From Thiotrichaceae bacterium (GTDB taxonomy: Bacteria > Pseudomonadota > Gammaproteobacteria > Beggiatoales > Beggiatoaceae): a DNA stretch of 64,000 nt. Below the pieces are notes generated by a model, which saw only the letters and a list, made by a program, of their open reading frames with translations, made no database searches and was not told the DNA's origin. Below are positions 1 to 64,000 of this stretch, one piece after another (the stretch's first letter is position 1; every line of letters begins with the position of its first letter). Position numbers and translations under genes: made by a program. The stretch is taken from positions 62,001 through 126,000 of the forward strand of contig JAQTYU010000003.1 in NCBI GenBank assembly GCA_028688145.1. Reading direction: 5' to 3'.

Positions 1-36
1 TCCAACCAGTTGGGTTACGTTGTCAGCAATTTTCAT
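1..36 (-). CDS. Cysteine synthase, N-terminal fragment at window edge
   Basis: Only the first twelve codons lie in the window, reading MKIADNVTQLVG leftward from an ATG at 36. This matches the typical opening of PLP-dependent cysteine synthases of the CysK/CysM type, where a similar stretch is followed by the GNTPLV motif; that motif would fall just outside the window. If correct, the enzyme makes cysteine from O-acetylserine and sulfide. The ribosome-binding site is weak (AAAGG about 13 bases upstream). Too little sequence is visible to separate cysK from cysM or cystathionine beta-synthase-like proteins. Confidence 0.6.
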   Translation of the reverse strand, partial: MKIADNVTQLVG

Positions 37-207
37 TTTTTATAATGCCTTTAAAAATAGGGATTCGATAAAATTTTTAGGGGATAAGTTTTAAACTCAT
101 CCGCTAATATAACCCAACTCGGCTTTTTAGCATAAGAACGAATTTGTCGTGGAATAAGCAATTTTTTTATGAGGGGGGAAAATGTATGTATCGTTCAAGG
201 ATGTTCA

Positions 208-240
208 AGGACTGGCAGTCCTTTGAGAACTGTCAGTCCT
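208..240. repeat. Double-palindrome element, copy 1
   Basis: The arm AGGACTGGCAGTCCT at 208-222 is itself a palindrome around GGC. It is followed at 226-240 by a near-complementary arm that differs from the perfect complement at two positions, one of which keeps a G-U pair. A better-preserved copy lies at 9498-9530. It sits in the gap between the left-edge gene and the 3' end of the aldolase gene, where it could act as a transcription stop; nothing else was recognised between 37 and 267. Confidence 0.7.
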
Positions 241-267
241 AAACTGCAAGCCAACTTAAAACAATAA

Positions 268-834
268 TTAAACCGAAGGCACAGACCCCGCCAATTTCGC
301 CAACCATGCGGTTTTCGCAGACAGTTCTAAAGAACAGCTCCATTTATAAGCAAGATTTAAAGAACGAGCTTGTGCATAAACCCCATGACCGCGCACCACA
401 CAAATCGGATAGCTTGCAAGACAATCCGCCACTTTAGCGGGCGCATCTTGTAAATAACGCGCATACTCCACCGTGAGCACGGGTACTTTTGGAAAATAAT
501 AATTGCCTTCAAAATCAATAGGAATAAAGTCCTCACCCGACAAAGTCATTGCCACACTGTGCGCCCCGTGGCTGTGTAATACAGCTTGTGCTTCGGGATT
601 TTGACGATACACACTCAAATGCAAAGCTGTGTCTAATGAAGCTCCTTGTGGGGGTAATTCATTCAAATTGCAGCGAATTAAATCAGCCGCTTGCAAAATA
701 TCCGCACTCGCCCCCGTGGGCGTGACCCAAACGCTGTCCCCATCACGCACCGACGCATTGCCACTGTGTGAATCATTCAAACCATAGTGACGTAACCATC
801 GATAATATTGCACTAATTCTTCAGTTAATTGCAT
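268..834 (-). CDS. Class II aldolase/adducin family protein
   Basis: 188 residues. The fold is suggested by the phosphate-binding SGNASVR segment near the N-terminus, a zinc-binding HSHGAH motif mid-protein, and a further metal histidine in VRGHGVYA near the C-terminus. Family members are zinc-dependent aldolases (such as L-fuculose-phosphate aldolase), decarboxylases or dehydratases acting on short sugar phosphates; the substrate cannot be read from sequence. The ATG at 834 was chosen because AAGGAG lies eight bases upstream; a longer frame reaching 966 has no such site and its extra 44 residues do not look like the family. It is divergent from the next gene and seems monocistronic. Confidence 0.8.
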   Translation of the reverse strand: MQLTEELVQYYRWLRHYGLNDSHSGNASVRDGDSVWVTPTGASADILQAADLIRCNLNELPPQGASLDTALHLSVYRQNPEAQAVLHSHGAHSVAMTLSGEDFIPIDFEGNYYFPKVPVLTVEYARYLQDAPAKVADCLASYPICVVRGHGVYAQARSLNLAYKWSCSLELSAKTAWLAKLAGSVPSV

Positions 835-1027
835 GTTATCAGCTCCTTTTTGAAAAAATAGCCTGTCAAATTCGCAAGCCCCGCATAAATGCGTTACAAG
901 TTTTCGATAAATCGGTAAACTAACAGAAATAGGCATGTTAAAGACAGCCCTCAAAAACAGACACACGATCTATTACCACGTTGTTATTATGGACAGCGTA
1001 TCTTACCTGCCAAAAGGACAAAACATC

Positions 1028-1300
1028 ATGAAAATTCACTTTGACATCGAAGCCACCCCTCAAGAATTGCGCAATTTTTTTGGATTACCTGACGTAGAAC
1101 CTTTACAACAGGAAATGCTTGAAGTCATTCGTAAAAATATGTCATCAGGCGTAGTGGGTTTTGACCCATTAACGGTGATGAAGCCTTTCTTACCCGAGCA
1201 AATGCAATCGATTAGCGGCTTACAAAAAGCAATGTGGCAAGCGATTATGGGCAATGCAAAACCACAATCGGCTGATAAAGATAAGAAAGAAACCAAATAG
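1028..1300 (+). CDS. Small conserved protein (DUF6489-like)
   Basis: 90 residues, opening MKIHFDIEATPQELRNFFGL and ending in a lysine-rich tail. The pattern (short beta strand, then the F-x-G-L-P-D-V motif, then amphipathic helices) resembles the small proteobacterial family I know as DUF6489, whose function is unknown. The start at 1028 is supported by AAAAGGA nine bases upstream; a longer reading frame from 935 overlaps the divergent aldolase promoter region and looks spurious. The stop is 16 bases before holA, so the two are probably co-transcribed. Family assignment is from memory of the motif, not a search. Confidence 0.65.
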   Translation: MKIHFDIEATPQELRNFFGLPDVEPLQQEMLEVIRKNMSSGVVGFDPLTVMKPFLPEQMQSISGLQKAMWQAIMGNAKPQSADKDKKETK

Positions 1301-1316
1301 TTCAACGAGATAACGC

Positions 1317-2339
1317 ATGAGAGTCAAATCGACACAACTCGCACAACATTTACAGCGCGGCTTATCGCCTGCCTATTTGCTGACAGGCGATGAGCCTTTG
1401 CAAATTATGGAATGTAGCGACACCCTGCGCAAAACCGCCCGCGAGCAAGGTTTCACCGAGCGCACGGTGCTTAGCGTGGAAGCCAATTTTGATTGGAGTG
1501 CGTTACAAGAAGCCACTCAAACCTTATCCCTGTTCGCCAGCAAGCAATTAATCGAAATTCGTTTGGGCAATAAAAGCATCAGCGAAGCGGGCACTAAATT
1601 GCTCATCGAATATTTTGCCCATATTTCAGAAAGCACCTGTTTACTCATCATTGCGGATAAATTAGATTCTGCCAAACAGAAAACTAAGTGGTTTTCACTG
1701 CTCGAAGAAAAAGCGGTAGTCATTAATGTCGCGCCCTTAGAATTGGCAGAATTGCCCACCTGGATTACCCAACGCCTTAGCCTGCAAGGGCTACGTGCCA
1801 CCCCTGACGCAATCACCATGATTGCTGAACGCGCCGAAGGACATTTATTAGCCTGCGCCCAAGAGATTGAAAAACTAGGCTTGTTATATCCCAAAGATCA
1901 AGTTTTAGATACGCAGCATATTTTAGAAGCGGTCACCGACAGTGCGCGTTTTGAAATTTTTGCGTGGGTAGATATTGTGCTCAGCGGCGATGTTGCGCGC
2001 AGTGTGCGTCAATTGCGTGGTTTGCGTGCGGAAGGTTTAGAGCCGATTTTGATTGTGTGGGCTTTGGATCGAGAATTACGCACGCTTGCTCAAGTTTCCT
2101 ACGCCTTGCAACAAAAGCAAAGTGTGGATCATATTTGTAGAACCTATCGCATTTGGCAACAGCGCAAGTCTTTAATTTTTCAAGCGGTGAAACGCCATCC
2201 TTTAGCAACTTGGCAGAATTTTTTGCAACAAACCTTAGAATTAGATCGTTTGGTAAAAGGCGCAAGTCGGGGAAATATTTGGGATGCTTTGCAAAAGTTG
2301 GCGGTGCAAGTGGCTGGGGTGCGGTTGTTGAATCATTAA
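1317..2339 (+). CDS. holA: DNA polymerase III subunit delta
   Basis: 340 residues, the normal length for HolA. It shows the family pattern: an N-terminal PAYLLTGDEPLQIMEC segment that corresponds to the degenerate ATPase loop of delta, a central region with the LLEEKAVVINVAPLE strand and W-I-x-x-R-L helix, and the C-terminal collar domain. Delta opens the beta sliding clamp within the clamp loader. In most gammaproteobacteria holA follows lptE and leuS; here it follows only a small unknown protein, so that gene order has been lost. No competing identity is likely. Confidence 0.93.
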   Translation: MRVKSTQLAQHLQRGLSPAYLLTGDEPLQIMECSDTLRKTAREQGFTERTVLSVEANFDWSALQEATQTLSLFASKQLIEIRLGNKSISEAGTKLLIEYFAHISESTCLLIIADKLDSAKQKTKWFSLLEEKAVVINVAPLELAELPTWITQRLSLQGLRATPDAITMIAERAEGHLLACAQEIEKLGLLYPKDQVLDTQHILEAVTDSARFEIFAWVDIVLSGDVARSVRQLRGLRAEGLEPILIVWALDRELRTLAQVSYALQQKQSVDHICRTYRIWQQRKSLIFQAVKRHPLATWQNFLQQTLELDRLVKGASRGNIWDALQKLAVQVAGVRLLNH

Positions 2340-2787
2340 AAGCCGACTGAATACTAGAAGAGAGCCTGAAATGCTGACCCGCCCTAAATTGCAAAGTTAC
2401 TCATATTGTTAAGAACGGAAACACCCATTCAGACAACTATAAATATAGTCAATATTTTGTAAACTTTGACAAATTAAACAGGTATTTTATGCTGATTTTT
2501 GAGGGATTAGGGAATCAGGCTTAAAAGAACACTCTGCTGCCTTGATGAACTGGTAAGGCAAGACAGCAGCGTGTGATTGCTTATCCCATTCTTACTGCGG
2601 AATTAAGTATAGGAAAAATAAAACTTCTTTACTTTAATTTAGGTTAAGTTTTCGCAAGATTTTTGGAGCTTTAAAATTAAATTCTGAAAAAGTGACACTT
2701 GTAATAATACTAAAACCTTAGAATTTGTAGAATGCGATAACGCGAATTATTTTGTTTGCAAAATTACCGCATCCCACAAGTTTTAAT
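2340..2787. other. Intergenic region between convergent holA and pheS
   Basis: About 450 bases without a convincing gene. One interrupted hairpin is present: CTGCTG-CCTT at 2534-2543 pairs with AAGG (2555-2558) and CAGCAG (2564-2569), leaving a five-base bulge. It lacks a following T-run, so it is not a clear intrinsic terminator. Much of the rest is AT-rich. No repeat family from elsewhere in the window was recognised here. Confidence 0.5.
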
Positions 2788-4201
<1,414 letters not shown>

Positions 4202-7200
4202 ATGAATCAGCGTAAATATTTACTCATTAGCATGGTTTTGATTTTAGGCGTGGTCTACGCTCTATTAACCTACAGTTTTATTAAACGTTTAGAATACAAC
4301 CGTGCAGTCCAAGATTTTCATGATTTAACCCAAGCACGTACGCAGTATCTCGAAAACTCACTGCGTGACAGTATCAAGATTATGGAGTCCGTCACCGCTT
4401 TTTTTGACACCTTACCTGAAGTCAGTCGCAGTCAATTCCGCAGTTTTATTTTTCCACAAATCTCACGACACAATGATATTGCCGCTTTTTTATGGGTTCC
4501 CGCTGTCCATGATGGCGATCGTCTCTATTATGAAGATACGGGGAATACACTCTATTCTGACTTTAAACTGAATATTTTAGACATGGCAGGCAATTTCAAT
4601 ACTGCCCCCAATAAAAGCGAGTATTACCCGATTTTTTATGTCGAACCGCTAGAAGGCAATGAAAATATTCTGGGCTTAGATATTTCATCTCACCCCGCCA
4701 GTTTCGATACGATGCAAAAGGCGCGCGACCTCGGCATTTTACAAAGTACCCCGATCATTGCACTCAGTTCATTGGGTTTCAGAAGTCAGAATACGGGCGT
4801 GTTGCTGTATCAACCCATTTATAAAGCAGGACAAGCCACCCACACCTTCGTACATCGTCGTCAAAATTTGCAGGGCTTCATTGTCGGTATTTTGAAAATG
4901 AACAGTATTTTTAGGCTTGCATTTCGAGAACTGCAAGAACAAATGTTGGCAAATATCCGTATTATTGATGAAAATGCCCCCGAGTTTCATAACGTGGTGT
5001 ACGACTATAAAACCCAGGAACAAGGTGAAACTGCTTATGAAATTAATGATCAACAAAAAATTTATCTTGCAGGACGCACATGGAACATTAGTTTTACCAG
5101 CTATCGCACTTATTTGGATTTAAATTGGTTATCGCTGAGTGTGATGCTCGGCATTTTGCTGATTACCTTTCTGCTGGTGTTATATCTGATTAATTCCATT
5201 CACAGCATTATTGCGGAAACCGAGAGTTTAGAACGGGTTAAGGCAGATGAAAGCCTGCGCGAAAGTGAGGAAAAATATCGGGTGTTATTTAAATTACTCC
5301 CCGTGGGCATCATGATTACAGGGGCAGACGGACGTGTTTTAGAAACCAATCAAAGCTCGGAAAAAATACTGAAAGTCTCGGTTGCCGAGCAATTACGCCG
5401 CAAATATTTTGATTGGAAAATTTACGATGCAGCGGGCAATGCGCTCGCTCTCGAACAAAGTCCCTTATGGCGTGCTTTAAAACAACATGAACTCATTTCC
5501 AACCAAGAAATCGGCATTGAAACCCCGCAGGGCGATATTGTGTGGTTAAGCATGTCGGCGGTGAGTATTCCGATAAGACGCTACGGAGTTGCCATTGTCT
5601 ATGTTGATATTACCCAACGCCGCACGATTGAAAAAGCCCTGCTACGCGCCAAAGAAGCCGCTGAAATCGCCAATCAAGCAAAAGGCGACTTTTTAGCCAA
5701 TATGAGCCATGAAATTCGCACACCTATGAATGGGGTGATTGGCACCACTGAATTATTATTTAACACGCCCTTAAATGCACAACAACATGAATATGTACAT
5801 ATTATTGCGCACTCAACCCAATCGCTACTGAGTTTGCTGCACGATATTTTAGACTTTTCTAAGATTGAGGCAGGGAAACTGAGTTTAGAACCTGAACCCT
5901 TTGATTTTGAAGCGATGCTGTATGACATCGCACAATTTTTCAACGTGAATGCTTACCGCAATAAAGTTGAAATTTTTGTGCAATGTCCCGCTCTCACCCA
6001 TTTATTAATCGGTGATATGGGACGAATTCGTCAAATCTTGGTCAATTTGGTGGGCAACGCCGTCAAATTTACCCCCCAAGGTTATATTTTGCTGCAAGTG
6101 TCAGTGTACCGTGTGCATACCGAACAATTACATTTACAAATTGAAGTCACTGACACAGGTATCGGCATTGATCCCAATTATCTAGAACATATTTTTGAAA
6201 AATTCACCCAAGCTGATACCTCGACCACGCGCAGTTTTGGGGGTACGGGTTTAGGGCTAAGCATTAGTCGTCAATTGATTGAATTAATGGGCGGAAGTAT
6301 CAGTGTGCGCAGTGCCTTAGAACAAGGCTCGACTTTCAGTATTGAATTAACACTAGCCTTGGGGGAAGAGCTGCCTGCCTTGCCGCAAGAAGTGGCGTTT
6401 AAACAAGCCCCAGTATTGTTAATTGGCTGCAATGCCTTAAGTCAAAGTATCGTCGCGCAACAATTACGTGATTTTGGAATGCCTTGTGACACTTTAAGCA
6501 GCTTGCAGCAAGCGGTGGTGCACATACAAACCAGTAAAAATTTGCCCGCGTATTGGTTGATTATGATTAATTGCTTATCGCTGGAGGCGGATATTTATCA
6601 CTTGGTAGAACAATTAAAAGTGTTACCCATGTTTAATAAAAGCCTGTGTGTTTTATTGTCCTCAATTCCTGAAACTGAGCGACAACAGGATTTAAAAAAG
6701 GCAGGATTTTCCGCACTGTTATTAAAACCGCTGTCCCGTAAAATGCTTTATGAGCATTTGGTAAAACTACATCAAGCTTGGCTCACCGAACAAACGCCCG
6801 CATGGATTAATTTAACCCATCCGTATGCCTCGATAAAACCTGCGGCAGCATTGAGAAAGCAGAAGGTGTTATTGGTTGAAGATAATGAAACCAATCGTTT
6901 TGTGGCAACGGACATGCTGAAAGTTTTAGGCTGCGAAGTTGATATTGCCCATGATGGTTGTGAAGCACTCGAGGCGGTGGCACGTCAAAAATATGCCGTG
7001 ATTTTTATGGATAATCAAATGCCAAAAATGGACGGTTTGGAAGCCACACGGCGCATTCGTGCCCAAATGTCTTTAAATACACTGACTCCCATTGTTGCGG
7101 TCACTGCCAACGCAATGCAGGGCGATGCCGAACACTGTCTTGAAGCGGGTATGAATGATTATTTAGCTAAACCCTTCTCACTCAAACAATTACAAGCCAT

Positions 7201-7699
7201 GTTGCTCAAATATGTCAACGTGGACAACTCGATAAATCCTGCGCCTATGATTCCCAAGCCAACGCCGCCCGCAAGTGTGGCTGACTTGCCAGAATCGACA
7301 ACTGGTCAAACCGTCGACTTGAGTAATTTGGAAAGCGTCCCGCGTTTTGAAAAACGGGTCATTCAAGAAATGGGTTTGACGAGTGTGAAAAGCCTTGCGC
7401 GGATTGTGGAACTGTTTTTAGAAAACACGCCCACCCGTTTTCAGGGATTAGAAACGCAACTGACGGCAATGGACAGCTCAGAAAAATGGATGGAAACGCG
7501 TTTATTGTTTCACTCGCTGAAAGGCAGTGCGCGTTTGGTCGGGGCATTGCGTTTTGGAGAATTGGCGTATGCAGGAGAGCTTGCAGCACAACAACATGAT
7601 GATGCTTTAGGTTTAAGCTTACTGCCACGTTTACGCGAAGAGTTCACACAATTGAAGGCTGAATGGGATTTGATTGATTGGTCGAAGTTTCTGGGGTGA
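4202..7699 (+). CDS. Membrane hybrid sensor histidine kinase (CHASE-PAS-HisKA-HATPase-REC-HPt)
   Basis: 1165 residues from ATG 4202 (a TTG at 4181 would add seven). Order: transmembrane helix near 6-27, a periplasmic CHASE-like region to about 300, a second membrane helix near 305-333, PAS near 355-475, phospho-acceptor histidine in [10 protein letters not shown] (about 503), ATPase boxes N (about 618), DTGIG (about 650) and GGTGLGLS (about 680), a degenerate receiver-like segment (about 735-860) lacking the acceptor Asp, a full receiver with [11 protein letters not shown] (Asp about 937), and an HPt domain with [10 protein letters not shown] (His about 1103). This is a complete internal phosphorelay. 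No response regulator lies beside it, so the output partner is elsewhere. Ligand unknown. Confidence 0.92.
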
Positions 7700-7737
7700 T
7701 TTAGAGTTTCACTGTACTCTCAATCGCCCGCTGAAAA

Positions 7738-7755
7738 AGGCTTTAAAGAAAGCCT
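7738..7755 (+). terminator. Possible terminator of the histidine kinase gene
   Basis: A six-pair stem AGGCTT...AAGCCT with a six-base loop is followed by AAAATTTT, 38 bases after the kinase stop codon. The stem is short, so it may be a weak terminator. Confidence 0.4.
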
Positions 7756-7761
7756 AAAATT

Positions 7762-7813
7762 TTCTGAAGGGGATTTTAAAAGAGATAATCGGTGTCTGTA
7801 GTCCCCTTCAGAA
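7762..7813. repeat. Inverted repeat between convergent genes
   Basis: A perfect 12-base inverted repeat, TTCTGAAGGGGA at 7762-7773 and TCCCCTTCAGAA at 7802-7813, with a 28-base spacer. It lies between the convergent kinase and OsmC genes, and its GGGGA...TCCCC core resembles half of the family A elements seen elsewhere in this window. It could serve as a two-way terminator. Confidence 0.6.
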
Positions 7814-7828
7814 GATTCGGGGTTTTAT

Positions 7829-8275
7829 TCACACTTCCACAATCACTTCAGCTTTTACTGAATTACCCACAAAGCAACCACGGTGGGCGCGGGCATGTAA
7901 ATCAGCAAGTTCTGCGGCATCAGGTTGGGTTTCGCCTGCAAAAACTGTTTTAGGGTGCAGGAAGATTTTTGTGATAGCAAATTTACCTTCGCTATTTTTC
8001 TCTAAAACACCCACGGCATTATCATCATAAGAAACTAATTGTAAACGTTTCTTTGCTGCCACTGCCAAAAAAGTCAACATGTGACAACTGGCAACCGCAG
8101 AAACCAATAACTTTTCAGGATCGACATCTTCAGGATTACCCCCAAAATCAGGCGCGGCAGTCCCTCGCACTTGAACACCCCCCTCAAAGCCAATGTTGTG
8201 CGAACGATTATAAACCGTGGGGCTAAATCCTTGTGCGTCAACTTGCCATGCGATACTTGCACGATGTTCTGACAT
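7829..8275 (-). CDS. OsmC family peroxiredoxin-like protein
   Basis: 148 residues. The two family cysteines are present in VASCHMLTFL and HRGCFVGNSV, and the FGGNPEDVDPEKLLVSAVAS segment is typical. OsmC/Ohr proteins reduce organic hydroperoxides with paired cysteines in a domain-swapped dimer, protecting against oxidised lipids or thiols. A strong AGGAGG lies seven bases before the ATG at 8275. It is separate from the second OsmC-type protein at 23 kb and clearly a different subgroup. Specific substrate is not predictable. Confidence 0.88.
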   Translation of the reverse strand: MSEHRASIAWQVDAQGFSPTVYNRSHNIGFEGGVQVRGTAAPDFGGNPEDVDPEKLLVSAVASCHMLTFLAVAAKKRLQLVSYDDNAVGVLEKNSEGKFAITKIFLHPKTVFAGETQPDAAELADLHARAHRGCFVGNSVKAEVIVEV

Positions 8276-8351
8276 AAGTCCTCCTAGTGATTCGAGAGTA
8301 TTTCAGTATATTATCAAATACTAATATTATGCGGAACAACAAAATCCAAGA

Positions 8352-8675
8352 TCAAACAGACCATTCGTTATTGGTATCCGCAGGATTGTGACCATTGAGA
8401 TGTTGAGCGCACAGTGCCAATGCCTCTGTTTGAACAGCTTTCGGTAAGTGGCGCACGAATTCTTCAACTGGAACATGGCAAGGCTTTTCGCCTGATTCTA
8501 CCAAAGCGTGCAAGGCATGTTGTGAAACTGTTTGCCAATTTTCGGACAATGCTTTCAACCACTCCCATCCTAAATTAGAATAAAGTTTCGTCCACAAAAG
8601 TTGCTTTAGACAAGCTTCTTCATAAAGCTCGTTTAAACTTTGAGGGTCTTTGGGAAGAGTAGGATTGTGAGTCAT
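8352..8675 (-). CDS. Hypothetical protein, helical, 107 residues
   Basis: I do not recognise this protein. It is predicted to be mostly alpha-helical, rich in Leu, Trp and Glu, with no signal peptide, membrane helix or metal motif. The N-terminal half (LNELYEEACLKQLLWTKLY) is amphipathic; a phasin-like or small adaptor role is possible but not supported. It lies 76 bases upstream of the OsmC gene on the same strand, so they may share a transcript. The start has only a weak GCAGG-like site. A 7-base hairpin (ACCCTCA...TGAGGGT, 8757-8774) lies upstream. Confidence 0.6.
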   Translation of the reverse strand: MTHNPTLPKDPQSLNELYEEACLKQLLWTKLYSNLGWEWLKALSENWQTVSQHALHALVESGEKPCHVPVEEFVRHLPKAVQTEALALCAQHLNGHNPADTNNEWSV

Positions 8676-8866
8676 TTTAGAGTACCTGCTTTCGTAAAAA
8701 AATCAAGAGAATACGAACCAATCATCTGAGTGACTTGAAGTAAAATATTCCCAGTAAACCCTCAGCTTTGAGGGTGAGAATAATAACCGACTAATTCATG
8801 GCAGTAAAGCGAATTCTCACAATAAAAGATATTATTTATGTAATTTATTTCGCAATAGCTCTAAGC

Positions 8867-8904
8867 GCGATATATTCTCTGATTTATATCACTAAGTATA
8901 TCGC
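8867..8904. promoter_or_regulatory. Inverted repeat upstream of GNAT gene
   Basis: GCGATATA at 8867-8874 is matched by TATATCGC at 8897-8904, with a smaller palindrome TGATTTATATCA between the arms. It sits 58 bases before the acetyltransferase start and could be a regulator site. No regulator is identified. Confidence 0.35.
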
Positions 8905-8961
8905 AAAGAAATGTTTATGTTGTCAGTCTTCATACTAAAAATTTTACATAAGGAATTGTGC

Positions 8962-9486
8962 ATGACATTAGATAGTTTTCAACTTGCCACGGCAGCCGAT
9001 GTGGAGTTTCTAGCCGCGCTGATTAATGCGGCTTATCGCCCAGAAAATAGTAACACCGCTTGGACGCATGAATCTGCATTGGTGACGGGGGCGAGAATAA
9101 ATGCACGACAGCTACTTGAAATAATTTTAAAATCTGACACGGTGATTTTAATCGCAAGTGCTCAACAACAACGGCTTGCCTGTGTGCAAATTGAAAAAAA
9201 GCTGGGGCAATGCTGCTATATTGGTACCTTGGCGGTGAATCCCACAATGCAAATGGCGGGTCTTGGAAAACAAATATTGAATTATGCGGAACACTATGCG
9301 CGTACTCAATTTGGGGCGCAAAAATTGGTGATGAGTGTGCTAAGTGCGCGGGCTGAATTAATCGCCTTTTATTTGCGGCGGGGTTATCGACAAACGGGTG
9401 AATTATTAGAATATCCCATCACCTCAGGGGTGGGAATTCCTAAACAATCAGGCTTAAAACTTGAAGTTTTGGAAAAGTTGGCTTAG
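8962..9486 (+). CDS. GNAT family N-acetyltransferase
   Basis: 174 residues. The acetyl-CoA binding core is visible in IGTLAVNPTMQMAGLGKQIL (a slightly altered Q/R-x-x-G-x-G/A motif A), followed by the YARTQFGAQKLVMSVL strand-helix and a final FYLRRGYRQTGELLEYP motif B. Such enzymes acetylate amines of small molecules or protein N-termini; the substrate is unknown. Start at 8962 was preferred over 8911 because AAGGA lies seven bases upstream and the extra N-terminal residues do not match the family. It converges on the ArsR gene. Confidence 0.85.
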   Translation: MTLDSFQLATAADVEFLAALINAAYRPENSNTAWTHESALVTGARINARQLLEIILKSDTVILIASAQQQRLACVQIEKKLGQCCYIGTLAVNPTMQMAGLGKQILNYAEHYARTQFGAQKLVMSVLSARAELIAFYLRRGYRQTGELLEYPITSGVGIPKQSGLKLEVLEKLA

Positions 9487-9497
9487 TTTTAATTTCA

Positions 9498-9530
9498 AGG
9501 ACTGGCAGTCCTCACAGGACTGCCAGTCCT
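9498..9530. repeat. Double-palindrome element, copy 2
   Basis: AGGACTGGCAGTCCT, a three-base loop CAC, then its perfect complement AGGACTGCCAGTCCT. Each arm is also palindromic by itself, so the DNA or RNA can form one 15-pair hairpin or two small ones. It occupies the 52-base gap between the convergent GNAT and ArsR genes and probably terminates both. The related copy at 208-240 shows that this is a dispersed element. Confidence 0.8.
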
Positions 9531-9538
9531 AAAACGGC

Positions 9539-9847
9539 TTACAACTCATTTTCCATACGGGCTAAAAATGCTTTGATGACAACTTCATTGCGTTTGTAAA
9601 ACACCCATTGTCCAACACGTTGCGAGCAGACGAGATTCGCACGTTGTAAAATCGCAAGATAAGAAGAAATGGTAGATTGTGACAAACCTGCGCGTTCGTA
9701 AATCCGACCGACACACACGCCATTTTCCAAGCCGTGATCTTGAGATTGAAAATGCTTTTCTGGCTCTTTCAACCACATTAATATCTCGCGGCGCACAGGA
9801 TTTGACAGTGCTTTGATGATGTCATCAATATCCAATTCATTCTTCAC
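9539..9847 (-). CDS. ArsR-family winged-helix repressor
   Basis: 102 residues with the family pattern: N-terminal KALSNPVRREILMWL, recognition helix LSQSTISSYLAILQRANLV and wing RVGQWVFYKRN. Cysteines at about 45 and 74 could sense electrophiles or oxidants, but they are not in a classic metal site. It lies 55 bases downstream of the Old Yellow Enzyme gene on the same strand, which suggests that it controls this operon and itself; a matching palindrome lies upstream of the enzyme gene at 11085-11104. Electrophile sensing is inference from the neighbour. Confidence 0.87.
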   Translation of the reverse strand: MKNELDIDDIIKALSNPVRREILMWLKEPEKHFQSQDHGLENGVCVGRIYERAGLSQSTISSYLAILQRANLVCSQRVGQWVFYKRNEVVIKAFLARMENEL

Positions 9848-9902
9848 GGGTTACAAACCTCTTTTACTTAAACAATGCGTGCGCCATTTTACAGCGTTAC
9901 TG

Positions 9903-11033
9903 CTAAACCACCAGTGTTGCAAGTGCTTCAGAGCTGAAATTTTTGATAGTTTTGTAATCGCCTGCACGAACTTTTGCTGCCCAATCAGGTTCAGACAACA
10001 AAGCACGCCCCACGGCGACTAAATCAAACTTGTGCTGTTCCAAACGATCTGCCAGCGCACTCAATTGATCAAATTGCACTGTGGGATAATCGCGTCCTTG
10101 GAATTGTTCCAATGAGAATGCACGATCCAAACCAATACTGCCGACGGTAATCACAGGCTTATTAATTAAACGCTGCGTCCAAGTCGCTAAATTATCTTCA
10201 GAACCTGCAAATTCAGCTTCCCAAAAACGGCGCGTGCTCGCGTGAAACACATCAACCCCAGCATCTGCCAAGGGTTGTAATACTCGTTTCAATTCTTCAG
10301 GTGTATTTGCTAAACGCGCATTGTAATCACGTTGTTTCCATTGCGAGAAACGGAACACCACGGGGAAATCTTTACTGACCACTGAACGCACTGCTTTAAT
10401 AATTTCCACAGGGAAACGGGTACGATTTTCAATTGAACCGCCGTACTCATCAGTACGTTGATTCGTGCCTTCCCACAGGAAATTATCCAGCAAATATTCA
10501 TGTGCGCCGTGCAATTCAATCCCATCAAAACCCACTTTTTCCGCATCGCTGGCAGCCTTGGCAAAGGCTTCAACCACCGCATCAATGTCGGCTTTGCTCA
10601 TGGCTTTGACCACGACTTTCCCCTCTTCAAGCACTTCCATCGGACCATAACCGGGCACGCTGGGATCAGGTTCAGTGCCTGCACGTCGAATTAAACCCAC
10701 ATGCCACAATTGCGGAATAATTTTGCCGCCTGCTGCGTGCACTTCCTTTACCACATGTTCCCAACCCGCAAGGGCTTTTTCACCATAAAAAGCAGGTACT
10801 TGAGGATAGCCATTTGCGCCGGGATGATTGATATAAGTGCCTTCGGTAATAATCAAACCGATGCCCCCTTCTGCGCGGCGGCGATAATATTGCGCCACTT
10901 CTTCTGTGGGAATGCCGTTGGGAGATTGATTACGGGTCATTGGTGCCATCACCAGACGATTGCGTAATTGTTGTTGTCCAAAGGGAAAAGCTTGAAACAA
11001 GGTTGCGGCAAGACGTTCGGTCAGTGAATTCAT
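9903..11033 (-). CDS. Alkene reductase (Old Yellow Enzyme family)
   Basis: 376 residues, a full FMN-binding TIM barrel. Visible marks: N-terminal LVMAPMTRNQ, GLIITEGTYI, QLWHVGLIRR, the catalytic substrate-binding pair in GIELHGAHEYLLDNFL, and the phosphate-binding VGRALLSEPDW near the end. NemA-type enzymes use NADPH to reduce activated C=C bonds, nitro compounds and maleimides, often as a defence against reactive electrophiles. AAGGA precedes the ATG at 11033. It appears to be the first gene of a two-gene operon with the ArsR regulator. Confidence 0.92.
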   Translation of the reverse strand: MNSLTERLAATLFQAFPFGQQQLRNRLVMAPMTRNQSPNGIPTEEVAQYYRRRAEGGIGLIITEGTYINHPGANGYPQVPAFYGEKALAGWEHVVKEVHAAGGKIIPQLWHVGLIRRAGTEPDPSVPGYGPMEVLEEGKVVVKAMSKADIDAVVEAFAKAASDAEKVGFDGIELHGAHEYLLDNFLWEGTNQRTDEYGGSIENRTRFPVEIIKAVRSVVSKDFPVVFRFSQWKQRDYNARLANTPEELKRVLQPLADAGVDVFHASTRRFWEAEFAGSEDNLATWTQRLINKPVITVGSIGLDRAFSLEQFQGRDYPTVQFDQLSALADRLEQHKFDLVAVGRALLSEPDWAAKVRAGDYKTIKNFSSEALATLVV

Positions 11034-11084
11034 GATTTAATCCTTGAGCACGGGTTTAATAAATTTGTTTACAGGTATATTTAT

Positions 11085-11104
11085 ATATCTAAAATAATAG
11101 ATAT
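11085..11104. promoter_or_regulatory. Candidate ArsR operator upstream of the alkene reductase gene
   Basis: A perfect palindrome ATATCTA-N6-TAGATAT lies 52 bases upstream of the alkene reductase start. AT-rich palindromes of this size are typical ArsR-family operators, and an ArsR gene is the second gene of the operon. Binding is inferred. Confidence 0.5.
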
Positions 11105-11225
11105 TCAAGGGCGTGGTGAAATTAAAGTTGTGAATCGTCTATAATTAATTGGTAATATTGCTGAAATATTGTTATTTAATAATAGGATATTAAATAACTT
11201 ACCTATCACTTTCTTTGGAAAAAAC

Positions 11226-12245
11226 ATGAAAAAATTTGATGTTCAAACTATGGGTAGCCCTAAGCTTGGTGTTATTGGGGGAACGTTAATTGTTTTGGGC
11301 GCAGTGTTGTTCAATTCGTTTTATACCATTGAGAGCGGCACCGTGGGCGTGTTGGTCACTTTTGGTAAATATGATGATGAGGTTGTAGGACCCGGATTGC
11401 ACTTTAAACAACCGCTGATACAAAGTGTGAGAAATTTTGATGTGAAAATGAACACGATCAACTATCTGGGGCGCGAAGATCGGCGCGTTTCTGAGGGCAT
11501 TATCAACAAGCCGCTGATTGATGTGTTGGACAGCAAAAACTTACCGATTGGGCTGGAACTTTCAGTGCAATTCACCCCAATTGCCGAGCAGGCAAATCAC
11601 ATCTTAGAGCAATACGGCGAAAATTATTTTGAGAAGCTGATCAATCCTTTTGTGCGCAATGTGGTGCGTAATGTGGTCGGGAAATATCAGGCAGAAGAAA
11701 TTGCGATGAAACGTCCTGAAATTGAAGGCGAATTGCAGGCGCAATTGAGCAAAGAATTTGAAAATACGCCGTTTAAACTGAATACCATTGGTTTGCGTAA
11801 TATTAACTTGCCTGAAATTATTTTAAACAAAATCAAAGAAGTACAGCTTGCAAAGCAAGAAGAGCAACGTTTGGCAATGGTTGAAGAACAAGCGAAGAAA
11901 AATCAGCAGATTAAAACCATTGAAGCGAATACCAAACTGATTGAAGTCACCACACAGGCGCGGGCTGAAGGTGAACGTAAGCGTATTCAAGCAGATGCGG
12001 TGGCTTATCAAATTGCAGCAGAAGCCAAGGCAAATGCGGAGGCGAATAAGTTAATTGCGGCATCGCTCACCCGCGAGTTAATTGATTATCGCAGTATTGA
12101 TCGCTGGAATGGCGCATATCCTCAAACTTTAATGGGGAGCAGTAGCACGGGCGGCATGATTTTGTCCTTGCCGAATACTGCGCCAATCACGGCTAAATCT
12201 GTGGCAAAACCTGAAGCGATTCAAGTGGAAGAGTCAGTGAAATAG
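11226..12245 (+). CDS. SPFH/prohibitin-like membrane protein
   Basis: 339 residues. A membrane helix (GVIGGTLIVLGAVLFNSFY) is followed by the SPFH domain starting ESGTVGVLVTFGKY, then a charged coiled-coil rich in Glu, Lys and Ala, with the tail ending in a Ser/Thr/Pro-rich region. Prohibitin/HflC-like proteins form large rings on membranes and modulate proteases or lipid microdomains. No FtsH or NfeD gene is adjacent. The start at 11226 has a GGA-type site; a further upstream frame from 11169 lacks one. The exact subfamily is uncertain. Confidence 0.85.
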   Translation: MKKFDVQTMGSPKLGVIGGTLIVLGAVLFNSFYTIESGTVGVLVTFGKYDDEVVGPGLHFKQPLIQSVRNFDVKMNTINYLGREDRRVSEGIINKPLIDVLDSKNLPIGLELSVQFTPIAEQANHILEQYGENYFEKLINPFVRNVVRNVVGKYQAEEIAMKRPEIEGELQAQLSKEFENTPFKLNTIGLRNINLPEIILNKIKEVQLAKQEEQRLAMVEEQAKKNQQIKTIEANTKLIEVTTQARAEGERKRIQADAVAYQIAAEAKANAEANKLIAASLTRELIDYRSIDRWNGAYPQTLMGSSSTGGMILSLPNTAPITAKSVAKPEAIQVEESVK

Positions 12246-12486
12246 GCAGCTTTAAGAAATGTAGTCTGCACGGAACTTTGTGAAATGCGGGGGATTTAAA
12301 TCGTAACTGCGCCCTTAAATCTCCTAAAGAGGACTTCAATTAGGAACGAGAAACTCTGAAATTTTTATGCTATTGTAATTGTGTTATAAATCTAGTGTTA
12401 GTTATGGCTTGCGTAATAGGCAAGTTTGAAGTGTGTAATTGTCCAGTGACTGGTAGCGATATGCCAGCCTAAGTACACCAGTAAAG

Positions 12487-12521
12487 TACAGAACCGAGTT
12501 TTTTGGGAAAACGGTTCTGTA
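12487..12521 (-). terminator. Hairpin after glcF
   Basis: A perfect 10-base stem, TACAGAACCG and CGGTTCTGTA, with inner T-run/A-run pairing, lies eight bases beyond the glcF stop on the minus strand. There is no long T-run after it, so it may be an intrinsic terminator of reduced strength or an mRNA-stabilising stem. Confidence 0.5.
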
Positions 12522-12528
12522 TTTGAAT

Positions 12529-13746
12529 CTAAACCAAATTTTCCGCGACCAATTCCACCCAATGACGCACGGGTAAACTTGAACCACTTTGCAAGTGCAT
12601 CAAACAGCCAATATTTGCAGTCACAATAAATTCAGGCTTGCCCGATTCTAAAGCCTGCACTTTATTGTTTAGCAATTGCTGAGAAATTTCAGGTTGTAAA
12701 ATCGAATAAACCCCCGCAGAACCACAGCACAAATGTCCATCGGGTGCGGGCGTGGTGTCAAAACCAATGCGTTGCACCACCGATTCCAACACGCCAACTA
12801 CGCGCTGCGCATGTTGCAAAGAACAAGGCACATGTACCGCTACTTGTTTCTTCGGGGCTTGTTTAAGCTGCAATTGGCTTAAATCTTCCTGCGCCAACAC
12901 TTCACTAATATCTTTTGCCAAGCTAGAAATCCGCATCGCTTTTTCAGCATAGTACGGGTCATCTTTGAACAAGTCGCCGTATTCTTTCAACAGGCTACCG
13001 CAACCGCTGGCAGTGATAATAATCGTTTCAACCTGATCTAACAGCGGATACCATGCGTCAATCAGCCGTCGCATGTGTCCCAAACCTTCCTCATGTGCTG
13101 CCAAGTGATAGCTCAACGCGCCACAACAGCCCGTATTCGGGGCTTTCAACACGCTAATTCCCAATTTATACAAAACTTGCTGGGCTGCAATATTGATATT
13201 CGGGGCTAAACTCGGTTGTACACAACCTTCTAGCATCAATACCTTGCGTGCTTGCGGTGCTCTTGGGGCAAGTAAACGTTTTTGGGTTGTGGGAATTTTC
13301 GCTTTTAATTTAGCGGGTAAGAATGGACGAGCCATTCTACCCAGAGCCAATAATGCCGCAAAACGTTTGGGATAAGACATCACTTGACGCAAAGCCCAGC
13401 GTTGCAATTGTTGCAGGCGTGGACGAGGAATTTCTTGATCAATTAATTCGCGGGCAATATCCGACAAACGCCCATAACGCACCCCAGAGGGACACGAGGC
13501 TTCACAGGCGCGGCAACTTAAACAACGATCCAAATGATATTGGGTTTCCTGTGTGGTGATATTTCCCTCTAACATTGAGTGAATGAGATAAATTCGCCCG
13601 CGTGGGCTGTCTAATTCATTGCCTAACAATTGATAAGTTGGGCACACCGCCGTACAAAAACCGCAATGTACACACGTCCGCAAAATCTGACGCGCTTCTT
13701 CGCTCCAGTCGGCGTGTTGAAACTGCTCATTAAGTTCAACATTCAT
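12529..13746 (-). CDS. glcF: Glycolate oxidase iron-sulfur subunit
   Basis: 405 residues. Two 4Fe-4S clusters are bound by CVHCGFCTAVCP (Cys 25, 28, 31, 35) and CLSCRACEASCP (Cys 75, 78, 81, 85), followed by two cysteine-rich CCG-type domains (GCCGALSYH and LCCGSAGVYS). GlcF passes electrons from the flavin subunits of glycolate oxidase to the respiratory chain. It lies downstream of glcE, separated by 210 bases, so the operon order is E then F. glcD, the catalytic subunit, is not in this window. The lactate-utilisation protein LutA is related but is shorter and lacks this arrangement. Confidence 0.92.
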   Translation of the reverse strand: MNVELNEQFQHADWSEEARQILRTCVHCGFCTAVCPTYQLLGNELDSPRGRIYLIHSMLEGNITTQETQYHLDRCLSCRACEASCPSGVRYGRLSDIARELIDQEIPRPRLQQLQRWALRQVMSYPKRFAALLALGRMARPFLPAKLKAKIPTTQKRLLAPRAPQARKVLMLEGCVQPSLAPNINIAAQQVLYKLGISVLKAPNTGCCGALSYHLAAHEEGLGHMRRLIDAWYPLLDQVETIIITASGCGSLLKEYGDLFKDDPYYAEKAMRISSLAKDISEVLAQEDLSQLQLKQAPKKQVAVHVPCSLQHAQRVVGVLESVVQRIGFDTTPAPDGHLCCGSAGVYSILQPEISQQLLNNKVQALESGKPEFIVTANIGCLMHLQSGSSLPVRHWVELVAENLV

Positions 13747-13956
13747 CCAATTTCCTTTATGGTCTAAGACCTCGCCCTTTAGAGGGATAGTTCAATTGTT
13801 CCAACATGCGTTAACATGTTATTATCTTTGGCAAGCTCTTCGTTTACTGAGAGCAGAACCAGCGACCTCTATCTGTCGATGGCTTTTCACTTGACAGATG
13901 AGGTCAAGTATGGATTGAAACCAAAGGATAAAAAACACCGTGTATTGTAACCAAAA

Positions 13957-15024
13957 TTACCAGTGTGTGCTGAAGTGACTAGGGTTTAATATATTATCAG
14001 GATCAAATTGTTGCCTTAAACGCTCGTGTAATTTTCGCAACACAGGCGGCAAAGGATGAAACACTTCAGCGGTGCGATCACCGCCGCGAAACAAGGTGGC
14101 ATGACCGCCAATTTTTTCCACAGCCGCGCGAATTTGTTCCGCAGGCAAATCGCTGTACACCCAACGTAAACCGCCACCCCATTCAATGATACTTTTGCCC
14201 AAGTTTAAACTTGGTGCAGTGGGTGGCACGGATAAACGCCACAAAGGAGTTTGTGTGCTGGTGAAAAAGCCTAATTGCTGTTCCCGCAAATTTTCCCAAA
14301 ACGCGCTGGCTATCTCTTGAGATACAAGCTCAGCAAGTACTTTTTGCCGTGCTTGGCTGATTTCGACCCCAGCCAAACGCAACCACACCGCTTCCCCATC
14401 GAAACAGCTCGCCGTCAAAGGCAAACATTGCGTGTTCCAATGCGTGAGTTGTTGTAAAGCTTGGGCTTCATTATCGACAGGCAGGCGTAAACTGACTTGT
14501 TGCACAGGCATCGGCAATACCCGACAGGAAATTTCCAGCAACACCCCCAAACTACCCAATGCACCCACCATCAATCGCGAGACATCATAACCCGCAACGT
14601 TTTTCATCACTTGCCCGCCGAAATGTAACATTTCGCCCTTGCCCGTGATACATTTCACCCCCAGCACAAAATCTCGCGCCGCGCCTAAATATGGGCGACT
14701 GCTGCCTGAAAATCCACAAGCAATCGTGCCGCCTAAAGTGGCAGTGCTGCCAAAATGCGGTGGTTCAAAAGCAAGATGTTGTCCTTGGGCGGCAAGTTGT
14801 GCGTTGATGGTTTTGAGCGGCGTGCCTGCACGGGCAGTAATCACCAATTCGCTGGGTTCGTAATCAATAATTCCACAATGGGGCGCGACGGCTAAGCATT
14901 TGCCTTGGGAAGTGCGCCCATAAAATGCTTTGCTGCCACCGCCTTGAATTCTAAGCGGTATTTTTTCGGCAATTGCCGCCTGAACTTCGGATTGAAGCGA
15001 TAAAGCGATATCTGTATCTGACAT
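13957..15024 (-). CDS. glcE: Glycolate oxidase FAD-binding subunit
   Basis: 355 residues, the usual GlcE length. The PCMH-type FAD-binding fold shows in LRIQGGGSKAFYGR, in the FGSTATLGGTIACG loop, and in the conserved MKNVAGYDVSRLMVGALG segment. GlcE supports GlcD in oxidising glycolate to glyoxylate; in an autotroph with RuBisCO this recycles the product of the oxygenase side reaction. The start codon is ATG at 15024 without a clear ribosome-binding site. Usually glcD comes first in this operon; here the upstream region is instead filled with repeats. Confidence 0.9.
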   Translation of the reverse strand: MSDTDIALSLQSEVQAAIAEKIPLRIQGGGSKAFYGRTSQGKCLAVAPHCGIIDYEPSELVITARAGTPLKTINAQLAAQGQHLAFEPPHFGSTATLGGTIACGFSGSSRPYLGAARDFVLGVKCITGKGEMLHFGGQVMKNVAGYDVSRLMVGALGSLGVLLEISCRVLPMPVQQVSLRLPVDNEAQALQQLTHWNTQCLPLTASCFDGEAVWLRLAGVEISQARQKVLAELVSQEIASAFWENLREQQLGFFTSTQTPLWRLSVPPTAPSLNLGKSIIEWGGGLRWVYSDLPAEQIRAAVEKIGGHATLFRGGDRTAEVFHPLPPVLRKLHERLRQQFDPDNILNPSHFSTHW

Positions 15025-15229
15025 GGTGGTTTGTCGTCGTTATTGTTTAAGTGATATTTATGGGGATATTCAGAATAATCTGTTGAATTATAGTTCATGC
15101 TTTTCATTCCTACGCGGTTCTGTGAAACTCTTTAGAGCTTGGCGCGAAAAGTATGAATTTTAGGCGAATACCACTTAAATTTAAACGAAGGAGAAAGGAG
15201 GGATTTTAAAGGCTAAATCTTTTATCTTT

Positions 15230-15469
15230 CCTCGTTCCCACGCTCCCGCGTCACAGCCATTAAGTTAAGCGTAGAGCAAGGCTAGATGCGGGGCGTAGCC
15301 TCCCCCTTTGAAAAATGGGGAATGAGGGGGATTTAAGATCGTGGCAACTGTTAAGATTTTTAAATCCCCCCTGCCCCCTTTTTCAAAGGGGGTGAAAAGC
15401 GAATAACTTGAAAATACAACAAGTTAAAGCTTAACTTAATGGCAGTGACGCTCCCACGTGGGAATGAGG
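15230..15469. repeat. Family D inverted-repeat element (MITE-like) with nested family B pair
   Basis: The outer arms, 15230-15270 and 15429-15469, are inverted copies about 41 bases long with roughly 34 matches; the inner 20 bases of each differ at one position. Between them lies a second inverted pair at 15299-15336 and 15360-15393 made of CCCCCTTTGAAAAA-type family B sequence. A further GCGTGGGAACGAG copy follows at 15474-15487. No open reading frame is inside. The structure suggests a non-autonomous mobile element that has itself received another. It fills most of the 516-base gap between glcE and nth. Confidence 0.65.
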
Positions 15470-15503
15470 AAAAAGCGTGGGAACGAGAAAATTGCTTATG
15501 TTT

Positions 15504-15532
15504 GAAGTCCCCTTTAGGGGATTTAGGGGCTT
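15504..15532. repeat. Family A element, partial
   Basis: GAAGTCCCCTTTAGGGGAT continuing into TTAGGGGCTT: the right half of the family A palindrome found complete at 22535, 27786 and 46290. It ends eight bases before the nth stop codon region. Confidence 0.6.
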
Positions 15533-15540
15533 GTTTAAAC

Positions 15541-16173
15541 TTACAGATTTTTCTCTGAATATTCGCAAAACTCCACAACCACACATTTTTGACAAAGCGG
15601 CTTACGGGCGACGCACACGTAACGCCCCAGCAAAATCAGCCAGTGGTGCGCATCTTGCTGATATTTTTCAGGGACGGCTTGCAGTAAATTATCTTCAACC
15701 TCGCGCACATTTTTCCCCACCGCCAAACCTGTACGATTGGAAACCCGAAAAATGTGCGTATCGACTGCAATCGTAGGCTTTCCAAAGGCTGTATTTAACA
15801 TCACATTCGCGGTTTTGCGCCCCACGCCTGCCAAACTTTCTAGGGCTTGGCGTTCATCTGGGACTTCTCCCTGATATTTTTCCAATAAATCGGCACAGGT
15901 TTTTATAATATTCCGTGCCTTACTGTTAAATAAACCAATACTTTTAATGTAGTGTTTTAAGCCTTCCTCGCCCAAATCGAGAATTGCTTGTGGGGTGTTG
16001 GCGACTTTGAACAATTCTGCGGTGGCTTTGTTGACGCTTTTGTCCGTCGCTTGGGCGGATAAGACCACGGAAATCAATAATTCAAAAGGATTTTTATAAT
16101 TGAGTTCCGTGGTTGGGGCAGGATTATCCGCTTGCAAGCGGGCAAAAAATTGTTCGCGCTGTTCGGGTGTCAA
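15541..16173 (-). CDS. nth: Endonuclease III
   Basis: 210 residues, almost collinear with E. coli Nth. The helix-hairpin-helix LAGVGRKTANVML carries the catalytic Lys, the catalytic Asp is in AVDTHIFRVSNR, and four C-terminal cysteines (CVARKPLCQKCVVVEFC) bind the 4Fe-4S cluster. It removes oxidised pyrimidines and nicks the abasic site. The start is a TTG at 16173 with AAGGCGAG upstream; no nearby ATG would give the family length. It begins 12 bases after the stop of the MipA-like gene and probably shares its transcript. Confidence 0.95.
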   Translation of the reverse strand: MTPEQREQFFARLQADNPAPTTELNYKNPFELLISVVLSAQATDKSVNKATAELFKVANTPQAILDLGEEGLKHYIKSIGLFNSKARNIIKTCADLLEKYQGEVPDERQALESLAGVGRKTANVMLNTAFGKPTIAVDTHIFRVSNRTGLAVGKNVREVEDNLLQAVPEKYQQDAHHWLILLGRYVCVARKPLCQKCVVVEFCEYSEKNL

Positions 16174-16185
16174 GCTGTCTCGCCT

Positions 16186-16977
16186 TTAGAAACGCCAGCC
16201 ATAGCCGAGGTAGAAGCGCATGATTTTGTTGTCTTCCACTAGGGGGCTGTCGGTGATTTCGCTGCCCAAACGTTCATATTCAAATTGGGCGAAGAGGTGG
16301 GATTGTTTGTTTAATAAATAATTTACATTCAGCCCCGCTGTGTAGTTTAACACCGATTTTCCTTTGTATAAGGGACGGGTTAAGCTGGCTTCTTGTTGGG
16401 TAACCCCATAATAATAATCAGTATATTTTTCGCTTTGCCATTTTAGTCCGACGCTGGGAGTGATGCTGAGCGCGTTATCTAGGCGGAACGCATTGCCCAC
16501 GGTGGCGGAAACTTCTTGTCCTTTGCTTTTGCCGAGCAGGTCGGTGAGTGCGTCGAGATTCAGTTTTAGGCTGTCAAACTGCATATTTGCTGACACGCCG
16601 CCGTGCAGGGAATCGCTGCGGTTGTGCATTCCTCGGAAGGCTTCGCCGCCATCATCTGCACGATAGCCCACGAAGCGCGGGCGCAAAATTAAATCGACCG
16701 CAGCGCGTTGTTTGAAGCTGAGCAAATGGTAGCCTGTGGTGTTGCCGCGTAAGTAAAAATCGGATATTTCAAGGTTGAGCGTAGGCAACAATAATAAATT
16801 GCCGTTCATGCCTTTGTAAGGTTGGCTGCGGGCGAAGGCGAGTAAGCCTGCTGAGCCGTGTAGTCCTTCTTCAATGCGTGGCAAGGGTTGCGGGCTGGTT
16901 TCTTCCGCGCTGACTATGAAACTCATGCTCAGCAGGCTTAGCCCAACTATCAGTAATTTATACACAATTTTCTCCAA
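16186..16977 (-). CDS. MipA/OmpV family outer-membrane protein
   Basis: 263 residues with a signal peptide (hydrophobic LLIVGLSLLSMSFIVSA, cleavage near 24). The mature part alternates beta strands and turns and ends in the aromatic YLGYGWRF expected for outer-membrane insertion. The DYYYGV motif and the DSPLVEDNK segment close to the C-terminus are characteristic of the MipA/OmpV family. MipA in E. coli scaffolds murein enzymes; other members act as porins or in envelope stress. Its exact role here is unknown. It lies just upstream of nth. Confidence 0.85.
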   Translation of the reverse strand: MEKIVYKLLIVGLSLLSMSFIVSAEETSPQPLPRIEEGLHGSAGLLAFARSQPYKGMNGNLLLLPTLNLEISDFYLRGNTTGYHLLSFKQRAAVDLILRPRFVGYRADDGGEAFRGMHNRSDSLHGGVSANMQFDSLKLNLDALTDLLGKSKGQEVSATVGNAFRLDNALSITPSVGLKWQSEKYTDYYYGVTQQEASLTRPLYKGKSVLNYTAGLNVNYLLNKQSHLFAQFEYERLGSEITDSPLVEDNKIMRFYLGYGWRF

Positions 16978-17268
16978 AATTCTCTAACAAGCTCTGAGAT
17001 GAGGGCTTGTGATACTTACATTGGATTTTATTTTAATGATAAATCATTGATTTGACAAACTTTGTAAAATTTACTTTGTTTATCAATTGGATAATTAAAT
17101 TTATGGTGTTTAAGTTGGGAATAAGCAGGCGATAAGATTGTCTTGAAAATCAAGCAGAATCATTTTTGCAGGTTTTGTGATTTTGAATAGAGGGGCTAGA
17201 TTGCAAAAAAATGGGTTTTCATGCGGATTTTTTGAAAATATATGAATAGGAAGAAAAAGGAGGGATTA

Positions 17269-18039
17269 TTAAGCACGCGGTTTGGTATTCAGGAATTCTT
17301 CTTTTAATGAATCAATTATCACTTGGCAGAATTCTTTTAATTGTCCATTTTCATTGGGACTTTCATAATTTTTGATTAAGTCGTTGGCGACTTGTTGCCC
17401 TTTTTCAGTATGCCATTCTTTTTTATCACCACATTTCTTATTGAAAGCTAGTAACACGCCTTTCCAAGCACTGCCACGCCTACTTTTTAGGGTTTGATGA
17501 TTAAGATTTAAGCAGCCTTCATTTGTGCCTGTCAGTGGGTCATTTTCTTGTAATTTCTCCGAATACGGAGCAACAAGAACATACCCATCCCATTCTTTAT
17601 GACTTGGGCTTGTCCGCTGGCGTTCGTAACGAATGTAACGGATTTTAAAACGCTCAAATTCGCTGCTTGCAGGATTCGGAATATCTTTTAATTCTTCACC
17701 ATGTTTGAGATTATCACAATGTTTTTGACCGTCAGCATATCCAAGACAAGCAGCAAGGAAATTATTGTAATCTAATTCTAATTTTTCAAATTGCTCTTTG
17801 CCTTTAGGTTTAAAGTGTTCAAGTCTCATTTTTGGCAATTCCCCTTTTTGAAGAGCAATACGCTGCTGGCAATAGCAACAGATATAACCCTGTTCTTTAG
17901 CGAGCTGTTCTCTAATGTTTCGGAAATGTGGCTCACATTTATCCAAGCCTTCTTCATAAATAGGATTAAAACCCAATGCTTGATGATTTTTAATAAAGTC
18001 ATCTAAATCAAAAGAATGCCCTTTTTTTATTATTCTCAC
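17269..18039 (-). CDS. Septu-like HNH endonuclease (PtuB/TIGR02646-like)
   Basis: 256 residues. It opens MRIIKKG, as PtuB-type nucleases do, with an HNH core: CCYC (Cys 54 and 57), LEHFKPK with the catalytic His at 75, and a LDYNNFLAAC helix (Asn 92 or 93). Family members pair with an AAA ATPase as the nuclease effector of Septu defence, and also appear as retron effectors. The GTG start overlaps the ATPase stop by four bases (GTGA), so translation is coupled. No reverse transcriptase gene or retron RNA was found nearby. A general HNH role outside defence cannot be excluded. Confidence 0.82.
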   Translation of the reverse strand: MRIIKKGHSFDLDDFIKNHQALGFNPIYEEGLDKCEPHFRNIREQLAKEQGYICCYCQQRIALQKGELPKMRLEHFKPKGKEQFEKLELDYNNFLAACLGYADGQKHCDNLKHGEELKDIPNPASSEFERFKIRYIRYERQRTSPSHKEWDGYVLVAPYSEKLQENDPLTGTNEGCLNLNHQTLKSRRGSAWKGVLLAFNKKCGDKKEWHTEKGQQVANDLIKNYESPNENGQLKEFCQVIIDSLKEEFLNTKPRA

Positions 18040-20711
18040 GACAGTTCTTCCATCAATTCAATCGCAGTTGCCAGTTCTACAATAATCGGATCGTTTTCAC
18101 CTAAAATTTCGCGTAATTCAGTCAGTAAGACTTTGGATTGTGTCAGTTCATTTGCATCAAATGCAGCGTAGAGATCGCTAATTTTTTCTTGTATTTCTTT
18201 AGGGCGTGCTTCAATGCCGTGTAATTCCCAGAATAAATCGATTTCGTTGCGTCCGTAAAAATGGTGAATTGGGATAATTTCATCGGCTTTCACTTTGAAA
18301 ACTGAGGCATTTTTCCACTGTTTCAAATAGCCAAGCACCATTGATGAATGGCTTGTGACCACAAACTGCAAACAAGGAAATGTTTCAGCAAGCACTTGTA
18401 AAATATTGCGTTGCCATTTTGGGTGAAGATAAGTATCGATTTCATCAATTAAAACAATGCCATGAATTTCATAAATACTATTAGCTTCGTAGCGTTTACC
18501 GCGTGTGTTGGGATTTTTCAGGAATTTATTATCTTTTGAAACGGCATGATGTTCTTGTTGATGCACTTTTAAAGCATCGTAAAGCCGCATGATTAGCCGC
18601 CCAATCCAGACAAAAATATTGTTATAACCTTGGCTGATTAAATCTAAGGAAATCCCTTCTGGCATGTCTGGCGTGCAGATAATTACGTCTTCTTCTCTTG
18701 TTTCTTGATTATAAACAACATCTTTTAAGCGAATAAAAGCTTCATTGTCTTCATCTTCGATAATTTTTGAAAACAGCTCAAAAACGGTATTTATTTTTTC
18801 AAGATTTTGTGGATTTTCATCGCGTTGGGCATGTAAATGATAAATCCACTTCTTAATATCTAATTTCCATTCGGGCGTGTCGCGTTCTTCTATCAGTGCG
18901 AGCACATCATTTAAATTCGGGGCTTCAATTTTTGCCAGCGATTTTTGCGGGCGTTTTTTGCCTTGGGGGAAACCTAAAATTAAATCAATGAAGCGGTTTT
19001 GACTGACTAAGAGCCAATCATCATTATTTTCAATGAAAGGATTGATTTCTACGCCGCCAAGGTCTGTGGTTTTAAATTCTAGGGTTTGAGTTTGTAATTT
19101 ATTGAGTTGAAAACCTAAGCGAATTTCACCTGTGGGGCAGTATTGTTTTTTGAGGCTGTTGTGTTCTTTGTCGGCATCGGTTTTGATGATTCTTAAATAA
19201 TCTTGTACTAATGCCGTATCCATCGTTTGGGCGACATTGGAAAGTCCCAAGGCAATAGCTTTGAGCACGGTAGATTTTCCACTGCCATTTTCACCAATTA
19301 AAATAGTGACTTGTTTACTTAAATCAAAGCCGACTTCTTTAAAGTGTCCGATATTTTCCAGTTGCAGAAATTGCAATTTTAGAGGTTTTCCGACTTCGCT
19401 TAATTCTTGTTCTACAGAACTTTTTAATTTTTCTCTTAGAAATAGTGTGAATTTTAAGCTTTGTGCAAATTCTTTTTCACTAATCTGTGTGAAATCATCT
19501 ATTTCATTACCTTTGAAGGCAAGATATTCATCAATTTGTGGTTTATCTGTGCTCAAAAACTCTTCTAAGGCTTGCTCCCAAGTTTGAGAATAAGTCTTTT
19601 TCCATTGTGCTTCTAATTTGCCATTCTTATCGGGAACTTGGGCGAAACCACCGAGCAGGCTTGCAATATCTGCTAAAAATTCGGCTTTTCTGGGGGAGTC
19701 TTTGCCATTGAGATGAATAGATAATTTTTGTTCTGTATCAATGACTATAGCAATAGTGGGCATTTGTACAGTCGTATCAATGCCTTTCCAGCAGGAAAAA
19801 TATAAGGATTCGTCATCTCCTGAAAACCAGTAACCTTTAGATAAACGACCTTGTTCGTCGTTTTTACTGGTGCGTAGGGTAAAAATTTGTTTGAAAGTAA
19901 TTTTAGATTTATTTTCTATTGGTGTTACATCAACCAAAAATTGAAATAATCTTTCATGTAGTTGGGCAATAGAAGTGAATGAATTATCGGATAAATTGGT
20001 TTGAATGATAACTTGGGCTAAGTTATCGAGATTTCCATCTATATATGGGTGATTTATATGTAGTAATGACTTTCCCAAAATCTCATTAGCGTTTTCTAAC
20101 AATTTTGTTGCTGTTTCAGTATCTCCTTCGATAGCATAAAGAGTTGCAAGATTGTTTAGACTAGAAGCCAAATCAGGATCATCACATAGTAAAGTTTTTC
20201 GACGAATTGCTAACGCTCGCTTATGTAAAGATTTTGCCTTCCTATAGTTACGTTGTTCTGCATAAATAAGTGCTAAGTTATTTAAACTACTTGCGACATC
20301 AGGATTTTTAAAACCTGATATGTTTCGACGAATATTTAACGCTTGCTCATGCAGATGTTTAGCTTTTAGAAGTTTAGCGTTGTCTTTATTTCCTTGCTCT
20401 CGATAAATTTCTGCAAGATTATTTAAACCAGTTGCATAATTAGAACTTTTAGAACCTGAAAATTTTTCCAGCATAAGAACTGCTTTTTCCATTAAGTTTT
20501 GTGCTTTAGCGTATAAACCTAAATTTTTCAGAGCATTTGCAGAATTACCCAAACAAGCTGCATAGTTTTCTTCGTTTTCTTTTACTCCATTAAACAGATT
20601 AGCTGCTTCTAAAAAAGCATCTGCGGCTCGTTGATATTCAGCATTTTCACTCGCAGTTTTACCCGTCTCAAATTTCTCATTTGCCAAACGCATCCGCTTG
20701 TTAAAATTCAT
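18036..20711 (-). CDS. TPR-fused PtuA-like AAA ATPase
   Basis: 891 residues, far longer than a plain PtuA ATPase. Residues about 20-220 hold five kinesin-light-chain-like TPRs (repeating SLNNLA-x-[IL]Y-x-E-x-[GR]-[ND]). Residues about 225-440 form a region I do not recognise, including KGYWFSGDDESLYFSCW. From about 445 there is an ABC/SMC-like ATPase: Walker A GENGSGKST (473-481), a Q-loop near LLVSQNRF, Walker B VLIDEIDTYLHP (Asp-Glu 756-757) and the switch histidine in TSHSSMVLGYL. In Septu, PtuA holds PtuB inactive until phage infection. It starts six bases after asnO ends. It looks more AT-rich than its neighbours, which suggests transfer. Confidence 0.85.
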   Translation of the reverse strand: MNFNKRMRLANEKFETGKTASENAEYQRAADAFLEAANLFNGVKENEENYAACLGNSANALKNLGLYAKAQNLMEKAVLMLEKFSGSKSSNYATGLNNLAEIYREQGNKDNAKLLKAKHLHEQALNIRRNISGFKNPDVASSLNNLALIYAEQRNYRKAKSLHKRALAIRRKTLLCDDPDLASSLNNLATLYAIEGDTETATKLLENANEILGKSLLHINHPYIDGNLDNLAQVIIQTNLSDNSFTSIAQLHERLFQFLVDVTPIENKSKITFKQIFTLRTSKNDEQGRLSKGYWFSGDDESLYFSCWKGIDTTVQMPTIAIVIDTEQKLSIHLNGKDSPRKAEFLADIASLLGGFAQVPDKNGKLEAQWKKTYSQTWEQALEEFLSTDKPQIDEYLAFKGNEIDDFTQISEKEFAQSLKFTLFLREKLKSSVEQELSEVGKPLKLQFLQLENIGHFKEVGFDLSKQVTILIGENGSGKSTVLKAIALGLSNVAQTMDTALVQDYLRIIKTDADKEHNSLKKQYCPTGEIRLGFQLNKLQTQTLEFKTTDLGGVEINPFIENNDDWLLVSQNRFIDLILGFPQGKKRPQKSLAKIEAPNLNDVLALIEERDTPEWKLDIKKWIYHLHAQRDENPQNLEKINTVFELFSKIIEDEDNEAFIRLKDVVYNQETREEDVIICTPDMPEGISLDLISQGYNNIFVWIGRLIMRLYDALKVHQQEHHAVSKDNKFLKNPNTRGKRYEANSIYEIHGIVLIDEIDTYLHPKWQRNILQVLAETFPCLQFVVTSHSSMVLGYLKQWKNASVFKVKADEIIPIHHFYGRNEIDLFWELHGIEARPKEIQEKISDLYAAFDANELTQSKVLLTELREILGENDPIIVELATAIELMEELS

Positions 20712-20717
20712 AATTCA

Positions 20718-22496
20718 TCACGTCCGAATTTGATGGATTTGCAACCACATTTCCAATAAAGCCAAATGCCACAGCTTGCTACCCTGCAACGCCGTCAAAT
20801 GGGTTTCGGGGCTTGCCAGCAACTTATCCACATAAGCACGTTGAAACAATTGGCGTTGCCGACAAGTTTCAGAATTCAAAATTTCCCGCATAAACTCCAA
20901 AAATTCCCCACGCACATATTTCAAGGCAGGCACAGGAAAATAGCCCTTCTTACGGTCAATCACCGAGGCAGGCAACACCCGCCGCGCAATTTCTTTCAGC
21001 GGATGCTTACCCTGCTGTTTCAACTTCAAATCAGGCGGCATACTTGCAGCAAACTCCACTAAATGGTGGTCTAAAAATGGCACACGCGCCTCCAAACCCC
21101 ACGCCATCGTCATATTGTCCACCCGCTTCACCGGGTCATCGACGATTAAAGTGGTCACATCCATGCGCAACACCTTATCTAAAAACGTCTCCGCTCCCGA
21201 AACCGCCAACAACTCGCCCACGGTTTGCGAAGTGTAATCTTCCCCGTGAAAATCGCCCGTCACCGTTTCCAAAAACTCCGCATGAGAACGGTCAAAATAA
21301 AACGGACGAAAGCGTTCCAAATCCGAACCAGTCGCCGCATTCATCAAGGGATACCAGAAATAACCCGCAAACACTTCATCCGCGCCCTGCCCACTTTGCA
21401 CCACCTTGGCAGACTTAGACACTTGTTCTGCAAGCAAATAAAACGCCACCGCATCCTGTGCCACCATCGGTTCAGACATCGCGGCAACCGCTTCGGGCAA
21501 ACGCTGCAACACTTGGCTATTCGGAATCGTATAACGATGATGTCGTGTCGGATAACGCGCGACCACCTGGTCAGAAAATTCAAACTCGCTGCCGTATTCC
21601 TCGCCCACATCCTCAAAACCAATCGAAAACGTCAGCAAGTTTTCAGGATTTTTCTGCGCCAATAACGCCACTAACAAACTCGAATCCAAGCCCCCCGACA
21701 ACAACACGCCCACAGGCACATCCGCAGCGAGTTCGTGACTGTCCACCGCCGCCTTTAACGCGGTGTAAGTTTGGTCAATCCATTCCGATTCATTGCGGGC
21801 TTGATGGGGACGCTCGGCGCGTAATTGCCAATAACGTTGGATTTCAAATTTGGCTTGTGGGGTGATGCGAATAAACGTGGCAGGTTCGACTTTACGCACG
21901 CCTTGCAACAAAGTACGCGGCGCAGGAATCACCGCATGTAAACTTAAATGATGATGCAGCGCGATGCGGTCAATTTGCGTGTCCACTTCACCCGCCGCCA
22001 ACAAGGCTGGCAAGCTGGAGGCAAAACGAATACCGTGGGCAGTTTGGCTGTAATACAGCGGCTTAATTCCCAAACGGTCGCGCACTAAAAATAATTGCTG
22101 CTGCTTTTCATCCCACAGCGCAAACGCAAACATCCCATCAAGGCGACTGATGCCCGCGCTGCCCCATTGGGCATACACTTTGAGAATCACTTCGGTGTCG
22201 CCATCGGAATGAAACTGATGTCCCAAGGCGATTAATTCTTGACGTAAAGCACGATAATTGTAAATCGTGCCATTAAAAACGAGGGCTAAACCCTGTGCGG
22301 GGTCAAGCATGGGCTGGTGGGCGCGGTTGGAGAGGTCAATAATGGCAAGGCGACGATGTCCTAACGCGACTGCGCCTTGAAAATACTGTCCTTCGTCATC
22401 AGGACCGCGCCGCGACAAAGCGGCTTGCATGGCAGACAGGCGGGCGGCTTCTGGTTTTGCCCCATCGAAACGAATTTCACCACAAATTCCACACAT
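20718..22496 (-). CDS. asnO: N-acetylglutaminylglutamine amidotransferase
   Basis: 592 residues, asparagine-synthetase fold. The protein begins MCGICGEIRFDG, with Cys2 as glutaminase nucleophile, and has the ATP pyrophosphatase loop LLSGGLDSS near 266. The exact wording of the start, the AVIPAPRTLLQGVRK segment, the VVQSGQGADEVFAGY loop and the GYFPVPALKY segment mark the NAGGN-specific subfamily rather than general AsnB. It amidates N-acetylglutaminylglutamine to make an osmoprotectant. Its usual partner, the GNAT/ATP-grasp synthetase, is not in this window. AAGGAG precedes the ATG. The gene upstream is ppnP on the same strand, across a repeat-filled gap. Confidence 0.85.
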   Translation of the reverse strand: MCGICGEIRFDGAKPEAARLSAMQAALSRRGPDDEGQYFQGAVALGHRRLAIIDLSNRAHQPMLDPAQGLALVFNGTIYNYRALRQELIALGHQFHSDGDTEVILKVYAQWGSAGISRLDGMFAFALWDEKQQQLFLVRDRLGIKPLYYSQTAHGIRFASSLPALLAAGEVDTQIDRIALHHHLSLHAVIPAPRTLLQGVRKVEPATFIRITPQAKFEIQRYWQLRAERPHQARNESEWIDQTYTALKAAVDSHELAADVPVGVLLSGGLDSSLLVALLAQKNPENLLTFSIGFEDVGEEYGSEFEFSDQVVARYPTRHHRYTIPNSQVLQRLPEAVAAMSEPMVAQDAVAFYLLAEQVSKSAKVVQSGQGADEVFAGYFWYPLMNAATGSDLERFRPFYFDRSHAEFLETVTGDFHGEDYTSQTVGELLAVSGAETFLDKVLRMDVTTLIVDDPVKRVDNMTMAWGLEARVPFLDHHLVEFAASMPPDLKLKQQGKHPLKEIARRVLPASVIDRKKGYFPVPALKYVRGEFLEFMREILNSETCRQRQLFQRAYVDKLLASPETHLTALQGSKLWHLALLEMWLQIHQIRT

Positions 22497-22534
22497 GCAA
22501 AACTCCTTGCTGTTAAAAATCTAACTGCGTTTTT

Positions 22535-22616
22535 ACTGCGCCCCCAACCCCCTGAAGGGGACTTTTAAAGACAAACATCTTATGTTTAGCCTTCTTTAGG
22601 GGGTTGGGGGTGCAGT
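22535..22616. repeat. Family A palindromic element
   Basis: The ends are inverted copies: ACTGCGCCCCCAACCCCCTG at the left and the complementary TTAGGGGGTTGGGGGTGCAGT-like end at the right, with an AAAGAC-type centre. Similar elements occur at 22681, 27786, 34393, 36402, 46290 and 47451. It lies upstream of asnO. Confidence 0.75.
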
Positions 22617-22648
22617 TCACCCCCTTTGAAAGAGGGGGCAGGGGGAGG
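22617..22648. repeat. Family B element, single copy
   Basis: CCCCCTTTGAAAGAGGGGG followed by CAGGGGGAGG: a small hairpin of the family B type, sandwiched between two family A elements. Related copies are at 15299, 46150, 47401 and 56026. Confidence 0.65.
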
Positions 22649-22680
22649 AGAGTATCAAAGTATTTTTTAATCCCTTAAAA

Positions 22681-22760
22681 GAAGCCCCTAAATCCCCTAA
22701 AGGGGACTTAAAACCACTTCAATTTTTATCTTTAGCCCCCTTTAGGGGGTTGGGGGCTTC
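22681..22760. repeat. Family A palindromic element
   Basis: Inverted ends GAAGCCCCTAAATCCCC and GGGGTTGGGGGCTTC with the CTAAAGGGGACTTAAA inner arm. It ends seven bases before the ppnP stop codon, so transcripts leaving ppnP would fold here. Confidence 0.75.
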
Positions 22761-22766
22761 TTTTAT

Positions 22767-23048
22767 CTACCGATACAAACACAAATAAGCTGTTTCTTCA
22801 GGGACTTGTAACTTAAATTTTTGATTAGCACCCACAATAAAACTGTCGCCCACGACAAACGTTTGCCAGTCGTCATTGTCAGGTAATTTCACGACCAATT
22901 TACCACTCACAACGCTCATTACTTCTTCGCAACTCGTGCCGAATTCATATTCACCCACCGCCATCACGCCCACTGTGGCGGGATATTCAGTGGTTTGGAA
23001 AGCAATCGATTTCACTTTGCCATCAAAATATTCATTAGTCTTGAACAT
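22767..23048 (-). CDS. ppnP: Pyrimidine/purine nucleoside phosphorylase
   Basis: 93 residues, a single cupin domain collinear with E. coli PpnP (YaiE): the [13 protein letters not shown] opening, [11 protein letters not shown], and the terminal [14 protein letters not shown]. PpnP cleaves nucleosides with phosphate to base and ribose-1-phosphate, feeding salvage. AAGGA precedes the ATG at 23048. It lies 16 bases downstream of an OsmC-family gene, so the two form an operon. The family is short and well conserved, so confidence is high. Confidence 0.92.
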
Positions 23049-23064
23049 GGAGATTCCTTATTAA

Positions 23065-23499
23065 TTATTCAACTGTGGGAAGGGGTGCGGCAACGATTTC
23101 ATAATCGTGGGTAATATCTGCGGTTTTACCGAGCATGGCAGACACAGAACAGTATTTTTCTGCGGATAAATCGACGGCACGCTTCACATGCACATCTTTC
23201 AAATTATGCCCAGTTACAATGAAATGCACATGAATACGATTATAAACTTTCGGATGATCATTGTTGCGGTCACCATCGACTTCAATCACGCAATCGGTGA
23301 CATCTTGGCGGCTTTTTTTCAGGATATTTAACACATCTAATGCAGTGCAACCGCCCAAGCCGACTAACATCAACTCCATCGGACGAATACCCAAATTGCG
23401 TCCCCCAATATCGGGCGAGCCATCCATCACCACCGTATGTCCACTTTCTGATTCGCCTAAAAGGCAGGCATTTTCCACCCATTTAATCCGAGCTTTCAT
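23065..23499 (-). CDS. OsmC family protein (YhfA-like)
   Basis: 144 residues from the ATG at 23499, chosen because AAGGAAA lies upstream and the extra N-terminal residues of the longer frame overlap the divergent apaH region. The family signature appears as RPMELMLVGLGGCTALDVLNIL and SAEKYCSVSAMLGKTADI, giving two cysteines. This subgroup resembles YhfA and is distinct from the OsmC at 7.8 kb. A thiol peroxidase role is likely but untested for this subgroup. It is the first gene of a pair with ppnP. Confidence 0.87.
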   Translation of the reverse strand: MKARIKWVENACLLGESESGHTVVMDGSPDIGGRNLGIRPMELMLVGLGGCTALDVLNILKKSRQDVTDCVIEVDGDRNNDHPKVYNRIHVHFIVTGHNLKDVHVKRAVDLSAEKYCSVSAMLGKTADITHDYEIVAAPLPTVE

Positions 23500-23616
23500 A
23501 AAGATTTCCTTTGCATGAGTGCCAACAGGTAAATTTTGCCGCATTATAACACTCTCCCCCTTATCCCTGCTAAAATTTACAGACACTTCGCCCAAGCTAT
23601 AAGCACGAGTCCGCTA

Positions 23617-24462
23617 ATGTCTACATACGCAATTGGTGATATTCAAGGCTGTTATAAGGAATTACAGCAATTATTAGAATTTATTAACTTTGACCCCAAG
23701 CATGATACCCTGTGGTGCACAGGTGACTTGGTTAATCGTGGTCCACAATCGCTGGAGGTTTTACGCTTTTTTAAAAGTTTAGGAGAGCGTGCGATTACGG
23801 TCTTAGGCAACCATGACTTGCATTTACTAGCCGTTGCTTATGGTTTTGTGGATTATTTTAATAAAGATGATACTTTAGATGAAATCTTAGCCGCACCTGA
23901 TAAACAGGAATTATTAGACTGGTTACGACATCGTCCCTTTTTACACCATGACGAAGCTTTTAAAGTCACCATGATTCATGCAGGATTGCCGCCACAATGG
24001 GATTTAGGGCTGGCAATTCAATGCGCCCACGAAGTCGAAACTGCATTGCGTGGCAAGCGTTTTAAAGATTATCTTGAACATTTATACGGCAATAAACCTA
24101 AAATCTGGGAAGATGATTTGGAAGGTTGGGATCGTTTACGCTTTATCACCAATTGTTTCACACGCTTGCGCTATTGCAATGAAGAAGGCAGGCTCGCGTT
24201 GAAACGCAAAGGCTCGCCCAACGATGAATTATTAGATGATAAAGAAGGCGATTTTCCGTGGTTTATGGTGCCAAACCGCGTCAGCCGTCACGATACGCTT
24301 ATTTTTGGACACTGGTCAACCCTCGGTTATCGCAATGAGCACGGCATTTACGCGCTGGATACGGGCTGTTTGTGGGGTGGCTCGCTGACCGCTTTGCGTT
24401 TAGAAGACAGAGAAGTGTTTTGTATCAAGTGCAGCGGGGAACGTGTACCGCGTAAGAAGTGA
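23617..24462 (+). CDS. apaH: Diadenosine tetraphosphatase, symmetrical
   Basis: 281 residues. The metallophosphatase motifs are complete: YAIGDIQGCY, TGDLVNRGPQSLEVL, VLGNHDLHLLA and MIHAGLPPQW, with a late FGHWSTLGY. ApaH splits Ap4A into two ADP and also decaps Np4-capped RNA. The start at 23617 gives the family opening MSTYAIGDIQG; the 27 extra residues of a longer frame are not conserved. It is divergent from the OsmC gene, and the usual ksgA-apaG neighbours are missing. Confidence 0.95.
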   Translation: MSTYAIGDIQGCYKELQQLLEFINFDPKHDTLWCTGDLVNRGPQSLEVLRFFKSLGERAITVLGNHDLHLLAVAYGFVDYFNKDDTLDEILAAPDKQELLDWLRHRPFLHHDEAFKVTMIHAGLPPQWDLGLAIQCAHEVETALRGKRFKDYLEHLYGNKPKIWEDDLEGWDRLRFITNCFTRLRYCNEEGRLALKRKGSPNDELLDDKEGDFPWFMVPNRVSRHDTLIFGHWSTLGYRNEHGIYALDTGCLWGGSLTALRLEDREVFCIKCSGERVPRKK

Positions 24463-24506
24463 AGTTATTAAGCTCCGAAAGGGGACTTTAAAAGATTTAA
24501 TCAGTT

Positions 24507-24583
24507 CGTAGGGTGCATAAGGCATAGCCACCATGCACCAGCAGATAGTGACGGTGTATGACGCTACGCTTATACACCCTACT
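24507..24583. repeat. Family C inverted-repeat element
   Basis: Left arm begins CGTAGGGTGCATAAGGCATA (24507-24539) and the right arm ends CTTATACACCCTACT (24553-24583), approximately complementary. Copies with the same plan lie at 36514-36604 and 52204-52297. It lies between the convergent apaH and 371-residue protein genes. A degenerate half of a family A element sits just before it (24472-24500). Confidence 0.7.
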
Positions 24584-24601
24584 ATTGTCTAGGGGTATGG
24601 C

Positions 24602-25717
24602 TTAATCTTCATAAGGATTTATCCAATTACGCGTAGATTTTTCATAAATTAGACCATAAGTCATTTTCAAAATTTTGGTCAAATCCAAGGTATTCAAGCG
24701 TAATTTCAAATCGAGCGCGTCCAAACTGGTGGCGATTTCATTAATCACAGGCACACCACGCCGCAAATTGGTTGGCAAATGCTTGAGCACAATATCCCGA
24801 ATGCTATTGTCTTTCGCTGAATTATCGCTCAAACACAGCAAAGCCTCGGCTTTCATATCAAGTTTACGTCCTTCCAAGACATCTTTTAAATCATTCATAA
24901 AACTGATAATTATTTTAATGCAGTTCCGAATTTCTCGAATTTTGAAAAAAATATCTAACACGCTTTGTGCCAAAAACAATACCCGCACTTCATCAGGCAA
25001 ACGTTTCTCCACTGAAACATCGTTCACACCATCGCTTTCAATGCTATTAATCAACACTTCCGACGCTTCAAGCACCACTAATAACTTATCGTTCAATAAG
25101 CCGATGAGTTTGTCGCTGACATCATTAATTTGCTCAAAACCTAAACGGGTCAGTTGATCTGAAAACGGCGAACCTTCACGAATTAACGCAATTTTAATCG
25201 GATCAAGCTCAGGCAACATCAAATTGGCTTTTAACGATGAGCTGATTTCATGAAGCACGGGATCGTGTTCTTTGTCGCTGTCATTTTCTTTCAATTTCAA
25301 CAAAGCACCGATGACAGGAATCACTGCATTAATGCGCTTTAAATTCTTATGAATAGTGACTAAAGCTTTAATCGTCTGCTGCAAATTTTTAAAGATAAAA
25401 TGCAGCAATTTGATTTCTTTGGTTAGGGGCTTGCCCTGTAAATAGGTGCGGAGCGGGAGACTGCGGGCATTTAACAATTCAGCAAATTGGCGCAAATTAT
25501 CGCCATTAAGCTTATTGGTGAGATTAATTTCATCAATGCTACCCGCTGCTAAATTTAAAGTTTTGCCAATTTCCAATAATTTACGCGACTCAGCATAAAC
25601 CCGTGCATATTTACGCATTTGTAAATATTCAGGAATTCGATCTTCCAAACTATTAGACACGCGATCAAAGTAATTCTGCAACGCCCCAAAGGCACTATTA
25701 TTGCGAGATTTTGGCAT
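24602..25717 (-). CDS. Hypothetical protein, all-helical, 371 residues
   Basis: I do not recognise this protein. It appears almost wholly alpha-helical, with no membrane helix, signal peptide or catalytic motif; the middle section (about 100-150 and 225-300) looks like long amphipathic helices. The central segment has several Leu/Ile heptads, so coiled-coil or bundle formation is plausible. It lies 139 bases downstream of the NB-ARC gene on the same strand and could be its partner. The ATG at 25717 has no strong ribosome-binding site. A structural or scaffolding role is conceivable but unsupported. Confidence 0.65.
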   Translation of the reverse strand: MPKSRNNSAFGALQNYFDRVSNSLEDRIPEYLQMRKYARVYAESRKLLEIGKTLNLAAGSIDEINLTNKLNGDNLRQFAELLNARSLPLRTYLQGKPLTKEIKLLHFIFKNLQQTIKALVTIHKNLKRINAVIPVIGALLKLKENDSDKEHDPVLHEISSSLKANLMLPELDPIKIALIREGSPFSDQLTRLGFEQINDVSDKLIGLLNDKLLVVLEASEVLINSIESDGVNDVSVEKRLPDEVRVLFLAQSVLDIFFKIREIRNCIKIIISFMNDLKDVLEGRKLDMKAEALLCLSDNSAKDNSIRDIVLKHLPTNLRRGVPVINEIATSLDALDLKLRLNTLDLTKILKMTYGLIYEKSTRNWINPYED

Positions 25718-25856
25718 AGCAGCAGCTACATAAATTCACATTCTCTCCCTCATGCAACACAGTGGTTTCCTGTCCTACATTATCTTTTTATCACAGTTTG
25801 TTAGGATAAATCAGAACCCCCTTAAAGATTAAGCAGGGTTCTAAGTTCAGACATGC

Positions 25857-27536
25857 TTACTGTGGCGGTAGCCAATCAGGGGCAAGTTCTTTCGCTTGAT
25901 TGAGTAAGGTTTGCAACTCAGGCGAAGATTTAGCCACCCATAAACAATTAAGCAATTGTGTTGCCAGTTGCTGCTTGTCTTGTAAAAGCACGCTGGCATT
26001 TTGGCGCAGGGCTTTTTGTACCACAACCACATCGGCATCATCTTCTAACAAGCTGTAATCATTAAGTAAAGAATGCAAAGTGCCATGCTGCAATTTGGCT
26101 TGAATCCAGTCAAAATCCAAGAGCAAAGATTTTAATTCGCGTTGTCGCTGTGCACTGAGTAAATGAATTGCCAGATAGTCGAAAAAATAACCATCTTGTA
26201 CGCCCGTCGCCCAACCATGCGGGCACAAGCGACGGTATGCCGCCAACAAATGGCTGTGTAACTTTTCAATATCGGCACATTCGCACAAATAATCATGCTG
26301 GATGGTTTGCAAACTTAAATAGCGCGGTGTAGAAGTGCCGCCCGTGATTTGCACTAAACCTTTCGCAACCAGTTGTTTAATAAACTGATGGGATTCTTCA
26401 TCTTGCAACTGGTACAAATATCGCCACAACATCAGCAGCGGTGCGTAGGGAATTGCGGTGTAATCGGCAAACACCGCCAAGGTGAAATAATACTCACTTT
26501 GTTCGCCCAAAGCCTCACTATTGACATGCAGGGCTTGTAGCAAAGTATTGGAATATTCATAACTGACTTCAGGAAAGAAAATTTCGGCTTGCTGTAAATG
26601 CTTTTGTACAGGCGTATTTGCAGGCAGGCTGCGCACTGCGTGGGCGGCTAATTTCAAGGTTTGCGGCACATAATTGCAGTAATTTAACAATTCGTGCTGG
26701 GTGGCGTTGAAACTGGAAGTTTCCAGATAATGGCTGAAAAAGCTGGTTGCCTGTGCCATGCTCAAATAAGGCACGGTGTATTCCTGAATGCCTGTGAGAA
26801 AATGTTTAATAAATTCAATAACATTATTTTCACAAGTGCTCATAATCAACTGGCATTCTTTCCCCAATCGACTAAATGCCAAGACATCGCGCACATCCCA
26901 CACATCATCGAGAATAAATAAACACGCACGTTTCCCGCAAAGCTCTTTCAGGCGTTCTACCCCTTCTTCCAGCTCTAAAAATTCCGCAGCGGCAGGATTG
27001 CTGGTATTTTTGGCTAAATATCGATAAACCCGCATTTGTTGGGCAACAGGATCAGAGGCTTGTCCGACGTGAATCCAAAAAATGCCATCCACAAATTTGC
27101 GCCGAATTACCAAATCATGCGCCAACACTGCACTGATTAAAGATTTTCCGATGCCGCTTGCGCCGCGCAATAAAATTGGGTTTTTTTGCCCATCGCTAAC
27201 TTCCGCAAGGGAGGGCTTCATCACCAATTTAGCTTTTAATTCATTGAGTAATTGGGTGTGCTCGACCAAATAGCTGGGTAAACTTGGAACATTATACAAA
27301 GCTCCCAAGGTGGCTTCTGCATCGCCCGCTTTGAGCTTGGCTAATTCACGTTCTATATCCGTTAGCTCTGCTTGTAAATTATCAATTTGTTCTTGTAAAT
27401 CTTTAATTTGCTGAGAATCGGAACAGCGTTTGATCTGTGCATTCAAATCGGTGAGTAAGTCATTCAACGCGCTATAATGTTGATTTAATAGAGTAATTTG
27501 TTGTTCTAAGGTATATTCATCAGCGATTAACATCAT
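25857..27536 (-). CDS. NB-ARC STAND NTPase lacking a sensor domain
   Basis: 559 residues: N-terminal coiled coil (about 10-70), NB-ARC with Walker A GASGIGKS (125-132) and Walker B CLFILDDVWD (205-214), a winged-helix region with the QHDYLCE motif, and an APAF1-like helical domain (RELKSLLLDFDWIQAKL). The sensor arginine expected after Walker B (usually TTR) is replaced by STC at 233-235. In relatives this helical domain leads straight into WD40 repeats; here the protein stops at about that point. STAND proteins oligomerise on sensing a signal. The first ATG overlaps the stop of an upstream broken frame (ATGA). Confidence 0.8.
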   Translation of the reverse strand: MMLIADEYTLEQQITLLNQHYSALNDLLTDLNAQIKRCSDSQQIKDLQEQIDNLQAELTDIERELAKLKAGDAEATLGALYNVPSLPSYLVEHTQLLNELKAKLVMKPSLAEVSDGQKNPILLRGASGIGKSLISAVLAHDLVIRRKFVDGIFWIHVGQASDPVAQQMRVYRYLAKNTSNPAAAEFLELEEGVERLKELCGKRACLFILDDVWDVRDVLAFSRLGKECQLIMSTCENNVIEFIKHFLTGIQEYTVPYLSMAQATSFFSHYLETSSFNATQHELLNYCNYVPQTLKLAAHAVRSLPANTPVQKHLQQAEIFFPEVSYEYSNTLLQALHVNSEALGEQSEYYFTLAVFADYTAIPYAPLLMLWRYLYQLQDEESHQFIKQLVAKGLVQITGGTSTPRYLSLQTIQHDYLCECADIEKLHSHLLAAYRRLCPHGWATGVQDGYFFDYLAIHLLSAQRQRELKSLLLDFDWIQAKLQHGTLHSLLNDYSLLEDDADVVVVQKALRQNASVLLQDKQQLATQLLNCLWVAKSSPELQTLLNQAKELAPDWLPPQ

Positions 27537-27664
27537 TCAGTGCCTTCTATCCAATAATTTGCCGCAGCCTCAAGCGTATCAACGGCACGACAGTTTGCAC
27601 TGGGGCGCGTAAGACCGATAAAGTTGCACGAGTAAGTTTTTACATCAATATTAATTTTATAGGG
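27533..27664 (-). pseudogene. C-terminal remnant of a gene upstream of NB-ARC
   Basis: An open frame of 43 codons with no ATG, GTG or TTG ends in ANYWIEGTE and a TGA that overlaps the NB-ARC start by four bases. Such an overlap is normal for translationally coupled genes, and the codon use looks coding, so this is read as the tail of a lost partner gene. Its 5' part is replaced by the Rpn-family remnant. I do not recognise the family. Confidence 0.5.
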
Positions 27665-27667
27665 TCA

Positions 27668-27785
27668 TTATAACCGTTCAATTTCTGCTTGAGAAAGCCC
27701 TGTCACCTGCATAATGATTTCTAAGGTAATTCCTTGGGCTTTAAGTTGTTGTGCAATGATGAGTTTGGTTTCAGTTGAGAATTTA
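27668..27785 (-). pseudogene. C-terminal remnant of Rpn/PD-(D/E)XK transposase-like nuclease
   Basis: The minus strand encodes a frame ending IIMQVTGLSQAEIERL-stop, preceded by TETKLIIAQQLKAQG. This is the usual tail of Rpn-family (recombination-promoting, YhgA-like) nucleases. No start codon or catalytic domain remains: the frame runs straight into the family A repeat at 27786. It is a dead fragment. Confidence 0.65.
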
Positions 27786-27865
27786 ACTGCGCCCCCAACC
27801 CCCTAAAAGAGGCTAAACAGATTATTATCTTTTAAAGTCCCCTTTAGGGGATTTAGGGGCGCAGT
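27786..27865. repeat. Family A palindromic element
   Basis: A complete copy with ends ACTGCGCCCCCAACCCCC and TTAGGGGCGCAGT, lying between the Rpn remnant and yggX. Its inner junction marks where the remnant is cut, so insertion or recombination of the element may have removed the rest of that gene. Confidence 0.75.
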
Positions 27866-27877
27866 ACGTTATAAATC

Positions 27878-28150
27878 TTAATCCTTCGGGGGCACATAAC
27901 CCGTAGGCTGCATTGCACCTTCACTGAAAAGGAATTTTTCCATTTCTTCTTCCAGCATTTTACGGGCTTTGGGGTCGATAGGAGACAGGCGATATTCATT
28001 AATCAACATGGTTTGATGTCTTAACCATAATTGCCAAGCTTCTTGAGAAACTTCCAAATAAATACGCTTACCCAATTCACCGGGATAAGGAGGTGCTTTT
28101 AAGCCTTCAGCTTCTTTGCCCAGTTTCACACAATTGACAGTACGGCTCAT
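27878..28150 (-). CDS. yggX: Oxidative damage protection / Fe(II)-trafficking protein
   Basis: 90 residues, the normal size. It opens [17 protein letters not shown], the conserved YggX start with its single cysteine, and keeps the LW-x-x-W-x-x-x-Q motif around [13 protein letters not shown]. YggX protects Fe-S enzymes from oxidative damage and is thought to handle labile iron. It lies 21 bases downstream of mutY, the conserved order in gammaproteobacteria; MutY itself holds a 4Fe-4S cluster. AAGGAAA precedes the ATG. Confidence 0.95.
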
Positions 28151-28171
28151 GTTGGTTTCCTTGTGATGAGA

Positions 28172-29278
28172 TTACAAAAGACAGTCCTGCACAGGACGCG
28201 CGGGAAATGCAGTTAATTCTTGGATTAATCGGGCGACAGGCGCGGCAAGCCCCAATTTTATCGGCGTTGCCACCTTATACCAAACTCTATTGGAAAGTGC
28301 TATAGCTGTGCTTTGTTCACGATTAATGGTGATTTGCACCGGCAAAATATCTAAATGAAAATGGGTAAACGTGTGGCGCAAACTTTCCCAGATTTTGTAT
28401 TTTTGAACCTGAACGCCCAATTCTTGTTCACAATAATTAAGAATTTCATCGACATCCGCACATTCTGGAAAACTCCACAGCCCGCCCCAAATACCTTGCG
28501 CGGGACGTTGTTCGAGTAAAATCTCGCCCGTGGCTTGTTGCAGCATTAAAAATACCGCCGTTTTAACCGGGATGGTTTTACGCGGTTTAGGCACAGGATA
28601 GGCTTGTGGATTGCCTTGTTGAGCGGCTTGGCAATGGGCTTGAATTGGGCAACGGCTACATTGTGGACGGCTGCGTGTGCATAAAGTCGCGCCTAAATCC
28701 ATCATCGCTTGCGTATATTCCCCAACCTGCTCAACAGGGGTGTAATTGCTTGCTAATTCCCATAATAAACGCGAAGTTGCGGTTTCGTCCGCAGGCGTTG
28801 GAATCGCATGATAACGGCATAAAACCCGCTTCACATTGCCATCTAAAATGGGGTGTGATTGTCCAAAAGCCAAGGCAAGAATCGCCCCCGCTGTAGAACG
28901 TCCAATCCCAGAAAGCGCAATAACTTGTTCAAACTCTTGGGGAAATTTGCCATTAAACTGCTGTTGAATTTGTTGGGCGGCGCGGTGCAAATTGCGGGCG
29001 CGGGCATAATATCCCAAACCTGACCACTGCGCTAAAACTTCATCCAAAGGCGCGGCAGCCAAACTTTGAATGTCAGGAAAGTGCTGCATGAAATTTTGAT
29101 AATAGCCGAGCACAGTGTTGACTTGAGTTTGCTGCAACATGATTTCCGAAACCCACACGCGATAAGCGGTAGGCTGTTGTTGCCACGGCAAATCCTTACG
29201 CCCATGTTTGGCAAACCATGCCAGCACCGCATCGCTAAACTCAGTGTTGATCACGTTTTTTGGCGGCATTTTCTTCAT
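28172..29278 (-). CDS. mutY: A/G-specific adenine glycosylase
   Basis: 368 residues from ATG 29278, supported by AGGAA six bases upstream. The N-terminal helix-hairpin-helix glycosylase domain has the catalytic Glu in VSEIMLQQTQV, LSGIGRSTAGAIL, and the Fe-S cysteines CTRSRPQCSRCPIQAHC; the C-terminal NUDIX-like domain that reads 8-oxoG spans about 225-350. MutY removes adenine paired with 8-oxoguanine. The gene starts inside the end of bepA (38-base overlap) and is followed by yggX. Confidence 0.96.
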   Translation of the reverse strand: MKKMPPKNVINTEFSDAVLAWFAKHGRKDLPWQQQPTAYRVWVSEIMLQQTQVNTVLGYYQNFMQHFPDIQSLAAAPLDEVLAQWSGLGYYARARNLHRAAQQIQQQFNGKFPQEFEQVIALSGIGRSTAGAILALAFGQSHPILDGNVKRVLCRYHAIPTPADETATSRLLWELASNYTPVEQVGEYTQAMMDLGATLCTRSRPQCSRCPIQAHCQAAQQGNPQAYPVPKPRKTIPVKTAVFLMLQQATGEILLEQRPAQGIWGGLWSFPECADVDEILNYCEQELGVQVQKYKIWESLRHTFTHFHLDILPVQITINREQSTAIALSNRVWYKVATPIKLGLAAPVARLIQELTAFPARPVQDCLL

Positions 29279-30680
29279 GCAATTCCTGTTGCAATTCGTG
29301 GTGACGGGCTTCAATGCGCGAGGCTTGATAAAAATCTAAGCCTTTCAATTGCCGCGCCTGTTTAATTTGTTCCAAAGCCAACGCCGTGCGCCCGCTGGAA
29401 TAATAATATTCCGCCATCGAAAAATATGAATCCACAATCTCCCCAATTTGCCGCTGCACTAACGCGAGTAGACGATGATATTCGGGATAATTGCGTAGAT
29501 GTAAATCGAGCAGCAAGGGTTTCGCAGTCGCTGCCCGATTTTGCTGCAATAATAACTCGGCATATTCTAAAGTGAGTTGTGGGTCGTTGGGATAACTTTG
29601 CAGAGCTTTGCTATAAAGCTGCAAAGCTTGTGTAGGCTGATTTTGTGCCGCCGCCAGCCGCGCTTGTAAACTGCGATAAGCAACGCGGTCGGTATCATGT
29701 TTCACCAGCCAATCTAATTGGGGTTGCACGCCACTGTATTCGCGAGTCGCCAATAAACATAAGGCAATCGCATAACGCACCGCACGTTCATCACGATAAC
29801 GCGCTTCTTGCAAAGCTCGCTGTAAATTTTTGGCGAGTTTGGTTTTATCTGATTCACTCAAAAACAATAATTTAGCGCGTGCCAGTTGATACAGCGGTGA
29901 ATCGCTTAATAATTTTTTGGGATATTGTTCTGCCCGATCCCGCGCTTCTGCCACCCGATTGCTGGTGACGGGGTGAGTGCGTAAAAACTCGGGTAAACCG
30001 CCTTCATAAAAGCGATTGCTGGCTTGGAGGCGTTCAAAGAAAATCGGCATACTGCGCGGGTCAAAACCTGAATCTGCCAACATTTTCATCCCGACGCGAT
30101 CCGCTTCTTCTTCGTGAGCGCGGGTGAAATTAATCTGCATTTGGATATTGCCTGCGGTGACTGCGGCAATCGCGGCTTCTGCGACTTGAGGATTTTTCAT
30201 CCCTGCAATTGCGGCGGCAACAATCGCTGCCATGGTGGGCAGGGAAAAATTATTGCTCGCCTCCATGGTGCGCGCAATATGATGCTGAGTCACGTGGGCG
30301 ATTTCGTGGGCAAGCACCGAAGCCAGTTCATTTTCATTCTGAGTGTGTAGAAACAAACCGCTGTGCACCCCAACAAACCCACCCGGCACGGCAAAGGCAT
30401 TGATACTGTTCTCATTCACCACGAAAAAATAAAACCGCTGTTCGGGATTATCGCTATACGCCGCGATTTGATGCCCCAGCGCATTCAAATAACTGTTTAC
30501 TTCTAAATCATCAATAATATCAACGCCATTACGCAGTTGTCGCATAAAGCCTTCCCCAAGACGTTTTTCATCAGCAGGGGAAAGCACGGAACTGGCAGAC
30601 GCGCCCATGTCGGGCAATTCGAGCGCGGCACAGGGCAAGCAGCACAATAAGGCAAGCCAAGCGATAGATTTCATATTCAT
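29241..30680 (-). CDS. bepA: M48 metalloprotease, beta-barrel assembly-enhancing type
   Basis: 479 residues from ATG 30680. A signal peptide (KSIAWLALLCCLPCAALE) precedes the peptidase domain with HEIAH (about 125-129) and the later zinc ligand in EEADRVGMKML; the C-terminal third is TPR-like. BepA is a periplasmic protease and chaperone that helps LptD and other barrels assemble and degrades stalled ones. The length and domain order match BepA rather than the shorter LoiP or YcaL. A longer frame to 30725 would overlap the upstream transporter gene. Its end overlaps mutY. Confidence 0.9.
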   Translation of the reverse strand: MNMKSIAWLALLCCLPCAALELPDMGASASSVLSPADEKRLGEGFMRQLRNGVDIIDDLEVNSYLNALGHQIAAYSDNPEQRFYFFVVNENSINAFAVPGGFVGVHSGLFLHTQNENELASVLAHEIAHVTQHHIARTMEASNNFSLPTMAAIVAAAIAGMKNPQVAEAAIAAVTAGNIQMQINFTRAHEEEADRVGMKMLADSGFDPRSMPIFFERLQASNRFYEGGLPEFLRTHPVTSNRVAEARDRAEQYPKKLLSDSPLYQLARAKLLFLSESDKTKLAKNLQRALQEARYRDERAVRYAIALCLLATREYSGVQPQLDWLVKHDTDRVAYRSLQARLAAAQNQPTQALQLYSKALQSYPNDPQLTLEYAELLLQQNRAATAKPLLLDLHLRNYPEYHRLLALVQRQIGEIVDSYFSMAEYYYSSGRTALALEQIKQARQLKGLDFYQASRIEARHHELQQELHEENAAKKRDQH

Positions 30681-30693
30681 TGAGGACAGTGAA

Positions 30694-33585
30694 TTAATGG
30701 GCGACTTGTGCGCGTAAAGCGGCACGTTTCGAGTCTAGGAGTAAGACGCGCACGGATTTGGTGAGGTGGTCCAGTCTTAAATTACTCTTGCCATGTTGCA
30801 AGCTGTCGTAATACAAACAAGCGCGCAACATATCGTTTTCAATCGCAAATAACTGAGTTTCATAATTCATTTCGGTCAAACCCAAAGGCTCGGCAAATAA
30901 CACCAAGTGCATCCGATTGATAGTTTTCACATCCGTGCCACGTTCTTCAAAGAATTTTAGCAAACGTCCGCTCAAATAGCGTTCGCCTGCATTGGAAAGC
31001 ACTTCCAGCGCGTTGCCTTGATTTGCCTTGCTGTGTGAAAGCAAACCGCGCCCAACCCGTTGAAAAAATTCTTCATTTTGCTCAGCTTCATAAGTGATCA
31101 CCGTGACTACATTCAACAAATGTTCTTCAGCAATTTCTAACAGAATTTTGGTGACTAATTCGTGTACGCTTTCATAATTATTGGGTTTGATTTGGTGTAA
31201 ACGCAATAGCCCCGTGACTTTAATAAAGCTTTTCAAGGAATTATCCGCCATGCGGCGTAATGCACTGCGTTGTAATACGTCTAAACGCGGATACAATAAA
31301 GATAAAATTTCAAAACGTTGCTGCACCGAAGCGGATTGTAAAAACAGCGTGCGCACTAATTCAGGCTCGCTCGCGTTTAAATGAAATTGCAGTAAGCCTT
31401 TGCTTTCATTCACCACCGCCCGATCCCGCGCATTGAGCAAATGAATCACGGGTGACCAATCTTCCAATGGACGACATTCGCGCAAGGCTTGTAATGCTAA
31501 GACTTTCATATCTTTGGAAGAAGTGTTGTAAAGCGCGTCAATCAAGCGTGATTTATGCGGTTCGAGATGCCCTTCTAACATCCGCACGTAAGCATTGAAC
31601 GCCGCCAAACGGATGGCAGGTTTTGTATGATCCAAAAATGGTAAAATTACATCACTGTACTTTGCTTGACGTAATTCGCCAATTGCCTGTAAATACAAAG
31701 TAAAATTAGGATCATCCAAGTGTTCCAAATGTTTCAAGAGTCGTTGTTCAATTTCTTTTTTCGCCTTATATGACGGGTGGCGATGTAAATATAAACAGGC
31801 TTCGACAAACACTTCTGGGGTGGGATGATTGAGTAACTTTTCCACGAACTCACTTAAATTCACCGAAGGGAAACGCCCTAAATTTTTCAAAATTAAAGGA
31901 ATTAGTTTGGGATCATTTTCTTGACGCAAGGCTTCCATCAAATAGGTGATGTTGGTGTTACTTTGCGGCAAAGAAGCCAAGGTTTCAACACAATGGGATT
32001 TAATATCAAAGAGTTGAGTTTTTAACATCAGGTTGCCGACACGGTTCACAAATTGGTTCATGCGAAACATGCGAATAATTTCCAGCGCGGCAATGACGTG
32101 ATAAGTGTCAGGGCTGGAAAGCTTATCTTCCACCACTTGCGCCAAACTGTTGCTGCGTAAACCTGACCAGAAATCAATGCGACGGTCAAATAAGTCACGG
32201 TTTAATAAGCCGAACATGCCTTCATGATAGGCGGCAGATTGCGGAAAGGCGATTAACATCCCCAAGATAGACATCACAAACACCACAAACGGCAAAATAT
32301 AACTGACATCTTTTGAGGCAATATAGGGAGTCACTTGAGTGATGACGGTTTGCACGCCGCCTGTGGCAAACATTAAAAAACCGCTGGCGATTAAAGTCGC
32401 GGCAGGAAACACCACGCCATTTAAAAAGGCTTTATTCGTACCCCATAAATTCGGGGGAATCGCATTAAACAGCAAATTATTCGCAGGGGTTCGCAAAGCC
32501 CAGCGCATTTCCTGATTTAAAAATTGGGTGCAAATACTCAACACCAGCATCGTGGTGACGCTGCCAGAACCTTGATGCTTGGCGGCCCAGTAAAAATATA
32601 CAAATAAAATGAACGAGATACCTGCAATCAAGGCGGGATAGAGGAAGTTACTCATTCCTACCCCCATTTTCAAAATAATCCGCGAGGTTAAAAATAACTG
32701 AATCAGCAACCATGCGAGATTGGCAAAAATTTCATACACTGCAAAAAAGGCAGCTCGCTCATTAGAATCTGGGAAAACATCTGGATAAACAATAGCTTGG
32801 TATTGGTATTCTAATAGTTTATTCCCAATCACAAACATCATTAAACCCAAGGACATGAAAATCATCAGGCGTGAGTGCATCACATATTTCACGCTGCTGA
32901 GCATGTCTACAAGAGGATTACGGGAACTGCCTGCTTTGATGGTTTGATTGGTGACGCGCACTGAATTGAGGCGGGTGCGCACGATGTGCAGTAGAGCATA
33001 CGCACCTAAGCAGCTAATTCCGAGCACCAGCACTAAATTCTGCGGGTCTGCGTGAAAACCTTTGAGCAAGGTGACCAGTGCGCTGCCGCCACAAATGCCG
33101 CCAATCGGCATTCCTGCATTAATCACCCCTGTCACCCGTTTGGCTTGCACCGCAGTGAAGTAGGAGGCGACCACGCTACCGACATGAATTGAAATTAAAA
33201 TATAGAAAAATGAAGAGCCTACAAAGAACGCGCCATAAACCCAACTGAAAGTATAGGCATCGCCCGAGGCATAATAAAACAAGAATTGCGCAATAATGGA
33301 GAAAAACGTAGAACAGAGTAGGAAAAAACTGAAAATATCGAGACCGCTGACGCGCTTGGTGTAATGCGCGTAAATCGTTGCGCCCACCATCACCAGTAAA
33401 TCCACACAGATGAACATGATAGGCAGGATGTCACTTTTTAAGTGACTGATTAACAAAGTCATGCCTATACTGCGTGCGAAACTTGCCCCGAAGGAGTACA
33501 CCATTAACACTAAAAATAGGTAAAGTACGCCTTCCCATTCATTGGATTTGATGGAAAGCAAGTTACTGAAGAAGCGTGTAATCAT
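30694..33585 (-). CDS. NTT/MFS-like nucleotide-carrier family transporter with C-terminal HEAT repeats
   Basis: 963 residues. About 430 N-terminal residues contain roughly twelve membrane helices in the Npt1/Npt2 (ATP/ADP translocase-like) pattern, including the KRVTGVINAGMPIGGICGG loop. Residues about 480-960 are soluble helical pairs with HEAT-like spacing (for example LAAFNAYVRMLEGH). True ADP/ATP carriers belong to intracellular parasites; free-living bacteria have these longer fused forms of unknown substrate, often with a cyclic-nucleotide-binding domain. Here that domain is in the adjacent gene. The stop is 14 bases before bepA starts. Exchange of nucleotides should not be assumed. Confidence 0.75.
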   Translation of the reverse strand: MITRFFSNLLSIKSNEWEGVLYLFLVLMVYSFGASFARSIGMTLLISHLKSDILPIMFICVDLLVMVGATIYAHYTKRVSGLDIFSFFLLCSTFFSIIAQFLFYYASGDAYTFSWVYGAFFVGSSFFYILISIHVGSVVASYFTAVQAKRVTGVINAGMPIGGICGGSALVTLLKGFHADPQNLVLVLGISCLGAYALLHIVRTRLNSVRVTNQTIKAGSSRNPLVDMLSSVKYVMHSRLMIFMSLGLMMFVIGNKLLEYQYQAIVYPDVFPDSNERAAFFAVYEIFANLAWLLIQLFLTSRIILKMGVGMSNFLYPALIAGISFILFVYFYWAAKHQGSGSVTTMLVLSICTQFLNQEMRWALRTPANNLLFNAIPPNLWGTNKAFLNGVVFPAATLIASGFLMFATGGVQTVITQVTPYIASKDVSYILPFVVFVMSILGMLIAFPQSAAYHEGMFGLLNRDLFDRRIDFWSGLRSNSLAQVVEDKLSSPDTYHVIAALEIIRMFRMNQFVNRVGNLMLKTQLFDIKSHCVETLASLPQSNTNITYLMEALRQENDPKLIPLILKNLGRFPSVNLSEFVEKLLNHPTPEVFVEACLYLHRHPSYKAKKEIEQRLLKHLEHLDDPNFTLYLQAIGELRQAKYSDVILPFLDHTKPAIRLAAFNAYVRMLEGHLEPHKSRLIDALYNTSSKDMKVLALQALRECRPLEDWSPVIHLLNARDRAVVNESKGLLQFHLNASEPELVRTLFLQSASVQQRFEILSLLYPRLDVLQRSALRRMADNSLKSFIKVTGLLRLHQIKPNNYESVHELVTKILLEIAEEHLLNVVTVITYEAEQNEEFFQRVGRGLLSHSKANQGNALEVLSNAGERYLSGRLLKFFEERGTDVKTINRMHLVLFAEPLGLTEMNYETQLFAIENDMLRACLYYDSLQHGKSNLRLDHLTKSVRVLLLDSKRAALRAQVAH

Positions 33586-33604
33586 GGTGTTCTAGGTGTC
33601 AGCA

Positions 33605-33627
33605 AATATACGTACAGCGCGTATATT
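33605..33627. repeat. Small palindrome between the cNMP-protein gene and the transporter gene
   Basis: AATATACG and CGTATATT with a seven-base spacer, 20 bases upstream of the transporter start. It could be an operator or a processing hairpin. Confidence 0.35.
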
Positions 33628-33640
33628 AGCATGGGCATTA

Positions 33641-34138
33641 TTAAGTTTTACTGCTGTTTTTTGCCGTAGGTTCTGCCGCAGGTTTAGGCGCGGGGTTTGA
33701 ACTGGTATTTGCACTATTAATCATACCCCGCATCCGTCGAATTAAGGCTTTAATAAAACCGAAGGCAATCGCAGGATATTCATGCGCCAACTGCTCAAGG
33801 TCATTGCGTTGAATCACCAAGAAAGTACAAGGCCCTTCACAACGCACGGTTGCAGTTCGGGTTTCCTCGTCAAACAAGGCTAATTCTCCCAGAAAATCAT
33901 TTTCTTTCAAGGTGGCAAGGTGTTTGATTTCTCCGCCACTCATTTTCTTAAGAATTTGCACTTTTCCAGAAACCACGATAAACAGCTTGTCCCCAACATC
34001 CCCTTCATAGAATAAGACGTGTCCGTCTTCATAGGATTCCTCAGACGCAATCGTCGAAATCATATGCAAGTCCTCGGTTTTCAACATGGAAAACAGAGGC
34101 ACTTTGTGAAGGACGATAATCTTCTCTAATGGAATCAT
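33641..34138 (-). CDS. Cyclic-nucleotide-binding domain protein, no output domain
   Basis: 165 residues consisting of one cNMP beta-barrel (about 5-130) and a disordered Pro/Ala-rich tail. The binding cassette is recognisable as FLGELALFDEETRTATVRCEG, where Glu and Arg would contact ribose and phosphate. There is no helix-turn-helix, so it is not a Crp-type regulator. It precedes the transporter gene by 55 bases on the same strand; a joint role, with cAMP or c-di-nucleotide control of transport, is inferred from relatives in which the two domains are fused. Confidence 0.87.
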   Translation of the reverse strand: MIPLEKIIVLHKVPLFSMLKTEDLHMISTIASEESYEDGHVLFYEGDVGDKLFIVVSGKVQILKKMSGGEIKHLATLKENDFLGELALFDEETRTATVRCEGPCTFLVIQRNDLEQLAHEYPAIAFGFIKALIRRMRGMINSANTSSNPAPKPAAEPTAKNSSKT

Positions 34139-34392
34139 TGAAAGTAACGTTAATCCATCGTGTGCGACAAAATATCATCAAGAGTTGAAATCATGACGTA
34201 TCATAGACATATTTTTTACACTTGTCGCAACATTGTATAAGTTTTTTGTGCCTAAAACACGTCAGCGTTCTTAATAATAAAGCAAAATTGTGACCAAGTT
34301 ATTTTTCAGCACACTAAATACATCAGGAATCTGGGGCGTGGGGTGGATTTTTACGAGAAATTGAGTTAATTCTCAAGAATTCTAAACTTTTA

Positions 34393-34503
34393 ACTGCGCC
34401 CCCCTAAAGGGGGCTTTTTTAAAGAACCCCCTAAATCCCCTAAAGGGGACTTTAAAAACAAAGACTTAGTCTTTAGCCCCCTTCAGGGGGTTGGGGACGC
34501 AGT
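34393..34503. repeat. Compound family A element
   Basis: Begins ACTGCGCCCCCCTAAAGGGG, contains a second palindrome half (AACCCCCTAAATCCCCTAAA) and ends GGGGTTGGGGACGCAGT. It looks like two family A copies merged or one with an inserted arm. It occupies the 3' side of proS, ending eight bases from its stop. The remainder of the 34139-34392 gap shows no gene. Confidence 0.7.
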
Positions 34504-34510
34504 GAGGCTT

Positions 34511-36232
34511 TTATAAACCCGCTGCCCGTAATTTCTCTTGAATGAAGCTGACCGCATCCACCAAAGGAATATTTTGAGAACTGGCATCGCGCCGCCCCTT
34601 ATATTCAAGCACACCTTCATCTAAGCCCTTGTCGCCAAGCACCAAACGGTGAGGAATTCCCAGCAATTCCATTTCCGCAAACATCACGCCGGGGCGTTCT
34701 TTGCGGTCATCAAATAACACATCAATTCCAGCCGCTTGTAATTCTTGATATAACTTTTCGGCTGCTTCTTGTAAACGTTGCGATTTGTGCATGTTCATGG
34801 GCAATACTACCACAGTAAACGGTGCAATGGCTTCGGGGAAAATAATCCCTTGTGCATCATTGTTCTGTTCAATCGCAGAAGCCACAATTCGAGAAACCCC
34901 AATTCCGTAGCAGCCCATGGTCATGGTTGCCGCACGCCCACTTTCATCGAGAACCGTGGCTTGCATTGCCTCGCTATATTTTTCACCCAATTGGAAAATG
35001 TGTCCGACTTCAATGCCGCGTGCAATTTCGACCGTGCCTTGACCATCGGGGCTGGGGTCGCCGACTTCGACATTGCGAATATCGACGGTTTTGGGTTCGG
35101 GCAAATCACGCCCCCAATTCACATCGACTAAGTGGAAATCATTTTCATTCGCGCCGCACACGAAATCGACTAAATGCGCCGCGCTGTGATCCACTAACAT
35201 CGGCACATTTAAATTCAATACGCCAATTGAACCAATATCACAGCCCAAAGTATTCCGCACTTGTTCGGGGTTGGCAAACGTCAGCGGATCGGCAACTTCA
35301 GGATATTTAATCGCTTTGATGTCGTTCAAAGTGTGGTCACCACGTAACACTAAGGCGACTAAACCGCCCTCTTTGCCATCGACCAATAAAGTTTTCACAC
35401 AAGTTTCAGGCGCAACTTTCAAAAATTCGCTGATTTCTTGAATGCTGTGCTGATTGGGGGTGGAAACTTTGCTGTAGCTGCTGCTCTTAGGGGTGGCGCG
35501 TGGCGTGCTTGGGGGCAGGGCGGGGGCAAGTTCAACGTTTGCGGCATAATCGCTGCCTGTGCTGTAAGCAATGGCATCTTCGCCAGAATCTGCTAAAACG
35601 TGAAACTCATGTGAACTGCTACCACCGATGCTGCCCGTGTCTGCCAAAACCGCACGGAATTTTAAGCCCAAGCGGGTAAAAATGCGGCTGTAGGTGGCGT
35701 ACATTAAATCATAAGTTTCTTGCAAAGACGCTTGATCAATATGGAAAGAGTACGCATCTTTCATTAAAAATTCACGCGCACGCATCACGCCAAAACGCGG
35801 GCGAATTTCGTCACGGAATTTGGTTTGAATTTGGTAGAAATTGGCGGGAAGTTGTTTGTAACTGCGGACTTCGCGGCGGATTAAATCGGTAATAATTTCT
35901 TCGTGGGTGGGACCAAAGCAGAATTCGCGATCATGGCGGTCTTTGATACGCAATAATTCAGGGCCGTAATGTTCCCAACGTTTGGATTCTTGCCATAATT
36001 CAGCAGGTTGAATTGCAGGCATTAACACTTCTTGTGCGCCCGCACGATTCATTTCTTCGCGCACGATGTTTTCAACTTTGCGCAACACTTTCAAGCCCAA
36101 GGGCAACCAAGTATAAAGTCCTGCGGCAAGGCGGCGAATCATGCCTGCACGTAGCATTAATTGATGGCTAATCACTTCAGCATCAGCAGGGGTTTCTTTA
36201 AGCGTGGCGAGTAAAAGGCGTGACGTGCGCAT
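34511..36232 (-). CDS. proS: Proline--tRNA ligase, bacterial type
   Basis: 573 residues, the normal length for the ProS form with an editing insertion. N-terminal [20 protein letters not shown], class II motif 2 ([21 protein letters not shown]), the YbaK-like editing domain (about 225-390) and motif 3 ([14 protein letters not shown]) are all present, with a C-terminal anticodon-binding domain. It charges tRNA-Pro and clears mischarged Ala-tRNA-Pro. AAAGGA lies upstream of the ATG at 36232. No partner genes are adjacent. Confidence 0.97.
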
Positions 36233-36401
36233 AAATGTCCTTTGTGGTATACAAACGAGTCAATGAAATTAGGCGGTTCTAATCAGAAATGCGATAATGA
36301 TACTCAACTAAACGTTAAAGCGTAAGTAAAAATTCAGAAAATATGTATTTTTGAGTTTAAATCTTGATTAAAACGGGATAAATAGATTTAAAAATCTTAA
36401 C

Positions 36402-36471
36402 GAAAGCCCCCAACCCCCTAAAGGGGGCTAAAGACAAAGAGTTAATCTTTAAAGTCCCCTTTAGGGGATTT
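36402..36471. repeat. Family A element, right end replaced
   Basis: GAAAGCCCCCAACCCCCTAA through TCCCCTTTAGGGGATT; the expected final TAGGGGC is absent and the sequence runs on into CCTCGTTTCCAAGGAATGAGG (36474-36494), a palindrome that resembles the outer arm of family D. Confidence 0.65.
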
Positions 36472-36513
36472 CTCCTCGTTTCCAAGGAATGAGGAAGAAG
36501 AACTAGAAATTCT

Positions 36514-36604
36514 GTAGGGTGGAATAGGCGTAAGCCGTATTCCACCATTTTGCTCCGCTTTTGCAGAATTTTATGGTGGAATACGCTGCGCTATTCCACC
36601 ATAC
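36514..36604. repeat. Family C inverted-repeat element
   Basis: Left arm GTAGGGTGGAATAGGCGTAA...TATTCCACCA and right arm TGGTGGAATACGCTGCGC...CACCATAC are inverted copies about 30 bases long. The plan (GTAGGGTG, then a four-to-six base word repeated inverted) matches the copies at 24507 and 52204. It lies in the 500-base gap before bioB. Confidence 0.7.
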
Positions 36605-36738
36605 CTAGCTAGTTTTCTCGTTCCGCGCAGTAAACCGTTTAGCAACAAAAATAACAGCAGTACAAACCAAGGGAGGGGGAACGCGATTTTCATCGTGTTC
36701 TACATATTTTTAACTTTATGATGAGTCCGTAACTGAAG

Positions 36739-37707
36739 ATGAGCACATTGAATACCCCTAAAGCAGCCTTACGCAACGATTGGCAACTAGAAGAAGTGAC
36801 TGCTTTATTTGAACTGCCTTTGAACGAGCTGATTTTCCGCGCCCAAGGCGCATTACGCGGTTATTTTGACCCCGCACAAATCCAGCTCAGCACGCTGTTA
36901 AATATCAAAACAGGCGCGTGTCCCGAAGATTGTGCGTATTGTCCGCAAAGTGTGCGTTATGACACGGGTTTGCCCGTTGAGCCGATGATGCAAGTTCAAG
37001 AAGTCGTTACCGCCGCCGAAGAAGCCAAAGCCCAAGGCGCAACCCGTTTCTGCATGGGCGCGGCGTGGCGCAGTCCTAAACGTAAAGATTTTGAAATCGT
37101 GTTAGAAATGGTGAAAGCGGTCAAAGGCTTAGGGATGGAAACTTGCGTCACTTTGGGAATGCTCACCGAACCTCAAGTGCAACAGCTCAAAACCGCAGGT
37201 TTAGATTATTACAATCATAATTTGGACACTTCAGAAGCATTTTATTCGCAAATTATCAGCACCCGCACTTATCAAGACCGTTTAGACACGCTGGCACATG
37301 TGCGTGATGCACAAATTAAAGTCTGTGCGGGTGGGATTATTGGCATGGGCGAAAACCTGCAAGATCGCGCACAATTATTGCTTACTTTAGCAAACCTGCC
37401 CGCGCATCCTGACAGTGTGCCGATTAACCAGTTAATCAAAGTAGAAGGTACGCCCTTGGCGCAAGCGCAGGATTTAGACACCTTTGATATGGTGCGTTGC
37501 ATTGCCGTGGCGCGAATTTTGATGCCCGCCTCATACGTGCGCTTGTCCGCAGGCAGAACTGAAATGAGCGATGAGTTGCAAGCTTTATGTTTATTGGCGG
37601 GTGCAAATTCGATTTTCTATGGGGAAAAGTTATTAACCACGGAAAACCCGAGTTTAGATAAAGATCGCAGCTTATTAAAACGTCTTGGCTTGCAGGCAGT
37701 TCAATGA
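36739..37707 (+). CDS. bioB: Biotin synthase
   Basis: 322 residues. The radical-SAM cluster CPEDCAYC is intact, as are YNHNLDTS, the second-cluster cysteines and RLSAGRTEM near the end. BioB inserts sulfur into dethiobiotin using a 2Fe-2S cluster as sulfur source. No other bio gene is nearby. The next gene, a MerR regulator, follows after 43 bases on the same strand, but a functional link is not evident. The ATG at 36739 has no strong ribosome-binding site. Confidence 0.96.
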
Positions 37708-37750
37708 TTTTTTTGGATATTCCCTTACCTTTACGTAACCAGTAGCCATC

Positions 37751-38146
37751 ATGAGCCATTACACTATTACGCAATTGTCACAAGAATTTAGCGTGACCAC
37801 GCGCACGATTCGTTTTTACGAATCCGAAGGCTTATTAAGTCCTGAACGCCAAGGACAAGCGCGGATTTATAGTAATCGGGATCGGGTGCGCTTAAAGTTG
37901 ATTTTACGCGGGAAGCGTTTGGGATTCAGTCTTAAAGAAATTCGTGGAATGTTAGATATTTACGATTTTGAACGAGACGAAGTCAAACAGTTGTCGGTGA
38001 TGATTGATAAGATTCGGGCGCGGCGCACGCTGTTAATTCAACAACGCCAAGATATTGATATTTTGCTTGGGGAACTCGGCGTGGTGGAAAAGGAATGCCT
38101 TGACATGTTGCAACAGCAAACCTCTTCCCGTGAACCTAACGAATAA
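37751..38146 (+). CDS. MerR family regulator (LiuR-like)
   Basis: 131 residues. The DNA-binding part is typical, YTITQLSQEFSVTTRTIRFY followed by EGLLSPERQGQARIYS, then the RLKLILRGKRLGFSLKEI helix and a dimerisation helix. There are no metal-binding cysteines at the usual positions, which fits the LiuR/PetP-like group that controls branched-chain amino acid or acyl-CoA breakdown. None of those genes is adjacent, though an acyl-CoA synthetase lies 11 kb away. The last 11 bases overlap the convergent binding-protein gene. Confidence 0.82.
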   Translation: MSHYTITQLSQEFSVTTRTIRFYESEGLLSPERQGQARIYSNRDRVRLKLILRGKRLGFSLKEIRGMLDIYDFERDEVKQLSVMIDKIRARRTLLIQQRQDIDILLGELGVVEKECLDMLQQQTSSREPNE

Positions 38147-39107
38147 TTTTTCCAAGACGCATCAGGGATGGTTTAATCGCTACCCCCAATTTCTCGGCAA
38201 TTTTCAGATTCACAAACAATTTCCCATCTTGATTGCGGGAAATGGGAATAGTGTTGGGTGCTTGTCCGCCCATAATTTTTAAAGCCGCTTGGGCAGCCCA
38301 AGTGCCTTGTTCTTCAGGCACAAGGGTGATGCCCAATAAGCTGAGAGGCGACATCCATTCCGTGGCAGAAGCGCTGGGAATTTTGATATTTTCGAGCAGA
38401 AATTGTTCTGCTTGTGGCATATTCCAATCTTTCATGCCCCGCGCATTCAACATCAAAATCATGTCAACTTCATCTTGCAGTTTTAGAAAGTCCCGTTTCC
38501 ATTCTTCAAAATTATTCGGGAAATAGCTTTTATTTAAGATTTTACTACCCAAATGTTCACGATATTTATCCACCCGCTTGTGCTCAGTGAATCCATTCAA
38601 CGCCAAGGTGCCGATCCGTGTTTGAAATTTCCGTGTATTTTCCTTAACTTGTTTCACGATAGAATCAAGCAGTTCAATTTCTAACATGCCCGTGGTATTA
38701 CTGTAGGGAAGAGCATATTCGCTAGCATCCCAATTCACGCCGCAGAACACAAAAGGAATGGGGCTGTTTTTGTAAAACGGCATTAATACATATTTAACGG
38801 CATCATCATCGCTCACAATCACCACATCAGGTTCAAATTTTTCAATTTCTGCTTTGGCCGCGGTGGCAGCTTCGGTTTTTTCGGATTCGGAAGCACGATT
38901 TTTAGTATTCATGTAGAAAACGGTGCTGACTATGCCGTTCCCCTCCAACACACTAAGAGCTGCCTGATTAATCCCCTGCGTCCAAGGATAATTCTCATCA
39001 TAGGAATGTAGAATAAAAACCCGTTTGCCTTGGTAATCCTGTGCAATTGCATATTGTCCACAACACAAACTGTACACAGTCAAAAGAAAAACTAGGTAAA
39101 GTCTCAT
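38136..39107 (-). CDS. ABC-type solute-binding protein (PF04392-like)
   Basis: 323 residues from the ATG at 39107, which has a strong AAGGAG seven bases upstream. A signal peptide (LYLVFLLTVYSLCCGQYAIA) precedes a two-lobed periplasmic binding fold; VFILHSYDENYPWTQGI and VVIVSDDDAVKYVLMPFY are characteristic of this family. No permease or ATPase gene is near. In sulfur bacteria such orphan binding proteins often serve as the sensing part of two-component systems, but none lies beside it here. The ligand is unknown. Confidence 0.8.
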   Translation of the reverse strand: MRLYLVFLLTVYSLCCGQYAIAQDYQGKRVFILHSYDENYPWTQGINQAALSVLEGNGIVSTVFYMNTKNRASESEKTEAATAAKAEIEKFEPDVVIVSDDDAVKYVLMPFYKNSPIPFVFCGVNWDASEYALPYSNTTGMLEIELLDSIVKQVKENTRKFQTRIGTLALNGFTEHKRVDKYREHLGSKILNKSYFPNNFEEWKRDFLKLQDEVDMILMLNARGMKDWNMPQAEQFLLENIKIPSASATEWMSPLSLLGITLVPEEQGTWAAQAALKIMGGQAPNTIPISRNQDGKLFVNLKIAEKLGVAIKPSLMRLGKIIR

Positions 39108-39560
39108 TATTATCTCCTTGAAGTTTATCCCTATAATCATTCCGTATTTTTATAGAATAAAAAGGGCTAATTTTATAAAAATCGTGAAAAATAAGGGTTT
39201 ATTAAATAATACTTAAATTCAAGATAGTCTTTTTACTGGGTAGGATCAAGAATAATATGTAGGCTTTAATTGAGATAACTATAAGGATTTTAAATATTTA
39301 TACATTACAGAACATAAGGATAAAACTAGATTTACGGGCGGTAAAAATGAATGACAGTTATTAAAAAACTTATATTTACTGTATGATTTCACAGGAGTTC
39401 ATAGTTATTTATTTAATAAAATCAATTTAATATTGCATTAAGCTATAATAATTATAAAAATATAAGCTTAATTTTAATAAGTTCACAAGTTGTTCATATA
39501 ATACATTGATCTCAAGTTTTACCGCTGTTACCTCTAAACACGTTAATTTCGTAAGGTAAA

Positions 39561-39590
39561 TTGACAGTTCATAGGCTGCTTGCCTATAGT
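39561..39590 (+). promoter_or_regulatory. Sigma-70 promoter upstream of dut
   Basis: A perfect TTGACA at 39561-39566 and TATAGT at 39585-39590 with an 18-base spacer, 34 bases before the dut start. The rest of the 39108-39560 gap is strongly AT-rich and shows no gene. Confidence 0.65.
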
Positions 39591-39624
39591 GTGACGTTTT
39601 TTGACGAAGTTACGGGATAACACC

Positions 39625-40083
39625 ATGCGCAGTATTGAAGCCAAAATCATCAACCCCCTCATCGGCACACGTTTTCCATTGCCCGAACATGCCACCCAAG
39701 GCGCGGCAGGTTTAGACTTGCGTGCCTGTATTGAAACTGCGGTGGTGATTGAACCCAATCAAACCCAAATGATTGGCAGCGGGATTGCGATTGATATTCA
39801 TGACAAGGGCTTAGCCGCCATGATTTTGCCGCGTTCAGGTTTAGGGGTGAAACACGGCATTGTGTTGGGAAATTTAGTAGGCTTAATCGATTCGGATTAT
39901 CACGGCGAAATTCGGATTGCGGTGTGGAATCGCAGCACGGTGGCGTTCGCGGTTGAACCCGGTGAACGTTTATGCCAAATGATTTTTGTGCCTGTGGTGC
40001 AAGCGGAATTAAAGATTGTTGAAGAATTCAGTCACACCACTGAACGCGGTGAAGGTGGTTTCGGACACACAGGACGGCAATAG
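39625..40083 (+). CDS. dut: dUTP diphosphatase
   Basis: 152 residues with all five trimeric dUTPase motifs: [14 protein letters not shown], the [15 protein letters not shown] uracil pocket, [10 protein letters not shown] and the terminal [10 protein letters not shown] arm. It hydrolyses dUTP to dUMP, keeping uracil out of DNA and supplying thymidylate synthesis. ATG 39625 gives the same length as E. coli Dut; a frame starting at 39601 adds residues not found in the family. The usual coaBC partner is absent. Confidence 0.96.
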
Positions 40084-40154
40084 GCTTGTCTAAGCTTGGA
40101 ACAAAAAATTATGAAGCAAGTCTATATTAGCTTTATATTATTTATTAATATTTC

Positions 40155-40174
40155 TAGTCTATATAGACTATAAT
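40155..40174 (+). promoter_or_regulatory. Palindromic operator abutting a -10 box upstream of the ArsR gene
   Basis: TAGTCTATATAGACTA at 40155-40170 is a perfect 16-base palindrome whose last two bases begin TATAAT (40169-40174), a perfect -10 element. It lies about 105 bases before the ArsR-family gene. A dimer bound here would block RNA polymerase. The start site itself is inferred. Confidence 0.55.
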
Positions 40175-40277
40175 GCAATCAGTTATATGTATTTTGTGAA
40201 AGTCGCCCCTATTCCCCAATAATCTCCAACAGGGAATGACTTCAATTTACTCTTTTCACTGAATCTGGAAATAAAGT

Positions 40278-40601
40278 ATGCCTGAAAGCACCCAGCCTTT
40301 CGCGCTGATTACGCATGACGAAGACATTGAACGCGCCGCCCGCTCGATGAAAGCGATGTCGCATCCTTTGCGCCTGAAAATTCTGTGCACTTTAGGCGAA
40401 AAAGAATACAGCGTTCAAGATATTGTCGATCACGTCGGCACTTCTCAAAGTAATATTTCTCAACACCTTGCCATCCTGCGTGACAAGGGTATTTTAGCTT
40501 CACGCAAAGATGCAAATCGAGTATATTACCGCGTCGGCGATGCACGGACTTTGCGCCTAATCAGCATGATGCGTGAAGTATTTTGCTCATTCTGTGGTTA
40601 A
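40278..40601 (+). CDS. ArsR-family regulator with paired cysteines (BigR/SqrR-like)
   Basis: 107 residues. Winged-helix signature: MSHPLRLKILCTLGEKEYSV, then TSQSNISQHLAILRDKGIL and the RVYYRV wing. Cys37, in the ILCTLGE helix, and Cys103/Cys106 in the terminal FCSFCG align by position with the two cysteines that form a persulfide-sensing disulfide or tetrasulfide in BigR and SqrR. The next gene encodes a rhodanese, which fits sulfur sensing. The assignment to persulfide response is inference; a general ArsR call is safe. Confidence 0.85.
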   Translation: MPESTQPFALITHDEDIERAARSMKAMSHPLRLKILCTLGEKEYSVQDIVDHVGTSQSNISQHLAILRDKGILASRKDANRVYYRVGDARTLRLISMMREVFCSFCG

Positions 40602-40655
40602 TCCAGATTAGTCCACATTTTATCTTCTCATTACTCAGTAGAACTTAGATCGCTT

Positions 40656-41087
40656 ATGGGACAATTATTTGAATTTGTAGGGAATCATTTATTCCTATTT
40701 TTTGCATTATTTGCAGTTTCGGGCGCGTTGATTTGGAACGTTTTTCAATCTCAAATCACGGGAGTTGCTTCAATCAACTGTTTTGAAGTCACCAAATTGC
40801 TCAATCATGAAGATGCCGTATTAATCGATGTGCGCGAAGAAAACGAATTTATCCAAGGGCACATTTTAAACTCAATTAATATGCCGCTAAGTGGCTTATC
40901 TGATAAAATGAGCCGCCTAGAAAAACACCGCGATCAACCCATTATCGCGATTTGTTTAAGTGGTCAACGTTCCGCCCAAGCCTGTGGCAAACTTAAAAAG
41001 CAAGGCTTTGAGAAAGTTTATAATCTCAGCGGCGGTATCATGGCATGGCAAACGGCAAGTCTTCCGCTGACACGCGGCAAAGAATAA
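40656..41087 (+). CDS. Membrane-anchored rhodanese (YibN-like)
   Basis: 143 residues: one N-terminal membrane helix (about 10-30) and a rhodanese domain with the active loop CLSGQRS (Cys100). Rhodaneses carry sulfane sulfur as a cysteine persulfide. The order rhodanese-secB-gpsA is conserved in gammaproteobacteria, although the glutaredoxin gene grxC that normally lies between rhodanese and secB is missing. It follows the ArsR gene by 54 bases on the same strand, so it may be that regulator's target. Confidence 0.9.
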   Translation: MGQLFEFVGNHLFLFFALFAVSGALIWNVFQSQITGVASINCFEVTKLLNHEDAVLIDVREENEFIQGHILNSINMPLSGLSDKMSRLEKHRDQPIIAICLSGQRSAQACGKLKKQGFEKVYNLSGGIMAWQTASLPLTRGKE

Positions 41088-41125
41088 TCCCGAACAATAC
41101 AACGCTTTAACGAGGAATAGAGACA

Positions 41126-41641
41126 GTGGAAGAAGCAATTCAAAACGGCGCAGCCCCACAAGAACAATTTGCAATTCAAAAAGTGTATGTAAAAGACGTA
41201 TCTTTTGAAACGCCCAATTCTCCCTATATTTTCACCGAACAATGGACGCAAGGTTTAGAATTACAAATTTCTAATACCATTGAAGCCTTGTCCGAAGACG
41301 TGTTTGAAGTGGTGTTAAATCTCACCGTGACGGTGAAGGCAGTCAGCACCAATCCTGAAACGGGCGAAAGCAGCGACAAAACGGCGTATTTAATCGAAGT
41401 GCAACAAGCAGGGATTTTCACCGTCAGCAATTTTGGCAGTGAACAATTACAATACATGCTGAACAGCTACTGCTTAACCATTTTATTCCCCTATGCGCGT
41501 GAAGTGATGTCTGATCTCAGTGTGCGCGGCGGTTTCCAACCTTTATTACTTGCGCCTATCAATTTTGACGCGATGTTCGCACAACGTGTTGCCCAGCTTC
41601 AACAAGATGCTGCCGCACAACTTCCCGAAGCCACTGCTTAA
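41126..41641 (+). CDS. secB: Protein-export chaperone SecB
   Basis: 171 residues. The SecB core is clear: IQKVYVKDVSFETPNSP, the acidic strand region, LLFPYAREV-like ILFPYAREVMSDLSVRGGF, and the PLLLAPINFDAMF SecA-binding end. SecB is a tetramer that keeps preproteins unfolded for SecA. The start is a GTG at 41126 with GAGGAA upstream; this gives the expected length. It sits between the rhodanese and gpsA genes, 18 bases from the latter. Confidence 0.95.
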   Translation: MEEAIQNGAAPQEQFAIQKVYVKDVSFETPNSPYIFTEQWTQGLELQISNTIEALSEDVFEVVLNLTVTVKAVSTNPETGESSDKTAYLIEVQQAGIFTVSNFGSEQLQYMLNSYCLTILFPYAREVMSDLSVRGGFQPLLLAPINFDAMFAQRVAQLQQDAAAQLPEATA

Positions 41642-41659
41642 TCTTTCCCGCCGCAACTG

Positions 41660-42667
41660 ATGGTTTTTACACCGACAATTCTCGTGCTCGGCGCAGGCTC
41701 TTGGGGCACTGCGCTGGCGATGGTGTTAGCGCGGAATGGACATCAAGTTGCGCTGTGGGGAAGAAATTCCGCACAGATGCAGCAGATGGCAGCGACTCGC
41801 CAAAACGCCCGTTTTTTACCCGAGATTACTTTTCCTGAAAATTTACACGCTGTCAGCGATTTTGTGCCGTATTTATCCACAGTAGAAGATGTGCTGGTGG
41901 TTGTGCCCAGTCATGCGTTTCGGGAAACTTTAGCCTTGCTTGCCCCCCATCTCGCTATGAACGTGCGAATTTGTTGGGCAACCAAAGGCTTGGAATACAA
42001 AACAGGCTTGTTATTGCATCAAGTTGCGGCAGATATGTTGGGTAAAAATCGCCCGTTAGCGGTGTTGTCTGGGCCTTCGTTTGCGATGGAAGTGGCGAAA
42101 GGTTTGCCGACTGCGGTGACCGTTGCCGCGAACCAAGTCGATTATGCTGAATTATTGGTGAAGAAATTTCACCATCATCCCAGTTTTCGCCCCTACACCA
42201 GTTGTGACATGGTGGGCGTGGAAGTGGGCGGCGCGGTGAAAAATGTGATTGCTATCGCGGCGGGCATTGCCGACGGTTTAGGTTTAGGCGCAAACAGTCG
42301 AGCAGCTTTGATTACACGCGGCTTAACGGAAATGGTGCGTTTTGGCACGGCGTTGGGTGGGGTGCGTGAAACTTTTATGGGTTTGGCGGGTTTGGGTGAT
42401 TTGGTGCTGACTTGTACCGATAATCAATCCCGTAATCGGCGCATGGGTTATGCTTTGGCGCAAGGTCAAACCGACAGCGAGGCACAAGCAAAAATCGGGC
42501 AAGTGGTAGAAGGCGTTCATGCCGCCCGTGAAGTGTATCGTTTGGCACAAGAAATGGAAATTGCCATGCCGATTGTGGAGCATGTGCATAAAGTCTTACA
42601 AGGGGAATATACGCCCCAAGCCGCAGTTCAAGCCTTATTATCTCGCGCAACTACGCAAGAAATCTAA
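41660..42667 (+). CDS. gpsA: Glycerol-3-phosphate dehydrogenase [NAD(P)+]
   Basis: 335 residues. Rossmann motif LGAGSWGTALAMVLARNGH at the N-terminus, the SGPSFAMEVAKGLPTAV segment, the catalytic lysine in GGAVKNVIAIAAGI and GANSRAALITRGL define GpsA. It makes sn-glycerol-3-phosphate, the backbone for phospholipids, and so complements plsX and the fab cluster at the other end of the window. It ends the ArsR-rhodanese-secB-gpsA run. Confidence 0.97.
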   Translation: MVFTPTILVLGAGSWGTALAMVLARNGHQVALWGRNSAQMQQMAATRQNARFLPEITFPENLHAVSDFVPYLSTVEDVLVVVPSHAFRETLALLAPHLAMNVRICWATKGLEYKTGLLLHQVAADMLGKNRPLAVLSGPSFAMEVAKGLPTAVTVAANQVDYAELLVKKFHHHPSFRPYTSCDMVGVEVGGAVKNVIAIAAGIADGLGLGANSRAALITRGLTEMVRFGTALGGVRETFMGLAGLGDLVLTCTDNQSRNRRMGYALAQGQTDSEAQAKIGQVVEGVHAAREVYRLAQEMEIAMPIVEHVHKVLQGEYTPQAAVQALLSRATTQEI

Positions 42668-42840
42668 TATTTCTTTCCTAAAATTCCCTTCTTAAGTTTC
42701 TTAAAAATTCGCAGATTTCGGGGCGATGTTTAGCAGCGTTACGCCCCTAAATTCAGTGGAAAGATTCAATAAAACTTCGATAAAAATGGTTTAGAATTAC
42801 GTTAGATATTTTAGAGTTTTACACTTAGTGGGTAAATATT

Positions 42841-43425
42841 ATGAATACCGTTGCCGTTTTAAAACATTACTCAATTGAAGAGTATTTAGCTGCTGAAGAT
42901 TTGGCGGTTGAGAAAAGCGAATATTACGCAGGAGAGGTTTTTTCTATGGCTGGAGGAACGCTGAATCACAATCGCATTGCTGGCAATATTCACTTTGCAT
43001 TGAAACTGGTGTTGCGTGGCAAGCCATTTGAGGTATTTATCGGTGATGTAAAACTGCATGTTCCTTCCATAGAATCATTTACTTATCCTGATATTTTGGT
43101 GATTGCGGGCAAGCCTGAATATTGGCAAGAACGCCGTGATACGCTGTGCAACGCGCATTTAATTATTGAAGTGTTGTCAAACAGTACCAAGGATTATGAC
43201 CGCGCAGGCAAGTTTGAAATTTACCGTAATCTGCCTGATTTACAAGATTATATTCTGGTCAGTCAAGACAAAATCCATGTCGAGCATTTTGTGAAACAAG
43301 CTCCGCAGCAATGGTTATTAACTGAATACAATAAGTTAAGTGATGTGTTCAGCATTGCCCAATTGGGGGAAACGCTGGCATTGACGGATATTTATGACAA
43401 AGTCGATTTTGAACCCCAAACCTAG
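42841..43425 (+). CDS. Uma2 family (DUF820) PD-(D/E)XK endonuclease
   Basis: 194 residues. The restriction-like core shows as YPDILVIAG (metal Asp), LIIEVLSNST (metal Glu) and DYDRAGKFEIYRNL, ending with the DYILVSQDKIHVEHF strand. Uma2 proteins are abundant in Beggiatoa-like bacteria and cyanobacteria, and their biological role is unclear. The stop is eight bases before the STAND gene, so the two are co-transcribed. Whether this pairing is functional or chance is not known. Confidence 0.87.
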   Translation: MNTVAVLKHYSIEEYLAAEDLAVEKSEYYAGEVFSMAGGTLNHNRIAGNIHFALKLVLRGKPFEVFIGDVKLHVPSIESFTYPDILVIAGKPEYWQERRDTLCNAHLIIEVLSNSTKDYDRAGKFEIYRNLPDLQDYILVSQDKIHVEHFVKQAPQQWLLTEYNKLSDVFSIAQLGETLALTDIYDKVDFEPQT

Positions 43426-43433
43426 GTTTTGAG

Positions 43434-46121
43434 ATGAGCCAACAACCCTACATCGGCTTACGCCCTTTTGAACGTGATGAAACCGATATTTTTTTCGGGC
43501 GTGAAACGCATACTGATGAATTAATTAGCCGTTTGGGCAAGCACCATTTTTTAGCGGTGGTTGGGGTTTCGGGCTGTGGCAAATCGTCTTTAGTGAAAAC
43601 AGGCTTGATTGCTGGCTTGGAAGCGGGTTATTTGGCGACGGTGGGCACGCATTGGCGGGTGGTGGAAATGCGCCCCAGTCATCAGCCATTTCAAGCTTTG
43701 GCAGAGAGATTATTTTCAGAATTAGAACATGAGTTAGGTTCTGATTATACAGCAGAAAGTTTACAGCAGGCTTTGCGACAAGGTTCCTTAAGTTTGCATG
43801 AGTTATTAGCGCAATATCCGCTCCCCAATAATGCACAATTATTGATTGTGTGCGACCAGTTTGAAGAAATTTTCCGCTATTTTCAGCAAGGTGCAGTCGC
43901 TGAAGCCCGTAATTTTGTGAGTTTGTTATTAGCCAGCAGTAAAGCTTATCCTTTAGCCGCAGGTGTGGTTTCGCATTCGATTTATGTGGTCATTACCATG
44001 CGTTCTGATTTTTTGGGCGATTGCGCCCAGTTTGCGGGCTTGGTCGAGGCGATTAATCAGGGTTTATATTTAACGCCGCGTTTGGATGTCGAGCAATTAC
44101 GAGCGGCGATTGAAGAGCCTGCCTTTGTGTTTGGGGGCGAAATTGAGGCGGCTTTAGTGACGCAATTATTGGAAGATGCCGAGAATAATCCAGACCAGTT
44201 GCCTTTGTTGCAACATGTGTTAATGCGTTTGTGGAATTTGGCGCAGGTGAATCAGACGGCTTTAAATACGCAGGCTTATGAGGCTTTGGGTGGTTTGAAA
44301 GCCGCGTTATCAAATCATGCAGATGAAGTTTATAACGCACTTTCTGAATCACAACAAGGGCTTGCTGAGGTTTTGTTTCGGGGTTTGACCGAGCGCGGTG
44401 ATGCCTTGCGTGATACGCGTCGCCCTTTGCAACTGGCGAAAATTGTGGAATTGGCGGGGGTGACGACTGCGGAAATGGTTGCGGTAATTGATGCGTTTCG
44501 ACAAGCGGATTGCTGTTTTTTAATGCCGCCGCTTGGGCTTGTGTTGCAAGATGAAACGGTGATTGATATTTCCCATGAAAGTTTAATTCGGCAATGGGAA
44601 CGTTTGAAAGACTGGGCGGCTGATGAGGCGGAGAGTGTTAAAACTTATCAGCGTTTGGAAGACCGCGCGCTGGAGTGGCAAAAACAGAAAGCAGGTTTAT
44701 TGCAATCGCCTGAGTTGGAAAACTTTCAACAATGGTGGCAGGTGAAACAGCCTTCGCCAGTGTGGGCGCAGCGTTATGGGGAACAATTTGCGGTTTCTTC
44801 GGCGTTTTTGCAGGAGAGCCAAAAAGCATGGCTTCAAGAACAAGAGCGTGCAGAGAAAGAAAAACAACGAGCGGAAGAGCAGGCTAAATTAGTTGTTCAA
44901 CAAAAAGAACTGGCATTAGAAGTTATTAGTCAATTTACTTATGAAATCCCAGAAAAATTGGCTAAAATTCCTCAAACTGCAAAATTAACGGCTGAGATTT
45001 TAGAATATAACATTCAAGCTTTAGATAAAATTTACGCGCTGAATCCAAATGATAGTAATGCACAACGAGAAAGAGCTGTTAATTACAGTAATGTGGGTAA
45101 TCTTTATTTAGACATATTAGGCAATGTGAATAAAGCCTTAGACTATTATCAACAAAGTTCCAAATTATTACAGCAACTGGTGACACAAGACCCGAATAAT
45201 GCTCAAGCACTCAGAGATGTTTCGATTAGTTTCAATAAGCTAGGCGATATTTATTTACAACTGAATCAAACCGAAAAAGCCTTAGACTATTATCAACAAG
45301 CTTTAAAAATCCGTCAGCAAGGGGTGAAACAAGACCCGAATAATGCTCAAGCACTCAGAGATGTGTCGATTAGCTTTGAAAACCTAGGCGATATTTATTT
45401 ACAACTGAATCAAACCGATAAAGCCTTAGATTATTATCAACAAGATTTAAAAATCAGTCAGCAAGGGGTGACACAAGACCCGAATAATACTCAAGCACTC
45501 AGAGATGTATCGGTTAGCTTCAATAATCTAGGTAATATTTATTTACAACTGAATCAAACTGAAAAAGCCTTAGACTATTACCAACAAAGCTCCAAATTAT
45601 TACAGCAACTGGTAACACAAGACCCGAATAATGCTCAAGCACTCAGAGATGTATCGGTTAGCTTCAATAAGCTAGGCAATATTTATTTACAACTGAATCA
45701 AACCGATAAAGCCTTAGACTATTATCAACAAGATTTAAAAATCAGTCAGCAACGGGTGACACAAGACCCGAATAATGCTGAAGCACTCAGAGATGTGTCG
45801 ATTAGTTTCAATAAGCTAGGCAATATTTATTTACAACTGAATCAAACCGAAAAAGCCTTAGACTACTATCAACAAGCTTTAAAAATCCGTCAGCAAGGGG
45901 TGAAACAAGACCCGAATAATGCTCAAGCACTCAGAGATTTATTTGCTAGTTATGGGAAGTTAGGCTCATTTTATAAAAAGCAAAAACAGCACAAGGAAGC
46001 CCAAAAATATTTTGAACAAGCCTTACCAATTGCTGAAAAGTTAGCAGAAGACAAAATGAATTATCAAGCACAGCAAGATTTAAAAATACTGCAAGGTGAC
46101 TTGAAGTCACTGAAAGAATAA
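43434..46121 (+). CDS. nSTAND1-like NTPase with C-terminal TPR repeats
   Basis: 895 residues. N-terminal YIGLRPFERDETDIFFGRE, Walker A GVSGCGKSS (44-52) and Walker B LLIVCDQFEEIF (about 136-147) mark the novel-STAND-1 ATPase, followed by a winged-helix region (VIDISHESLIRQWERL) and a Glu/Lys/Gln-rich coiled coil (about 465-505). The C-terminus is a TPR array of 48-residue units, five of them nearly identical (586-825) plus divergent flanking units. STAND proteins with sensor repeats act in signalling, defence or cell death. No effector domain is fused, but a Uma2 nuclease lies directly upstream. Confidence 0.85.
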   Translation: MSQQPYIGLRPFERDETDIFFGRETHTDELISRLGKHHFLAVVGVSGCGKSSLVKTGLIAGLEAGYLATVGTHWRVVEMRPSHQPFQALAERLFSELEHELGSDYTAESLQQALRQGSLSLHELLAQYPLPNNAQLLIVCDQFEEIFRYFQQGAVAEARNFVSLLLASSKAYPLAAGVVSHSIYVVITMRSDFLGDCAQFAGLVEAINQGLYLTPRLDVEQLRAAIEEPAFVFGGEIEAALVTQLLEDAENNPDQLPLLQHVLMRLWNLAQVNQTALNTQAYEALGGLKAALSNHADEVYNALSESQQGLAEVLFRGLTERGDALRDTRRPLQLAKIVELAGVTTAEMVAVIDAFRQADCCFLMPPLGLVLQDETVIDISHESLIRQWERLKDWAADEAESVKTYQRLEDRALEWQKQKAGLLQSPELENFQQWWQVKQPSPVWAQRYGEQFAVSSAFLQESQKAWLQEQERAEKEKQRAEEQAKLVVQQKELALEVISQFTYEIPEKLAKIPQTAKLTAEILEYNIQALDKIYALNPNDSNAQRERAVNYSNVGNLYLDILGNVNKALDYYQQSSKLLQQLVTQDPNNAQALRDVSISFNKLGDIYLQLNQTEKALDYYQQALKIRQQGVKQDPNNAQALRDVSISFENLGDIYLQLNQTDKALDYYQQDLKISQQGVTQDPNNTQALRDVSVSFNNLGNIYLQLNQTEKALDYYQQSSKLLQQLVTQDPNNAQALRDVSVSFNKLGNIYLQLNQTDKALDYYQQDLKISQQRVTQDPNNAEALRDVSISFNKLGNIYLQLNQTEKALDYYQQALKIRQQGVKQDPNNAQALRDLFASYGKLGSFYKKQKQHKEAQKYFEQALPIAEKLAEDKMNYQAQQDLKILQGDLKSLKE
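45189..45908 (+). repeat. Five tandem 144-base repeats inside the STAND gene
   Basis: Each unit starts GACCCGAATAAT (45189, 45333, 45477, 45621, 45765), and a sixth, diverging one starts at 45909. Units differ by only a few bases, and two alternating types of the second half are seen (ALKIRQQGVKQ, DLKISQQ or SSKLLQQLVTQ). The pattern suggests recent duplication of blocks larger than one unit. Confidence 0.9.
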
Positions 46122-46149
46122 AAAACTCGCCCACGGTAAATGATGTTTT

Positions 46150-46244
46150 CACCCCCTTTGAAAAAGGGGGTAGGGGGGATTTAAAAATCTCAAAAGTTAC
46201 AGCGATTTTAAATCCCCCTCAATCCCCCTTTTTCAAAGGGGGAG
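46150..46244. repeat. Family B inverted pair
   Basis: Left arm CACCCCCTTTGAAAAAGGGG...GGGGGATTTAAA and right arm TTTAAATCCCCCTCAATCCC...TTTTTCAAAGGGGGAGG are inverted copies about 38 bases long. The layout equals that of the nested pair at 15299-15393. Confidence 0.75.
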
Positions 46245-46289
46245 GCTAAATCGATATTTAAGCTTATTTGTTTAGCACTGCCTCTTAAA

Positions 46290-46367
46290 GAAGCCCCCAA
46301 CCCCCTAAAGGGGGCTAAAGATTAAAGATTTAGTCTTTAAAAGTCCCCTTTAGGGGATTTAGGGGCT
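46290..46367. repeat. Family A palindromic element
   Basis: Complete copy: GAAGCCCCCAACCCCCTAAA to CCCTTTAGGGGATTTAGGGG. It follows the family B pair at 46150 after 45 bases, so the gap between the STAND and EamA genes is mostly repeat. Confidence 0.75.
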
Positions 46368-46479
46368 GGTTTTAATCTTTAAGGAGGCACAGGCTTAATT
46401 GATGACACACCCTAGCAATCATTGAAGCAAACCCGCATTCCTCGTATCCTAGACATCCATTCACGACCATTCTTACATC

Positions 46480-47373
46480 ATGCCAAAAGTTTCTCCCTAC
46501 CTATTGCTGGTGCTGACCACCTTTTTCTGGGCAGGCAATTTCGTCATCGGGCGTGCAGTCAATCCCTACATTCCCCCGATAGCCCTTTCTTTCTGGCGCA
46601 CCTTGCTGGGCTTAATCATTATTCTGCCCTTCGCCCTGCCCCATATCAAACAGCAATTTCACATCATGCGCCGCCATGCGGTGATTATTATCACCTTGGG
46701 CACTTTGGGCGTGGCAGGTTTCAACACCTTCGCCTATTTCGCATTGCAATCCACCACCGCCACCAACGCCGTGCTGCTGATGTCCACCACCCCGATTGTG
46801 ATTATTCTGATGTCTTTCATTGTATTGCGCCACACCATCAGCCTAATGCAATTTGTCGGAGTCATGATTTCACTGGCGGGCGTAGTCTTCATCGTCAGCC
46901 GAGGACATTTAGAAAATATTTTAGGTTTAAGCCTAAACCAAGGCGATTTATGGATGTTAGCGGCAGTGCTGGATTGGGCCTTATATTCCGTGCTGCTGCG
47001 CTGGAGACCCGCCGCCTTACATGGGCTGGCATTTCTCGGCGGCTTGGTGCTGGTTGGAACTTTGGCATTAACACCTTTATATTTATGGGAATTGCAACAC
47101 GGCACGCACTGGGAATTTTCCACACCCTCCGTGCTTGGCATTACCTACACCGCTATTTTTCCCTTATTAGTCGCTTATATTTTCTGGAATCGCGCCGTGC
47201 ATGAAGTCGGTGCAAACCGTGCAGGACAATTTTTACATTTATTGCCCGTCTTCGGTACGCTGTTTTCCACAATATTTTTAGGCGAAAAACTTTATAGTTA
47301 TCACTATATTGGCGTGGTATTGGTGTTCACAGGGATTTATTTTGCGACCTTGTGGCGGTCGTCGAAGGCGTGA
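46480..47373 (+). CDS. EamA/DMT family transporter
   Basis: 297 residues with ten predicted membrane helices in two EamA repeats; the first repeat carries FFWAGNFVIGRAV and the second FPLLVAYIFWNRAV. RhaT/YdcZ-type proteins export metabolites such as amino acids. The substrate cannot be told from sequence. The ATG at 46480 begins MPKVSPYLLLVLTTFFWAG, typical of the family. It stands alone between repeat-rich gaps; an overlapping frame at 46422-47204 has poor composition and is a shadow. Confidence 0.88.
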   Translation: MPKVSPYLLLVLTTFFWAGNFVIGRAVNPYIPPIALSFWRTLLGLIIILPFALPHIKQQFHIMRRHAVIIITLGTLGVAGFNTFAYFALQSTTATNAVLLMSTTPIVIILMSFIVLRHTISLMQFVGVMISLAGVVFIVSRGHLENILGLSLNQGDLWMLAAVLDWALYSVLLRWRPAALHGLAFLGGLVLVGTLALTPLYLWELQHGTHWEFSTPSVLGITYTAIFPLLVAYIFWNRAVHEVGANRAGQFLHLLPVFGTLFSTIFLGEKLYSYHYIGVVLVFTGIYFATLWRSSKA

Positions 47374-47400
47374 ATTGCACCCCTAAAGAGAACTTTTTTA

Positions 47401-47523
47401 ACCTCCCCCTTCAAAAAAGGGGGAATGAGGGAGATTTAAAAATCCTGACAGAAGCCCCCAACCCCCCTAAAGGGGGCGAAACATTTAAAGATAAAGATTT
47501 TTATTTTAAGTCCCCTTTAGGGG
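47401..47523. repeat. Family B half plus family A element
   Basis: A family B half (CCTCCCCCTTCAAAAAAGGG, 47401-47440) is followed by a family A copy (47451-47523) which breaks off at CCCTTTAGGGG, exactly where the inverted repeat of the decayed IS begins. Confidence 0.65.
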
Positions 47524-48205
47524 AGGGCTGCGTCAAAGATTTAAATCACGTTTTTAAATAAGCAGTTAAAGTAGATATTATTGTAACTCCCTCTTATACA
47601 AACACTTTGCTTAAGAGGGAGGACTGGCTAATCAGGCTTTCAACCCCTGCGTGCATCTTCATGATTCCTCACTCACAGAACTTACCCCTGCAAACCTCAA
47701 TAAGTTTAACCCAATACTCCGTAAAATACCCATCACCAAGGCTGAATTCGGTTTAGAGATTGCGCAGCTATCCTCTTTCAAAACATATAAGCATTCGCCT
47801 TCTCACTACTGAGCTATCACTCTTGACCTGCTTTTTCCCACGTGAACCTTCGCGATGGACTAAAATCAAACTACGTAAACCTGCCCATCCTTCCAAAGCT
47901 GAGACAGTCCACACTTTCACTCTGTAACTTATATGGCGACCGTGAGCTTTTTGTTGATAACTAAGAGTGTCTTGTGGTGCTTTGCAAAACGCGCCATCGC
48001 ATGGAAACTTGTATAACCACACATCATGCTCATTATCATGATAATGAGGGTAGGTGTCTGTTGATGACGAATACCTTTGCTCTGACGAGAATCGCTGAGT
48101 GTGGTTAAGTAGGGGATTAAACTATTCATCTCTTATCAGGATAATCAATTAGTTAAGGATTATCTATGTTATACCTAATCTTTAGCTTCTTTGACGCAGC
48201 CCTCC
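47522..48205 (-). mobile_element. Decayed ISAs1-family insertion sequence
   Basis: The inverted ends GGAGGGCTGCGTCAAAGA (47522-47539) and its exact complement (48188-48205) frame a 684-base segment, about half the length of a complete ISAs1 element. The minus strand inside encodes pieces of an ISAs1 transposase (see the pseudogene at 47768-48129). The element is an internally deleted, immobile copy; no target duplication was recognised. Confidence 0.65.
47768..48129 (-). pseudogene. ISAs1-family transposase, internally deleted and frameshifted
   Basis: The first part (from 48129) reads YLTTLSDSRQSKGIRHQQTP then IMIMSMMCGYTSFHAMARFA, the N-terminal domain of ISAs1 transposases. In another frame, the sequence continues KAHGRHISYRVKVWTVSALE and GWAGLRSLILVHREG, the C-terminal domain. 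The catalytic DDE middle part is missing between them, so the gene is dead. Confidence 0.7.
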
Positions 48206-48292
48206 TCTTACCAGGGCATAAAGGACATTGGGAGAACTGCTAAAGATAACCGTTTGTTCATTGAAGCCGTTTTGTATCGTTATCGTAAATGA
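48202..48292 (+). pseudogene. Fragment of IS5-family (DUF4096) transposase N-terminus
   Basis: LLPGHKG, one frameshift, then IGRTAKDNRLFIEAVLYRYR followed by a stop. This matches the opening helix of IS5-type transposases (the G-R-T-A-x-D-N-R-L-F motif). Nothing of the catalytic domain remains. It abuts the right end of the decayed ISAs1 copy. Confidence 0.6.
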
Positions 48293-48554
48293 CACAGAAT
48301 TTCCAGCAAGTGTCGAAACAAGTATGGACTTACCTGATAACATCTGAATATCTTCTATTTTAAACTCCTGAGCTATTTAGCACACCGACAAATTGTTCGT
48401 TTGTCTGAAATAACACCACGATAATTTCTAGGTGACTTTAAATTTTCTTTTTTATCTTCAATAAATTAACTATCGAATCCTGTGAAAAGTTGCTTTGGCG
48501 TGAAAAATGCTGAATTAAGATTAGCAGGTTCAACTTTAATTTTAGGGGATTATC

Positions 48555-49157
48555 ATGGAAAGTTTAGTGATTCAACCCTCTGCCACCGCACAATGGCACG
48601 CGCTTGTCGGTGAAGCAGAACAGGCTTGTGCAACTCGGTTGGGTGAAGAGTTGGAAAGTTATTTGGTGTTTTTGTTAATGCGTTATACCGACTCGCCCGA
48701 AATTGCCAACAGTGTGCTCGCGCTGGATTATTTACACAGCATGGAAGCGGTTGGGCATTTGCGCGAAACTCAATTACGCGAAGTGGGAGATAAGTGCTTG
48801 TTATATTCGGGCTTATTTCCAGCACGGGCAGAACGGCGGCGGGTCAACAGCAGTTATTATGTGAAGCTGGGGATGGGTGCGTATTCCGCCTTAGCCACTG
48901 CCTTGGCGCAATTGAAAGCGAAGCTTTTTGAGGATTTATCGCAACAATTTGTAAAACTGATGGATGTTTTACAAACCATGCGGGAATTGGGCAACGGCAA
49001 GCCCTGTTTACAGCCTTTGCAGGCAATGGAATTGTGGACAGAAACAGGCAGCGCACATGCTTTGCAAAACCTCGCGCAGTATACCAACGCAAGCCCCGTA
49101 CAAATCGCGCTGATTTCTAGCTCCACTTTACCCAAGAACAAAACTTATGCCCATTAA
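48555..49157 (+). CDS. Conserved hypothetical protein, helical, 200 residues
   Basis: I do not recognise a named domain. The protein looks all-helical, soluble, with no signal peptide. The region ESYLVFLLMRYTDSPEIANS followed by LALDYLHSMEAVGHLRE and LREVGDKCLLYSGLFP reads as a well-ordered, conserved core and not a spurious frame. The ATG at 48555 has a GGGGAT-type site. The two genes on either side, an IS-rich region and a convergent acyl-CoA synthetase, give no functional hint. Confidence 0.75.
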   Translation: MESLVIQPSATAQWHALVGEAEQACATRLGEELESYLVFLLMRYTDSPEIANSVLALDYLHSMEAVGHLRETQLREVGDKCLLYSGLFPARAERRRVNSSYYVKLGMGAYSALATALAQLKAKLFEDLSQQFVKLMDVLQTMRELGNGKPCLQPLQAMELWTETGSAHALQNLAQYTNASPVQIALISSSTLPKNKTYAH

Positions 49158-49216
49158 CAAATCAAGCTCTGGAAACTGAGTAAAATCATTGCCCAGTTTC
49201 CAGATTTCCAGTTTAA

Positions 49217-50857
49217 TTAACTGGCTTTAGCTTGTTCCCGCAATAAAAATTTCTGAATTTTCCCCGTCGAAGTTTTTGGCAACGAAGTGAAAATAATCTT
49301 ACGCGGCGTTTTGAAATGCGCCAATTGCGTGCGACAGAAAGCCATTAATTCTTCTTCAGTCACTTTAGCATTGTCTTTCAAAGTCACGAAAGCACAAGGT
49401 GTTTCGCCCCATTTTTCGTCAGGACGCGCCACCACGGCGGCTTCTAACACCTCAGGATGGCGATACAGCGCATCTTCGACTTCAATTGTGGAAATATTTT
49501 CCCCGCCCGAGATAATAATATCTTTGGAACGGTCTTTAATTTCAATGTAGCCGTCGGGATGACACACCGCCAAGTCGCCGCTGTGAAACCAATCGCCTGT
49601 GAAACATTCGTCGGTGGCAACGGGATTTTTCAAATAACCCATCATCACATTATTGCCGCGCATGAAAATTTCGCCCATAGTTTCGCCATCGTGCGGCACG
49701 GGGTCTAAATTCAGCGGATTGGCAACCATCAAACCTTCTAACATGTGATTGCGCACCCCTTGGCGGGCTTTGAGTTTGGATTGTGCGGTCGCATCCAATT
49801 CATCCCATTCATCATGCCATTCACACACCACGCTCGGGCCGTAAGTTTCAGTCAAACCATAAACATGAGTGAGTTTGAAGCCATTCTTTTCCATGCCTTC
49901 AATAATTGCGGCGGGCGGTGCAGCCCCTGCGATAAAGCCTTCCACGATATGGGTTTTAAGCGCACGCACTTCCGCAGGCGCATTCATTAACATGTTGTGC
50001 ACAATCGGTGCGCCGCAGAAATGGGTGACTTTTTCCGCTGCAATCACTTCGTAAATTTGGCGCACGTCAATGCGACGTAAACACACGTTCGTTCCAATCA
50101 CCGCCGCCATCGTCCACGGGAAACACCAGCCATTGCAATGAAACATTGGCAGCGTCCACAAATACACTGAATGTTTAGGCATACTCCAGCCTAAAATATT
50201 GCTGACTGCGTTCAGGTACGCGCCACGGTGATGATAAACCACGCCTTTGGGATTGCCAGTAGTGCCAGAAGTATAATTTAAAGTAATGGCTTTCCATTCA
50301 TCTTGGGGCATACTCCATTCAAATTCGGGGTCGCCTTCTAAAATGAAATCTTCATAGGTTTTTTCACCAAGCAGTTCGCCGCCACCCGTATATTCGGGAT
50401 CATCAACATCAATCACTAAAGGTTTACGACCTTGAGGCAGCATTTGCAGGGCGCGTTTCATCACCCCTGAAAATTCTTTATCGGTCAAAATCACTTTCGC
50501 TTCGCTGTGTTGCAGCATGAAGGCAATCGCTTCAGCGTCTAAACGGGTGTTTAAGGTATTTAAAATCGCCCCGAGCATGGGCACGCCGAAATGCGCTTCA
50601 TACATTGCGGGAATATTCGGCAACATTGCCGCCACGGTGTCACCGTCAACAATGCCACGACGGGTTAAAGCGGAGGCTAAACGACGGGCGCGTTCATAGG
50701 TTTCTGCCCAGCTCAAACGAATCTTGCCATGTACCACAGCGGTATGCTTGGGATAAACCGTGGCGGCTCGTTCTAAGAACGTCAGTGGGGATAAAGGAAC
50801 ATAGTTTGCGGGGGTTTTATTTAAACCTAAGGTGTAAGAATTATTTTGAGTGGTCAT
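49217..50857 (-). CDS. AMP-binding acyl-CoA synthetase
   Basis: 546 residues from ATG 50857 with GAGGAGGAA upstream. Adenylation motifs are intact: LNYTSGTTGNPKGVVYHH, HVYGLTETYG, the FHSGDLAVCHPDGYIEIKDR motif and the catalytic lysine in KTSTGKIQKFLLRE. The opening YVPLSPLTFLERAATVYP is typical of the medium-chain or methylthiopropionate-CoA ligase-like group (AlkK/DmdB-like). It activates an organic acid with ATP and CoA; the chain length cannot be fixed. It converges with the unknown 200-residue gene and has no beta-oxidation genes beside it. Confidence 0.9.
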   Translation of the reverse strand: MTTQNNSYTLGLNKTPANYVPLSPLTFLERAATVYPKHTAVVHGKIRLSWAETYERARRLASALTRRGIVDGDTVAAMLPNIPAMYEAHFGVPMLGAILNTLNTRLDAEAIAFMLQHSEAKVILTDKEFSGVMKRALQMLPQGRKPLVIDVDDPEYTGGGELLGEKTYEDFILEGDPEFEWSMPQDEWKAITLNYTSGTTGNPKGVVYHHRGAYLNAVSNILGWSMPKHSVYLWTLPMFHCNGWCFPWTMAAVIGTNVCLRRIDVRQIYEVIAAEKVTHFCGAPIVHNMLMNAPAEVRALKTHIVEGFIAGAAPPAAIIEGMEKNGFKLTHVYGLTETYGPSVVCEWHDEWDELDATAQSKLKARQGVRNHMLEGLMVANPLNLDPVPHDGETMGEIFMRGNNVMMGYLKNPVATDECFTGDWFHSGDLAVCHPDGYIEIKDRSKDIIISGGENISTIEVEDALYRHPEVLEAAVVARPDEKWGETPCAFVTLKDNAKVTEEELMAFCRTQLAHFKTPRKIIFTSLPKTSTGKIQKFLLREQAKAS

Positions 50858-51214
50858 TGTGATTCCTCCTCGGGAATGACTCTCTATTTTAATAGCGCGT
50901 ATTATCAACAGTATAAGTTTTTTGGTTCTGTTGAAGTTGCGGTTTTTGCCACGCCAAACCTGACTACGAGACTAGCAAGTTGAAACCTGCCTATATTTTC
51001 ACTTAAAAAGTAAGGTTTGACGGTGGTTTTATTATCCCAAAACTGCGGAATAAGGTCTTATTATGCGCCGTTTTCGGGTGTGATTACCAATAAAATTTCC
51101 GCTGGCTTGCCCTTTGACAAGGGCTATCAGACGGCATAATGTATAGCTAAAAAGGGTACGCAGAGTAATTTACTTGCTTACTAAAAGCTTGGCAACCATC
51201 CAAAGGACAATATT
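50858..51214. other. Divergent intergenic region with a candidate promoter
   Basis: About 350 bases without a gene. A TTGACA at 51114-51119 and CATAAT at 51135-51140 are 15 bases apart, a little short, and would drive the epimerase gene. The TTGACA overlaps a small hairpin GCCCTT-TGAC-AAGGGC (51109-51124). Upstream of the synthetase only the strong ribosome-binding site is clear. Confidence 0.4.
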
Positions 51215-52096
51215 ATGATTATGAACGATTTTATCGTGGGCTGTGGCTATGTCGGAAAACGTTTAGCGCAACACTGTTTGGAGATGGGTCATCAGGTTTA
51301 TGCCTTAAGTCGTTCCGAGAAAAGTAAACAACAGCTCACGGCTTTAGGTGTGATTCCCTTACAAGGCAATTTAGCTGAACCTGAAACCCTGCCCTTATTT
51401 ACCCACTTGCCTTACACACTGTTTTATTTCGCCCCGCCGCCGTTGTATGGCACACATGATGTGCATTTAAATAATTTCTTAGACACGCTTGATGCGCCGT
51501 ATTTACCGCAAAAAATCATTCTCATCAGCACCACAGGGGTTTATGGCGACTGCCAAGGGGCTTGGGTGGATGAAACTCAAAGCTTAAGTCCACAAACTGA
51601 CCGCGCCCGCCGCCGTGCTCATGCCGAACATATTGCACAAACGTGGGCAGATAAACATCAAATTCCTTTGGTAATTCTGCGGGTTGCGGGCATTTATGGG
51701 GCAGATCAATTACCACTACAACGTTTGCAACAAGGTTTTTCGGTGTTGGCGGAAGCAATTTCTCCATTCAGCAATCGTGTGCATGTCGTTGATTTAGTGC
51801 GGGTCTGTCTTGCCGCCGCAGAGCAAAAGGTGACAGGCATTTTCAATGTCAGCGATGGCAATCCCACCACCATGAGCGATTATTTTAACCAAGTGGCACG
51901 CATGTTTAATTTACCCTTGCCGCCTGTGATTGACCGCATGACGGCACATTTGCAATTCAGTGCGGAAATGTTGTCATATTTGGGGGAATCGCGGCGCATC
52001 GACAATCGAAAAATGCGGGAACAGTTAGGCATTGAGCCACTGTATCCCGATTTGGTGACAGGATTATTGCAGTGTCAGGAACGGCTGCAAAAATGA
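51215..52096 (+). CDS. NAD(P)-dependent epimerase/SDR family protein (YeeZ-like)
   Basis: 293 residues. The N-terminal IVGCGYVGKRLAQHCLEMGH is a Rossmann dinucleotide fold with GxGxxG-type loop, followed by ISTTGVYGDCQGAWVDE and VILRVAGIYGADQL. The typical YxxxK is altered: the catalytic part reads RRRAHAEHIAQ instead of a Tyr-Lys pair, as in the YeeZ group of atypical reductases. AAAGGA is seven bases before the ATG. Substrate unknown. Confidence 0.82.
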   Translation: MIMNDFIVGCGYVGKRLAQHCLEMGHQVYALSRSEKSKQQLTALGVIPLQGNLAEPETLPLFTHLPYTLFYFAPPPLYGTHDVHLNNFLDTLDAPYLPQKIILISTTGVYGDCQGAWVDETQSLSPQTDRARRRAHAEHIAQTWADKHQIPLVILRVAGIYGADQLPLQRLQQGFSVLAEAISPFSNRVHVVDLVRVCLAAAEQKVTGIFNVSDGNPTTMSDYFNQVARMFNLPLPPVIDRMTAHLQFSAEMLSYLGESRRIDNRKMREQLGIEPLYPDLVTGLLQCQERLQK

Positions 52097-52108
52097 GTTG
52101 AATCTTTC

Positions 52109-52150
52109 CCGTTCTCAAATGCTTGCGTCACTGCCATTAAGTTAAAGTTT
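52109..52150. repeat. Family D partial arm
   Basis: CGTTCTCAAATGCTTGCGTC then ACTGCCATTAAGTTAAAG: matches the outer arm of the family D element at 15230-15270. No second arm was found nearby, so it is a solo end. Confidence 0.5.
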
Positions 52151-52203
52151 TTAGGAGTTACGCATTTGAATTAATAACATATTAATTCAAATATCTTTAT
52201 CAA

Positions 52204-52297
52204 GCGTAGGGTGTATAAGGCGTAGCCGCCATACACCTTACAATTTGAAACTTTATGCGCTCAAAGGTATATGGCGGCTACGCCTTATACACCCTAC
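52204..52297. repeat. Family C inverted-repeat element
   Basis: The best-preserved copy: left arm GCGTAGGGTGTATAAGGCGT through GCCGCCATACACC (52204-52236) and right arm GGTATATGGCGGCTACGCCT through ACACCCTAC (52266-52297), nearly exact complements with a 29-base loop. It sits 148 bases before valS. Confidence 0.75.
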
Positions 52298-52444
52298 TCC
52301 TAAAAGTCAAAAATCAGGTTTCAGTATCCTGTTAAATCTGAAAATCCCATAAATCCACATTCAGACCACAAGCATGGTCTTGCTATGAATGGATAATTGT
52401 CTATACTCTCTAATCTCAATTTTATCTGATAATCTGCTCAAATT

Positions 52445-55210
52445 ATGGAAAAAACCTACACCCCGCACGCTATCGAACAACATTGGTACGATATTTGGGA
52501 AAAAAATGGCTACTTTGCACCCAAGGGTGAAGGTCAGCCCTATTGCATCATGATTCCACCGCCCAATGTCACGGGCACCTTGCACATGGGTCATGCGTTT
52601 CAAGACACGCTGATGGACATTTTAACCCGCTACCATCGTATGCAAGGCGATAACACCTTGTGGCAACCCGGTACCGATCACGCAGGAATTGCCACGCAAA
52701 TGGTGGTCGAACGTCAATTAGGCGCGGAAAAATTAACCCGCCATGATTTGGGGCGTGATGCGTTTATCGAACGGGTGTGGGAATGGAAAGGCAAATCAGG
52801 CGGACAGATTACGCGCCAATTGCGCCGCATGGGCACTTCTCCCGACTGGGAACATGAACGTTTTACGATGGATGAAGGCTTGTCCCATGCAGTGCGTGAA
52901 GTGTTCATTCGTTTGCATGACGAAGGCTTAATTTATCGCGGCAAACGCTTGGTGAATTGGGACCCCGTGCTGCACACCGCCGTGTCTGACTTAGAAGTTA
53001 TCAGCGAAGAAGAAGACGGTTTCATGTGGCATTTGCGCTACCCGCTGACCGATGGTTCAGGCTCTTTAGTGGTGGCAACCACGCGCCCAGAAACTATGCT
53101 TGGCGATACCGCAGTCGCGGTGCATCCTGAAGACGAACGTTATCAGCACCTCATTGGCAAGCATTTAGAACTGCCCTTGACAGGGCGCAGAATTCCCATT
53201 ATTGGCGATGCGATTGTTGATCCTGCGTTTGGCACGGGCTGCGTAAAAATCACCCCCGCGCACGATTTCAACGACTACGCTACGGGGCAACGCAACGGCT
53301 TGCCAATGATCAATATTTTCACCGTCGATGCCAAAATCAATGAAAACGCGCCCAGCATTTACCGTGGGCTGGATCGTTTTGAAGCCCGCAAGCGCATCGT
53401 GGCAGATTTAGAGCAAGCGGGTTTGTTGGTCGAAATCAAACCGCACCGTTTACCCGTGCCGCGTGGCGACCGCACTAATGCCGTGATTGAACCTTTATTA
53501 ACCGATCAATGGTATGTGAAAGTTGCACCTTTGGCAGAAGCCGCGATTAAAGTGGTGGAAGAGGGGAAAATTCGTTTTATTCCTGAAAATTGGACGAAAA
53601 CTTATTACGAATGGATGCATAAAATTGAAGACTGGTGCATCAGTCGTCAAATTTGGTGGGGGCATCGCATTCCTGCGTGGTATGACGACAACGGGCAAAT
53701 TTACGTCGGCTACAATGAAGAACATGTACGCAGAAAATATCTGCTGGCTGACGACTTGCCTTTGCGCCAAGATGAAGACGTGCTCGATACGTGGTTTTCT
53801 TCTGCCTTATGGCCATTTTCAACTTTAGGCTGGCCTGACGACACCAAACGCCTGCACAGTTTTTATCCCACCAGTGTGCTGGTGACGGGCTTTGACATCA
53901 TTTTCTTCTGGGTGGCGCGGATGATTATGATGGGGATTAAATTTATTGGCGATGTGCCGTTCCGTGAAGTGTATATTCATGGTTTAGTGCGCGATGCTGA
54001 AGGACAAAAAATGTCCAAATCAAAGGGTAACGTATTGGACCCCTTGGATTTAATCGACGGCATTGATTTAGAAAGTTTGGTGGTGAAACGCACTTCAGGT
54101 TTAATGCAGCCCGAACAAGCTCCCAAAATCGAAAAGCAAACCCGCGCCCAATTCCCCAACGGGATTCCTTCGTTTGGCACGGACGCTTTACGCTTTACCT
54201 TCGCCGCCTTGGCTTCCACGGGGCGCGATATTCGTTTCGACATGGGGCGGATTGATGGTTATCGCAATTTCTGTAATAAATTATGGAATGCGACGCGCTA
54301 CGTGCTGATGAATACTGAAGGTAAGGACACGGGTTTGAATGCGCTACCTGTGGAATTGTCCTTGGGCGACCGCTGGATTCTTGCCTTGCAACAACAAGTG
54401 AGCCAAGAAATCAATCAACACATCGCCAACTATCGCTTTGATCTAGCAGCACAAACTCTGTATGAATTTACCTGGAATGAATATTGTGACTGGTATTTAG
54501 AATTTTCTAAACCCGTATTGCAAGACCCCAATTCCAGTGAAGCCGCGCAACGGGGCACACGTCGCACTTTGGTGCAGGTTTTAGAAAGTTTATTGCGCTT
54601 GCTGCACCCATTTATTCCGTACATCACCGAAGAACTTTGGCAAGCCGTCGCCCCGCTCGCAGGCAAACAAGGCGCGACCATAATGCAGCAACCTTACCCC
54701 ACGCTGCAAACTGAACTGGTGGATCAGGACGCACTGCAAGAAATTCAATGGGCAAAACAATTCATTTTAGGCGTGCGCCGCATTCGCTCTGAAATGGACA
54801 TTAATCCCTCGAAATTATTGCCGGTGTTATTGCAAAATGGCAGCGATTTAGACCAAACGCGTTTAGCCAAACATCAGCAAGTCGTGCGCAGTTTGGCGCG
54901 AATTGAAGCGATTACTTGGTTGAATAATGAGGACAATGCCCCCGAATCTGCCACCGCGTTGGTTGGGGAAATGCGCGTATTAATTCCTTTGGCGGGTTTG
55001 ATTGACAAAGAGGCAGAATTAAAGCGTCTTACCAAAGAAATCGAAAAAATCCGTAAAGATTATGATAAGTCGCTCGCGAAGCTGCAAAATCCGCAGTTTA
55101 CCGACCGTGCCCCCGCAGAAGTGGTGCAAAAAGAACAACAACGGGTTGCAGAAATGCAAGCCTCTATCAGCCAGTTAGAAAGCCAATTCACCAAGATTCA
55201 GGCGATTTAA
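52445..55210 (+). CDS. valS: Valine--tRNA ligase
   Basis: 921 residues. The HIGH motif appears as [20 protein letters not shown] as [12 protein letters not shown], and the tryptophan-rich [16 protein letters not shown] zinc-free core and the editing CP1 domain (about 190-330) are in place. The C-terminal tail from about 855 is a coiled coil that grips tRNA. It charges tRNA-Val and clears threonine errors. It is followed by a clean terminator at 55219. The holC gene that often precedes valS is absent. Confidence 0.97.
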
Positions 55211-55218
55211 ACTACATT

Positions 55219-55257
55219 AAAAAAGCCCAGCGCTAGTAAATATAGTTGGGCTTTTTT
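55219..55257 (+). terminator. Intrinsic terminator of valS
   Basis: AAAAAAGCCCA (55219-55229) and its complement TGGGCTTTTTT (55247-55257) form an 11-pair stem ending in a T-run, nine bases after the valS stop codon. Confidence 0.85.
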
Positions 55258-55402
55258 AATGGTTTTGTTGCAAAACTGGATTCATTTCTTTGCTTCTTTA
55301 GCACTACCAATTTTACAAGGTAGAAAAAATCCAATTTCCCCAATGTTGCGACGCAGCACAGGCTTCAGCTTGGTAAAATTCGCAAATTGAATGCTTTATG
55401 TA

Positions 55403-55920
55403 ACCTGAGTTCGGTATAAGCGATTGGAATAAAGGAATCAAATCCTTTTTAGCAATATTCAAGGAGGGTAATTTATCCTGATAAGAATAAGCGACCAAAC
55501 CTGCAACAATATTAATCATATAATTGTTTAGTGAACGATGCCACGAGTGTTCTAGCTTAAAAATATTTTTCAATGGGTCATTAATAGTTTCTATAATACA
55601 ACGCTTACGTAACAAGAGCTTATCAAAAGCGGCTAGTATTCTAGGCTTCATGTTTTTCTTTAAGGTGGTAATCAGTTCTATTAAAGTTTTTCAAGCTATT
55701 CGGAACAGGCTTTCTATAAAAGCAATCCCATTCCCTGTGGCGCAACGGCTTTTCATAAAGAAAGTCAGTGGAATCAAGATGTCAGGTAAAAGCTCAATGA
55801 ACCGATTGTAGGAGACAAGCTTCGGAAATGCTTGAGACAGATGTTGATGACGGGTGTAAAACCATATAATCGTGTTAAATTCATGGTAGGCAAGCTCATT
55901 GAGAATTATGAAATGTAGAG
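55403..55920 (-). pseudogene. IS982-family transposase, internally deleted
   Basis: Reading leftward from about 55920: FPKLVSYNRFIELLPDILIP, then CATGNGIAFIESLFR, a stop codon, then LITTLKKNMKPRILAAF, DKLLLRKRCIIETINDPLKN and a HSWHRSLNNYMINIVAGLVA segment. These are the start and the end of an IS982 transposase; the middle, with most of the catalytic core, is gone. The final frame runs through the inverted repeat into flanking DNA up to 55313. Confidence 0.8.
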
Positions 55921-55975
55921 ACTTTATATTTTCTCAGATTTTATTCAGCTTGCCTTCCTTATCCCGAACTCAGGT
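55403..55975 (-). mobile_element. Internally deleted IS982-family element with target duplication
   Basis: The ends carry inverted repeats (ACCTGAGTTCGG at 55403-55414 and CCGAACTCAGGT at 55964-55975). Both sides are bordered by the direct repeat TATGTA (55397-55402 and 55976-55981), a plausible target duplication. At 573 bases, the element is about half the length of a full IS982. The minus strand carries transposase pieces in two segments. Confidence 0.75.
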
Positions 55976-56025
55976 TATGTAGCAAAACAGAATGCGGGAA
56001 TAATTAAGCTTGTTGTCTCCACCTG

Positions 56026-56055
56026 CGTTCACCCCTTTGAAAAAGGGGGTGAACG
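56026..56055. repeat. Family B-type hairpin
   Basis: CGTTCACCCC, a TTTGAAAAA loop and GGGGGTGAACG form a ten-pair stem with one bulged G. It is the family B core with extended complementary ends, and lies downstream of trpA. Confidence 0.65.
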
Positions 56056-56085
56056 GCACTAAACCTGAGAATAAAACAAATCCCT

Positions 56086-56124
56086 AAAAACAAAAAGTCC
56101 CCACTTTTTTCAAAGTGAGGACTT
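56086..56124 (-). terminator. Intrinsic terminator of trpA
   Basis: On the minus strand, AAGTCCTCACTTT, a short A-rich loop, AAAGTGGGGACTT and then TTTGTTTTT: a stem with a small internal mismatch followed by a T-rich tract. It begins 33 bases after the trpA stop. Confidence 0.75.
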
Positions 56125-56156
56125 GATGCTAAATCTTCAAAAATACCTTAAACAGT

Positions 56157-56957
56157 TTATAAACTGTCCATTGCATCCCGTAATTCTTTAATAAAACTGC
56201 GGCTGGTACTTAAAATCTCGCTCGGCTCACAATCTGCCAAACGTTGCACCAAAGCACTGCCCACAATCACCGCATCACTGATTTGCGCACAAGCTCGCGC
56301 CGTCACTGCATCCCGAATCCCAAAACCCACCGCCAAGGGCAGTTCTGTGTATTGCCGAATTTCATCCAGCTTTTTCGAGACCGCATCAGTGTCAATATTG
56401 GCACTGCCCGTGACTCCTTTCAGCGACACATAATATAAATAACCTTCCGCTTGTGCCGCGATGTGCTGAATGCGTTGTGGGGTGGTGGTGGGTGCAATCA
56501 AGAAAATGGCAGATAAATTATGCGCCCGCAATAAAGTCACCAACTCGCTGGCTTCTTCGGGGGGCAAATCAACGGTTAAAACTCCATCAACCCCTGCATG
56601 ATGTGCTGCTTGTGCAAAATGTGCGTACCCCATAATTTCCACAGGATTTAAATATCCCATTAATACTACAGGGGTTATGTCATCGGTTTTACGAAATTCT
56701 TGTACCATATCAATCACATGATGCAAGCGCGTCCCCGCTGCAACAGCACGCTCGCTGGCACGTTGAATCACCGTCCCATCTGCCATCGGGTCAGAAAAAG
56801 GTACGCCCAATTCCAACACATCTGCCCCAGCAGCCACTAAAGCGTGCATCAAGGGAACTGTGATTTGGGGATTGGGATCGCCCGCAGTAATAAAGGGAAT
56901 CAAAGCCTTGCGTTTTTTGGCGCGCAGCGTATCAAAACAGTCAGCTAAGCGGTTCAT
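56157..56957 (-). CDS. trpA: Tryptophan synthase alpha subunit
   Basis: 266 residues from the ATG at 56957; an ATG 12 bases further upstream gives four more residues. The catalytic Glu is in [20 protein letters not shown] and the catalytic Asp in [14 protein letters not shown]; the phosphate-binding GFGIRD loop is also present. TrpA splits indole-3-glycerol phosphate and channels indole to TrpB. trpB and trpF, its usual operon mates, are not here; instead it follows the fab cluster, 33 bases after fabF, in the same direction. Confidence 0.95.
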
Positions 56958-56990
56958 AGCGGGTATCATTTCGCAAAAGGGCAGTCGTCA

Positions 56991-58232
56991 TTAACTCAGG
57001 CGTTTAAACACCAAAGTGCCATTCGTACCACCGAATCCAAAGGAATTCGAGATTGCAATATTTAATTGCTGTTGGCGTGCCGTGTGTGGCACATAATCGA
57101 GATCACATTGCGGATCAGGATTATCTAAATTAATCGTTGCAGGAATAACGCTTTCATACAAACTTAAAATCGTAAATACGGCTTCAACGCCGCCCGCCGC
57201 CCCTAATAAATGTCCCGTCATCGATTTGGTCGAACTGACAGGAATTTTATAAGCATGATCGGCAAACGCGCCTTTAATTGCCAAAGTTTCAGCAATATCG
57301 CCCGCTGGGGTTGAAGTGCCATGTGCATTAATATAATCCACTTGTTCAGGATTAACCCCTGCATCACGTAACGCATTCATCATACAACGTTTTGCGCCTT
57401 CACCATCGGCGGGTGGCAAAGTCATGTGATAAGCATCGCTGCTCATCCCAGAGCCGATAAGTTCGGCATAAATTCTTGCACCACGCTGTTTCGCGTGTTC
57501 ATATTCTTCTAAAACTACGACCCCTGCGCCATCACCGAGTACAAAACCATCACGGTCTTTATCCCAAGGACGACTGGCAGCTTCTGGATTGTCATTGCGC
57601 GTGGACAACGCACGAGCGGCAGCAAAACCACCTAAACCCATGGGCGAGGTTGCCATTTCCGCACCGCCTGCAATCATCACATCCGCATCGCCATATTGAA
57701 TCAAACGGGCGGCATTGCCAATACTGTGCGTGCCCGTAGAACAGGCAGTCACAATCGCATAACTTGGGCCTTTCAATCCATATTTAACAGACAAATTGCC
57801 CGAAATCATATTGATAATATTGCTCGGCACAAAGAAGGGGGAAATTTTACGCGCCCCACCTTGCAAATAAATCAGGTGTCCTTTCTCAATCCCAGGTAAA
57901 CCCCCAATCCCAGAACCAATGGAAACACCAATGCGCTCTGCATTTTCAGGCGTGATTTCAAGTCCTGCATCTTCAATCGCTTCAACGCCTGCCGCGATCC
58001 CATAATGGATGAAAGGGTCCATTTTTTTAGCTTCTTTAGGGGCTAAAAATTGGTAAATGTCAAAACCTTTAATTGCGCCGCCGAATTGGCTTGAAAAGCC
58101 CGACACATCAAATTCGGTAATACGACCGATGCCGCTTTTACCCGCTAAAATATTTGCCCAACTATCCTTAACATTTAGCCCAACAGGGGAAATTACGCCA
58201 AGCCCTGTGATAACGACGCGTCTTTTACTCAC
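56991..58232 (-). CDS. fabF: Beta-ketoacyl-ACP synthase II
   Basis: 413 residues. The Cys-His-His triad is visible: Cys164 in [10 protein letters not shown], the first His in [12 protein letters not shown], and the second in [17 protein letters not shown] extends acyl-ACP chains and makes cis-vaccenate at low temperature. The start is GTG at 58232. Together with acpP just upstream it forms the classical end of the fab cluster, with a hairpin between the two genes. The pabC-mltG genes that usually come next are replaced by trpA. Confidence 0.96.
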
Positions 58233-58252
58233 GATGCTCTATCCTGATAAAC

Positions 58253-58276
58253 AAAAGGTCGGTTCCCCGACCTTTT
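58253..58276 (-). terminator. Hairpin between acpP and fabF
   Basis: AAAAGGTCGG, loop GGAA, CCGACCTTTT: a perfect ten-pair stem which on the minus strand runs on into GTTT. It is placed between the acpP stop and the fabF start, so it could act as a partial terminator or as an mRNA 3' protector that gives more acpP than fabF transcript. Confidence 0.65.
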
Positions 58277-58300
58277 GAATTTACACCATTGACCACAAGC

Positions 58301-58537
58301 TTATACTTGGGCTTTGGTAATATAATCGATTGCTTGTTGCACGGTCGTGATTTTTTCTGCTTCTTCGTCAGGAATTTCACAGCCAAATTCTTCTTCCAAA
58401 GCCATAACTAATTCAACGGTGTCGAGAGAATCTGCACCTAAATCATCGATAAAAGAAGAGGCATTTTTGACTTCTTCTTCTTTAACGCCTAATTGTTCGA
58501 TAACAATCTTTTTGACGCGTTCTTCAATGCTACTCAT
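58301..58537 (-). CDS. acpP: Acyl carrier protein
   Basis: 78 residues, strongly acidic, with the phosphopantetheine serine in [20 protein letters not shown] (Ser37). ACP holds growing acyl chains on its 4'-phosphopantetheine arm for all enzymes of the cluster. GGAGGA precedes the ATG. It lies between fabG (96 bases upstream) and fabF. Confidence 0.98.
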
Positions 58538-58633
58538 AACAGATTATCCTCCAGGATATTTAAAAAGCAGCGTGGCTGCCATTCTCAAAGGTTAGAAACA
58601 CTTCCACAGAAAACTGCATCGGGCTTTACCCGT

Positions 58634-59377
58634 TTATGGCATGAACATGCCGCCATTGACGTGTAAAGTTTCTCCCGTTATATATGCCGCAGCAGGGGAA
58701 GCTAAAAATGCCACTGCGGCAGCAATATCTTCAACCGAGCCAGCACGACCGAGGGGAATTTGCTGCAATAAAGCGGTACGCTGTGCTTCGGGTAAAGCAT
58801 GCGTCATATCGGTTGCAATAAATCCGGGGGCAAGATTATTCACCGTGATGCCCCGACTGCCCACTTCTTTGGCGAGCGATTTACTGAAGGCAATCACGCC
58901 CGCTTTGGCGGCGGCATAATTTGCCTGTCCAGCGTTGCCTGTCAAGCCTACCACAGAAGTTAGGGTAATAATACGCCCGTGCCGCGCTTTCATCATTGCC
59001 TTCACACAGGCTTTAGACAAGCGATAAACCGCCGTTAAATTAGTATTAATCACGCTGTCCCAATCTTCATCTTTCATGCGAATCAGCAAATTATCACGGG
59101 TGATTGCGGCATTATTCACCAAAATACTGGGCATGTGTTTATCAAGACTGGCAAGCAGCGCGTTGATTGAATCCACCGAAGAAGCATCTAAAACTTTACC
59201 CTCGCCTGCAAAACCTGCGGCGTGCAAATATTCGGTAATGCCCGCAGCACCTGCTTCCGTGGTTGCGGTGCCGATAACCGTTGCGCCAGCGGCTGCCAAA
59301 CTTAAGGCAATGCCTTTTCCAATGCCACGGCTTGCGCCCGTCACTAAAGCAATTTCACCTGTCAACTCGATTTTCAC
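58634..59377 (-). CDS. fabG: 3-oxoacyl-ACP reductase
   Basis: 247 residues. NADPH-binding loop TGASRGIGKGIALSL, NNAAITRDNLL, catalytic Ser in TLTSVVGLTG and Tyr/Lys in YAAAKAGVIAFS define FabG; the C-terminal YITGETLHVNGGMFM is also typical. It reduces 3-ketoacyl-ACP, the first reductive step of chain elongation. GTG start with GGAG upstream, five bases after the fabD stop, so translation is coupled. Confidence 0.97.
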   Translation of the reverse strand: MKIELTGEIALVTGASRGIGKGIALSLAAAGATVIGTATTEAGAAGITEYLHAAGFAGEGKVLDASSVDSINALLASLDKHMPSILVNNAAITRDNLLIRMKDEDWDSVINTNLTAVYRLSKACVKAMMKARHGRIITLTSVVGLTGNAGQANYAAAKAGVIAFSKSLAKEVGSRGITVNNLAPGFIATDMTHALPEAQRTALLQQIPLGRAGSVEDIAAAVAFLASPAAAYITGETLHVNGGMFMP

Positions 59378-59382
59378 GCGCC

Positions 59383-60318
59383 TTACTCCATTGCCTTAAT
59401 CGCGGCTTCTAAGCCTGCAACATCGCTAAGATTATAAGTATTCATCGATTTTACAATGCGTTTGTTCAAGCCGACGAGCACTTTTCCTGCGCCACATTCT
59501 ACAACAGTCTCGACCCCTTGTGCAGCGATTGCGTTAATGGTTTCAACCCAACGCACAGGATGATAGATTTGCGCCGCCAAAGCTTCACGAATTTCTGACG
59601 CTTGCGTTTTTGCAGTTATATCGACGTTGTGCAAAATTGGCACTTTCGGGGCTTGGAAACTGACTTCCGCTAAACGCTTAGCCATGTTATCCGCTGCGGG
59701 ACGCATTAAACTGCAATGCACAGGCACACTAATCGGCAATAAAATTGCGCGTTTTGCCCCCATTGCCTTGGCGGCTTCCATACTGCGTTCAACCGCCGCT
59801 TTATGCCCTGCAATCACCACTTGGGCGGGCGCATTAAAATTCACCGCCGTGACCACTTCGCCTTGCGCAGATTGAGCGCAGGCAGCAATCACTTGTTCAT
59901 CGTCTAAGCCTAAAATCGCAGCCACCGCGCCCACGCCAGCCGCCACCGCCGCTTGCATGAATTGCCCACGGGCTTGCGCCAAACCAACCGCATCTTTAAA
60001 ACTGACGGATTCAGCACAAACCAAAGCACTGTATTCACCAAAACTGTGCCCTGCCATGACTTGAGGCATTGCGCCACCCAATTCACGCCACACCCGCCAA
60101 ATCGCAACGCTGGCGGCTAATAATGCAGGTTGGGTTTTATCAGTTTGATTTAATGCGTCTTCTGGACCTTCTTGGCAAAGTTTCCATAAATCATAGCCTA
60201 AGACTTCAGAGGCTTCGGCAAAAGTTGCGGCAACCACGGGAAAACGTGCGGCAAGCTCGGCAAGCATTCCGACGGATTGAGAGCCTTGACCGGGAAAGAT
60301 AAATGCGAATGTGTGCAT
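59383..60318 (-). CDS. fabD: Malonyl-CoA:ACP transacylase
   Basis: 311 residues. FIFPGQGSQSVGM opens the protein, the active serine is Ser92 in AGHSFGEYSALV, and the catalytic His and substrate Arg are in VPVHCSLMRPA and QARGQFMQ. FabD loads malonate onto ACP. It lies 179 bases from fabH, a wider gap than elsewhere in the cluster, which contains a small hairpin (AAGGGATA-AGT-TATCCCTT, 60369-60388). Confidence 0.97.
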   Translation of the reverse strand: MHTFAFIFPGQGSQSVGMLAELAARFPVVAATFAEASEVLGYDLWKLCQEGPEDALNQTDKTQPALLAASVAIWRVWRELGGAMPQVMAGHSFGEYSALVCAESVSFKDAVGLAQARGQFMQAAVAAGVGAVAAILGLDDEQVIAACAQSAQGEVVTAVNFNAPAQVVIAGHKAAVERSMEAAKAMGAKRAILLPISVPVHCSLMRPAADNMAKRLAEVSFQAPKVPILHNVDITAKTQASEIREALAAQIYHPVRWVETINAIAAQGVETVVECGAGKVLVGLNKRIVKSMNTYNLSDVAGLEAAIKAME

Positions 60319-60497
60319 ACGATGCCTACTTAATTCAGAGTATTTTTATTTAAAGTGCGCATTCAGACAAGGGATAAGTTATCCCTTTCGAAATAGCAAA
60401 CAACGGGTATTTTGCAACAGAATCAAGTTGCTTGAACAGGGAGCGCGGGCGCGTCTCCCCAATAGCCTGATAGAATTTATTCAGAAAAAACCATGCG

Positions 60498-61460
60498 TTA
60501 ATATTTCACCAACGCCGCACCCCAAGTAAATCCGCCCCCAATCGCTTCCAGCAATAAGGTTTGTCCGCGTTGAATACGCCCGTCACGCACCCCAATATCC
60601 AGCGCGAGCGGTACGGAAGCGGCGGAAGTGTTGCCGTGTTCGGGCACAGTGACAATCACTTTTTCCATGGGTAATTTTAATTTTTTTGCAGTCGCATTGA
60701 TGATGCGAATATTAGCTTGATGCGGCACCAACCAATCAATATCACTGTCTTGTAAATTATTTGCACTTAAAGCTTCATCCACCACACTGCTTAAAGCATT
60801 GACGGCAAATTTAAATACTTCCGTACCGTGCATTTTAGTGAAACCATCGCCATTGACAATTTTGCCACCCGACACCGTGCCAGGCACACATAAAGCTTCA
60901 TTATATTTGCCGTCGGCGTGCAAATGCGTGGACAATACGCCCGCTTCTTCGCTGGCTTCTAAAATCACCGCGCCCGCGCCATCACCAAATAACACGCAAG
61001 TGTTGCGATCTGACCAGTCTAAAATCCGCGAATAAGTTTCAGCTCCGACTACTAAAGCGCGTTTCACCGTGCCACTGCGAATGAACTTGTCAGCAATACT
61101 AAACGCAAATAAAAAACCACTGCACACCGCTTGCACGTCAAACGCTGCCGCGCCTGAATTGCCGAGGCGAGCTTGTAATAAACAGGCAGTGCTGGGATAA
61201 ATTTTGTCGGGCGTGGTCGTGCCCAAGATGATTAAATCAATATCTTCAGGGCGACAATTTGCCATTTCCATGGCGCGACGGGCGGCATGTTCTGCCATGT
61301 CGCAAGTGCCTTCCCCTTCGGCGACAATGTGGCGTTGTCGAATACCCGTGCGTTCCATAATCCACGCATCGGTGGTTGCCACCATTTTTTCTAAATCGGT
61401 ATTGTATAAAATTTTTTCAGGTAAATAGCTACCCGTGCCTGCAATCCGAGAATAAATCAC
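60498..61460 (-). CDS. fabH: Beta-ketoacyl-ACP synthase III
   Basis: 320 residues. Catalytic triad: Cys113 in [11 protein letters not shown], His in [11 protein letters not shown] and Asn in [18 protein letters not shown] condenses acetyl-CoA with malonyl-ACP, starting fatty-acid synthesis. The start is a GTG whose first bases overlap the plsX stop (GTGA), so the two genes are translationally coupled. Its order with plsX and fabD is standard for gammaproteobacteria. Confidence 0.97.
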
Positions 61461-62482
61461 CCTACCCGCCTTTCTTCATTCAATAAAGTCGTTAATTGAC
61501 TACTAATGCGGGCTGGCACATTATTCCGTACCTCGACCACAGCTTCCCGAATGGCCTGTGCAAAAGCAACAACATCGGCACCGCCATGACTTTTAATCAC
61601 AATCCCGCGTAATCCTAACAAACTTGCACCGTTATAGTGGCGGGGGTCAATTCTTTTGCGTAAATGTTTTAACACAGGTAAGGAAATCAAACCTGCTAAG
61701 CGTGAAAATAAATTGCGGTTAAAGCTTTGTTTGACATAATGACTGAGCATTTTCGCCACGCCTTCGGTGGTTTTAAGTGCCACGTTACCGACGAAGCCAT
61801 CACAAACCACGACATCGACTGTGCCTTTGAAAATGTCATCACCTTCAATATAACCAATATAATTAATTGAACTTTTGGCTAATAAACGCGAGGTTTCTTT
61901 AACGCATTCATTGCCTTTGATTTCTTCTTCGCCAATATTCAGCAAGCCGACGCGGGGATTGGGAATATTATCCACCGCACTGCTCAGCACCGAACCCATC
62001 AGCGCAAATTGAAATAATTGTTGAGGAGTTGAATCGACGTTTGCACCCAAATCCAACATGTGGGTGTGCCCCGTCACTGTGGGCAAGGCTGAAATAATCG
62101 CGGGGCGATCAATGCCGTCCAAAGTTTTGAGCACATAACGCGCGGTTGCCATCAAAGCACCTGTGTTGCCTGCGCTGACACAGGCATCCGCTTGTTGTTC
62201 TTTGACTAAATTAATAGCGACCCGCATTGAAGAATCTTTCTTATTGCGTAAGGCACGAGAAGGCGATTCATCCATTTCCACGAGTTGTGACGCATGGTAA
62301 ATTGATAAACGCTGAAAGATCGAAGTGGGGGGATGTCCAATCGCTTGTTTTAAAATCACCTCATCGCCCACAAGAATTAATTGCAGATCAGGCTGTTCTG
62401 CTAACACTTGTAAGGCGGCGGGCACAGCCACTGACACCCCGTGATCTCCGCTCATGGCATCCAAGGCAATGCGGGGAATCAA
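61457..62482 (-). CDS. plsX: Phosphate acyltransferase PlsX
   Basis: 341 residues. [57 protein letters not shown] and [19 protein letters not shown] are all typical. PlsX makes acyl-phosphate from acyl-ACP, the donor for PlsY in phosphatidic acid synthesis. The start is TTG at 62482, three bases after the rpmF stop, with AAGGAAG inside the end of rpmF serving as ribosome-binding site. The ATG at the tenth codon is too late, since it would cut the first strand. Confidence 0.96.
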
Positions 62483-62485
62483 GGT

Positions 62486-62665
62486 TTAGTCTTCCTTGGT
62501 GCTGATGACTTTACGTCCTTTGTAATAACCATCACGGCTGACGTGATGACGTAAATGAACTTCACCGCTGGTGGGTTCAATTGACAAACAAGGTGCTGTC
62601 AACGCATCGTGAGAGCGACGCATATCACGCTTGGAGCGGGTTTTACGGTTCTGTTGTACGGCCAT
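62486..62665 (-). CDS. rpmF: 50S ribosomal protein L32
   Basis: 59 residues translated directly from the minus strand: [20 protein letters not shown] at the start, [14 protein letters not shown] near the end. This is the standard L32 sequence; it is short and basic. A GGAGAT site lies seven bases before the ATG. The order yceD-rpmF-plsX is conserved across bacteria. The zinc-binding cysteine pairs of some L32 forms are absent (one Cys only), so this is the non-zinc type. Confidence 0.97.
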
Positions 62666-62680
62666 TTAAATATCTCCGAG

Positions 62681-63184
62681 TTACGGTTTTTTAAGCTTTG
62701 CTAAAAGCTGAAAAGGATTAGGACGGTCAGCTTGTGCGATCTCATCGGGTAAGGAATATTCATTCTGTGGACACTGCTCGTGCAGTGCAACAATGGGCAA
62801 AGATAAAATAATTTCATCTTCTACCAAATCCCACAATGACAGGGAGTTTTGTTCTAAAGTCAGGAAATCAGCGGTTTCAGGAAGCCCTTCATCGGATTGA
62901 CCTGTTTTTAAAATAAATAAAACTACCTCCCGTTGCAGTACATACTGCATGGGCTGTAGGCAGCGTTGACACAACAACGCAAGTTGTCCCTGTATCTTAC
63001 CAAGAATCACGGGGCGATTTTGATCATCATATTGAAACTGCAATACAATGGAAATCTCACCCTGATTATCACACAAACTGTCTTGCAAGCGCGCCATCTG
63101 TGCAATGGGCATAAGCCCTTGTAAGCTGCGTTCATGCTGCGCAAGACGTAAGGGTTCAATAAATTCTGGTAGTTCTGTCGACAT
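62681..63184 (-). CDS. yceD: YceD family protein (DUF177), 23S rRNA accumulation
   Basis: 167 residues. Characteristic CQRCLQPMQY motif at the middle, the LWDLVEDEIILSLPIVALHE segment and a final PNPFQLLAKLK. YceD is needed for proper 23S rRNA levels and is always next to rpmF. It begins the rpmF-plsX-fab transcript; the gap upstream to 63292 shows no clear promoter by eye. Confidence 0.93.
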   Translation of the reverse strand: MSTELPEFIEPLRLAQHERSLQGLMPIAQMARLQDSLCDNQGEISIVLQFQYDDQNRPVILGKIQGQLALLCQRCLQPMQYVLQREVVLFILKTGQSDEGLPETADFLTLEQNSLSLWDLVEDEIILSLPIVALHEQCPQNEYSLPDEIAQADRPNPFQLLAKLKKP

Positions 63185-63292
63185 AAGCCGATAATTTTAT
63201 GATGATTAGTCAGGTGTGTCAAATCAGAAGGACAGTTTTTTCACGTTCAAGGACTTTTAAAGCGGGATTTTGTGGGCAAGTCGCAAGATTAG

Positions 63293-64000
63293 TTAAAAGT
63301 TTCTGAGCAAGTCGGCATCTAAAGCGGTGAAAGTATCGTTATCTAAAGGTAAAAAAGCTTGCCAACCTGAGTGCTTAAAATAGTTTTTTCCCACCTCAGT
63401 TTGCGAAAAACTCAACAATAACTTTCTAATTTTATTTATCTTTTCATATCCTAAACGACTATTGATCATCACCACAAAACTCGGCATTGGCATAGAGGCG
63501 GCAATAATTCTGAACTTGCCTTGTGGATTATCTAAATATTTTTCAATATTTTGTTCTGCAATGGCTGCCGCTTCAACATTGCCCTGCAAAACTTGGTCGA
63601 GGGCTTTGCTATAGGGCTCGATAATTTCGACGCGCAGATTTCGTCCTTGTTCTACTCGATAATCTCGCAAAGTTTGTAAGGCAAGATAATGCACGACATC
63701 ATGATTAGGTGGCAAGGCAAGATGTAATTCTTGCAATTGTGCACCATTGACAATAGAAGAATCTTTACGCACCACAAGGCTTGCAAAAACGCTTTGTCGC
63801 GTCTTCACCGAATGTTGATATAAGCCACTACTTTCTGCCGCTCTCCCCCAATGAATCGGGGTGATTAAAATATCGTACAAACCTTTTTGGGTATATTCTT
63901 GAAAAGATTTATAATTTTCACTGTCCAATAATACCACGCTTTCATCTAAACCTTCGCTGAGATAATCTGCTAAAGGCGAGTGTTGTGCGATCAGTTTCGG
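63293..64000 (-). CDS. PhnD-like phosphate/phosphonate-type binding protein, 5' part outside window
   Basis: The open frame runs to the window edge, so the N-terminus and signal peptide are missing; at least 235 residues are visible. It shows the PhnD/TauA-like type 2 binding fold: HSPLADYLSE, YDILITPIHWGRAAESSGLY, FASLVVRKDSSI, an internal AAAIAEQNIEKYL and a terminal GWQAFLPLDNDTF. Such proteins bind phosphonate, phosphite or other oxyanions, or act as sensor domains of kinases. No permease follows. The stop at 63293 is followed by 108 bases before yceD. Confidence 0.78.
   Translation of the reverse strand, partial: PKLIAQHSPLADYLSEGLDESVVLLDSENYKSFQEYTQKGLYDILITPIHWGRAAESSGLYQHSVKTRQSVFASLVVRKDSSIVNGAQLQELHLALPPNHDVVHYLALQTLRDYRVEQGRNLRVEIIEPYSKALDQVLQGNVEAAAIAEQNIEKYLDNPQGKFRIIAASMPMPSFVVMINSRLGYEKINKIRKLLLSFSQTEVGKNYFKHSGWQAFLPLDNDTFTALDADLLRNF

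Follow-up and report, generated by a model that had tools for sequence, protein, structure and literature searches.

What does the small ArsR-family regulator at the head of a rhodanese-secB-gpsA operon in a Thiotrichaceae bacterium sense, and how far does its control reach? The gene lies in the window, i.e. the whole stretch of 64,000 nucleotides that was analysed, and a sequence-only reading had taken its product for a dithiol regulator of the SqrR/BigR type, encoded at the head of a rhodanese operon of a sulfur oxidiser. How gammaproteobacterial sulfur oxidisers sense stored and reactive sulfur is poorly known. We think it probable (about 70%) that the window ArsR is a SqrR/BigR-type, persulfide-responsive autorepressor of an operon that handles sulfane sulfur. 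The features of the locus are the following.

39625-40083, + strand: dut, upstream of arsR, with a gap of 194 bp between them
40133-40150, no strand: weak candidate ArsR operator TTATATTATTTATTAATA, the best match in the window to the family motif
40145-40174, + strand: promoter-like site TTAATA-18-TATAAT, 10 of 12, a consensus match only
40155-40170, no strand: perfect 16-bp palindrome TAGTCTATATAGACTA, for which comparison does not support an operator role
40278-40601, + strand: arsR, SqrR/BigR-type ArsR-family regulator of 107 aa (ATG start, open reading frame, profile and structure matches)
40386-40388, + strand: codon of Cys37, aligned with the first sensing cysteine of BigR/YgaV/SqrR
40584-40586, + strand: codon of Cys103, aligned with the second sensing cysteine of BigR/YgaV/SqrR
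40593-40595, + strand: codon of Cys106, an additional cysteine restricted to some lineages
40656-41087, + strand: yibN-type membrane rhodanese of 143 aa with the full active-site loop C100-L-S-G-Q-R105
41126-41641, + strand: secB, GTG start
41660-42667, + strand: gpsA

The arsR product carries the winged helix of Pfam HTH_5 (PF01022; 54 bits, cut-off 22), which places it in the ArsR family, and its predicted model consists of helices and a two-stranded wing (mean pLDDT 79.5, below 50 for residues 103-107). The best Foldseek matches to this model are HlyU, SqrR and BigR, and the E-values to the closest solved relatives, which sense reactive sulfur species (RSS) or are near kin of such sensors, are 1.6e-18 for BigR, 4.1e-15 for YgaV and 1.5e-14 for SqrR. 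Cys37 aligns with the 'LVC/ILC/IMC' cysteine of BigR (3pqj), YgaV (3cuo) and SqrR (13ct/6o8k), and Cys103 with the cysteine at the C-terminal end of each of the three; in the predicted model the former lies within helix 30-39 (alpha 2) and the latter one residue beyond the last helix, 89-102 (alpha 5). Such a pair in alpha 2 and alpha 5 is described as the mark of the persulfide-sensor cluster, which is co-localised with rhodaneses (PMC10509353), and a neighbouring sulfurtransferase or rhodanese gene is found in the window and in 141 of 148 loci. Fold and cysteine placement are direct support for the persulfide-autorepressor reading. The NCBIfam equivalog model of BigR (NF040642) gives 82.4 bits against a curated cut-off of 155, which counts against that reading, and the protein is not filed as BigR. 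A canonical metal-sensing ArsR/SmtB protein, with a CxC-type motif in alpha 3, was rejected because residues 46-53 contain no cysteine. One more ArsR match is present in the genome, a distant one with 26% identity.

Residues were counted over 164 loci with 148 distinct ArsR proteins, the window included. Cys37 is invariant (148/148) and Cys103 is present in 146, an invariance that also supports our reading directly. The sequence-only reading had placed Cys37 and Cys103/106 at the sensing positions; this stands for Cys37 and Cys103 and falls for Cys106, which is found in 26 of the 148 and is lineage-specific, other additional cysteine columns being rare. Cys103 is lacking only in L211 and L215, both from a single genus; these two genomes have valine instead and no soxB or dsrA match, and provide a natural experiment on the sensing cysteines. 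The recognition-helix stretch, residues 55-71, is nearly invariant over the 148 distinct orthologues.

The regulator is far better conserved than its neighbours. It is 78-92% identical to the window protein where the neighbour proteins are 31-67% identical, and the median identities are 86% for ArsR (n 134), 45% for YibN (129), 48% for SecB (109) and 55% for GpsA (67). One set of relatives consisted of the best 80 of 582, a choice favouring high ArsR identity, and two of 111 loci (L002 and L031) were left out for low score. ArsR identity exceeds that of both YibN and SecB in all 116 loci that have the three. Two further draws, of 40 and 369 genomes, were chosen independently of ArsR identity. 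The first gave an orthologue in 24 of the 25 genomes of the window's family, its own genome counted, at 83-100% identity, and in the second, drawn from the class, E 1e-40 was reached in 154 genomes and E 1e-33 in 171. Five genomes of only 1.0-1.1 Mb retain arsR and yibN together, plus parts of the remaining operon.

Across the sampled class, arsR heads the yibN-secB-gpsA operon, and this conservation is again direct support. In many relatives the order is arsR>yibN(>grx>trx2)>secB>gpsA behind a divergent gpmI-envC, with a zinc ribbon in the thioredoxin 2. Next to or near ArsR in the 148 loci we find YibN adjacent in at least 141, SecB in at least 124, GpsA in at least 106, GpmI in at least 79, EnvC in at least 74, Grx in at least 59 and Trx2 in at least 42, figures that are minima, since a good many of the loci are short. 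Judged by the open reading frames of the window, glutaredoxin and thioredoxin genes are absent from its operon. Its four genes share the + strand and are separated by 54, 38 and 18 nt. The earlier claim that the gene after arsR codes for a membrane rhodanese, followed by secB and gpsA, is borne out: the product of 40656-41087 has a rhodanese domain (PF00581, 79 bits) and a hydrophobic N-terminus, read as a membrane helix by inspection only, and in operon with secB-gpsA this is what defines a YibN rhodanese. We know of no arsR head gene at the yibN-grxC-secB-gpsA locus of E. coli. That order is an established operon there (PMC12282094), so a rhodanese in company with secB-gpsA is ordinary, contrary to what had been proposed from the window, and the arsR head gene alone is unusual. 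Searches of open-access papers yielded none on an ArsR gene heading yibN-secB-gpsA. The place before yibN-secB-gpsA, the strict conservation of ArsR and the single conserved operator are new to us, which is not to claim that they are unpublished.

The link to sulfur metabolism is seen in the gene content of the genomes. The genome of the window encodes SoxB, which makes the label 'sulfur oxidiser' reasonable, and the earlier reading was right on this point as on the dithiol regulator itself. No dsrA was found in it at E 1e-50; the three other members of its family in the class draw all have dsrA. Over 157 families, represented by one genome each, ArsR (E<=1e-33) occurs with soxB or dsrA in 61 and alone in 12, while 10 have a marker only and 74 have neither (Fisher 1e-20, with kinship handled at the family level only); SoxB was scored by an E-value cut, which lets in two genes (G122, G287) that were not reported above the cut-off of the family. 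Among families with dsrA, 51 of 54 have ArsR. The 12 of 73 ArsR-bearing families without soxB or dsrA, nearly all of which keep the cysteine pair where it was read, speak against the persulfide-autorepressor reading. They would fit the same dithiol repressor answering to general thiol oxidation (disulfide stress, H2O2) or to an electrophile rather than to sulfane sulfur, and so would the glutaredoxin and thioredoxin 2 in at least 59 and 42 of the 148 loci, as parts of a disulfide repair system. We nevertheless find such a signal quite unlikely, as HlyU, which has the same cysteine arrangement, is reported to be reactive towards persulfides but not towards H2O2 or GSSG (PMC10509353), and as both the strong co-occurrence with dsrA and the intact rhodanese loop where ArsR is present argue against it.

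This loop follows the regulator closely. The full CxxGxR loop was found in 112 of 144 rhodanese sequences from ArsR-bearing genomes, or 28 of 33 families, against 4 of 29 in genomes lacking ArsR (p 2e-8 for the family count, not tree-corrected). The latter set came from 60 genomes without an ArsR match at E 1e-15, 59 of which had a rhodanese match; the 30 best of these became loci, and L254 was dropped since no secB-operon gene stood beside it. Taking the best matches favours loops like that of the window, and the count was still 4 of 29. Where ArsR is absent, the rhodanese is thus usually without the CxxGxR active-site loop. Three reduced genomes of one family (L196, L197 and L199; 1.0-1.1 Mb) keep both ArsR cysteines and have lost the catalytic cysteine of YibN, and this is a further point against our reading.

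Where the regulator binds is easier to see in distant relatives than in the window. Outside the family of the window, a site ATTATTGTATAATGTTTT overlaps the TATAAT box upstream of arsR, and exact ATTAT-N3-ATAAT occurs in 32 of 104 arsR promoters; in five shuffles no word of this form reached more than 4. When 20 genomes, most of them chosen for an operator already seen upstream of arsR, were searched, the exact operator ATTATTGTATAATGTT, which overlaps the -10 box, was found in 14, one copy in each and always at arsR. G160, also among the 20, has no site within 2 mismatches at its arsR promoter. That the operator of the relatives stands only at the arsR promoter supports our reading directly. 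The model built on these distant relatives did not carry over to the family of the window (combined p 0.34; 0.08 for the window alone), and together with the weakness of the window's own candidate operator this counts against the persulfide-autorepressor reading.

The sequence-only reading was correct in that a perfect 16-base palindrome touches a TATAAT box upstream of arsR, the box at 40169-40174 sharing two bases with 40155-40170. Could this palindrome be the operator of the window's genome? Like the operator of the relatives it overlaps the -10 box. When the 194-bp intergenic region was shuffled 2000 times by dinucleotides, a perfect palindrome of at least 16 bp arose in just 17 of the shuffles, and the 3.63-Mb genome offers no further match to 40155-40170 at up to 2 mismatches. 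The window holds five further perfect palindromes of at least 14 bp, one of them of 20 bp (CTCATTATCATGATAATGAG, 48029-48048), and taken with the shuffles this makes the palindrome unusual and not extraordinary; nor is TATAAT enriched in the window (31 observed against 39.5 expected). It is not seen in 26 other promoters of the family and matches neither the operator of the distant relatives nor the palindromic motif TTTTAGTATATACTAAAA of the family, although residues 55-71 of ArsR are nearly invariant. We regard it as a possible but doubtful operator. The family motif was derived from 27 promoters (log-likelihood 48.7 against 34.3, the highest of 12 shuffled sets), and its best match in the window, at 40133-40150, scores 9.6 bits when the window is left out of the model, a score reached in 14 of 500 shuffles. 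This match adjoins the palindrome without overlap. On sequence comparison we lean weakly to placing the operator at about 40133-40150, while the palindrome stays in contention. A match of 14.2 bits at 40123-40149 was given little weight because the training set of that model contained the window.

Two other stretches of these intergenic regions were noted. Many relatives (e.g. L172, L178, L180 and L181) have a second conserved palindrome, TTTAGACNNAGTCTAAA/C, near gpmI in the gap between gpmI and arsR; it stands upstream of rubrerythrin genes as well (L185, L190 and L194), and was therefore set aside as a second ArsR site and treated as the box of another regulator, which may be one of redox or iron. 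Before the aligned arsR start, L007, L008, L019, L022, L032 and L034 share, by eye, an in-frame leader-like stretch, MxxNxFTEFGMKS. The window DNA matching it, 40250-40277, is out of frame and has stops when the frames are read by eye. This conserved pre-start stretch of the family's arsR genes could represent a leader, a ribosome site or an extended N-terminus of the protein.

If the regulator hardly changes while its neighbours do (median 86% against 45-55%), it could be a SqrR-like master regulator of distant sulfur-oxidation genes for which the operon is merely an autoregulated home. SoxR and sHdrR are described as regulating widely in Hyphomicrobium (PMC12423496), and the genomes that kept ArsR after YibN lost its active cysteine would also fit. 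A search by the operator pattern gave nothing of a wide regulon in the 20 genomes beyond a few one-mismatch sites: there are six, two of them at arsR, and two genomes of one genus (L162 and L163) have such sites before MerR-type genes of 326-337 aa, which a master regulator could explain. The exact operator is confined to arsR in these genomes, and the window palindrome lacks a second copy in its own genome, so we hold this to be very unlikely.

The remaining question is whether control of the arsR promoter extends to the genes behind it. A promoter inside or after arsR could drive yibN-secB-gpsA and leave ArsR to regulate little beyond itself, and there are promoter-like sites within the gene at 40468-40495 and 40499-40527 (9 of 12 each). 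The number of such sites is near chance (10 found against 7.0 +/- 2.3 expected), no TATAAT-like site is listed in the 54-nt gap between arsR and yibN, and a search of 39400-43000 found no terminator on the + strand; an internal promoter is therefore unlikely, and from the gene spacing read-through into secB-gpsA is plausible.

For the persulfide-responsive autorepressor we infer the following course of signal, repression, induction and read-through. The homodimeric ArsR would occupy an AT-rich operator in the arsR promoter, keeping the expression of arsR-yibN-secB-gpsA low. When persulfides or polysulfides accumulate, a sulfur bridge would join Cys37 and Cys103 within one subunit, the bridged protein would leave the DNA and the operon would be induced. 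The rhodanese would then move or reduce sulfane sulfur, in many relatives together with glutaredoxin and thioredoxin 2, and secB and gpsA, its old operon partners, would be raised too if transcription reads through.

Several known systems resemble parts of this scheme. The YgaV protein of Escherichia coli is only moderately similar to the window ArsR (4.1e-15), and to our knowledge the YgaV-YgaP context contains no secB-gpsA, Grx or Trx2. YgaV, too, belongs to the ArsR family and has the dithiol; this repressor is cotranscribed with a rhodanese gene lying downstream, and sulfide is reported to weaken its DNA binding (PMC9774250). An ArsR repressor with a rhodanese is by this analogy an already known kind of system. 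SqrR of Rhodobacter capsulatus and BigR of Xylella fastidiosa and Acinetobacter have the same fold and their alpha 2/alpha 5 cysteines in the same columns, but they are described as controlling genes of sulfide oxidation and detoxification (PMC10451225, PMC7315123), and the window ArsR differs in operon context as well as in falling below the NCBI cut-off for BigR. For SqrR, SoxR and HlyU, derepression by a Cys-polysulfide-Cys bridge has been reported (PMC10451225, PMC10509353). SoxR and sHdrR of Hyphomicrobium denitrificans are likewise sulfane-sulfur-responsive ArsR repressors of a sulfur oxidiser (PMC12423496, PMC10451225), but their genes lie within sox/shdr regions, and they bind at several intergenic regions. 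OxyR of E. coli is a sulfane-sulfur sensor that induces trxC and grxA, with thioredoxin 2 and glutaredoxin 1, their products, acting as reductants of sulfane sulfur (PMC6831875), but it belongs to another regulator family and is an activator rather than an ArsR repressor. The E. coli yibN-grxC-secB-gpsA operon has the same gene order as that after the regulator, and its rhodanese YibN, unlike that of the window, has a displaced catalytic cysteine and binds YidC (PMC12282094).

At somewhat less than even odds, we tentatively propose that nearly all gammaproteobacterial sulfur oxidisers use this ArsR as their sulfane-sulfur sensor, and that it is a dithiol repressor passed on by vertical descent, hardly altered on the way, and acting in essence at a single promoter. 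It would tie the cytoplasmic persulfide load to a module of rhodanese, glutaredoxin and thioredoxin 2; read-through would extend this tie to protein export and to the synthesis of phospholipid precursors. Where the regulator is lost, the active site of the rhodanese would decay. This one candidate sensor, highly conserved and with one conserved operator, occurs in 51 of the 54 dsrA families sampled and in genomes of 1.0-1.1 Mb, and is testable in any culturable member. It also points to a possible ancestral role in the handling of sulfane sulfur for the yibN-grxC-secB-gpsA operon of E. coli.
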